This document shows, one piece after another, positions 1 to 32,002 of a stretch of DNA of 32,002 nucleotides. The stretch is from positions 1-32,002 of IMG/VR virus record IMGVR_UViG_3300001450_000140; one strand, written 5' to 3'. The notes under the pieces were generated by a model. It searched no databases. It was not told the origin of the DNA and saw nothing but the letters and a program-made list of their open reading frames with translations. Numbering within the stretch: position 1 is the first letter of the stretch; every line of letters starts with the position of its first letter. A program made the position numbers and the translations under genes. Origin of the DNA: a virus.

Positions 1-69
1 CATTGGTGTGTTAAACATGGCATGATGGAAACAATAGAAATTAAAAAACCAAGCGTATCAAGCAAATGA
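1..69 (+). CDS. 3' end of an unidentified gene (partial)
   Basis: An open frame enters from the left edge and ends at TGA 67-69, giving 22 residues that finish in a Lys/Ser-rich tail. The stop overlaps the next gene's ATG (ATGA at 66-69), the same coupling used elsewhere in this cluster, so it is probably the tail of a real gene. Too little is present to name it; it could belong to a virion or lysis-region gene. Confidence 0.5.
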   Translation, partial: HWCVKHGMMETIEIKKPSVSSK

Positions 70-416
70 GTAAAGAAATAAGCGAAGAAAAGATATTGGG
101 GTCTAAGTTCACCCTCAGTTTGCAAACGATTATAACTGGAGCAGTTGGGCTTAGTAGCGTTTTTGGAATGTACTTTGCTTTGAAGGCAGAGATACAGGAA
201 GCCAAAGAACTGCCAACTTTAGAATCATTATACGAGACTGAATATCCAAGTAAACCTCAAGGCTACAACCATCCTGCATCTTATGAACAGTATAAATCTC
301 AGGTGGGTGCGTTGCAAGAAGATGTTGACCAGTTATTTGAAATGACAGATGCATTAGAAGAAGAGCTTAAAGAGTTAAGCAAAAAGATTATGGAATTAAG
401 GATTAAAGTCAAATGA
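66..416 (+). CDS. Small membrane protein with C-terminal coiled coil
   Basis: A 116-aa protein with a charged N-terminus, one hydrophobic segment at about residues 16-39, and a Glu/Lys/Leu-rich heptad-like helix from about 77 to the end. I do not recognise the family. A single membrane anchor plus coiled coil next to other such proteins and an endolysin suggests a holin, spanin or virion-membrane role, but nothing in the sequence fixes this. Its ATG overlaps the preceding stop (ATGA) and its TGA overlaps the next ATG at 413, so translation is probably coupled on both sides. There is no clear Shine-Dalgarno site before it. Confidence 0.8.
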   Translation: MSKEISEEKILGSKFTLSLQTIITGAVGLSSVFGMYFALKAEIQEAKELPTLESLYETEYPSKPQGYNHPASYEQYKSQVGALQEDVDQLFEMTDALEEELKELSKKIMELRIKVK

Positions 417-790
417 GGTTATTACTTTTATTATCATTAGCTTTTAGTCAACAACAAGTGAATGACTCCAATCATTACGGAGCTATCCACAAGGGTTTTT
501 GGTTAGTTAGATACACTTCCTCATGGTCATCAGATAATACAAAAAACTTTTACATAGGCAAGTTTATTGTAGAAGGAGACTCAGCACACATGGGAACACA
601 AATGATGATTTTACCAAGTGCAAATGTTCCAAAAACAATAAGAAAACTAAGACTAAGAAATTTCCCAAGTGTGGTTCTTTTTAAAGATGGTAAAAAAGTA
701 AAAGCTTGGAAAGCAGATTTTGATGGCAACCTTGATTTAAAAACAGATGATGTTAAGAAATCTATTGATTGGCATTCAAGGCAAAAATAA
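413..790 (+). CDS. Secreted thioredoxin-fold protein lacking the CXXC cysteines
   Basis: A 125-aa protein that starts with a signal-peptide-like stretch (Arg2, a Leu run, then Ala-Phe-Ser at 10-12). Residues 29-44 (FWLVRYTSSWSSDNTK) match the thioredoxin beta strand plus active-site loop, with Trp38 in place but Ser39 and Asn42 where the two cysteines belong. Residues 82-96 (RNFPSVVLFKDGKKV) match the cis-proline strand 'PTLLLFKNGE' of thioredoxins. The fold is therefore probably kept and redox catalysis lost; a binding or structural role in the periplasm is likely. It overlaps the previous gene by ATGA and is followed 1 bp after its stop by the next ATG at 792. The fold call is from motif reading only. 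Confidence 0.7.
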   Translation: MRLLLLLSLAFSQQQVNDSNHYGAIHKGFWLVRYTSSWSSDNTKNFYIGKFIVEGDSAHMGTQMMILPSANVPKTIRKLRLRNFPSVVLFKDGKKVKAWKADFDGNLDLKTDDVKKSIDWHSRQK

Positions 791-791
791 A

Positions 792-1052
792 ATGCAAAAG
801 CTGACACAAGATTCATCAATTCACCTTTCTGTAGCAATGCTAGTTAAGGTTGGCATACTTGTGGCAGTGGTAACAGGTTCATGGTATCAGGCTCAAATGT
901 CATTCAACACACTAAATTTAAAAGTATCAGAACTACATTCTGAGGTAACAATTTTGAATCAAAAGATGGCAAACTTGGAAGCAAAAAAAGTAAAAAATTT
1001 GGAAGAAGAAAACAAAAGTTTGATGCAAAAATTAGGGCTAAAAAGACCTTAG
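792..1052 (+). CDS. Small membrane protein with coiled coil
   Basis: An 86-aa protein with a hydrophobic segment at about residues 13-31 and a long coiled coil at about 38-82 (Leu/Glu/Lys heptads). The start at 792 is preferred over an in-frame ATG at 747 because 747 lies inside the preceding gene, while 792 follows that gene's stop after 1 bp. The architecture (short cytoplasmic N-terminus, one membrane span, extended helix) fits an i-spanin-like or holin-associated protein, but no family signature is visible. Confidence 0.7.
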   Translation: MQKLTQDSSIHLSVAMLVKVGILVAVVTGSWYQAQMSFNTLNLKVSELHSEVTILNQKMANLEAKKVKNLEEENKSLMQKLGLKRP

Positions 1053-1053
1053 A

Positions 1054-1197
1054 ATGAGCCATTTTATCCTAAATGTTAAAATGCAGTTTAAGGGGTCTAA
1101 TAGCCTGCTGACAAGACTTTCATGGTGTAAAGGTATTATGACACTAAAAAGTCATTTTCCCCATTCTCATGAAGATAAACCTGTAAAAAAAACTTAA
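1054..1197 (+). CDS. Possible small basic protein (47 aa)
   Basis: A 47-codon frame opens 1 bp after the previous stop and fills most of the 230-bp gap before 1283. The product is basic, contains one Cys and three His near its C-terminus, and has no recognisable motif. There is no good ribosome site, so it would depend on coupling to the upstream gene. Its fit between neighbours is the main support; it could be chance. Confidence 0.35.
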   Translation: MSHFILNVKMQFKGSNSLLTRLSWCKGIMTLKSHFPHSHEDKPVKKT

Positions 1198-1282
1198 CAA
1201 GTTATGCATAATAAAAACTCAAAAAACTTGATGGAAATGATGATTAAAAACAAGCACAGTCTAATAAAAAAAGGAAAATAAA

Positions 1283-1552
1283 ATGACTAAAGTTGAAGCT
1301 CCAAAAGTAGAAAAAAAGACAGACCCTAAAGCAGTAATAACAGTAGATGATAGGGAAATTAAATATGAAGATTTAACTGATGAGCAGAAAATTTACTTTG
1401 CACATTTACAAGATTTGCAGAGAAAAATAAACACTACTCAATTTAATCTTGACCAACTAAATGTAGGCATGGCTAAGTTTAAAGATATGTTTATTGCTAG
1501 TGTAAATGCTCCTGATGAGAAAGAAGAAAAGGATGACAACTCAAGCAATTAA
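1283..1552 (+). CDS. DUF6447-like small coiled protein
   Basis: An 89-aa acidic/basic mixed protein. Residues 18-47 (ITVDDREIKYEDLTDEQ followed by a helix with repeated Leu/Gln) resemble, from memory, the small marine-phage family annotated DUF6447: a short 'V-x-G-x-x-Y-x-x-x-x-L-S-D-E' hairpin followed by a helix. Function is unknown. A purine-rich ribosome site (aaaaaaggaaa) precedes the ATG. The C-terminus is a charged Asp/Glu/Lys tail and overlaps the next gene. Confidence 0.7.
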   Translation: MTKVEAPKVEKKTDPKAVITVDDREIKYEDLTDEQKIYFAHLQDLQRKINTTQFNLDQLNVGMAKFKDMFIASVNAPDEKEEKDDNSSN

Positions 1553-1784
1553 TTTAATTGTTGAAAGATTAGGGGTGATGGCTATTTTAGCTGTTGCCCT
1601 TATCTTTACATTAAAGTATTTAACCAGTTCACTTTCAAAACAAATTGAGGAGTGCAAAGGCATCTTGATAAAATTAATTGATAGATTCAATGTTTCAGAC
1701 TCAGCCACAAAAGCTTATAGGGATTCCATTACAGAAAAGCTAGATTCATTGGAAAGCACAGTAGATAGAAAGTGGAAAGACTAA
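1533..1784 (+). CDS. Small membrane protein, holin-like
   Basis: An 83-aa protein with a transmembrane segment at about residues 11-30 and a helical C-terminal half. The start is uncertain: in-frame ATGs also exist at 1506 and 1515, but 1533 is preceded by a purine-rich stretch (gaaagaagaaaagg) and limits the overlap with the upstream gene to 20 bp. Its stop overlaps the next ATG (TAATG at 1782-1786). One of several holin candidates in this cluster; size and single span are compatible with, but not proof of, a holin. Confidence 0.65.
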   Translation: MTTQAINLIVERLGVMAILAVALIFTLKYLTSSLSKQIEECKGILIKLIDRFNVSDSATKAYRDSITEKLDSLESTVDRKWKD

Positions 1785-2005
1785 TGGAAGAAAATATTGG
1801 ACAGGTTATTAATGCTTTAGTAAGAAAGATTGAAAGGGTTGAGACTAATGTGGATTGGATTAAAATGCAAATGGAACAAGACCAAAAACACATAGACCAA
1901 ATTTATAAAAATAAAGATGAGATTCAGCAGATGAGAACAATAGGCACAGTGATGTTTACTATTACTGCTTTTGTTGCTTCTATCTTTGGATTTAAAATTA
2001 AATAG
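1784..2005 (+). CDS. Coiled-coil protein with C-terminal membrane anchor
   Basis: A 73-aa protein with an amphipathic coiled coil over residues 8-50 and a hydrophobic segment at the C-terminus (about 54-71), the reverse topology of its upstream neighbours. The ATG at 1784 is chosen over 1772 because it forms a TAATG junction and has GGAAAG 6 bp upstream. Tail-anchored coiled-coil proteins of this size occur beside phage lysins; they may act in lysis or in ejection. Family not recognised. Confidence 0.7.
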   Translation: MEENIGQVINALVRKIERVETNVDWIKMQMEQDQKHIDQIYKNKDEIQQMRTIGTVMFTITAFVASIFGFKIK

Positions 2006-2014
2006 GAGACTGTT

Positions 2015-2176
2015 ATGGAATGGCTACAAGCAAACTGGCAATATATTTTGATAGGTTTTTATTCACTTGAAAAACTAGTTAAAATTTCACCTAGTAAAAA
2101 AGATGATATTCTTTTTGATATTGTCTTTGATGGTGCTAAAAAATTAATGCAATCAATGGCAAACAAAGGAAAATAA
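2015..2176 (+). CDS. Small membrane-associated protein (53 aa), holin-region
   Basis: A 53-codon frame with a strong ribosome site (AGGAG at 2004-2008, 6 bp before ATG). The N-terminal third is aromatic and hydrophobic (WLQANWQYILIGFYSLE), then a Lys/Ser/Pro/Asp segment and a C-terminal helix. Short proteins starting 'MEWLxxNW' beside phage lysins are common in marine phages as far as I recall and are usually listed as putative holins or hypotheticals. The good start and tight spacing make it a real gene. Confidence 0.7.
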   Translation: MEWLQANWQYILIGFYSLEKLVKISPSKKDDILFDIVFDGAKKLMQSMANKGK

Positions 2177-2178
2177 CA

Positions 2179-2337
2179 ATGCTAAGAAGATTACTTAAAA
2201 GCCTAGTAAAAAAATGGGGAGCTAAAAAGCTCTTATTTTACGTTTTAGAAACCTGTGTAAAGGCAACTAAAAGCAAGCAAGATGATAAGATGCTTGAAGA
2301 GGTTAAGATGTTTTTAGAAACCTATGAAGATGAATGA
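2179..2337 (+). CDS. Small basic/helical protein (52 aa)
   Basis: A 52-codon frame starting 2 bp after the previous stop, with AAGGA 8 bp upstream of ATG. The N-terminus is Arg/Lys/Leu-rich and amphipathic, the C-terminus acidic. It overlaps the endolysin start. No family recognised. Paired with the 53-aa gene before it, it may be the second half of a two-part holin/antiholin set; that is inference from position only. Confidence 0.6.
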   Translation: MLRRLLKSLVKKWGAKKLLFYVLETCVKATKSKQDDKMLEEVKMFLETYEDE

Positions 2338-2830
2338 GAAAATGTCTGAATCCTTAATTCAAATGAAAGATTTGATTGAGGACTGTTTAAACGCTTTGGG
2401 AAGTAAATATGCAAAGCCTGAAGCTGTGGAGCTTGTATTGGCAACAGGATTAGTAGAAAGCCATTACAGGTTCATTAAGCAGATTGGCTCAGGAATTGCT
2501 TCTTCCTATTGGCAGATTGAAGGCGATACAGCAAAAGATTGTGTTGACAGCTTTTTATCTTATCGCCCTGCAGTGGCTAAGAAGTGTGCTGAGGTATCTT
2601 TGACACCAACAAGCTTATGGCTAACTGGTAGCAAAGAAGAGTGGGAAGATGTTTTAAAATACAATATGAGGTGTGCTATAATTATGTGCAGGCTTAAATA
2701 TTGGAGAGACAGCAGACCCCTTCCAAAAACAACTAGGGGAATGGCTCAAGCTTGGAAAAGTATTTATAATACTGAAGGTGGTGCAGGCTCAGTTGAACAT
2801 TTTTTAAAAACAGTTGGAAAGCATATTTGA
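2324..2830 (+). CDS. Endolysin: lytic-transglycosylase-like peptidoglycan hydrolase
   Basis: A protein of up to 168 aa, expected to cleave host peptidoglycan during lysis. The sequence has a Glu-Ser-His catalytic signature at 45-47 (ATGLVESHYRF), then SYWQIE at 61-66, a helix YNMRCAIIMCRLKYW at 113-127, and a C-terminal W-x-x-x-YNT at 144-150. This order (E-S-H, G-x-W-Q-I/M-E, 'AMCR-x-x-Y', Y-x-x-Y/W-x-x-YNT) is the pattern of the lysozyme/transglycosylase-like lysins of many marine phages; Glu45 is the likely general acid. In-frame ATGs at 2324, 2330 and 2342 are all possible starts. No signal peptide is seen, so a holin is needed. GTTTAAAC lies within it at 2385. Confidence 0.8.
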   Translation: MKMNEKMSESLIQMKDLIEDCLNALGSKYAKPEAVELVLATGLVESHYRFIKQIGSGIASSYWQIEGDTAKDCVDSFLSYRPAVAKKCAEVSLTPTSLWLTGSKEEWEDVLKYNMRCAIIMCRLKYWRDSRPLPKTTRGMAQAWKSIYNTEGGAGSVEHFLKTVGKHI

Positions 2831-3594
2831 AAATTAAAGAAACAGTAGTCATATTTCCTGACATTCATTTTCCACATCATGATGAGCAGGCTCTCAGCTG
2901 TGCATTAAAAGTGTTGGAAATAATAAAGCCATCAGCATTTTTGCTGTTAGGGGACTTTGCTGAGGGCAGTAGTGTTTCACATTGGCAATGGTCAAAGAAA
3001 AAAAGACCACCATTGGAATATCAGTTACCTGCAATAAAAGAAGAAATCAGGCAAGTAAATCATGGGCTTGATAGAATTGATAAGGCTTGCAAAAAAGCAG
3101 GGGTGAAAACAAAGATTCTAACAATGGGGAATCATGAACTGTGGTTTGATAATTTTGTGGAAGAAAACCCCTACCTAACACAGTATGGGTCAATGGAAGC
3201 TTTTAAGATTAAAGATAGAGGCTACAAATCAAGCCCTTATGGCAAGTATGTTAAAATACTAGGGTCTAAGCTGTATGCTTATCATGGTGGACACTACAGT
3301 GGAATTAACCACACTAGAAGTCATGTTATGAATCTAGGGGTAAATATTATTTATGGACACACCCATGATTGTATGAAATCAGTGGTGACACATTTAACTG
3401 GGGCAAAGATGGCATTTTCTATGGGCTGTCTTTGCAAGATGGAAAAAGATTTTTTAAAAAACAGGCAAACAAATTGGACACATAATGTGGGGCTATTAGA
3501 TATTTTTGATGATGGCAATTTCAATTTAAATGTCTTAACTATTATTAATGGCAAAACAAGTTACAATGGAAAGATTATTAATGGACAATCCTAA
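2827..3594 (+). CDS. Calcineurin-like metallophosphoesterase
   Basis: A 255-aa protein with the metal-binding motifs in order: D-x-H (Asp12/His14 in FPDIHFP), GD at 42-43, GNHE at 101-104, HGGH at 153-156 and GHTH at 177-180. This is the two-metal centre of calcineurin-type phosphoesterases; the usual GDxxD appears as GDFAEG, so one ligand position is altered. The substrate is unknown (nucleic acid, nucleotide or phosphoprotein are all possible). Translation begins at TTG 2827, overlapping the endolysin TGA (TTGA), which suggests coupled, low-level expression. Standing between lysis and head-connector genes, it is likely a late gene. Confidence 0.88.
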   Translation: MKIKETVVIFPDIHFPHHDEQALSCALKVLEIIKPSAFLLLGDFAEGSSVSHWQWSKKKRPPLEYQLPAIKEEIRQVNHGLDRIDKACKKAGVKTKILTMGNHELWFDNFVEENPYLTQYGSMEAFKIKDRGYKSSPYGKYVKILGSKLYAYHGGHYSGINHTRSHVMNLGVNIIYGHTHDCMKSVVTHLTGAKMAFSMGCLCKMEKDFLKNRQTNWTHNVGLLDIFDDGNFNLNVLTIINGKTSYNGKIINGQS

Positions 3595-3763
3595 AACATT
3601 TGAAGAGCTAAATTTAGGTGAGCAGTTAGTGGTGATAAAAGAAGTTGCAAGCCTATTTAAACAGACTGGTGATTTAAATATTGGTGATGAGCTAGCAGAT
3701 ATGATTGAAGTTGTAACCATGCCTGAATTAATTAATATGGGCAACATAACAGGAGAAGCTTAA
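3581..3763 (+). CDS. Small acidic helical protein (60 aa)
   Basis: A small Leu/Glu/Asp-rich protein. ATGs at 3548, 3566 and 3581 are in frame; 3581 is preferred because GGAAAG (3568-3573) lies 7 bp upstream and the overlap with the phosphoesterase gene is then only 14 bp. The stop overlaps the connector gene (TAATG). I do not recognise it; small acidic proteins here are often head-completion or assembly factors. Confidence 0.6.
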   Translation: MDNPKTFEELNLGEQLVVIKEVASLFKQTGDLNIGDELADMIEVVTMPELINMGNITGEA

Positions 3764-4800
3764 TGGCTAGTACATACTACGAAGCCTTTTGCAGTGTATC
3801 AGACTTGCAAATGGTAGAACCAAATTTGAACAGTTATAATATTAGACGAGCCATAGAAGGTTTTGTGCAAGCTTCAGGAATTGTTTATAGAGTAGGTGGA
3901 ACAGGATATGTTTCTGTCCTTTACAGAGATGGGCAGGAGTTAGGCTCCGCTCAAAGCTCTGCAGGTGCAGTGGACAGTGATTCAGAATGGCACTATGATG
4001 AGGACACTGATTTGCTTACAGTGGCAAGTGCTTTAGACCCTGCCACAGAGCATTTCTTTGAGGCAGGTCAGGACTGGAAAACTACAAGAAATAAAAGCAT
4101 AAATTCTGCAAGTAGCTTCATCAGAGAGTTTGTAAATAAACCTATTAGAAGATTGTCAGGTGATGAGGGAACTGAATCCACAGGAACTTATCAGGACATC
4201 ATTGTAAAATGTGCAAGTCATTTAGCTGTAGCAACTTTAATTAAACCTTATGATTTTGAAAAAGCTATGAGAATTGAGGGTGTGGTTTATAATGAAGAAA
4301 CCAATACTGGGCTTTTAAATCTTATTAAGTCAGGTGAAGTTCCATTGTGGGATGAAACTACAGACAGGCAGAGAAGTGGAATCATAAAAAGGATTGCTTA
4401 TAATGCTTCAAGCACAGGTGGAATTGTAGATGTAATGATGGGGAAAAATGCCCCTTGGGTAGACTGGGATAGGGTGAAGGTTGTAATTTCTGATGATGGA
4501 AATAGTGGCTCAGGTGCAAACATGAGTAGTGGCAGTGAGAACAGTACAATCAAATACAGCGTTTATGTTAAAAATGACAATGGTTTAAAGGTGGAGCAGG
4601 TGGTAACTGATGAACCAATTAATGGTTCTTATCAGTCAATGGCTTATGGAGCTTATATTAGATTTTCAGTTAGCTCAACTAGCTCTGGCACAGCTTCTAA
4701 ATATTTCACAAATGATGAATGGGAAATTGAACTTGATGGACAGCCAATAGAATCAGGCTCAGGTGTAAAAACAGTTCAGGCTATAAGGTCAAGATATTAA
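3763..4800 (+). CDS. Probable head-tail connector / head completion protein
   Basis: A 345-aa protein. The N-terminal half is helical, with conserved-looking segments SFIREFVNKPIRRL (about residues 118-131) and a short helix bundle after it, like the gp6-type adaptor proteins that dock under the portal; the C-terminal third is Gly/Ser-rich beta structure. It is the first of a block of neck genes leading to the tail tube. Start by TAATG overlap with the preceding gene; stop overlaps the next ATG in the same way. Function is inferred mainly from order and helical content. Confidence 0.6.
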   Translation: MASTYYEAFCSVSDLQMVEPNLNSYNIRRAIEGFVQASGIVYRVGGTGYVSVLYRDGQELGSAQSSAGAVDSDSEWHYDEDTDLLTVASALDPATEHFFEAGQDWKTTRNKSINSASSFIREFVNKPIRRLSGDEGTESTGTYQDIIVKCASHLAVATLIKPYDFEKAMRIEGVVYNEETNTGLLNLIKSGEVPLWDETTDRQRSGIIKRIAYNASSTGGIVDVMMGKNAPWVDWDRVKVVISDDGNSGSGANMSSGSENSTIKYSVYVKNDNGLKVEQVVTDEPINGSYQSMAYGAYIRFSVSSTSSGTASKYFTNDEWEIELDGQPIESGSGVKTVQAIRSRY

Positions 4801-5078
4801 TGGCAAAAGACCTAAGACTAAAAAGGTTTAATCTTAAAGGTTTTAATAGACCCAAAAAGACTCCAAGCCATCCCACAAAAAGTCATGTTGTTTTGGCAAA
4901 GGTGGGAAGCAAAACAAAGCTTATTAGGTTTGGACAGCAAGGGGTTAAAACAAACCAATCTGCAAAACAGAGAAAAGCATTTAAATCAAGACATGCTAAA
5001 AACATTGCAAGGGGAAAAATGTCAGGGGCATTTTGGTCTAATAAGGTCAAATGGAATCCAAGAAAGACAAGAAAATAA
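4800..5078 (+). CDS. Small very basic protein, DUF6321-like
   Basis: A 92-aa protein rich in Lys and Arg. The central part (LAKVGSKTKLIRFGQQGV, then a Lys/Arg-rich helix with KSRHAKNIARGKMSGAFW) resembles from memory a small marine-phage family labelled DUF6321, in which a 'K-x-x-R-F-G' strand is followed by 'FxxRH' and a Trp near the end. Likely nucleic-acid binding or a tightly packed virion component. It sits in the neck cluster with a TAATG start and its stop directly abuts the next ATG. Confidence 0.7.
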   Translation: MAKDLRLKRFNLKGFNRPKKTPSHPTKSHVVLAKVGSKTKLIRFGQQGVKTNQSAKQRKAFKSRHAKNIARGKMSGAFWSNKVKWNPRKTRK

Positions 5079-5552
5079 ATGGCAACCTCTTACCTACAAA
5101 CTTATAAAGAAATACAAGACAAGCTTGCTTCTATAATTAGAAATGAGTTTAGAGGGTACAGTGTTTATTTTGATGAAAATTATATTAACAGAAAGCCTAG
5201 TTATTTTAATATCACAAAAATTAAAGATGATTTAATTTCAAATCTTGTACCACAAGCACAATTTAGAAATTATGGATTTAGGATTAAGTATTATTTAAGA
5301 CAGCCACAGTATTCAAAAGACCTGACCTTAAATGCTCTTTTTAGAATAGGTGACAGGATTGGTCAATTAATTTATAATAATTCAAATGTAAAATTTTTTA
5401 CAAGCAGTGGAGATGATGCTAAAAATTATTACTTTACTGATGCCCAATTTTTAAACTATACAGTGCAACCTGATAGGGATGAATCAGAGGACATTACAGA
5501 ATTGCAAATGGCACAATTTGATTTTGATGTAAAAGCTTTTGAGGCTGTTTAA
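5079..5552 (+). CDS. Neck/tail-completion protein, paralogue A
   Basis: A 157-aa protein. Residues 23-45 contain VYFDENYINRKPSYFNI and residues 59-72 the pattern Q-x-x-R-(5)-I-K-Y-Y. The same arrangement recurs in the next gene, so the two are tandem paralogues. Size, position between connector and tail tube, and beta-rich sequence fit a head-closure, tail-terminator or tail-completion protein. Exact identity is not readable. It abuts the genes on either side without spacing. Confidence 0.65.
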   Translation: MATSYLQTYKEIQDKLASIIRNEFRGYSVYFDENYINRKPSYFNITKIKDDLISNLVPQAQFRNYGFRIKYYLRQPQYSKDLTLNALFRIGDRIGQLIYNNSNVKFFTSSGDDAKNYYFTDAQFLNYTVQPDRDESEDITELQMAQFDFDVKAFEAV

Positions 5553-6167
5553 ATGATTTCACATTCAGAACAATTTAAAGATTTCACAAAGGGCTTAAAC
5601 ACTATTTTATCAGGTGAGTTTAAAGTGCCTGTCTATTTTGATAGGGGTTTTAATTTCAGAAGGTCAATGTATTTTTCTATTGAACCCTTAGGTTCTGATA
5701 TTGTTGAACTTAGGTCAGGTTCACAGGTTAGAGAGTTCACAGCCTTGATTAAGTTTTATTGGCACAGGGGTGGTAATAGATTTGGAGAGAGGTCTAACCA
5801 TCAAAAAGTTATGAACACTGTTAATAAAATTGTGGAAAGGTCAAAACAACTTTTAACAAATAATGCTTTTTTTACAATAGATAACACCCCATCTTTTTCT
5901 GATTTAAACAAAACATTTTCACAAGAAGATAGGATTTTTGTTTTTCCAAAATTTGCCTTAACAACAACTTTTATTCAAGACCCTGTAACCTTTGGTGCAA
6001 GTACAAGAACACACAGAGATTATATTTATTTTAGAGACAGTAAATGGTTTGATGGAAGAATTAACAGCGTGGATTATGACCCACCAAGAAATGACACAGA
6101 AAACAGAAGTGACCTCATCATGGCTTCAATGTCTTATAGTACATTGATGGAAGATGTGGTGAATTAA
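5553..6167 (+). CDS. Neck/tail-completion protein, paralogue B
   Basis: A 204-aa protein related to the preceding one: residues 22-43 hold EFKVPVYFDRGFNFRRSMY followed by F-S-I, and 58-69 have Q-V-R-(5)-I-K-F-Y. It is longer, with an extra C-terminal region rich in Asp/Arg/Tyr. Two non-identical copies in series would suit, for example, head closure plus tail terminator, or a hetero-oligomeric ring. Start abuts the previous stop (TAAATG). Confidence 0.65.
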   Translation: MISHSEQFKDFTKGLNTILSGEFKVPVYFDRGFNFRRSMYFSIEPLGSDIVELRSGSQVREFTALIKFYWHRGGNRFGERSNHQKVMNTVNKIVERSKQLLTNNAFFTIDNTPSFSDLNKTFSQEDRIFVFPKFALTTTFIQDPVTFGASTRTHRDYIYFRDSKWFDGRINSVDYDPPRNDTENRSDLIMASMSYSTLMEDVVN

Positions 6168-6182
6168 ATAAGGAGTAATGCA

Positions 6183-6374
6183 ATGGCATTAAAAGTAAAA
6201 AAGAAAAAGGACTGCATGATACCCTCAAGCGATTCATATAAGGGTTTAAGTTATGATGATTGGGAAGCTTTAAATGATGGTCAGGCAGTTGAATTGGATG
6301 AGGTGAGCCATGTGCTAGAGCCTTATCTTGAAGGACAATCAGACACAAAACAAAACAAGAAAGGAGATAAGTAA
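6183..6374 (+). CDS. Small hypothetical protein before the tail tube gene
   Basis: A 63-aa protein: basic N-terminus (ALKVKKKKDC), a central motif SYDDWEALNDGQAVELDEV, and a Lys/Asp-rich tail. The middle resembles the short 'W-x-x-L-x-x-G-x-x-V-x-(V/L)' segments seen in small tail-assembly proteins. A ribosome site (aaggagtaatgca) precedes ATG, and its TAA overlaps the tail tube ATG (TAATG). Function unknown. Confidence 0.7.
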   Translation: MALKVKKKKDCMIPSSDSYKGLSYDDWEALNDGQAVELDEVSHVLEPYLEGQSDTKQNKKGDK

Positions 6375-7381
6375 TGGCATTAGATGGACAAGCTTTAAGC
6401 CCAAAGGAATTTCTTTTGGCTTTTAAGCCTGAAACAACTATTGGAACTATTAATGTAGCTACCATGAATCTCTTAAATGTGGATGCCGTTTCCTCCCCAT
6501 CCCTTAACCTCAGCCAAGTCTTAGATGTAAGAAATGGTGTTGGGAGAACTGCAAAAGTTGCAGATGCTTTCACTGATGAAAAAGGAACAAGGAAAGAAAT
6601 AGCTTTTTCAGGAACGGCAGACTCAACCACACTGCCTATATTGTTACAAGCGGTAACAACAACAGCAGTAGGCTCAAGCCCTGCCAGTTATGATATTGCT
6701 TACAACTGGACACCCCCTGAAATTGAAATAGGCACTGGAAGCATTAGTGACAATGTTCACACTTTCACAGTGGCAATTTCTCACCCTGAAGCAGGCAATG
6801 ACCATTCAATGGTTTTTAAGGGCTGTGTGCTAACCTCACTTAGCATTAATGGCTCAATGGGAACTGAATCAGGTAGGATAAAAGTTTCAGGTACTTGGGC
6901 AACTGGCTCACAGGGAACTTTTGGACAAGCAAAACCAACAAGCACTACTGCTTATAGTTCAACTAATTATAGCTTAACACAGTGGACTGCAGAAACAACA
7001 ATAGCAGGAATTGAAGATTGTGTGATTAGTGACTTTGCTTTAAACATTGAAAACCCATCAGAATTTCTTGGGTTTAATGCAAGTGGAGACCCACAAGCCG
7101 TTGTTAGGGGAGTCCCTGAAATTGCAGTTAATTGTGATGCAACAGTAAAAGCTGATAATAACACATCAGGTTTACACAATGCTTTAAAAGCAGGTGGAAC
7201 AAGTGCATCTTTAGAGTTGACAAATCACTCAACTTTTAGCAGTGCTACTGGCTTTGGGATTAAAATGGCTAATGGTGTATTAACCTCAGTAGATTTCAAT
7301 GAAGCAAATGCAATGTTCTACAATGTTTCAATTAAGGGACTTGCTTCAACTTCAGGTGATTTAATACAAATAATTGCTTAG
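6374..7381 (+). CDS. Major tail tube protein
   Basis: A 335-aa beta-rich, Ser/Thr/Gly-rich protein with few charged clusters. The N-terminus (ALDGQALSPKEFLLAFKPE followed by TTIGT) and the internal 'LTSLSINGSMG...GRIKVSGTW' strand pairs are typical of phage tail tube proteins that read 'vpsltl...g..k.sg.f.gd'. Its position, just before the G/G-T chaperone genes and tape measure, is the standard place for this gene in siphoviruses. Its ribosome site lies in the tail of the preceding gene (AAGGAGATAAGTAATG). The palindrome GTTTAAAC begins 3 bp after its stop. Confidence 0.82.
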   Translation: MALDGQALSPKEFLLAFKPETTIGTINVATMNLLNVDAVSSPSLNLSQVLDVRNGVGRTAKVADAFTDEKGTRKEIAFSGTADSTTLPILLQAVTTTAVGSSPASYDIAYNWTPPEIEIGTGSISDNVHTFTVAISHPEAGNDHSMVFKGCVLTSLSINGSMGTESGRIKVSGTWATGSQGTFGQAKPTSTTAYSSTNYSLTQWTAETTIAGIEDCVISDFALNIENPSEFLGFNASGDPQAVVRGVPEIAVNCDATVKADNNTSGLHNALKAGGTSASLELTNHSTFSSATGFGIKMANGVLTSVDFNEANAMFYNVSIKGLASTSGDLIQIIA

Positions 7382-7384
7382 ACT

Positions 7385-7392
7385 GTTTAAAC
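7385..7392. promoter_or_regulatory. GTTTAAAC site after the tail tube gene
   Basis: GACT-GTTTAAAC-GGCT begins 3 bp after the tail tube stop and ends 34 bp before the next ATG. No -35/-10 pair is visible here, so it is not an obvious promoter operator; a stoperator-like roadblock is the suggestion. Confidence 0.5.
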
Positions 7393-7426
7393 GGCTTTTC
7401 AATAGAAACTAAAAGGAGAAACCAAT

Positions 7427-7705
7427 ATGGTCACAGTGAAAGTAAAGAAAAAAGAATACCAAATAAATGACATTAATTTTTCTGAAAAAAGGAAGTTGCA
7501 CATGCTCAACAGTTTATGCTTTCAAGGTTCAGAAATTAATCAGACTAAATACTATGAAATGCTAGAGCTTGTAAGAGACTTGGCAGGTTATGGAAATGAC
7601 ACAGAAAATGAAAACAAAATATCAGAACTTTCAATGGTGGAAGTGGACACAGTTTTGCAAACATTTTTAATGGAGTATTTAGGGCTTAATAAGGCAAAAA
7701 AGTAG
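7427..7705 (+). CDS. Tail assembly chaperone, short (G-type) product
   Basis: A 92-aa protein with a Lys-rich start and a helical body, of the size and place of lambda gpG, which coats the tape measure protein during tail assembly. AAGGAG precedes the ATG by 7 bp. The frame ends at TAG 7703-7705, directly after the slippery heptamer A AAA AAG. Sequence similarity to known G proteins is low as is usual; the call rests on order, size and the frameshift signal. Confidence 0.75.
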   Translation: MVTVKVKKKEYQINDINFSEKRKLHMLNSLCFQGSEINQTKYYEMLELVRDLAGYGNDTENENKISELSMVEVDTVLQTFLMEYLGLNKAKK

Positions 7706-8127
7706 AATGGGAACTGGCACTTTTTACATGGTGTTCTTTTTTTGGTTGGCAGGAAAGCTTGTTCCCTGATGATTTTTCTGCCATAAAATATGAAGCCACA
7801 TCCCCAACCTTAGGGAAAAGGGTTTGGTTTAGCGGAAGAGAAGATATTGAAAAAGAAATAAAAAGAATAATAGATGAAGGAAATGAAAAAGGTTTTAGTG
7901 TTGGACAGTCTTTATATTACTCAGTCCCCTTTTTTTGTAATGCTAAACTTTTTGCAAGTTCTTTATATATTGACCTATTAGAGGAATATCAAATTGTTAA
8001 AGATTTTAATATACCTTTGGCTAAAAGCTTGGATGAGACTCCTGTAATTAGAACAAGATATTTTAACATAATTAGAAGAGAACTCTTAAACTGTCAAAAA
8101 AGGCAAATGGAAATGACCAATGGCTAA
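7427..8127 (+). CDS. Tail assembly chaperone, -1 frameshift (G-T) product
   Basis: Reading shifts from the first frame back one base at 7696-7702 and continues at GTA 7702 without a stop to TAA 8125-8127, giving a fusion of 92 + 141 aa. The T part begins VEWELALFTWCSFFGWQES and has no ATG near its start; the only nearby alternative start is TTG at 7759, which would cut into the reading frame. Lambda and most long-tailed phages make this protein in small amounts through the same shift. The end overlaps the tape measure gene by 8 bp. Confidence 0.78.
7696..7702 (+). promoter_or_regulatory. Programmed -1 frameshift site A AAA AAG
   Basis: The heptamer is in the right phase (gcA AAA AAG TAG) and lies immediately before the zero-frame stop. 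A bulged hairpin downstream (GAA 7711-7713 and CAC 7718-7720 pairing with GTG and TTC near 7731-7736) might stimulate it but is weak. Confidence 0.8.
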
Positions 8128-10411
8128 AAAAATAAAATTAGTTTTTGAAGTACAGGGTGCAGGTGATGCTGAAAAAGCAACCAAAAAGGTTGACACATCC
8201 TTAACAGGGCTAGCTAAAAAAGCAGGATTAGTAGCAGGTGCTTTTATTGGCACAGGAAAACTTATAGATGCTTTTAAGGGAGCAACTAGGGTTGGTTCTG
8301 AATTTGAACAAAACATAAAAAATCTTTCTGTAATTGCGGGGGCAACTGGGGGCAAGCTTAGACAGCTTGAACAGTCAGCCCTTAAATTAGGTGGCTCTAC
8401 AAAATTTACAGCCTCAGAAGTTGCAGGGCTTCAAATAGAGTTTTCAAAGCTTGGCTTCACAGCAGATGAAATTTTAAAAGTAACTGCAGGCACTTTAGAT
8501 TTAGCAACTGCATTTGGTCAAGATTTGTCACAGACAGCAAGTGTAGCAGGTTCTACATTAAGAGCCTTTGGGCTTGATGCAAGCCAAACAACTAGAATGA
8601 CAGATGTCATGGCTGTTAGTTTTTCAAGCACAGCACTTGATATGGATAAATTTACCAACTCAATGTCATTTGTAGCTCCAGTTGCAAAAGTGGCAGGATT
8701 TTCTTTGGAAGAAACCACCGCCATACTCGGAACTCTTGCTAATGCAGGGGTCAGTGGGTCTATGGCAGGAACTGCCCTTAGGCAGGTGTTTTTAGAGCTT
8801 TCTAATGAAAACAGCAAACTAGCCAAGAAATTGGGAGGAACTGTAAGCAATTCAGCAGAGTTAACAGTTGCCCTTAATAAATTAAAAGAAGAGGGAATTG
8901 GGACAGCAGAAATGAAAAACCTTGTAGGACAAAGGGCTGTTTCAGCATTTAGCATTTTATTAGATGGAACTGGAACTGTTGATGATTTAACTACCTCATT
9001 TAATAATGCTAATGGAGCAGGTAGTGCAATGGCAACAGAGATGCTTGACACCTTGCAGTCAAAATTTAAAATCATGCAATCTGCCACAGAAGATTTGGGC
9101 ATAGCATTTTTTGAAACATTTGATGACACCTTGAAAAAAGCAACTGATGTAATGACTGAAGCTATTGGTGGATTAGCTGAGTTTTTTAAAGTTATAGATG
9201 AGTCACCTCTTGAAACTGCCATAAGGCACATTGAAGAATTAGGTGGCAACACACTTGATTTAAGAACAGAGCTTGCAGAGCTTAATCTTGAGCAGGCAAA
9301 GATGGGTATTGAAACTTTACCAACAATAATTGAAGCACAAGAAAAGCAAAAACAAAACACAAAAGATTTAATAGCTGTTGAAAGAGAACTAAGGTTTGCT
9401 GAGGAAGATTTAGGAAAGACTGAGGAAAAAATACTTGAGCTAAGAAAAGGTCATTCTAGAACCAGTGAAATAAGACTAGCACTTGGTGGTAAAAATATTG
9501 ACCAAGACAAACAAGCTGTTGAATTATTAAAGCAAAAAAAAGAAGCCTTAATGCAAGACAATGAGGCACAAAAGCAAGCAATTAAACAAAGGCGAGATTT
9601 GACACAGGCACAGCAAGACTTAAAAGCTGTTACTGCTGAAGCTGATGAAGCTAATAAGATTAGGGTGGAAGAAACAGCCCCTAAAGACCTTGATGTTAAG
9701 ACAAAGCTTTTTGAGGTGGCATCAGCAGAAATTCAAATTTTGCAATTAAAGCTTGAGCTTATGGAAGCAGGTGCTGAGGCTGAAGAGGTACAGAGAGAAG
9801 CCATCTTGTTTCAGATTGAAAATGCTGACAAATTAAATATTTCAGAGGCAAAAAGATTACAGCTTAAAATCCAATTAATAAACCTAGATAATAAAGGTGC
9901 TGAGGTAGCAAAAAAAGCATCAGAGGCAAGTTTAAAAGCAGGGAAGGCTGAGATAATGCAATTATCAGCAAACTCAGATAGTATGACTGAAATTTATGAA
10001 AAGAAAGTTAGAAGCATGGCAAGCTCTGCTTTAGTTGCCTTAGTTGAAAAAGTAATGAATGTAGTGCCTTATCCTTTTACTTTGCCAGTAGCAGGGGCTA
10101 CCTATTTAGCAGGTGGAAAATTAATTGATAGTGCTATAAGTGAGGCTAAATCTTTAAAGCTTGCACAAGGTGGATTCATTGGTGGTTTTGGCGGTGGCGA
10201 CAGAGTCCCTGCTATGTTAGAACAAGGTGAATTTGTAATGAATAAAGAATCTGTGCAAAATATAGGAGTGAACAACTTAGCAGAATTAAATGCAGGTAGT
10301 AGTGGGGGTGGAATGAATATAGTTTTTAATGCCCCTGTTACAAATGAGGATTTTGTAAAAGACTTTGTAGTGCCAACAATTCAAGAGAACATAGGAAGGA
10401 ATCTAAGTTAA
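8120..10411 (+). CDS. Tail tape measure protein
   Basis: A 763-aa protein that sets tail length and is ejected with the DNA. The region at about residues 60-260 matches the phage tail tape measure core (helical, with SVIAGATGG, ASEVAGLQIEFSKLGF, a repeated Thr/Ser-Ala pattern and AGVSGSMAGTALRQVF). A long Lys/Glu/Ala coiled coil follows at about 370-620, then a hydrophobic stretch near 640-665 and a Gly-rich C-terminal domain with FGGGDRVPAMLEQGEFVMNK. By comparison with lambda (853 aa), the tail would be somewhat shorter than 150 nm. No peptidase or lysozyme domain is seen. The ATG overlaps the end of the G-T frame. Confidence 0.92.
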   Translation: MAKKIKLVFEVQGAGDAEKATKKVDTSLTGLAKKAGLVAGAFIGTGKLIDAFKGATRVGSEFEQNIKNLSVIAGATGGKLRQLEQSALKLGGSTKFTASEVAGLQIEFSKLGFTADEILKVTAGTLDLATAFGQDLSQTASVAGSTLRAFGLDASQTTRMTDVMAVSFSSTALDMDKFTNSMSFVAPVAKVAGFSLEETTAILGTLANAGVSGSMAGTALRQVFLELSNENSKLAKKLGGTVSNSAELTVALNKLKEEGIGTAEMKNLVGQRAVSAFSILLDGTGTVDDLTTSFNNANGAGSAMATEMLDTLQSKFKIMQSATEDLGIAFFETFDDTLKKATDVMTEAIGGLAEFFKVIDESPLETAIRHIEELGGNTLDLRTELAELNLEQAKMGIETLPTIIEAQEKQKQNTKDLIAVERELRFAEEDLGKTEEKILELRKGHSRTSEIRLALGGKNIDQDKQAVELLKQKKEALMQDNEAQKQAIKQRRDLTQAQQDLKAVTAEADEANKIRVEETAPKDLDVKTKLFEVASAEIQILQLKLELMEAGAEAEEVQREAILFQIENADKLNISEAKRLQLKIQLINLDNKGAEVAKKASEASLKAGKAEIMQLSANSDSMTEIYEKKVRSMASSALVALVEKVMNVVPYPFTLPVAGATYLAGGKLIDSAISEAKSLKLAQGGFIGGFGGGDRVPAMLEQGEFVMNKESVQNIGVNNLAELNAGSSGGGMNIVFNAPVTNEDFVKDFVVPTIQENIGRNLS

Positions 10412-12661
10412 ATGGCTTTAGCTCAACCGCATGCAGATTACACCTCAGCTTTAGTTAGTGGAATGGCTGAAGACTATTTAGTTGTTCTTAGTTATTACAA
10501 CGCATCTGCCAGTGGAACTGTGGGGATAAGTTTAAGAACTGGAGCAACTATTGATAGTGTTGAATATACTCCCTGCATTCTTAAAGCCCCTACTATTAGG
10601 GAAAAAATTGATTTAAAAAACTACACCTCAAGCTTTGGAAATGTTACTATTGAATGTGCAGACTTTCCAACAAGCGTTTCAACTTTTGACCTTTCAAATA
10701 GTGCAGGTTTCTTCTCGGGTGAGTTTTATGAAAACAGTGGGAATAGATATTACATAAATCAACAGGTTGAAATATTTTCAATGCTAAATGATTCAAATAA
10801 TATTTCTAAATGCTTAAAGATTTTTAAGGGTAGACTCTCTAAGACTAGTATCAACTGGGAAAAGAAAACAATAAGCCTTCAAATAAGTTCATATAATCCT
10901 TTTGACCACATTGCAATCCCTGTAACTAGGGAAACTGAAAATAATATACCTGTCCCCATTACTTATGGTGCATACACTCCCAATATCTATGGAAATTATG
11001 CCTCAAGCACAAATCTATGGCAAGTTCCGATTGTAGACAAAGCACAAAAATACAATGTAAGGGCTTTATTGAGAGACTCTGCTATTTCTGCTGATGCTTA
11101 TCCTCATCTTTATGATGAAGCCTTAGAGACTTTTATACCTATTGCTATTAATTCCAATGGAACTGTTGATTCTGCTAGTGAAACTTATAATGGTGTAGCT
11201 GTATCTTTTGCAGATTATAGATTGTATAGGTCAGCAAAACAAAAACCAAGAGCTTTTTCTAGTGATTCAGGAAGCGGATGGACAAACACAGAAAGAGCTT
11301 ATAATAATTTAAGTGCGGATGACACAACAAACTTTGCAACCTCTCAACAGGCTACCCTTGCTATTTCAGGTAATGAGGTAAGTAGCACCACTGGTGAAAA
11401 TAGCATAGGCATTTATGACTTGCCACAATTTGGAGGAGTTCCTACTGTTTATACTATTGTGATTGCTTACAAGTTACATGGAGTTGTTTCTGAAAGTGTC
11501 AATAATGGTCTACCTGCGTTTGTAAAATTAAATGCAAGAATAGATAACAATAATTTTTCAGGCTCAGATGTTAACTCAGTTTGGAATCCCGACACGAACA
11601 AACTTAGTGTTGATGATGACAATGTAAGTGGTAGTATTATAACACAAACTTTTACACCTGTTATAGATGATTTAACTGAAGGTTTTCCAAAACAACTAGC
11701 TTTAAGAACAGAGGCAATAATTGGAGACCATTCAGGAACTGGTACATTTTTACACTACGCTTCAATTTATGATATTAGAATAAACTGCCAACAATCTGTA
11801 GACTTTAACCAAACAGATAATAAAAATTTACAATCTGGAATCAGGGAAGTTTTAGCAATAGATTATTTATACTGTGGAGCGGATGGCTACACCCAATCTT
11901 GGGCAACAGGCACAGCCGTTTCAACTATTGTGGATATGCACAGAGATTTAATTTACAGATTTGGTGGGATAACAGCGACTCCTGCAAATTGGTCAACCTT
12001 AGACTCAGCTAGGTCAAACTATGTAGTGAATCACAGCACCAATAAAATACAATCATTACAAAGCCTTTTGGAGCAGTGTCAATTTGAGGGAAATTTTATT
12101 TTTAGGGTTGACTGTCAGGGAAATTATAAATATATAGACCCCCACCCTTCTGCAGGTGCAACAAGTACAAGTGGAGTAGGTGGGGCAACTGTTCTTAATT
12201 TTACAAAATCAGATTTAAAAAGTATAAAATTTAGCATCTCACCTGCTTCAGATGTTGTGACAAAAATGAAACTAAACTCTAATCCAAACCCTGCTACAAA
12301 TGAATATCAAACAATTTCGACTGTCACAAACACAGCCCCAAGAGCTAACTATAATTTTGCAAGCCAAACTAATGAAAATATTCAAGAAATAAATTTTAGA
12401 GTATTAAATGATGCTACTGGAATAGGAAACTGGAAAGATAAAAGGTTTTCACATTATGGTGAGCCAAGAATGACAGCAAGCTTTGATGTAATAAATCCAA
12501 AATATTATTACATGGAAGTAGGTGACCAGTTTAAGTTTAGTAATATTGGGTTTGTTTATGGTAAAGATATTTCTACTGATGACGTTACTTTTATTATTAC
12601 AGAATTAAAAAGAACCATTGGAAAAATAAGCGTAACAGGTTTTTGGATAGGAGAAGAGTAG
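10412..12661 (+). CDS. Tail tip / hub protein
   Basis: A 749-aa protein following the tape measure gene directly. The first 160 residues are beta-rich with TPCILKAPTIREKIDLKNYT and a 'V-x-I-F-x-x-L...C-L-x-I-F-K-G-R-L' pattern typical of distal tail or hub proteins that define an interface (gp27-like) and then 'SISLQISSYNPFD'-like strands. The C-terminal third carries a second domain (FIFRVDCQGNYKYIDPHPS) as in tail proteins that combine Dit- and Tal-like parts. It probably plugs the tail tube and carries receptor-binding factors. The gene ends 2 bp before a GTTTAAAC site. Confidence 0.72.
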   Translation: MALAQPHADYTSALVSGMAEDYLVVLSYYNASASGTVGISLRTGATIDSVEYTPCILKAPTIREKIDLKNYTSSFGNVTIECADFPTSVSTFDLSNSAGFFSGEFYENSGNRYYINQQVEIFSMLNDSNNISKCLKIFKGRLSKTSINWEKKTISLQISSYNPFDHIAIPVTRETENNIPVPITYGAYTPNIYGNYASSTNLWQVPIVDKAQKYNVRALLRDSAISADAYPHLYDEALETFIPIAINSNGTVDSASETYNGVAVSFADYRLYRSAKQKPRAFSSDSGSGWTNTERAYNNLSADDTTNFATSQQATLAISGNEVSSTTGENSIGIYDLPQFGGVPTVYTIVIAYKLHGVVSESVNNGLPAFVKLNARIDNNNFSGSDVNSVWNPDTNKLSVDDDNVSGSIITQTFTPVIDDLTEGFPKQLALRTEAIIGDHSGTGTFLHYASIYDIRINCQQSVDFNQTDNKNLQSGIREVLAIDYLYCGADGYTQSWATGTAVSTIVDMHRDLIYRFGGITATPANWSTLDSARSNYVVNHSTNKIQSLQSLLEQCQFEGNFIFRVDCQGNYKYIDPHPSAGATSTSGVGGATVLNFTKSDLKSIKFSISPASDVVTKMKLNSNPNPATNEYQTISTVTNTAPRANYNFASQTNENIQEINFRVLNDATGIGNWKDKRFSHYGEPRMTASFDVINPKYYYMEVGDQFKFSNIGFVYGKDISTDDVTFIITELKRTIGKISVTGFWIGEE

Positions 12662-12663
12662 GT

Positions 12664-12671
12664 GTTTAAAC
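12664..12671. promoter_or_regulatory. GTTTAAAC site after the tail hub gene
   Basis: GGT-GTTTAAAC-AGACTG starts 2 bp after the stop of the hub gene. As at 7385, there are no promoter hexamers beside it, and a ribosome site (AAAGGAGA) for the next gene follows about 20 bp later. Confidence 0.5.
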
Positions 12672-12705
12672 AGACTGAAGCCAATAAAATTAAAGGAGAT
12701 TTCTA

Positions 12706-13095
12706 ATGGCAGTGACCTCAGCAAAATTTGCTAGTGCAAGTAATGGCACTGGGAATGGTGATTACACCCCAAGCACAAATCCACAAGTGGGTGTTAGATA
12801 TAAAAGAAGTTATAATGGTATAATTTTAAATAAGGCGTATGATAATACTGTTTATACTGTTGAAAAATATGGTAGAAAAAGAAGTTGGACTTTAAACTAT
12901 TCACATCTAAATGCGACAGATAAAGCAAAATTGGAAGTTCTTTTTGAATATACAGAGGGTCAAAAAAATGCTTTTTATTTTTCTGAAGATGGTTCAAATT
13001 ACAGCTTCAATGTAAGATTTTTAAAAAAAGCATTTGAGTTTACAGAAGTTGCTTACAATGTTTTTTCCATATCTATAAGTTTTGAGGAACTTTAA
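12706..13095 (+). CDS. Small tail-tip-associated protein
   Basis: A 129-aa protein with the pattern W-x-L-x-Y-x-x-L (residues 61-68), a helix LEVLFEYTEG, then 'AFYFSEDGSNYSFNVRFL' as paired strands. This is the style of minor tail proteins (lambda gpM/DUF2460-like) that sit at the tail tip. A strong ribosome site (AAAGGAG, 7 bp before ATG) precedes it. It is the last gene before the terminator at 13144, so it closes the tail operon. Confidence 0.6.
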   Translation: MAVTSAKFASASNGTGNGDYTPSTNPQVGVRYKRSYNGIILNKAYDNTVYTVEKYGRKRSWTLNYSHLNATDKAKLEVLFEYTEGQKNAFYFSEDGSNYSFNVRFLKKAFEFTEVAYNVFSISISFEEL

Positions 13096-13143
13096 ATTAT
13101 TAGTTTTGGGGCATTTTATGGGGTTTGATTTTCAAACTAAACT

Positions 13144-13165
13144 AGGGGTAAATAGCCCCTTTTTT
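13144..13165 (+). terminator. Terminator of the tail operon
   Basis: AGGGG, a 6-7 nt loop and CCCCT, followed by six T. It lies 49 bp after the last tail gene and before the early promoter region. The stem is short but GC-rich. Confidence 0.7.
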
Positions 13166-13360
13166 GCCCTTTTTTGCCTTCTCAGTAAAATCCCAAATTT
13201 GCCCCAAATACTTACTTTTATTATTTTTTTGATTGGTTTTATGTAAACTTACCTTGACACCTGTCAGGGCTTAATCACCCCCCTTAAAAGCAATTTGCCT
13301 ATTATCTTAATAATTAAGGTGTTTTGCTCTTTTCACTTAAAAATTTTAAGTTTTAAACAG

Positions 13361-13389
13361 TTTATATGCTGTTAGCTAACTGCTATAAA
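13361..13389 (+). promoter_or_regulatory. Putative early-operon promoter with palindrome in spacer
   Basis: TTTATA (13361-13366), a 17-bp spacer and TATAAA (13384-13389). The spacer contains CTGTTAGCTAACTG (13369-13382), an exact copy of a site found in the same position in the promoter at 21539. The -35 is poor, so an activator may be needed; the palindrome would then be the binding site of an activator or repressor. Confidence 0.5.
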
Positions 13390-13480
13390 TACTATAAAAA
13401 TATAGATATTATATTAATAAAAGTATAGGTGTGTAAAAAAAAGTTTGCATGTAATTGGTTTTGTGAATTAAGCTTTACAC

Positions 13481-13936
13481 ATGGCAAACTATAAAATAAA
13501 CCATGATGACTTTTTAAAACTTGCTGGGTTGTACCAAGAGTCTGAGAACCCATTAAATGAATTTGAAACATGGGAAAATGTTTTAACAATTTTTAAACAC
13601 GCACCTGTAACCTGTGCTAGTGAAGATTGCCATAGCAAGTTTGAAGAGCTACCTAAAGAAATTATATTATACAGGGGAATACTTTTAAAAGACAATTCTG
13701 ATTTTGATTTAAATGTTGGTGTGTCATGGACAACTGATTCTAAGATAGCTAAAATGTTTGCATATAGGTTTTTAAGTTTAGGTGGTGAGGCTTGTATCTT
13801 AAAAGCAGAAGCTAGAAAAAAAGATGTTTTATTTTATACTGATGAAAGAGAAGAGAGGGAAATAATAATTGACCCTGTTAATCTTAAAAACATACACAGA
13901 ATAAACTTAATAGAGATAGGTAATAATAAAAATTAA
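13481..13936 (+). CDS. Candidate ADP-ribosyltransferase (R-S-E type)
   Basis: A 151-aa protein with, in order, LYRGI (Arg65), GVSWTTD (Ser82-Thr85) with a following helix KIAKMFAYRF, and EREEREIIID with E125-x-E127. This is the Arg / Ser-Thr-x / E-x-E arrangement of the arginine-specific mono-ADP-ribosyltransferase fold, in which NAD binds between the first two and the last Glu is catalytic. Phages such as T4 use ADP-ribosyltransferases (Alt, ModA) to modify host RNA polymerase; being first in the early operon, this protein could have a similar takeover role, or act in defence. The residues 1-55 look like a helical cap. The family call is by motif only. The next gene overlaps the stop (TAATG). 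Confidence 0.6.
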   Translation: MANYKINHDDFLKLAGLYQESENPLNEFETWENVLTIFKHAPVTCASEDCHSKFEELPKEIILYRGILLKDNSDFDLNVGVSWTTDSKIAKMFAYRFLSLGGEACILKAEARKKDVLFYTDEREEREIIIDPVNLKNIHRINLIEIGNNKN

Positions 13937-14283
13937 TGATAGCAATAGATATAACAAAAGGCAAAGAATTAATAAAGGAACAAATACAAATGAGAAAAAT
14001 GACTGCAGATACAAGTAAACTAGCATATAAACAAATCAACGAAGAAGGCATTTCAGAATCACAGAAGAAAACTATTTTATCTGTGGTTCACAGAGTTTTC
14101 CTAAATCAAGTTAAAAGAGATATATCATTAAGAGAAATATCTTTTAGAACAGGTATTGATATAAATGCAGTAAGTGGCAGAGTTAACGAATTAAAGAAAG
14201 ATGGGAAACTACAAACAACTGTCAAAAGAAAATGTACAATTACTGATAGACTTGTAGCACCAGTAATACCAATAAGAAACTAG
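13936..14283 (+). CDS. Winged-helix DNA-binding protein
   Basis: A 115-aa protein. Residues 40-108 form a winged helix: helix 1 (SESQKKTILSVVHRVF), helix 2 SLREISFRTG, recognition helix INAVSGRVNELKKDG and wing strands KLQTTVKRKCTITDRLVAP. The pattern 'E-I-x-x-x-T-G-(4)-V-x-x-R-V-N-E-L-x-x-x-G-(6)-K-R-K-C-x-x-T' is common in small phage wHTH proteins. It could be the regulator that binds one of the palindromes in this window or an accessory replication factor. Coupled by TAATG to the gene before. A 15-bp repeat (AACTAGGCTACCAAC) covers its last codon and stop. Confidence 0.75.
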   Translation: MIAIDITKGKELIKEQIQMRKMTADTSKLAYKQINEEGISESQKKTILSVVHRVFLNQVKRDISLREISFRTGIDINAVSGRVNELKKDGKLQTTVKRKCTITDRLVAPVIPIRN

Positions 14284-14292
14284 GCTACCAAC
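14278..14292 (+). repeat. 15-bp direct repeat, copy 1 (AACTAGGCTACCAAC)
   Basis: Identical to 18473-18487. This copy spans the last codon and stop of the wHTH gene, about 35 bp before the HTH gene's start. Confidence 0.6.
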
Positions 14293-14326
14293 ATAGGATT
14301 TATAATTAACAAAGGAACGAATACAG

Positions 14327-14554
14327 ATGAAAAAAATGATAAGAAAAATGAGACCAACTAAGAAGGGCATAAAAGACTTTTTGCTAATTAATGGCATCAA
14401 GCAGTGTTGGTTGGCAGAGCAAATGCTTGTCAGTGAATCAATGCTTTCACTTTTACTTGATAATAAAAGAACATGGCATGCAAAACATATTGTTGGCTTG
14501 TCATCTGTTTTAGACATTCAAGAAAAACAATTAATGAGAATGATAAATGCTTAA
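14327..14554 (+). CDS. Cro/C1-type HTH protein
   Basis: A 75-aa protein with a basic N-terminus and a helix-turn-helix at about residues 24-47: IKQCWLAEQMLVSESMLSLL, then DNKRTWHAKHIVGLSSVLDI. The 'W-L-A-E-x-(4)-S-x-S-x-L-S-x-L-L' core is that of XRE/Cro-family proteins. There is no dimerisation or peptidase domain, so it resembles Cro more than CI. It is the best visible candidate for a factor binding the GTTTAAAC or GTTAGCTAAC palindromes. AAAGGA lies 10 bp before the ATG. Confidence 0.75.
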   Translation: MKKMIRKMRPTKKGIKDFLLINGIKQCWLAEQMLVSESMLSLLLDNKRTWHAKHIVGLSSVLDIQEKQLMRMINA

Positions 14555-14681
14555 CAGGTCAGAAAAAGAAATGAGAGCATGGGGAGAGTTGTTTAAACAG
14601 ATTCAAGAAAGTGGAAAAGTAAAAAACAAGGAGAAATCAAATGGCAGAAAAAAAGAAAAGCCTATTTCAAAGACTAAGTGA
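14547..14681 (+). CDS. Possible small basic protein (44 aa)
   Basis: A short frame opens at ATG 14547 overlapping the HTH gene's end by 8 bp and runs 41 bp into the annealing-protein gene. The product starts LNRSEKEMRAWGELFKQIQ and is then Lys-rich. No ribosome site is clear. The N-terminal half looks protein-like, but its tail merely follows the next gene's Lys-rich start, so it may be spurious. It contains the GTTTAAAC at 14591. Confidence 0.35.
   Translation: MLNRSEKEMRAWGELFKQIQESGKVKNKEKSNGRKKEKPISKTK
14591..14598. promoter_or_regulatory. GTTTAAAC site before the annealing-protein gene
   Basis: GTT-GTTTAAAC-AGATTC lies 42 bp upstream of the ATG at 14641, between the HTH and replication genes. 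No promoter hexamers are evident, so it would act as a roadblock or as a site where the adjacent HTH protein controls its own operon. Confidence 0.45.
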
Positions 14682-15357
14682 GGTTAATGTCTCGGGATTT
14701 GCTGAGAAAAAAGGGCAGTTCACTTATTTATCTTGGGCATGGGCAGTTACTGAATTAAAAAAGGTAGCACCTGAAGCATATTGGAAAATCCATGAGTGGG
14801 GCATTGAGGGAAACAAACAGCCTTACCAACAAACAGAAGCAGGTTGCTTTGTTAAGGTTACTGTAATTGCAGAGGATATTGAGATGACTCAGGTTCATCC
14901 AGTATTAGACAATAGAAACAATACTGTAAAAACACCAAATGCTTTTGAAATTAATACATCAATAATGAGATGTCTAACTAAAGCTATCAGCTTACATGGT
15001 TTGGGCTTGTATATTTATGCAGGGGAAGATTTACCTGTAGGGGAAAGCCAACCTGTAAAAACAAAACCTGCACAGGGCTATCCAACACCTGCCCCTAAAA
15101 AAGGTGTAATAACTGGGCATAATCCTAACATGAAAAATGGTGAAAAGCCCATTACAGAAAATCAGATGAATTATATTAAAAAATTATCTGATGATTTCAA
15201 TAGGGATTTTGGAGATAAGCAGGGTATGATTGCCATTAAGAATGTTTTAAAATCTTTAAATCTTGATGGTGTATCAATAGACCTAATGACAATGCAACAA
15301 GGTTCAGATACTATTGAGGGATTAATACAAAACCATTCTAAGGATATGAGGGCTTAA
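14641..15357 (+). CDS. Sak3-type single-strand annealing protein (DUF1071)
   Basis: A 238-aa recombination protein expected to anneal complementary single strands during phage replication and repair. The core at residues 18-135 is diagnostic: FAEKKGQFTYLSWAWAVTEL, the VKVTVIA strand, 'VHPVLDNRN', then NTSIMRCLTKAISLHGLGLY and IYAGEDLP, as in the DUF1071/Sak3 group of Rad52-like proteins. A Pro/Lys linker (about 137-165) leads to a C-terminal helical domain. A ribosome site (AAGGAG, 6 bp before ATG) is clear. No exonuclease partner is evident next to it. Confidence 0.85.
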   Translation: MAEKKKSLFQRLSEVNVSGFAEKKGQFTYLSWAWAVTELKKVAPEAYWKIHEWGIEGNKQPYQQTEAGCFVKVTVIAEDIEMTQVHPVLDNRNNTVKTPNAFEINTSIMRCLTKAISLHGLGLYIYAGEDLPVGESQPVKTKPAQGYPTPAPKKGVITGHNPNMKNGEKPITENQMNYIKKLSDDFNRDFGDKQGMIAIKNVLKSLNLDGVSIDLMTMQQGSDTIEGLIQNHSKDMRA

Positions 15358-15399
15358 ATTGACTATTAGGTCTAAGCAAAGAGGATGGCAGTGGATAAA

Positions 15400-15434
15400 G
15401 GGGTGTTATATTTTTAGTATTTCTATAGCACCCC
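15400..15434 (+). other. Hairpin upstream of the 15441 gene
   Basis: GGGGTG-T-TATA (15400-15410) pairs with TATA-G-CACCCC (15424-15434), giving 11 pairs with one G-U, loop of 13. No T run follows, so it is not a normal terminator; it ends 6 bp before an ATG and may modulate translation or protect the transcript end. Confidence 0.5.
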
Positions 15435-15440
15435 AAACTT

Positions 15441-15647
15441 ATGTTTGATGTATGTGCATTAATAAACAAACAGTGTCCACATTGCACGCATTCAAATATG
15501 AATTTAAAGACAGGAAAAAAAGACAGTGTGACAAGAGAATATTGTGGCATGATAAGTGGTGGAGATACCACCACAGCACAGCTTACAGAGTGTTGGCTTA
15601 AAATGAACAACTACCAAAAAACCAAGCACAGAAAAACAACTATATGA
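15441..15647 (+). CDS. Small putative zinc-binding protein
   Basis: A 68-aa protein with CPHC at residues 12-15 and further Cys at 35 and 51, an arrangement (C-x2-C, then Y-C-G, then C-W) seen in small phage zinc ribbons. No ribosome site is seen; a hairpin occupies that place, so expression may be leaderless-like or controlled. Its stop overlaps the next start (ATGA at 15644-15647). Moderately likely to be real. Confidence 0.5.
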   Translation: MFDVCALINKQCPHCTHSNMNLKTGKKDSVTREYCGMISGGDTTTAQLTECWLKMNNYQKTKHRKTTI

Positions 15648-15874
15648 ACAAAGATTCAGCTAGACATTTTATGAACAAAGACCCTATTAATCCTGATTAT
15701 TATAAAAAGGGGATAGAGGTAACCAAGTTCATTTTGTCTTGGGGGTTAGGATTTTGTGAGGGGAATATTTTAAAATATATTATAAGATATAAATTTAAAA
15801 ATGGGTTAGAGGATTTGCAAAAAGCCAAGAAATATTTGGAATTACTAATAGAGAAAGAAAAAAATGAAAATTAA
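15644..15874 (+). CDS. DUF3310 family protein
   Basis: A 76-aa protein with NPDYYKKGIEVTKFILSWGL, GNILKYIIRYKFKNG and LEDLQKAKKYLE. This is the DUF3310 signature (N-P-x-x-Y, G-x-x-x-x-x-x-x-x, G-N-x-x-K-Y-x-x-R-x-x-x-K-x-x-x-x-D-L-x-K-A-x-x-Y-L), found in many phages near replication genes and sometimes fused to nucleotide kinases; function is unknown, possibly nucleotide metabolism. An ATG at 15671 is an alternative start and would leave the conserved part intact. Confidence 0.85.
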   Translation: MNKDSARHFMNKDPINPDYYKKGIEVTKFILSWGLGFCEGNILKYIIRYKFKNGLEDLQKAKKYLELLIEKEKNEN

Positions 15875-16118
15875 AAGAAACTGCTATGATTGGAGAAAAG
15901 TAAAAGACAAGCCGAGTTTCCCATATAAGGGACTTGATGACCCAAAATATATAAATGAAAGAGATGCCTTTCTTAAGGTAAATGGAAATGGGTGGTGGTG
16001 GTGGCAAGGACTAATGTCAGATGATATGTATAATAGAAATCATGGGATAAATGATATTAAGCCAAAAGCCGTAAAAGCTTTAAAAAGAAAACGGCTAGGG
16101 AGAAAGAAAAATGGCTAA
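15864..16118 (+). CDS. Hypothetical protein with a WWWW motif
   Basis: An 84-aa basic protein. Its middle has NGNGWWWWQGLMSDDMYNR, four Trp in a row, and the C-terminus is Lys/Arg-rich (KALKRKRLGRKKNG). I do not recognise it. It overlaps both neighbours by about 10 bp, as true genes do in this operon. The aromatic cluster plus basic tail suggests nucleic-acid contact, but this is only a guess. Confidence 0.65.
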   Translation: MKIKRNCYDWRKVKDKPSFPYKGLDDPKYINERDAFLKVNGNGWWWWQGLMSDDMYNRNHGINDIKPKAVKALKRKRLGRKKNG

Positions 16119-16908
16119 AAGATATATAGACACCAAAATTTGGGATAAAACATGGTTTAGAAAATTAGAGGTTGAGGAAAAATCAATTTGGCTTTATTTG
16201 ATTACAAGGTGTGACCATGCAGGTATTATAGATTTTGACCCTGACTCGTTTAATTTCCACTTAATGGTTTCTTATAAGGAAGAGCAATATTCTAAACTGT
16301 TTAAACAGCTTGGTGATAAGGTTGTAATGTATGAGGGCAATACAAAGATTTGGGTTAAAACATTTATAGAATATCAATATGGGGGACTGGACAATTTGAA
16401 TCCAAATGTAAGACCACAAAAAGCTGTTATAGACAGACTGATAAATCAAGGGTTGTTAAACAAAGACACAATGGTTTTTACAGTGGTTGAAAGCTTTGCC
16501 TTAAATGATGTGTCTAAGGGTGAAGAAACACTTAAGGCTTACAAGCCTGAGCTTTTAAAAAGATTTGACAGCAGTGTGGATGTAGATAATGAAATAGAAA
16601 AAATGATTGATTATTTAAAGCAATCAGGAAAGACATATAAAGATTATGAGGCTTTTGCAAGAAATTGGGTTAGAAATAACTTTGGAACTAAAACAGCTAC
16701 ATCTAAAGGCTCAACCAAGTTGGGCGATTTTAAAAAAGAGACTGGTGGGTTCAATATCGGATATTGTCATGAATGTGGAGAACATCAGTTTTATGATAAT
16801 AAGCAGGTTTGGGGAGACAGTAGGTGTTGTAAAAAAAGAATACTTCCCAAGAGAAGAGACACTCATGAAAAAGAAGTACAAAAAAGAATTAAAAGCAGGA
16901 GGCTATAA
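16111..16908 (+). CDS. DnaD-like replication initiator with C-terminal zinc finger
   Basis: A 265-aa protein. The N-terminal 110 residues (KRYIDTKIWDKTWFRKLEVE, IWLYLITRCDHAGIIDFD, NLNPNVRPQKAVIDRL) match the winged-helix domain of DnaD/phage replisome-organiser proteins that open the origin and recruit the host helicase. A helical region follows (about 155-190), then a zinc-binding end with Cys219/Cys222 and Cys239/Cys240. Together with the annealing protein it would form the replication module; no helicase, primase or polymerase gene is visible. A GTTTAAAC (as CTGTTTAAACAG) sits inside the gene at 16299 and could belong to an origin. Confidence 0.7.
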   Translation: MAKRYIDTKIWDKTWFRKLEVEEKSIWLYLITRCDHAGIIDFDPDSFNFHLMVSYKEEQYSKLFKQLGDKVVMYEGNTKIWVKTFIEYQYGGLDNLNPNVRPQKAVIDRLINQGLLNKDTMVFTVVESFALNDVSKGEETLKAYKPELLKRFDSSVDVDNEIEKMIDYLKQSGKTYKDYEAFARNWVRNNFGTKTATSKGSTKLGDFKKETGGFNIGYCHECGEHQFYDNKQVWGDSRCCKKRILPKRRDTHEKEVQKRIKSRRL

Positions 16909-16909
16909 T

Positions 16910-17188
16910 ATGACTGAAGATGTATTAATAAAAGTAAATGCTGATGAGCTTGAATTAATAAAATACTGGGGGCATCAGTTTGTTTTAATGGCAAAACAAA
17001 AATATGTGAGGGCTGAGACTTCTAAGGTTCAGAAGTCACAACAGCTTTTAGATGAGCTTGGCAAAAAACCAACCTTAAGTATGGAAATATTTGCCAAGCA
17101 AATAAAAGAAAAAGAAGAGATTGACAGGCAAAGAGAACACAAGGACAATTCTTATGGTCAAATTGGTGAAGCCTATGGGGGAGAGTAA
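16910..17188 (+). CDS. Hypothetical protein of the replication operon (92 aa)
   Basis: A perfect AGGAGG (16897-16902), 7 bp from ATG 16910, fixes the start and makes this one of the strongest ribosome sites in the window; an apparent extension upstream to 16646 overlaps the initiator and is rejected. The protein is helical and charged, with an amphipathic middle (LIKYWGHQFVLMAKQKYVRA). Family not recognised. High expression relative to neighbours is expected. Confidence 0.75.
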   Translation: MTEDVLIKVNADELELIKYWGHQFVLMAKQKYVRAETSKVQKSQQLLDELGKKPTLSMEIFAKQIKEKEEIDRQREHKDNSYGQIGEAYGGE

Positions 17189-17333
17189 CGGCAAGGGGGA
17201 CAAGCCAAGACCAACAGATAAAGAGAAATATGACAAAAACTATGAAAGAATATTTAATGGACAAAAAAGCAATTCAAAGCAGAAAAAGCAAACTAAAGCA
17301 CAAGAGAGTAATAAGAAAAGCATTTCCAAATAG
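17175..17333 (+). CDS. Small 'GKGDKPRP' protein
   Basis: A 52-aa protein starting MGESNGKGDKPRPTDKEK, then YDKNYERIFNG and a Lys/Ser-rich tail. The motif G-K-G-D-x-P-R-P-x-x-x-x-x-Y/W-x-x-N-Y-x-x-I-F is widespread in short phage proteins. The start at 17175 matches that conserved N-terminus; longer versions from 17121 run through the previous gene. Function unknown. Overlaps both neighbours. Confidence 0.75.
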   Translation: MGESNGKGDKPRPTDKEKYDKNYERIFNGQKSNSKQKKQTKAQESNKKSISK

Positions 17334-17448
17334 GTGGGATAATGCAAAGATTTTAAGTAAGTGCTGTGATGCTGTTGAAAAGATTGGTGTCAATACTATG
17401 ATTTGTGGTTCTTGCAAACAACCAGCAACCTTTAGGAAAGTTGTGTAG
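17257..17448 (+). CDS. Small zinc-ribbon protein
   Basis: A 63-aa protein with paired cysteines: CC at 36-37 and C-G-S-C at 50-53, the second pair followed by QPATFRKVV. This is a compact zinc ribbon as found in small phage proteins. Other in-frame starts exist at 17230 and 17242; 17257 keeps the overlap with the preceding gene smallest (77 bp) and has GAAAG 8 bp upstream. The long overlap is unusual and leaves the N-terminus uncertain. Confidence 0.6.
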   Translation: MDKKAIQSRKSKLKHKRVIRKAFPNRWDNAKILSKCCDAVEKIGVNTMICGSCKQPATFRKVV

Positions 17449-17666
17449 TGGCTATAGAATATGTAAAAACACTTAGAAGCAGTAAAGACTATCCTAAAAC
17501 TTTTTATGAAAGTATTATGGATGAGTCAGTGTTGCCAATAAATAAAATATGGATAAGTGAGTCGGCAGGTAGAACAGGCATTTATTGTGGTATTCTTTAT
17601 GGTCAGGAAAATAATGACCTTAGATTTAAAGCATTAAAAGATGGATGGAAAAAAAAGGATTATTAG
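17448..17666 (+). CDS. Hypothetical protein with GTG start
   Basis: A 72-aa protein beginning at GTG 17448, which overlaps the preceding TAG by one base (TAGTG). It has an even mix of charged and aromatic residues and a central segment WISESAGRTGIYCGILYGQE that looks like a beta hairpin. The stop directly abuts the next ATG. No family recognised. Confidence 0.6.
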   Translation: MAIEYVKTLRSSKDYPKTFYESIMDESVLPINKIWISESAGRTGIYCGILYGQENNDLRFKALKDGWKKKDY

Positions 17667-18038
17667 ATGAAAATTAAACACTCACAAGAAGATAAGTTAT
17701 TTAGCTTATTAGTTAGAAACAAAGCTCAGGGCATTTGTGAACATTGCAAAAAGTTAAAAGGGGTTAAGAAGTTGCAAGCTTCACACTATTTTGGAAGAAG
17801 AAACAAAGCACTAAGATGGGATTTTGAAAATGTATCTGCTTTATGTTTTACCTGTCACATGGTAACTATGACAGAAAACCCACACTATCACACCAAGTGG
17901 ATGAAAGAAAAGCTAGGTGCCGTAAGATATAGAAAACTGGTTAATGCTAGCACTATTATTAAGAAATGGACTGTAGATGAATTAGCAGAGCTTAGAGCAG
18001 AATTAAAAGAGCAGTTGAAGTGGTATCAGGATGGTTAA
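17667..18038 (+). CDS. HNH / NinG-like recombination endonuclease
   Basis: A 123-aa protein with a zinc-bound HNH-type core: C24-x2-C27, ASHYFGRRNKALRWD with His40, then FENVSALCFTCHMV with Asn55, Cys60, Cys63 and His64. This is the arrangement in NinG/Rap-like phage proteins that act on recombination intermediates, and the following 'NP-x-Y-H-x-K-W-M' and 'LG-x-x-x-Y-x-x-L' are also typical of them. It would work with the annealing protein on branched DNA. Start abuts the previous stop. Confidence 0.82.
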   Translation: MKIKHSQEDKLFSLLVRNKAQGICEHCKKLKGVKKLQASHYFGRRNKALRWDFENVSALCFTCHMVTMTENPHYHTKWMKEKLGAVRYRKLVNASTIIKKWTVDELAELRAELKEQLKWYQDG

Positions 18039-18225
18039 TATTAACCCCATACATCCACCAATTTGCAGTGCTAGTGGTGGTTGTAATAACGTGGCAGAGT
18101 TTGAGCTTACTGATGTCATTTTAGCTGATAAGAATAAACGCTTTGAGGAAAGAGATTTAAAAACTGTCACAATAGCTTTTTCCTGTGAAAAGCACTTAGA
18201 AGAACAGAGAAACAAATATGCCTAA
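18031..18225 (+). CDS. Small putative zinc-binding protein
   Basis: A 64-aa protein with Cys12, Cys18, Cys52 and His55, the last two as SCEKHLEEQ. The spacing suggests one bound zinc. It overlaps the nuclease gene by 8 bp. No family recognised; it may modulate the neighbouring nuclease or a host factor. Confidence 0.6.
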   Translation: MVNINPIHPPICSASGGCNNVAEFELTDVILADKNKRFEERDLKTVTIAFSCEKHLEEQRNKYA

Positions 18226-18266
18226 TAAATATGTTATAGATAAACTAATGGTGGAAGTTAGACATT

Positions 18267-18470
18267 TTGAAATTTAAATTTGTAGATGAGAAAGAAGGAC
18301 TGATTAGAGAAACAGCCCTAAGAGATATTAAACTAGTAACAGGATATAAATTTTTAAAAAAATATGCAGACCATATTAGTTATAAAAAAAGAATTAAGAT
18401 TTTAGCAGATGAATTTCATTTAAGTGAACAAGGTATAAAAAATATAATACAAAAACTTACCCATATGTAA
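18267..18470 (+). CDS. Small HTH protein at the end of the early operon
   Basis: A 67-aa basic protein starting at TTG 18267 (no ATG is available). Residues 40-64 (KKRIKILADEFHLSEQGIKN plus IIQKL) form a helix-turn-helix like the C-terminal half of Mor/sigma-region-4 type proteins. It could be a transcription activator for later operons, with position at the very end of the early unit being suitable. The start is weak, and a 19-codon frame at 18218-18277 may couple it to the preceding gene. Confidence 0.5.
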   Translation: MKFKFVDEKEGLIRETALRDIKLVTGYKFLKKYADHISYKKRIKILADEFHLSEQGIKNIIQKLTHM

Positions 18471-18472
18471 GT

Positions 18473-18487
18473 AACTAGGCTACCAAC
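18473..18487 (+). repeat. 15-bp direct repeat, copy 2 (AACTAGGCTACCAAC)
   Basis: Identical to 14278-14292; 2 bp after the end of the small HTH gene and just before the terminator at 18517. Each copy thus closes a gene for a DNA-binding protein. Confidence 0.6.
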
Positions 18488-18516
18488 TAAAAAAGTTAGC
18501 TTGGTTGGCAAGCAAG

Positions 18517-18553
18517 AACCCTGAGCAACTTGGTATGTGGCTTAGGGTTTTTT
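18517..18553 (+). terminator. Terminator of the early operon
   Basis: AACCCTGAGC pairs with GCTTAGGGTT (10 pairs, one G-U, loop 13) and ends in six T. A second small hairpin, GCTTG/CAAGC at 18499-18513, precedes it. Confidence 0.85.
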
Positions 18554-18561
18554 GTTTAAAC
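18554..18561. promoter_or_regulatory. GTTTAAAC site upstream of promoter P1
   Basis: Immediately after the terminator's T run and 21 bp upstream of the P1 -35 box, so P1 has two palindromes 41 bp apart centre to centre, close to four helical turns, a spacing that would let bound proteins loop or interact. Confidence 0.5.
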
Positions 18562-18582
18562 ATATAGGTAAGTAAATATATC

Positions 18583-18612
18583 TTGACATGGACTGTTTAA
18601 ACAGTTTACATT
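18583..18612 (+). promoter_or_regulatory. Promoter P1 with GTTTAAAC operator in the spacer
   Basis: TTGACA (18583-18588), 18-bp spacer, TACATT (18607-18612). ACTGTTTAAACAGT fills the spacer, with GTTTAAAC at 18595-18602, 6 bp after the -35. A bound protein there would exclude RNA polymerase. The predicted start point near 18619 falls at an upstream ATG, so translation begins further on at 18655. Confidence 0.85.
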
Positions 18613-18654
18613 AGAGCCATGTTATTAAATGAAAATAAACAAAGAGAGAACAAA

Positions 18655-19542
18655 ATGTTAAAAACAAGAGAATCATGGATACGAAATGTGGCACTTATTA
18701 TTAATAAGGAAATTCTTAAACCCTCATTAATAAAAGCAATGCCACTGAAAAAAGTTAATGGTGAGCAAATGGTAGGCATGGAAATTAAAAAGATTGCCAT
18801 TAACAAAATTCAGTTTGCCTGTGCTTATATGCCAAATATGAGAGTAAGTCAAACTGTTAGAGATAATCAACTATATGGCAAGGCTAAGGCTATTGGTCAA
18901 TGCCATTATGGTTATGAATCAGATGCTGAGGGATTAGACAAAGAAAACTTCTTAACTAATATTTTCATCAGCCCCACATTAAATAATCCAGTAGAAGTTG
19001 CTGAGGTTATTTTACATGAGCTTATCCACACAATGACCAAAGGACATAATCACAAAGGTGCTTTCAGATGGATTGCTGAATATGTTGCAGGGTTAGCTTT
19101 TACTCCAAAGGGTAAAGGTCACACTTATGCACTTCCTGAGCTTAAAACCAAACTTGGAAAGATTACTAAAAGAGTTGGCAAATATCCACATAAGAAATGG
19201 ATGCCTAACAAATCTTACAAGAAGCAAACCACTAGGATGTTCAAATTAGTTTCTTTGGGTGTTATGATACAGCCTGAGGATGGAAAAGGTAATAATGGAT
19301 ATGAACCTAAGCCTTATATAGTTAGAGCCTCTAGGACTGTTTTAGGAGCAGGTTTTCCATTAGACCCTGATGGTGGCAAGATGCTCTTAGAAGTCAATCA
19401 AGAACAGGTAGAAGAAATCATAGGCAGAGACATTCCTAGTTCATGGAAAAATGGCTTTAAGGACTTAACAATAAATCTTCCTAGTGGTGGCAGAGGTATG
19501 AGTGAAAAAGATTACATGGATGGCAGAAAGGGGCTGATTTAA
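18655..19542 (+). CDS. SprT-like zinc metalloprotease
   Basis: A 295-aa protein. Residues 119-136 (VILHELIHTMTKGHNHKG) carry HELIH, the H-E-x-x-H zinc motif, followed by GHNHKGAF with the third ligand, the arrangement of SprT/Spartan-type metalloproteases; the zinc-ribbon of full-length SprT is not obvious here. The C-terminal 150 residues are unique. SprT-type enzymes in cells cut DNA-protein crosslinks; in a phage it may degrade a host protein or clear DNA-bound proteins. The start at 18655 (ATG after AAAGAGAGA) is preferred to 18619, which sits at the predicted transcription start and shares its leader with the 21068 gene. Confidence 0.75.
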   Translation: MLKTRESWIRNVALIINKEILKPSLIKAMPLKKVNGEQMVGMEIKKIAINKIQFACAYMPNMRVSQTVRDNQLYGKAKAIGQCHYGYESDAEGLDKENFLTNIFISPTLNNPVEVAEVILHELIHTMTKGHNHKGAFRWIAEYVAGLAFTPKGKGHTYALPELKTKLGKITKRVGKYPHKKWMPNKSYKKQTTRMFKLVSLGVMIQPEDGKGNNGYEPKPYIVRASRTVLGAGFPLDPDGGKMLLEVNQEQVEEIIGRDIPSSWKNGFKDLTINLPSGGRGMSEKDYMDGRKGLI

Positions 19543-19543
19543 G

Positions 19544-19681
19544 ATGAGCATAAAATTAAATCCTAAACCTTATGCTAAGAAAGTGAATGCAAGGGCAAGG
19601 AATGAAAGAATCAAAGAAGCACTGTGTTTATTGTTTATGTTTGGAGTCTTTACATTCATACTGGTGTTCTTTAATTTGTAG
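19544..19681 (+). CDS. Small single-span membrane protein (45 aa)
   Basis: A 45-codon frame starts 1 bp after the metalloprotease stop. The first 27 residues are basic (KKVNARARNERIKE), and residues 28-45 are strongly hydrophobic (CLLFMFGVFTFILVFFNL). With N-in topology it would be an inner-membrane protein; early phage proteins of this kind can block superinfection or alter host membrane functions. A GGGG-containing stretch upstream is only a fair ribosome site. An inverted repeat overlaps its end. Confidence 0.65.
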   Translation: MSIKLNPKPYAKKVNARARNERIKEALCLLFMFGVFTFILVFFNL

Positions 19682-19696
19682 GTGTCAAGGTGACAC
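19682..19696. repeat. Perfect inverted repeat GTGTCA-AGG-TGACAC
   Basis: Six-base arms, three-base loop, right after the small membrane protein's stop. GTGTCAAGGT here is the reverse complement of ACCTTGACAC at 13251-13260, so the two control regions share this element in opposite orientation. Confidence 0.5.
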
Positions 19697-19722
19697 AAAC
19701 TCGTGTCTACAAACAGCAATTT

Positions 19723-19749
19723 AGCCCCTATTAAAACAGGGGCTTTTTT
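19723..19749 (+). terminator. Terminator after the P1 unit
   Basis: AGCCCCT and AGGGGCT (7 pairs, loop 8) followed by six T. It closes the metalloprotease/membrane-protein unit. Confidence 0.9.
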
Positions 19750-19777
19750 GTTATCTTAAATTAATTGTGAATAATAC

Positions 19778-19807
19778 TTGACATTAATAATTAATAAGTA
19801 TTAAGCT
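19778..19807 (+). promoter_or_regulatory. Operator-less sister promoter upstream of the noncoding locus
   Basis: TTGACA at 19778-19783 is preceded by TGTGAATAATAC, almost the same as the TGTAAATAATAC before P2 and P3, so it belongs to this promoter family. The spacer has no palindrome (TTAATAATTAATAAGT...). With an 18-bp spacer the -10 is TAAGCT, a poor match; TATTAA with 15 bp is the alternative. It would escape a regulator binding GTTTAAAC. Confidence 0.5.
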
Positions 19808-19809
19808 TA

Positions 19810-20262
19810 GTTAAGTTATTTGATAAAGATTTTAAGAATTGGGGTGCTGAGGCATCAGTCCTGTAAGAGGGTTAAAGTAGAGATAGAGAATTAAAATAAC
19901 TGCAGAAGATTTTAGTTCTTAGCTCCCCAATAAAATTTCAGGGGGAATGATATTTGAAAATTGGGGTGGATGGTAGATTTGTCATTGCGACAAAATAACA
20001 CATGAGAGGAGTCACAGTTTAGTGGCTGTAAGTGCAACCTAAGCAGGGGATAAACTTATTAAACTTAATCACATGAAAGACAAGTTGCCCTTAGGGGAAC
20101 AAATAATAGGAAATGATGAACTTGGTCTTGTCTTTGTCCACCCTAAAAGATTTATTAATAATGGTTATTGTACAGGTCTTAATTCTAATGTAGGATTTAG
20201 GGATTTCTCTAGTATCCTCATACTCAACCCCCATGGTTATCTCTCTTTCTGTGGGGGTTTTT
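19810..20262 (+). ncRNA. Candidate structured noncoding RNA locus
   Basis: About 450 bp lie between a promoter-like element (19778) and a strong terminator (20226-20262) without a credible gene. Stems seen directly: ATTGGGG 19838-19844 with CCCCAAT 19925-19931 (plus GCT/AGC inside after a mismatch); AGAATTAAAAT 19887-19897 with ATTTTAGTTCT 19909-19919 (11 pairs, one G-U); CCCCAAT-AAAA-TTTCA 19925-19940 with TGAAA-ATTGGGG 19955-19966 (12 pairs around a 4-nt bulge, competing with the first stem); TTTGTC/GACAAA 19978-19994; AAAGACAAG 20076-20084 with CTTGTCTTT 20127-20135 (9 perfect pairs). I do not recognise an RNA class. A 66-codon frame (20073-20273) crosses the terminator and has no ribosome site, so it is not counted as a gene. 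Confidence 0.5.
20226..20262 (+). terminator. Terminator of the noncoding locus
   Basis: AACCCCCA (20226-20233) pairs perfectly with TGGGGGTT (20252-20259), loop 18, T run following. Confidence 0.85.
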
Positions 20263-20290
20263 CTTTATATTAATTAACTGTAAATAATAC

Positions 20291-20320
20291 TTGACACATA
20301 CTGTTTAAACAGTTTATATT
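20291..20320 (+). promoter_or_regulatory. Promoter P2 with GTTTAAAC operator in the spacer
   Basis: TTGACA (20291-20296), 18-bp spacer containing ACTGTTTAAACAGT (core 20303-20310), TATATT (20315-20320). Preceded by the family block TGTAAATAATAC. The predicted start point is about 20327, at an ATG that is probably untranslated leader. Confidence 0.9.
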
Positions 20321-20365
20321 CATAGCATGAATTATGAAACACAAGCAAAGAAAGAGAGAAATGAG

Positions 20366-20545
20366 ATGACCAGAAAAGACAAAAATGAAATATCAGAAAA
20401 TGTTAGTGATGCAATGAGAATGCTAGGTAAGCATATTAATCCTAATGAGGTGGAAAACTATATGAGTTGCATCTGTGCAGTATTGAATTCAAACCCTAAA
20501 GCTTCACAGGGTTTCAGAAACATAGTTAAGGAATTAATTAAATAA
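20366..20545 (+). CDS. Small helical protein under P2
   Basis: A 59-aa charged, helical protein (TRKDKNEISENVSDAMRML, then 'INPNEVENYMSCICAVLNSN'). The start at 20366 is chosen over 20327 because AAAGAGAGA lies 8 bp upstream and the same AAAGAGAGA..TGAGATG leader is found before 20596 and 21068. No family recognised. Small early proteins with individual regulated promoters are typical host-takeover factors. Confidence 0.7.
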   Translation: MTRKDKNEISENVSDAMRMLGKHINPNEVENYMSCICAVLNSNPKASQGFRNIVKELIK

Positions 20546-20551
20546 TAAACA

Positions 20552-20573
20552 GGGGTGGTGTAAAAGCCACCCC
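20552..20573 (+). other. Intercistronic hairpin GGGGTGG/CCACCCC
   Basis: Seven GC-rich pairs, loop of 8, between the two P2 genes and just upstream of the second gene's ribosome site. There is no T run; it may partly terminate transcription or mark an RNA-processing/stability boundary that sets the ratio of the two proteins. Confidence 0.6.
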
Positions 20574-20595
20574 ATTAAAGAAAGAGAGAACTGAG

Positions 20596-20916
20596 ATGAA
20601 AGAAGTAAAAGAAGTTTTTGTAAAAAACGCTATTACAGAAAAAAAATCCACTTGGCAGGTGCGTAAAATGGTTAATACACTGGTTGGCATAAATAAAAAA
20701 ATGGGTAGAAATGCTATTAAAATCACACAAAGAATGGGGAAACTTGACTATAAAGGCACTATTAAGGTTTATAACTTACTGACCTCAAGTTATGAACGTC
20801 ATGTAGTTTTTCATGCCAATTATTTAGATGCTGTTGGCAGAAACAAATATTCTGTTAAATATGACAGAACTTTATTTGAATTGAAAGAAAACCTATTTGG
20901 TGTAGAAGAAGAATAA
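20596..20916 (+). CDS. Hypothetical protein, second gene under P2
   Basis: A 106-aa basic protein with a helical N-terminal half (TWQVRKMVNTLVGINKKMGR) and a beta-like C-terminal half (YERHVVFHANYLDAVGRNKY). The ribosome site AAAGAAAGAGAGA..TGAGATG is the conserved leader of this early block. The family is not recognised; the basic first half might bind nucleic acid. Confidence 0.7.
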   Translation: MKEVKEVFVKNAITEKKSTWQVRKMVNTLVGINKKMGRNAIKITQRMGKLDYKGTIKVYNLLTSSYERHVVFHANYLDAVGRNKYSVKYDRTLFELKENLFGVEEE

Positions 20917-20941
20917 ACTTAACTAAATAAAAGACACCAAG

Positions 20942-20965
20942 CCCCCTTTTTACAGGGGGTTTTTT
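20942..20965 (+). terminator. Terminator of the P2 unit
   Basis: CCCCCT and AGGGGG with a 6-nt loop, followed by six T. Confidence 0.88.
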
Positions 20966-20992
20966 GTTTCTATTATTACCTGTAAATAATAC

Positions 20993-21022
20993 TTGACAGG
21001 GATTGTTTAAACAGTTTATATT
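20993..21022 (+). promoter_or_regulatory. Promoter P3 with GTTTAAAC operator in the spacer
   Basis: TTGACA (20993-20998), 18-bp spacer with ATTGTTTAAACAGT (core 21005-21012), TATATT (21017-21022), preceded by TGTAAATAATAC. The spacing is identical to P1 and P2. Confidence 0.9.
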
Positions 21023-21067
21023 TATACCATGTTATTAAATAATAATCAAAAGAAAGAGAGACCTGAG

Positions 21068-21436
21068 ATGAAAAAGATAAGAAAAGATGCAAAGACATTT
21101 GAGCTAAACTTAGTAAACGGATATAGAGGAGAAGCCGATAGACCTATTTTAAATATGGATTCAATTCCTATGGGTGAAGATGGCTGTAAGTCGCTATCTA
21201 TAGAACTAAAGGATGGTATTTCAGTTACTGTTAGGGAATGGACAGATGGAGATGTCTATGTAAGTGTTGATGAGATGAGATTAACGAATAGAGAGTCTTT
21301 AAGCATAACAAAGCATAAAAGAACAACTTTTCCTGCTGATGAACACACAGCAGAATTTGATTCTACAATTCTAGAAGCAAGAGGGAATAAAGTTCAGGTT
21401 TGTTTTAAAACATTCCATAAGCCTTTAAAAAAATAA
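21068..21436 (+). CDS. Hypothetical protein under P3
   Basis: A 122-aa protein, mainly beta-like (SLSIELKDGISVTVREWTDG, 'VYVSVDEMRL', 'NKVQVCFKTFHKP'). The start at 21068 follows AAAGAGAGACCTGAG; an upstream in-frame ATG at 21029 is in the predicted leader, whose first bases (ATGTTATTAAAT) are the same as those of the P1 leader. No family recognised. A single gene with its own promoter and terminator. Confidence 0.7.
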   Translation: MKKIRKDAKTFELNLVNGYRGEADRPILNMDSIPMGEDGCKSLSIELKDGISVTVREWTDGDVYVSVDEMRLTNRESLSITKHKRTTFPADEHTAEFDSTILEARGNKVQVCFKTFHKPLKK

Positions 21437-21465
21437 AACTAACCACCCAAAGGAAGAGATATAAG

Positions 21466-21492
21466 AGCCTCGCAGAAATGTGGGGCTTTTTT
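21466..21492 (+). terminator. Terminator of the P3 unit
   Basis: AGCCTCGCA and TGTGGGGCT pair over nine positions (two G-U) around a GAAA tetraloop, then six T. Confidence 0.9.
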
Positions 21493-21742
21493 ATTATTAT
21501 AATATTTATATTTATATTATTATAGTATTTATAACACTTTGCAAACTGTTAGCTAACTGTTTAAATAGTAACAAAACAAAGTTACCACAATCATACTTGC
21601 ATGTATGCTTAATATTAGACATGGCTTATGGTAGCCTGACACTGCTGAAAAGTTATTTAAGGCAATATAAAAGGGCAGACAAACAAAAACCATAAAGACT
21701 GAGGTTGCAACCAAAGTTCTTATAATAAACAAAGGAAATGCT
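21493..21742. other. Leader region of the packaging operon
   Basis: An AT-rich stretch followed by the putative promoter at 21539, then a leader of about 165 bp with small hairpins (GTAAC/GTTAC near 21570-21588; CATAC/GTATG near 21593-21608). A 24-codon frame (21621-21695) lacks a ribosome site. TTGCATGTA at about 21598 also occurs in the early-operon leader at 13443. I see no convincing gene here. Confidence 0.6.
21539..21567 (+). promoter_or_regulatory. Putative packaging-operon promoter with palindrome in spacer
   Basis: TTGCAA (21539-21544), 17-bp spacer, TAAATA (21562-21567). The spacer carries CTGTTAGCTAACTG (21546-21559), the exact 14-mer of the early-operon promoter at 13361. The -10 is weak, consistent with activator dependence. 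Confidence 0.5.
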
Positions 21743-21844
21743 ATGCCTTATGGTTCTTATCCTAAGAAGAAGAGTAAAGTAGGGAAAAAACGCCCAAAAA
21801 AGGGTCTTAAAGGCTCTAAAAAGAAAAAGGCTAGGTCTTATTAA
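21743..21844 (+). CDS. Small Lys-rich protein (33 aa)
   Basis: A 33-codon frame with a clear ribosome site (AAAGGAAATGCT before ATG). It starts MPYGSYPKKKSK and is nearly half Lys/Arg with Gly and Pro, so it is disordered and probably binds nucleic acid or acts as a small virion/packaging component. Short MPYG... Lys-rich proteins are familiar from marine phages. Its TAA overlaps the reading frame of the terminase small subunit in a way that may matter for that gene's translation. Confidence 0.7.
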   Translation: MPYGSYPKKKSKVGKKRPKKGLKGSKKKKARSY

Positions 21845-22190
21845 CACCAAAGAAGAAACCCCTGTAGTACAGGAAGAGAACAGGAATGGTGATGGAACTT
21901 TTAAAAAGGGTACATCAGGCAATCCAAATGGCAGACCAAAGAAAGGTTTTGCTATTTCTGATATACTGGAAATGCTAGGTGATAAGGTTTTATCTAAGGA
22001 CTATGATAGCAAGACTTTTAAAGAGTTGATGCTAGAAAAGGTTTATGATATGGCTTTGCATGGAGACTTAAACAGTATAAAGTTTATAGCAGACAGGACT
22101 GAAGGAACTGCATTGCATAAGATGTCAGTAACATCCAATGAGCCAATCCAAGTAATGAAGATAAAAGAAGCTGATGAAACACCTGTTTAA
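21840..22190 (+). CDS. Terminase small subunit-like protein, no standard start codon
   Basis: The frame is open from 21783 to TAA 22190 and contains FKKGTSGNPNGRPKKG, the conserved 'F-x-x-G-x-S-G-N-P-x-G-R-P-K' motif of DUF5681-type terminase small subunits, then a helical domain (ISDILEMLGDK, TFKELMLEKVYDMALHGD, SIKFIADRTEG). It is the expected DNA-recognition partner of TerL just downstream. There is no ATG, GTG or TTG before the motif; the first ATG (21972) would delete it. The listed start is ATT 21840, which overlaps the previous stop (ATTAA) and has AGG 9 bp upstream; a +1 shift from the 33-aa gene is the alternative. Its stop overlaps GTTTAAAC. Confidence 0.65.
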   Translation: MNTKEETPVVQEENRNGDGTFKKGTSGNPNGRPKKGFAISDILEMLGDKVLSKDYDSKTFKELMLEKVYDMALHGDLNSIKFIADRTEGTALHKMSVTSNEPIQVMKIKEADETPV

Positions 22191-22192
22191 AC
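22185..22192. promoter_or_regulatory. GTTTAAAC site at the TerS/TerL junction
   Basis: CCT-GTTTAAAC-AGACTG contains the stop codon of the small subunit gene and ends 9 bp before the TerL ATG. It also covers the place of the TerL ribosome site, which is otherwise poor, so a bound protein here could affect transcription through the junction. Confidence 0.5.
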
Positions 22193-22201
22193 AGACTGTA
22201 A

Positions 22202-23428
22202 ATGGAAATAATACTAGACAAAACTAGATGGGAAATTTTAGACCACCAAGCCAAAGTGAAAGTTTTGATAACTGGGAGAAGGTGGGGCAAATCTGTTTTG
22301 TCAGCAGTGTTTCTACTGCACCAACCTTTTCAAAAGGGGGAGAGAAGATTATACATAGCCCCTTACTACAGGCAGGCAAAGCTCATTATGTTTCCCCTGA
22401 TGAAAGAATTAATGCTACAATTTGGAGATGTAAAAATCAATGAGACTGAGCTATCATTTAGATTTGATAATGGGGCAGAGTTGTCTCTTAAAGGGGCAGA
22501 TAATCCTGACAGCCTTAGGGGTATTAGCTTGGGTAAGAATGGAAGTAATGGGGTTGTCTTAGATGAGATGGCTTATATTAAAGAAGGATTCTTTGAAGAA
22601 GTGATTACACCAATGCTATTAGACCATAATGCTAAGGCATTATTAACATCTACACCAAATGGCTACAACCATTTATATTCTAAATTCCTTTTAGGATTAG
22701 GTAAAAATCCACTGTATAAATCATGGCAGTTTACCACCTTAGAGCATGGGATGATTTCTAAAGAGTCTGTGCTAGAAGCTAAAAAGACAATGACTGCTGA
22801 CCAGTATAAGCAAGAGATGTTAGGCACGTTCTTAACAGCAGGGAATAAAGCTGTATGGAACTTTGATAGAAATGTGCATCTTCAACCTATTAAAGATATG
22901 CCACCCCAAATGTTCTTTGGATTAGACTTTAATGTAGCAACAATGGCATGTATTGTAATGGGCAGATATAGTGATGGAACTGTAGTTGCTGTGGATGAAT
23001 TAGTCTTACATAATTCTAACACTGATGAAATGGCTAGGTTAATGAAAAAGAAGTACCCTTATGTAAAGGATTGCTATCCTGACCCTGCAGGCAAATCACG
23101 CTCAACTGTGGCTATTAATAATAGGTCAGACCATTCCATTTTAAGAGAATATGGATTTAATGTTTATGCTAAGAATAAAGCACCACATACCAAAGATAGA
23201 TTATATAGTTTGAATAGATTACTGAAAGACAGTGAGGGCAAAATAAGAATGACTGTAGCACCTAAGTGTGTCAATCTGATTAAGGATTATGAATTATGTC
23301 AAAGAGACAACAATGGTAATCTGTCTAAGAAAGATGAGAACCTAACACATTTTCTTGATGCTTCCAGTTACTACATTGATTTAAAAGAGCCTGCCTATAG
23401 GCGAACTGCAACCACACTGGAGTTTTAG
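22202..23428 (+). CDS. terL: Terminase large subunit
   Basis: A 408-aa packaging motor ATPase and nuclease. Walker A is GRRWGKS at 25-31, Walker B VVLDE at 118-122, the coupling motif TSTPNG at 149-154. The nuclease domain has Asp242 in FFGLDFN, DE at 265-266, Asp294 in DPAGKS and Asp386 in HFLDASSYY. All expected catalytic positions are present. It is short for a terminase, as is common in small marine siphoviruses. The stop abuts the portal ATG. Confidence 0.95.
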   Translation: MEIILDKTRWEILDHQAKVKVLITGRRWGKSVLSAVFLLHQPFQKGERRLYIAPYYRQAKLIMFPLMKELMLQFGDVKINETELSFRFDNGAELSLKGADNPDSLRGISLGKNGSNGVVLDEMAYIKEGFFEEVITPMLLDHNAKALLTSTPNGYNHLYSKFLLGLGKNPLYKSWQFTTLEHGMISKESVLEAKKTMTADQYKQEMLGTFLTAGNKAVWNFDRNVHLQPIKDMPPQMFFGLDFNVATMACIVMGRYSDGTVVAVDELVLHNSNTDEMARLMKKKYPYVKDCYPDPAGKSRSTVAINNRSDHSILREYGFNVYAKNKAPHTKDRLYSLNRLLKDSEGKIRMTVAPKCVNLIKDYELCQRDNNGNLSKKDENLTHFLDASSYYIDLKEPAYRRTATTLEF

Positions 23429-24814
23429 ATGATTATCCCTGACCTTTCACTGGCAACAATTCAAGACACAATTAAGAAAGAACTTGGAAGGATAGAGACA
23501 GCAAGATGGCAAGAAATTGAAATGTTTCTTGATTACTATGAGAATATAGAGACTGATAAATACATTAGGTCTTATTTTGATTCAGAAACGCTTAGAAGTG
23601 TTCCTATGTTTACACAATCCATTGTAAGAAGATTCACCAAAGCATCTTCAAATGTATATGGCAAAAGCTTAGACATTGAAAGGATAGTAGATGACAAATA
23701 TAAAGAAGTAACCAAAGGATTAAATAGAAAGTGCAGACAGCTTGAAGAGTTAAATTTTTTATTAGGAAACATGTGCATGAGGTCAAGATGGGATGAGAGC
23801 AAAGAGCAGATGCAATATGACCTAGTGCCTTTCTATCATGTGTACTTTGTTGATGGGATGCAAGATGAGCCAAAGGCAATTCTATATCCAATCCAAAGGA
23901 GTGGATTTGGTAAGCTAGAGAAAGAGCTTTATGCTTTTTGGTCAGTTGGTATGGATGGAGAACAGGGCTATCATTTCTTAATTGATTCAAATGGTCAAAT
24001 CTACAGCGTGAATGAAGAAAATTTAAACCCATACAAGAACAGCAAAGGTGAGAGTATTTTGCCTTTTACATTTACTAGGAGACAGCCAAGAGTTAGAGAT
24101 TACTTTGGTGGCAATGCTAGTGATATAATTCAAGCATCATTACAGTTAGACTTAGCTATGACTGAGATGGCTTTAGCTATTAGGATGGGGGCAACTGGTG
24201 GAGTTAAATGGATTAGTGGATTAGACATTAATCCTAGTGAGCCTATTCAAGTTGGAGTAGACAAGGTTTTATGTTTGCCTAGTGATACATCATTCAACAT
24301 GACAGCACCATCAGGTGGGCTTAAAGAGATTATAGACACCACAAAGTTTTTTATTGAATCAGTAGCATCAAACAATCATTTGAATATTAGCTTTGCTGAT
24401 GTAGGTAATTCAGCAATCAGTGGTGAAGCATTAAAGATATTAAACATAGAAAGCATTGAGCAAAGAGAAGCCAGTGTGGAAGATACATGGAGAGCATTTG
24501 AGGAAGAAAGATTTGCAGTGGACAGAGTGGTGTTGGAACAAGATGCAGGGATTAAGATTGCAGAAGATTACTATGTGGACTTTCCTGAAATGGCTTTCCC
24601 TATTTCTGAGTTGGATGAGCTTCAGGTGATTGAGAAAAAGAAGAGCATGGGGATTCTAACACAAAAAGAAATTTTATTACACTATAACCCTGATATGGAT
24701 GAAGCTGAATTATCAGCCAAGCTAGGTGAGATAGCAGAAGAAAAAAGCCAAGAAGCTCAAGCAACACAGCCTGAGCCACAAGGTAGCTTGGTTGAAAGAT
24801 TGATTAATGCTTAA
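23429..24814 (+). CDS. Portal protein
   Basis: A 461-aa protein between TerL and a MuF-like protein. The N-terminal helix region (RWQEIEMFLDYYEN) is followed by the portal-style segment 'P-x-x-T-x-x-I-V-R-R-F' (about 54-65), a mixed clip region (PFYHVYFVDGM), and a C-terminal helical stem and crown with SFADVGNSAISGEALKI, the 'S-G-x-A-L' pattern common to portals. It forms the dodecameric vertex ring. A Gln/Glu/Ala-rich tail ends the protein. Stop overlaps the next ATG (TAATG). Confidence 0.88.
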   Translation: MIIPDLSLATIQDTIKKELGRIETARWQEIEMFLDYYENIETDKYIRSYFDSETLRSVPMFTQSIVRRFTKASSNVYGKSLDIERIVDDKYKEVTKGLNRKCRQLEELNFLLGNMCMRSRWDESKEQMQYDLVPFYHVYFVDGMQDEPKAILYPIQRSGFGKLEKELYAFWSVGMDGEQGYHFLIDSNGQIYSVNEENLNPYKNSKGESILPFTFTRRQPRVRDYFGGNASDIIQASLQLDLAMTEMALAIRMGATGGVKWISGLDINPSEPIQVGVDKVLCLPSDTSFNMTAPSGGLKEIIDTTKFFIESVASNNHLNISFADVGNSAISGEALKILNIESIEQREASVEDTWRAFEEERFAVDRVVLEQDAGIKIAEDYYVDFPEMAFPISELDELQVIEKKKSMGILTQKEILLHYNPDMDEAELSAKLGEIAEEKSQEAQATQPEPQGSLVERLINA

Positions 24815-25659
24815 TGGCAATAACAAAAGACATATTTGATGAGTTCTTTGATGACTTGGATGCAATTAGCAAAACACTTTTTAGCAATGTTAAAAAGATG
24901 GGAACAGCCATTGAGGGCTTTAGTGATACACAAATCCTTAGAGTGGCTAGGGAGCTTGATTTCTTTTTGGAGTTACAAGAGGCAGGATTTAACACCTCTT
25001 TTAAAACGCTTATGCAGGGCTACGATAATGAAGCAGAAACAATCCTTAAAGAGTTTCAAAAGATTATTAGGTCAAGGACTATTGGAGCAGGAGCAGACAT
25101 ATTATTATCACCAACAAACACACAAGCGATTGCACAACAACTGCAACTACTTAGGGACTTGGATGGTAAAATTTTGCTAGGCAGGTTTAGCTCAGAAACA
25201 ACAAGGCTAAAGTCAGAGCTTTTAAAAGGTATTATTTCAGGTGAGCCTGCAGGATTAGTAGCTGAAAGATTGAGTGCTGAGTGGGGTGAAATAATTATTG
25301 GTGACAGGTCTAGGATGATTGCTAGGGATTCATTTGCACAGTTCTCAAGAACTTCAACCATGAAGGTGTTTAAACAGAATCCAAATCAATTATTTAGATA
25401 TATTGGTAGTAAGGATAAAAAGAATAGACCTGCCTGTAGATACTTCATTGATAATCAGCAAAACAAAAAAGGATTTACAGCTAAGGAAATAAAAGATTTA
25501 GGTAAGAAAATGGGAGAGAAAAAAATCCCATTGCCAGTGTGGGATAATAAGAAAAAGAAATATGTAGCTAAGTATGAAAAAGCAAAGTTTGACCAAGTGA
25601 AATGTGGAGGATTTAATTGTCGCCACAAGTTTAGCCCTGTTGGAGTGAGAAGAAACTAA
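24814..25659 (+). CDS. MuF-like head morphogenesis protein
   Basis: A 281-aa protein. A helical N-terminal half is followed by 'R-S-R-M-I-A-R-D-S-F' (about 168-177), the helix RTSTMKVFKQNP, then FRYIGSKDKKNRPACRYF and a C-terminal GGFNCRHKFSPVG. The Arg-Asp-x-F helix plus 'Y-x-G-x-x-D-x-x-x-R-x-x-C' and 'N-C-R-H' are the hallmarks of the Mu gpF / SPP1 gp7 family, minor head proteins bound to the portal and probably ejected with DNA. No toxin domain is fused. A GTTTAAAC occurs inside at 25368. TAATG junctions on both sides. Confidence 0.8.
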   Translation: MAITKDIFDEFFDDLDAISKTLFSNVKKMGTAIEGFSDTQILRVARELDFFLELQEAGFNTSFKTLMQGYDNEAETILKEFQKIIRSRTIGAGADILLSPTNTQAIAQQLQLLRDLDGKILLGRFSSETTRLKSELLKGIISGEPAGLVAERLSAEWGEIIIGDRSRMIARDSFAQFSRTSTMKVFKQNPNQLFRYIGSKDKKNRPACRYFIDNQQNKKGFTAKEIKDLGKKMGEKKIPLPVWDNKKKKYVAKYEKAKFDQVKCGGFNCRHKFSPVGVRRN

Positions 25660-26126
25660 TGCAGGTAAAAGATGTCATATTATTCTCACAGCAATTCATG
25701 TCTGAAATGGGTGAGATTACAAAAGGCAGGATTGAGCAGGATGCTGACAAAGGCAAATTTCAAAACAATAAGAGTAAACTTAAATACAAGTCATTAGAAT
25801 ACAAGACAAGAAAGAAAGCAGGAAAAGCTCTATCAGGTAAAAAGAAAAAAGGAGTTTCTGCTGACACCCAAACAAACTTTGTAAATATGAGACTAACAGG
25901 GGATACATTAAATAGAATTAAAAGCACAGCTACAGATAAGGGCTTTGCAATTACTTTTGATAATGCAGAGATTGTTTTAGGCAATGCTAAAAGAGGATAT
26001 GACCTGTATGGGTTATCAAATAAAAACATGGCATTTCTAGCAAATAATCTTGAGGGTGAGATTCAAAGAAAAATTAATCTGTATGAGGCAGAGGATGAAA
26101 TAATTAATCTTGGAAAAAAACAATAA
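25659..26126 (+). CDS. Putative virion morphogenesis protein
   Basis: A 155-aa basic protein with 'MRLTGDTLNRIKSTATDKG' and 'NAEIVLGNAKRGYDLYGLS', a beta-helix-beta pattern like the phage virion morphogenesis (Mu gpG-like) proteins with 'L-x-x-S-G-x-L-x-x-S-x'. The first part is Lys-rich and may be flexible. It may link head and tail completion, but its place before the scaffold is a little unusual. The start overlaps the MuF gene (TAATG). Confidence 0.6.
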   Translation: MQVKDVILFSQQFMSEMGEITKGRIEQDADKGKFQNNKSKLKYKSLEYKTRKKAGKALSGKKKKGVSADTQTNFVNMRLTGDTLNRIKSTATDKGFAITFDNAEIVLGNAKRGYDLYGLSNKNMAFLANNLEGEIQRKINLYEAEDEIINLGKKQ

Positions 26127-26139
26127 ACAGGAGACCATC

Positions 26140-26703
26140 ATGTCTGAAGATGTAAAACAAGAACAAGGCATTGAGGAAAATGCCGTAAAAGAAGCCTCAC
26201 AAGAAACCACCTCACAAGGTGTCAAAAGTGTAAGTGATTCTATTCCCTATGCTAGATTCAGTGAAGTCAATGCAAAGCGTAAGCAGGCAGAAGCTGAGTT
26301 AGAAGCTTTTAAAAGTAAAGCTGAAATTAAAAGAAAGTCTGAACTAGAAAAGCAGGGAGAGTATAAAGCTCTACTTGATGAATCTAAATCAGAGATGAAT
26401 AAGCTTGAAGAAAAAGCCAAGCAGTGGGAGTCTTATGAGAATCAAAAAAGAGAACAGCTTATGGAAGCTGTTGAACTAACAGAATCACAACAGAAGATTG
26501 CAACCAAATTAGATTTGATTGAATTAGAATCTTATGTTGGTGATTTAAATAAACAACCAATCAAGCAAGTTGTTAAGACTGATGCTTCTATACCCTCAAG
26601 TGGGATGCCAAACTTGGCAGAAAACCCATTTACAAAACTTGATGACAAAGGTAGTTTTGTAAGCACTTGGGATAAAATTATGGCTAAGTATCAGACAAAA
26701 TAA
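26140..26703 (+). CDS. Scaffolding protein
   Basis: A 187-aa acidic, Glu/Lys/Gln-rich protein that is almost entirely helical: a disordered N-terminus, a coiled coil at about 40-125, and a C-terminal segment (LAENPFTKLDDKGSF, 'WDKIMAKYQTK') for capsid binding. This is the classic composition and place of a scaffold directly before the major capsid gene. The start at 26140 has GGAGA 6 bp upstream; an earlier ATG at 26110 lies inside the previous gene. Confidence 0.85.
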   Translation: MSEDVKQEQGIEENAVKEASQETTSQGVKSVSDSIPYARFSEVNAKRKQAEAELEAFKSKAEIKRKSELEKQGEYKALLDESKSEMNKLEEKAKQWESYENQKREQLMEAVELTESQQKIATKLDLIELESYVGDLNKQPIKQVVKTDASIPSSGMPNLAENPFTKLDDKGSFVSTWDKIMAKYQTK

Positions 26704-26728
26704 TTTGCAGAATAGGACAAATTAAAAA

Positions 26729-27574
26729 ATGGCGAATACGACAATTAGCACGTCAACCCAAAATAAACGTGCCATGCTCGCAGATGCTGTCCTTGCCTCA
26801 ATGGAAAGAAATTTGGTGTTTGAAAACACTGTTGATACTTCTTTTTCCTCATTAGTGCAAGGTGGTGGTGGGCAAGTTCTTACCATTCCAAAAGCAACAA
26901 CACCAACTGCCTCTGCTAAGAGTGCAGGAACTGATGTTACTTATGGAGCAGACACACATGGTGCGATTACTTTAACTGTTGACCAACATTCATATGTTGC
27001 TAAGCAAATAGAAACAAGTTCACAGGTTTGGACACAACCATCCATGTTCCAAATGGAGACCAATCAATTTGGATTTTCTTTGGCAAAAAAGATGGATGAT
27101 TATATAGAAAGTGTAATTGAGACAGACACTGGAAGTATCTCAGACTTAGGTGCTGACAATACTTTCACAACTGCCTTAATTAGAACAGGTATTGCATCAC
27201 TAATGGCATCAGATGTGCCTTTTGATGGTAATGTCTTTCTAACAGTTAATCCTGCATCTTATGTATCCCTATTATCTCTAGCTGATTTTATTGATGCTAG
27301 TAAATATGGGAATGCAAGAGCAATCCAAAACGGAGAAATTGGGATGATAATGGGTGCAGAAGTAAGGTCATCTAATGCTATCAGTGGCGTAGCTGATGCT
27401 GATGAGGCAGGCTATCTGTATCACAGAACTGCTGTTGCCTTTGCAAGGGCAATGGATGTAAAAACAGAAGTTGATTATTCTGTTACGGCACTTGCAGACC
27501 AAGTAGTAGCTCACACAATTTATGGCGGTGTGCTTGCTTTTGGTGACAGAGTTTACGAATACCATAACATTTAA
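26729..27574 (+). CDS. Major capsid protein
   Basis: A 281-aa protein. After an N-terminal arm (NTTISTSTQNKRAMLADAVL) come the HK97-fold elements: the E-loop-like strand (GQVLTIPKATTPTA), 'ITLTVDQHSYVAKQIE', the spine helix with DDYIESVIE, and 'VFLTVNPASYVSLLSL' with ADFIDASKYGNARAIQNGEIG before the A-domain, as in P22-like capsid proteins of marine phages. There is no protease domain upstream, so the scaffold is separate. Codon use starts with unusual GCG/ACG/CGT triplets in the first 15 codons. Followed by a strong hairpin at 27601. Confidence 0.9.
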   Translation: MANTTISTSTQNKRAMLADAVLASMERNLVFENTVDTSFSSLVQGGGGQVLTIPKATTPTASAKSAGTDVTYGADTHGAITLTVDQHSYVAKQIETSSQVWTQPSMFQMETNQFGFSLAKKMDDYIESVIETDTGSISDLGADNTFTTALIRTGIASLMASDVPFDGNVFLTVNPASYVSLLSLADFIDASKYGNARAIQNGEIGMIMGAEVRSSNAISGVADADEAGYLYHRTAVAFARAMDVKTEVDYSVTALADQVVAHTIYGGVLAFGDRVYEYHNI

Positions 27575-27600
27575 ATAGTTAAGGTAATACTCTTAATGTT

Positions 27601-27632
27601 AAGTGGGGGGCTGTTTAAACACTCCCCCACTT
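27601..27632 (+). terminator. Hairpin after the capsid gene with GTTTAAAC in its loop
   Basis: AAGTGGGGG (27601-27609) pairs with CCCCCACTT (27624-27632), with one extra G-U pair possible; the loop is GCTGTTTAAACACT, so the palindrome sits at its centre (27613-27620). Only TTT follows, so it is a weak or partial terminator, lowering expression after the abundant capsid protein. Confidence 0.65.
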
Positions 27633-27650
27633 TACTAAAAGGAAAAAGAA

Positions 27651-27956
27651 ATGGCTATATTTGATTGGAAATGTGATTGTGGAAAGGTTTGGGAAGAGAT
27701 AACCCTGCCTACAGAAAAAGAACCAAACACCTGTCCAAAATGTAAAAGTAAAAAGATAACAAAGTGCATGGGTGCATCAATGGCTGTTTTTAAAGGCAAT
27801 GGATTTCCAACATGGGATAGCAGAGTATCAAACTCAGTTAAGGAAATGCAAAAAGACCATAAGAAGAAAAGCTATCTCAAAACAAATGATGGAGTGACAA
27901 CTGCACATGATAGCAGTGATAAGCAAAAGATTTCAACAGCATGGGCTTCTAAATGA
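27651..27956 (+). CDS. FmdB-like zinc-ribbon protein
   Basis: A 101-aa protein with Cys8/Cys10 (KCDCGKVWEE), Cys28/Cys31 (CPKCKSKKITKCMG) and then VFKGNGFPTWD, the classic 'C-x-C-G...C-P-x-C-x-S...F-x-G-x-G-(F/W)-P' of FmdB-type zinc ribbons often encoded beside phage structural genes. The C-terminal half is basic and helical. Role unknown; a zinc-bound assembly or regulatory factor is plausible. A ribosome site (AAAAGGAAAAAG) precedes the ATG. Confidence 0.85.
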   Translation: MAIFDWKCDCGKVWEEITLPTEKEPNTCPKCKSKKITKCMGASMAVFKGNGFPTWDSRVSNSVKEMQKDHKKKSYLKTNDGVTTAHDSSDKQKISTAWASK

Positions 27957-27996
27957 GGCTTTTTCATTTAATAAAAAAAATAATTAGGAGAATATA

Positions 27997-30900
27997 ATGG
28001 CAAGCCAACCTGACTTAACCAATATTGCCATCAGTTCAGGATATGCAACTTTAATCCACACTGAAGAAAGTGGTGGTGTTAGTAGTTCTTATACAAACAT
28101 TTATGATGGAGATGGAACATTAGTTCCAATGGCGTTTGCCACAACTGGAATTAAAATTATTGATGGCAGTTATGATTTTGATGTAGCCTCACATGATGGG
28201 TCTAATGGGCTTAGGTTAGGTGGCACATTAGTTACTGCAAGTGCAACAGAATTAAATTATTTAGACATATCAAGTTTAGGTTCTGCTCAAGCTAGTAAAG
28301 TGTTAACTACAGACTCAAGCTTAGATGTTAGTGGAATTAGAAACCTGACAGGAACTGGCACAGCACAGTTTGCCAATTTTACATCTACTGGAAATTCTAG
28401 TATTGGCGACAGTGTAGCAAATGACACAGTTGCTTTCAATGCAACAATTACAACAAATTTAGTTTTTGAAGGCTCTACTGCTAATGCTTATGAAACAACT
28501 TTAGCAATCACAGACCCAACTGCAGATAGAACGTGGACAATCCCTGATTCTACTGACACCTTTGTAGGTCTTGCCACTACAGATACTTTAACAAATAAAA
28601 CTTTAACTGCTCCTGATATTAATACACCTGACATTGATGGTGGTACTGTAGATGCAATTACTTCTTTGACAGTGGCTAATAATGTTGATATAGGTTCTTA
28701 TGACCTAAGAGCAGGAACACTTACTGCTGATGGATTAACAAGTGGCAGAGTAGTGTTTGCAGGCACAAATGGGGTTCTTTCTGATGACTCAGATTTATCA
28801 TTTAGTGGAGCTACCTTATCTGCAACAAATATGACCTCATCAGGCACAGTAACTTTTGGCAGTCTATCTGATGGCTCAATAACTGTTACAGCTTTTGTTG
28901 ATGAAGATGACATGAGTAGCAACTCTGCAACTTTAATTCCAACCCAACAATCTGTAGTCAGCTACATTCAAAGCCAAATAACGGCACAAGATTTAGATTT
29001 TCAAGGTGATTCAGGTGGGGCTTTAAATATAGACCTTGACAGTGAGACATTAGACATTGCAGGGGGAACTGGTATAGACACAGTGGGGTCAAGTAATACT
29101 CTGACTGTTGCAATAGATTCAACAGTGGCAACTTTAGCAGGCTCACAAACTTTATCAAATAAAACTTTAGCAAGCCCAACAATCACAACACAGTTTACAA
29201 TAGGCAGTGCAACAATAAGTGAAGCAGAGTTAGAAATTTTAGATGGTGCAAATGTATCCACTACAGAGCTTAATATTATGGATGGTGACACAAGTGCCAC
29301 AAGCACCACTGTTGCTGATGCTGACAGGGTAGTCTTTAATGATGCAGGTGTAATGAAACAAGTGGCTGTTACAGACCTCTCAGCTTACTTAGATGATGAG
29401 ATTACAGCTATGCCTAACCTTGTCCAAACTTCTGCCTTAGATAGTGGCAGTATCACTTCAGGGTTTGGCAATATAGATAATGGCTCAAGCACTGCAAACT
29501 TTGGAGCAACTACAGTTGATTCTCTTTCTGTAAGTGATGGCAATATAACAAATGTAGGAAGCATTGCTTTAGATAGTATTTCTGCAGATAGTTCAACAAT
29601 CACTTTTTCAAGTGCTATTGACTTTGACAATCAGAACATGACAAATGTTGATATTGACTCAGGAGCTATTGATGGTACAAATATAACAGTTGGTTCAGGT
29701 AAAACATTAGATGTGAGTGCAGGAACATTTACCCTAGCAAATAATCAGATTTCAGGTGATAAGGTTGAGGGTGGAACTATTGCAGGTACAACAATAACAG
29801 CACTTACAACGGCAGGCATAACAGCCTCAGCAAATATTGATATTGGTTCTTATAATTTAAGAGCATCCACATTAACTGCAGATAGTCAATCATCAGGTAG
29901 TGTTGCAATCTATGGAGCAAATGGTGTTCTTAGTGAAGATTCAGACTTAACATTTTCTGGCTCGACTTTATCAGCAACCAATGTGGCTATAAGTGGTACA
30001 TTGACGACAACAGGAAGCGTTCAAGAAGTTTCCACAACAAACTTAAATGTACAAGACCCATTAATTCTGCTTAACAAATATGATTTACAGCCAAGTAATA
30101 ATGTTTTTGATGCAGGTATTGTTATTAAAAGAGGTTCATCAGATTCTGCTCCTGCTAATGTAGCAATGATTTGGGATGAATCAGCAAACACTTTTGGCTT
30201 TATTGATACAGATGATGATGGAACAACTGCAGGAAATGTTACTGTAACTGATTATGAAAATTTAAGAGTTGGTGCTTTAACAGCAGACGATGCTTCAACT
30301 TTTACAAGCACAATCTCTACAGCTACAGGCTCAACTATTGGAAACCTTACTTTTGCAAATGGTTCAATTACTGACAGTAGTGGTGCAATAAGTTTTGGAG
30401 ATGAAAATCTTACAACTACAGGAACTTTTAGTGCTGAACATCTAACATCAACTGATGATGCTACAATAGCAGACACAATTTCAATAGATGGTACAATGAC
30501 AATAGCTACAGGCTCTATAACAGATTCAAGTGGTGCTATAGATTTTGGAAATGAGGCACTTTCAACAAGTGGAACTTTAGGAGCAGGAGTTATTACAGCA
30601 ACTGGCTTAACTATAGGAAGTGCAGTTATCACAGAAGCTGAATTAGAAATCCTTGATGGTGCAAGTTTAACAACCACAGAATTAAATTATGTTGATGGAG
30701 TTACTTCAGCAATACAAACGCAGATAGATACAAAAGCACCTCTTGCAAGTCCAACTTTTACAGGAACAATCACTATTGGAAGTGCAGGAATTAGTGAAAC
30801 TGAATTAGAGATATTGGATGGCTTAACAGTTACGACTGATGAGCTTAATATCATGGATGGTAGTGCTACAACTCAGGCAACAGTTACCTTAGCAGGAACT

Positions 30901-32002
30901 GATGGAGTTGTCATTAGTGATGGCGATGTAATGAAACAGGCTTTAGTCTCTGACTTTGAAGTCTATATGGAAGCTAATCTTGATACAATGGGTTCTCAGT
31001 TTACTTCTGCAAGTGCATTAGCAACTGTGGGGGCATTATCAAGTGGCTCTATTGCTTCAGGATTCGGAGCAATTAGTACAGGCAACGCAATTACAACCAC
31101 AGGCGTAGGTACTTTTGCTTCATTAGATATTAGTGGAGCAATAGATGTAGATGGAGTCACTAATCTTAATGTAGTGGATATTGATGGAACTTTAACAGTA
31201 GATGGTGCAAGGTCAGGAGATTTTTTAACAAAGCTAACATCTACAAATGAATATGGTTTATATATTAAAACAGTAGGGACAACTGCAAGTCACGATTTAT
31301 TAAGACTTGACGATAATACTGGTACTGTATTTAAAGTTATGGCGACAGGTGCAACTACGTTTACTGGTAATATAAGCCTTACTTCAGGCAAGAATATTAC
31401 ATCAGGAAATATGAAAATGTATATTGATACAGGCTCACATAGTACAAGTGCAAGTTATGCTACATTTGAATCGTTATCAGACAGGGGAATTGATATAAGG
31501 TCACAATCACAAACAAGATTTTATACAGACAATGCTAATACTTTAGCACTCACTTTAGATGGTTCACAAAATGCTACTTTTGCAGGAACAATAACAAATA
31601 CTCCAAGTACAGATGGTGCTTATGCAATGTTTGTTAATCAACAACACGCTACTGGTTGGGGGTTAAGAATAGCAGGAGGTGCAGATAGTAGTGACAATTT
31701 AATAAATGCTCAAAATGGGAGTGGTACAGAAAAATTTGTAGTAAAATCTGATGGTTCAGCCACTTTTGCAGGAAATGTAGGAATTGGCACATCATCTTTG
31801 GCAAGCCCTGCAGGTTCATTAAATATGCTTAGAATACAACACGCAACTGGAAGTGCAGGTCTTGTTTTATGTGGAAATTGCAATAATCATGATGCTTGGG
31901 ATATACAAGCCAACGATAATGGAAACCTTTATTTTTTAAGAGGGAATACTACAAAAGTCTTAGTTGAGGGAGGTGATGGAACTGTACAAATTCCAGGCTC
32001 AT
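27997..32002 (+). CDS. Long tail fibre / repeat-containing structural protein (3' end missing)
   Basis: An open frame of more than 1335 codons starting at ATG 27997 (AGGAG 8 bp upstream) and running off the right edge without a stop. The protein is almost entirely Thr/Ser/Gly/Asp beta repeats: short units ISEAELEILDGANVSTTELN and NIMDG recur near 29200-29285, 30610-30700 and 30775-30860; 'LTNKTL.APxI' units recur; and a longer block (GSYDLRAGTLTADG... / GSYNLRASTLTADS...) recurs at 28693 and 29845. Toward the right edge it becomes more globular (NGNLYFLRGNTTKVLVEGGD). Such repeats form trimeric beta-helical fibres; proteins of this kind often end in an S74 chaperone domain, which cannot be seen here. 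Confidence 0.88.
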   Translation, partial: MASQPDLTNIAISSGYATLIHTEESGGVSSSYTNIYDGDGTLVPMAFATTGIKIIDGSYDFDVASHDGSNGLRLGGTLVTASATELNYLDISSLGSAQASKVLTTDSSLDVSGIRNLTGTGTAQFANFTSTGNSSIGDSVANDTVAFNATITTNLVFEGSTANAYETTLAITDPTADRTWTIPDSTDTFVGLATTDTLTNKTLTAPDINTPDIDGGTVDAITSLTVANNVDIGSYDLRAGTLTADGLTSGRVVFAGTNGVLSDDSDLSFSGATLSATNMTSSGTVTFGSLSDGSITVTAFVDEDDMSSNSATLIPTQQSVVSYIQSQITAQDLDFQGDSGGALNIDLDSETLDIAGGTGIDTVGSSNTLTVAIDSTVATLAGSQTLSNKTLASPTITTQFTIGSATISEAELEILDGANVSTTELNIMDGDTSATSTTVADADRVVFNDAGVMKQVAVTDLSAYLDDEITAMPNLVQTSALDSGSITSGFGNIDNGSSTANFGATTVDSLSVSDGNITNVGSIALDSISADSSTITFSSAIDFDNQNMTNVDIDSGAIDGTNITVGSGKTLDVSAGTFTLANNQISGDKVEGGTIAGTTITALTTAGITASANIDIGSYNLRASTLTADSQSSGSVAIYGANGVLSEDSDLTFSGSTLSATNVAISGTLTTTGSVQEVSTTNLNVQDPLILLNKYDLQPSNNVFDAGIVIKRGSSDSAPANVAMIWDESANTFGFIDTDDDGTTAGNVTVTDYENLRVGALTADDASTFTSTISTATGSTIGNLTFANGSITDSSGAISFGDENLTTTGTFSAEHLTSTDDATIADTISIDGTMTIATGSITDSSGAIDFGNEALSTSGTLGAGVITATGLTIGSAVITEAELEILDGASLTTTELNYVDGVTSAIQTQIDTKAPLASPTFTGTITIGSAGISETELEILDGLTVTTDELNIMDGSATTQATVTLAGTDGVVISDGDVMKQALVSDFEVYMEANLDTMGSQFTSASALATVGALSSGSIASGFGAISTGNAITTTGVGTFASLDISGAIDVDGVTNLNVVDIDGTLTVDGARSGDFLTKLTSTNEYGLYIKTVGTTASHDLLRLDDNTGTVFKVMATGATTFTGNISLTSGKNITSGNMKMYIDTGSHSTSASYATFESLSDRGIDIRSQSQTRFYTDNANTLALTLDGSQNATFAGTITNTPSTDGAYAMFVNQQHATGWGLRIAGGADSSDNLINAQNGSGTEKFVVKSDGSATFAGNVGIGTSSLASPAGSLNMLRIQHATGSAGLVLCGNCNNHDAWDIQANDNGNLYFLRGNTTKVLVEGGDGTVQIPGS

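Follow-up and report, generated by a model that had tools for sequence, protein, structure and literature searches.

Between a promoter and a strong terminator at positions 19778–20262 of the viral record IMGVR_UViG_3300001450_000140 lie about 450 nt in which no credible gene was recognized, which raises the question of whether a structured noncoding RNA is transcribed from this locus and how such an RNA might act. The 32,002-base record is referred to here as the window; all coordinates are given on the whole window unless another contig is named. The locus very probably holds a real structured noncoding RNA unit, with limits refined to 19814–20262 (~450 nt), and its features are collected in Table 1.

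Table 1. Features of the RNA locus and its borders, in window coordinates.
Feature	Position	Strand	Details
Terminator of preceding unit	19723–19744		found by consensus terminator scan
RNA promoter	19778–19807	+	−35 TTGACA at 19778–19783; 18-nt spacer; weak −10 TAAGCT at 19802–19807; no CTGTTTAAACAG operator
Invariant 5′ element AGTTATTTGATA	19814–19825	+	12/12 identical in three members; at expected transcription start
Domain 1 (5′ domain)	19814–19939	+	common to window and L002; interior differs in L098
Helix PA	19839–19844/19925–19930	+	UUGGGG/CCCCAA; GGUUAG/CUAACC instead in L098
Domain 1 hairpin	19886–19920	+	loop AACUGCAGAA; 12-pair stem 19886–19897/19909–19920
Invariant core AGGGGGAATGATATTTGAAAATT (23 nt)	19940–19962	+	between domains 1 and 2; identical in window, L002 and L098
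Domain 2 (middle, exchangeable)	19961–20146	+	closed by helix PB, 19961–19973/20134–20146
66-aa ORF, not a gene	20073–20273	+	interrupted frame in L002; substitutions without synonymous bias
3′ hairpin (GGAUUUAGGGAUUUCUCUAGUAUCC)	20188–20221	+	conserved in L002, absent in L098
Intrinsic terminator	20226–20262	+	AACCCCCAUGG-loop-CUGUGGGGGUU UUUU; 11-bp stem, 12-nt loop, U-run

Homologues and distribution

RNA homologues were found in two further viral contigs, so that with the window the family has three members, of which two are closely related. L002 (IMGVR_UViG_3300017773_000301) was reached via the adjoining SprT-like gene, and the third member, L098 (IMGVR_UViG_3300030107_004787), was obtained from a search of whole related records. 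In L002 the RNA is flanked by units of the same kinds as in the window, its 5′ part is conserved at 84% and its 3′ part at 92%, and its middle is without alignment; the genomes around the RNA are ~83–92% identical by blastn piece (window/L002). The start element, GATTTTAAAGAATTGG and the 23-nt core are found in L098 also. RNA size ranges from 449 to 651 nt across the three members. L006, a contig that begins inside the same terminator, probably carries a cut fourth copy.

When all IMG/VR and 85k GTDB genomes were scanned by pattern, the known members alone came back, other matches being coding or unrelated DNA. Other database matches to a 17–19-mer of the core were unrelated, and in the window itself the core occurs once. 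Annotated phage genomes (INPHARED) were searched by distant blastn and gave no real DNA match to the RNA. An Rfam search, proposed as a check on the original prediction, matched no family: with gathering thresholds and with relaxed E-values, all three RNAs gave chance matches only. At E 10 the records of the window, L002, L098 and L013 gave nothing with the GOLLD model (RF02032). The ROOL model (RF03087) likewise found nothing at E 10; its positive control was silent in that search, but the full Rfam scans agree with the result for both models.

Where the locus is visible, the RNA was absent from relatives with 87–90% identical TerL: in L003/L010, L009 and L012 the SprT/mini-ORF unit runs almost straight into TerS, leaving no RNA in the SprT–TerS interval, and in L013 the cassette region is occupied by other cassettes. 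Other whole related records, most of them fragments, were searched and gave no RNA match. Absence at the locus in close relatives points to an accessory element and argues against a role in packaging or as an origin.

Genomic setting

The gene order of the window runs from tail genes through a Sak-like annealing protein, a NinG-like nuclease and other early genes to a row of short promoter–gene–terminator cassettes at 18.5–21.5 kb, followed by the terminase and head genes. The RNA locus is situated within that row, with the recombination/early genes on one side and the terminase genes, ~2 kb downstream, on the other. No tRNA genes were found in the window, and no integrase was found among the window proteins scanned, which represented part of the ORFs. 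The phages are uncultured and presumably marine, the latter label being taken from the resemblance of relatives and from sample names.

In the protein cassettes (window 18619, 20327 and 21029; L002 4677 and 6683; L013 1811; L098 3069) an ATG is placed ~6 nt past the −10 hexamer and, with transcription starting at its usual distance, would be translated without a leader; a second in-frame ATG follows about a dozen codons on, behind a purine-rich AAAGAAAGAGAG-like site, and the N-terminal pieces are alike (MLLNENKQRENKM, MLLNNNQKKERPEM and MNLFNNTKKESKNM). An intergenic stem-loop, GGGGTGGTGTAAAAGCCACCCC, occurs at window 20553–20573, L013 ~2776–2798 and L098 ~3536–3558, between different gene pairs and just before the next ribosome site. 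Ahead of the small terminase gene, ~500 nt (window 21440–21970) are conserved as DNA in all close relatives and have low folding z at both ends; a late promoter, a packaging site or a second structured RNA may be located there. A 151-aa protein of unknown function (13481–13936, phrog_4776) has a YRG / SWTTD / EREI spacing that may resemble that of ADP-ribosyltransferases.

Predicted transcription unit

A promoter-family element without the palindrome had been claimed at 19778, and this reading was borne out: the promoter layout is repeated in L002 (6069) and L098 (2318), and in none of the three homologues does the RNA promoter contain the palindrome. TTGACA, exactly 30 nt and then AGTTATTTGATA follow one another in every member, and among 109 loci this arrangement was found only in the loci holding the three members. 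Given the 18-nt spacer and the −10 hexamer, the expected +1 is the first base of the conserved 12-mer; since the distance from TTGACA is the same in three phages, conservation sets in where transcription is expected to start. The strong terminator that had been claimed was likewise found, at the 3′ end of the unit (Table 1), and L002 has the same terminator, as does L006 at its cut end; the consensus terminator scan picked up only a shorter version of it. Promoter, fixed start and terminator together suggest that the RNA is transcribed as a discrete unit.

Lack of the operator had been taken to mean that the RNA could be expressed when P1–P3 are off. Its absence in three of three members fits expression independent of P1–P3, but is not special to the RNA, because two protein-coding cassette promoters (L002:7148 and L013:2423) likewise lack the palindrome, and the −10 of the window is poor. 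Expression in a lysogenic or carrier state, which had been proposed on the same ground, is at most possible, given the lack of an integrase in the scanned part of the proteome. The palindrome itself, at 18592–18605, 20300–20313, 21002–21015, 21556–21569 and 22182–22195, lies across cassette promoters and is met again ahead of the terminase genes; a 75-aa repressor-like protein (gene 14327–14554, phrog_1468) is a candidate binder.

Coding potential

The absence of a credible gene over ~450 nt, as originally described, was confirmed. The frame of the 66-aa ORF is interrupted by stops in L002, and the eight substitutions in the part shared between window and L002 are distributed over codon positions 1, 2 and 3 as 2, 5 and 1. 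The ORF had no Pfam match and no protein relative in IMG/VR, and no open frame is common to the three RNAs. A mini-ORF in the core, MIFEN (AGGGGGAATG), was rejected; its SD-like run is too close, and in L002 it stops after five codons. The prediction of a noncoding structured transcription unit is supported, because the frame 20073–20273 is not conserved and compensatory changes, described below, exist.

Secondary structure

Directly after the core lies helix PB, of at least 13 pairs, which encloses a domain of 186–268 nt in the three RNAs and was demonstrated by covariation. One strand consists of the 13 nt starting at the TTG of the core end and the partner segment lies at the end of the middle domain, with sequences that differ between RNAs. 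Across the three sequences 39 of 39 cells are paired, with 6 of the 13 pairs changed on both sides; 1 of 500 shuffles was as good, and sliding by 1–3 bases brought the pairing down to 28–47%. As the 39-cell test segments were picked after the duplex had been seen, significance is more fairly given by an independent test, in which the strand was paired with the downstream RNA and compared with shuffled versions; its p values were 0.001/0.005 for the window, <0.001 for L002 and 0.010/0.011 for L098. PB was present in both the MFE and the centroid structure of domain 2 in all three RNAs. Of the long stems first noted at the locus, those of 12 pairs (the domain 1 hairpin) and of 11–13 pairs (PB) are real.

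A stem density above that of the surrounding genes, also claimed, was not observed. In a 160-nt sliding z scan the interval had a mean z of −0.28, and 60% of equally long runs of the same genome were as structured or more so. Whole-RNA folding z was −1.3 to −1.4 for the window, −3.1 for L002 and −0.7 for L098, values that are ordinary for the window and L098, and the scan and these values rule out thermodynamic uniqueness of the interval. For the window, L002 and L098, respectively, z was −2.5, −4.4 and −1.2 for domain 2 and −2.5, −4.4 and −1.7 for the 3′ region. Structure is argued here from comparison of the sequences and not from folding energy.

Pair covariation bears mainly on one helix, because the family has only three members, two of them closely related; PB is supported in three sequences and the other helices in two or tentatively. 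In the domain 1 hairpin the loop is kept between window and L002 and the stem is changed on both sides (UAAGUC/GGCUUA around AAACUGCAGAAC in L002), and the U/G pair at 20197/20212 of the 3′ hairpin is A/U in L002. Changes in PA and in the domain 1 hairpin were read by hand, and the minimum-energy fold of L098 favours other pairs at PA. A helix P0 (GUUAUUU/GAAUGAU) closing the 5′ domain, between the two invariant elements, seemed convincing only when domains were folded in isolation and was rejected at a full-length ensemble probability of ≤0.07 and a chance p of 0.11; P0 and a loop–loop contact are to be regarded as tentative.

Domain mosaic

By local alignment against shuffles, domain 1 is homologous between window and L002 (z 32), and domain 2 between L002 and L098 (z 16.6). 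Domain 2 of the window had no homology to that of L002 or L098 (p 0.97 and 0.56, respectively), and the interior of domain 1 in L098 was not above chance (p ~0.19). With a single core, the RNAs form a mosaic in which the window is 1a+2x, L002 is 1a+2b and L098 is 1c+2b. Identity between window and L002 ends just inside PB and returns ~20 nt past it, and domain 2 was therefore exchanged as a structural unit.

Proposed function and alternative explanations

The explanation which we favour, and which falls a little short of probable as a whole, is a structured RNA that has a promoter and a terminator of its own and acts in trans, with a constant core and exchangeable domains. The locus would produce a noncoding RNA of ~450 nt (19814–20262), for which action in trans is suggested because terminators on both sides insulate the RNA and the neighbours vary among relatives. 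The 5′ end and the 23-nt core would form the constant part, probably recruiting or displaying the same partner in every phage, and domain 2, perhaps domain 1 too, would meet a fast-changing partner. Factors directed at a host or a rival show this kind of whole-domain exchange among close relatives; as the middle domain is replaced whole between two phages otherwise ~85–90% identical, the target that this points to is one that evolves quickly, for instance a factor of the host or of a competitor. The middle domain may then be the target-binding, host-takeover or counter-defence part, and its target may be host-specific. That the RNA is an accessory trans-acting RNA with a swappable target domain is tenable, if distinctly short of probable, and a decoy or regulatory role, as originally suggested, is possible. 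An unlikely extension is a modular phage RNA family in which a fixed platform, made up of the start element and the 23-nt core, carries 5′ and middle domains recombined at their borders, each recognizing a different host or rival-phage factor; if true, this would be the RNA counterpart of domain-swapping protein effectors.

The main rival is an RNA-only assembly of the ROOL/GOLLD kind, in which an abundant architectural RNA would self-assemble through kissing loops, possibly into a cage, with the self-complementary CUGCAG of loop AACUGCAGAA as dimer contact. Such an assembly would suit the size of 449–651 nt, the phage origin, the elaborate branched folds and the variable and constant regions, as in GOLLD (PMC12286853), and also the palindromic loop kept in window and L002 while its stem changed. 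The palindromic loop was, however, not found in L098, domains are far more freely exchanged, and since neither the ROOL nor the GOLLD model matched at E 10 and the window has no tRNA, this reading is considered rather unlikely.

An antisense or immunity-type regulator of phage genes, pairing with phage leaders like P4 CI RNA and P1 c4, is quite improbable. The RNA is located among early cassettes, its promoter is without the operator carried by P1–P3, and its invariant 5′ end is not firmly paired in full-length ensembles, but in a comparison confined to sites without bulges or G-U pairs the longest match to the rest of the window was 13 nt, as against 10–15 nt for shuffles, and the middle domain swaps without a matching neighbour change. 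The 13-nt match, a perfect complement to the invariant 5′ end at chance level for the whole RNA, lies at 29150–29162 inside a presumed tail/fibre gene.

In all three phages the RNA stands directly upstream of a cassette, as a cis-acting leader or attenuator of the next cassette (20291 onward) would; this is very improbable, given that the RNA has its own strong terminator, that the next cassette has its own promoter and that the downstream genes are not the same in window, L002 and L098. A DNA-level element (origin, packaging or recombination site), with the invariant core as a protein-binding site, would explain a 23-bp core at the junction of exchanged modules, where a recombination site might lie, but is highly unlikely in view of the absence at the locus from close relatives and of PB covariation and a fixed promoter-to-start distance, both RNA-level signals; moreover, cumulative GC skew climbs steadily through the window with no turn at the locus, and a replication origin was rejected for lack of a skew change. 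The degenerate spacer or functionless assembly join that ordinary local folding energy and the unlikeness of the window's domain 2 to the others might suggest is already disfavoured and scarcely credible, as start, core, hairpin and terminator are conserved across contigs and the ends of the unique domain pair over 13 positions, which those of a chance join would not.

Comparison with known RNAs

The phi29 pRNA (~120–174 nt) is essential and is, like the RNA described here, a structured phage RNA; the present RNA is encoded ~2 kb upstream of terminase. A phi29-type RNA would be expected in all phages with that packaging motor, whereas this one is absent at the locus from L003/L010, L009, L012 and L013, relatives with 87–90% identical TerL whose records are mostly fragments. 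The P4 CI and P1 c4 immunity RNAs, antisense to leaders according to the part of PMC7567579 in which they are cited, are also phage noncoding RNAs of an early control region, from which the present RNA differs in having no significant antisense match in the window. The ~800-nt ORF-less transcript of ICP1 and the lncRNAs of phage K are long, gene-free and abundant in infection (PMC7567579, PMC9241854); they are known from RNA-seq in cultured phages, whereas the present RNA was recognized from sequence, and the comparison consists in the lack of an INPHARED DNA match.

The RNA has the marks of large structured phage noncoding RNAs in the broad sense, namely no reading frame conserved among homologues and a secondary structure backed by covariation in helix PB. 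Among known kinds, GOLLD and ROOL come closest in size, in origin and in lacking a known function, but the RNA matched neither covariance model and is therefore not filed under either. ROOL, a large phage/prophage RNA that is non-essential where studied (PMC12286853), is comparable as a large RNA of phage origin; it is often near tRNA islands, whereas here there are none and the domains form an exchangeable mosaic. GOLLD, also large, structured, noncoding and of phage or prophage origin, is divided into a constant and a variable region (PMC12286853), and the present RNA shares this organization. GOLLD RNAs are often >800 nt and frequently, though not universally, near tRNA genes, as against 449–651 nt and no tRNA in the window; here, furthermore, the 3′ hairpin and both domains can vary, and what stays constant is a short core in the centre. 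During infection large phage RNAs commonly reach high levels, with functions that are for the most part unknown. The present RNA is compact, its invariant core is sharply defined and its domain swaps are natural, and because such swaps set what all the phages require apart from what varies between them, they make the function of RNAs of this kind testable.
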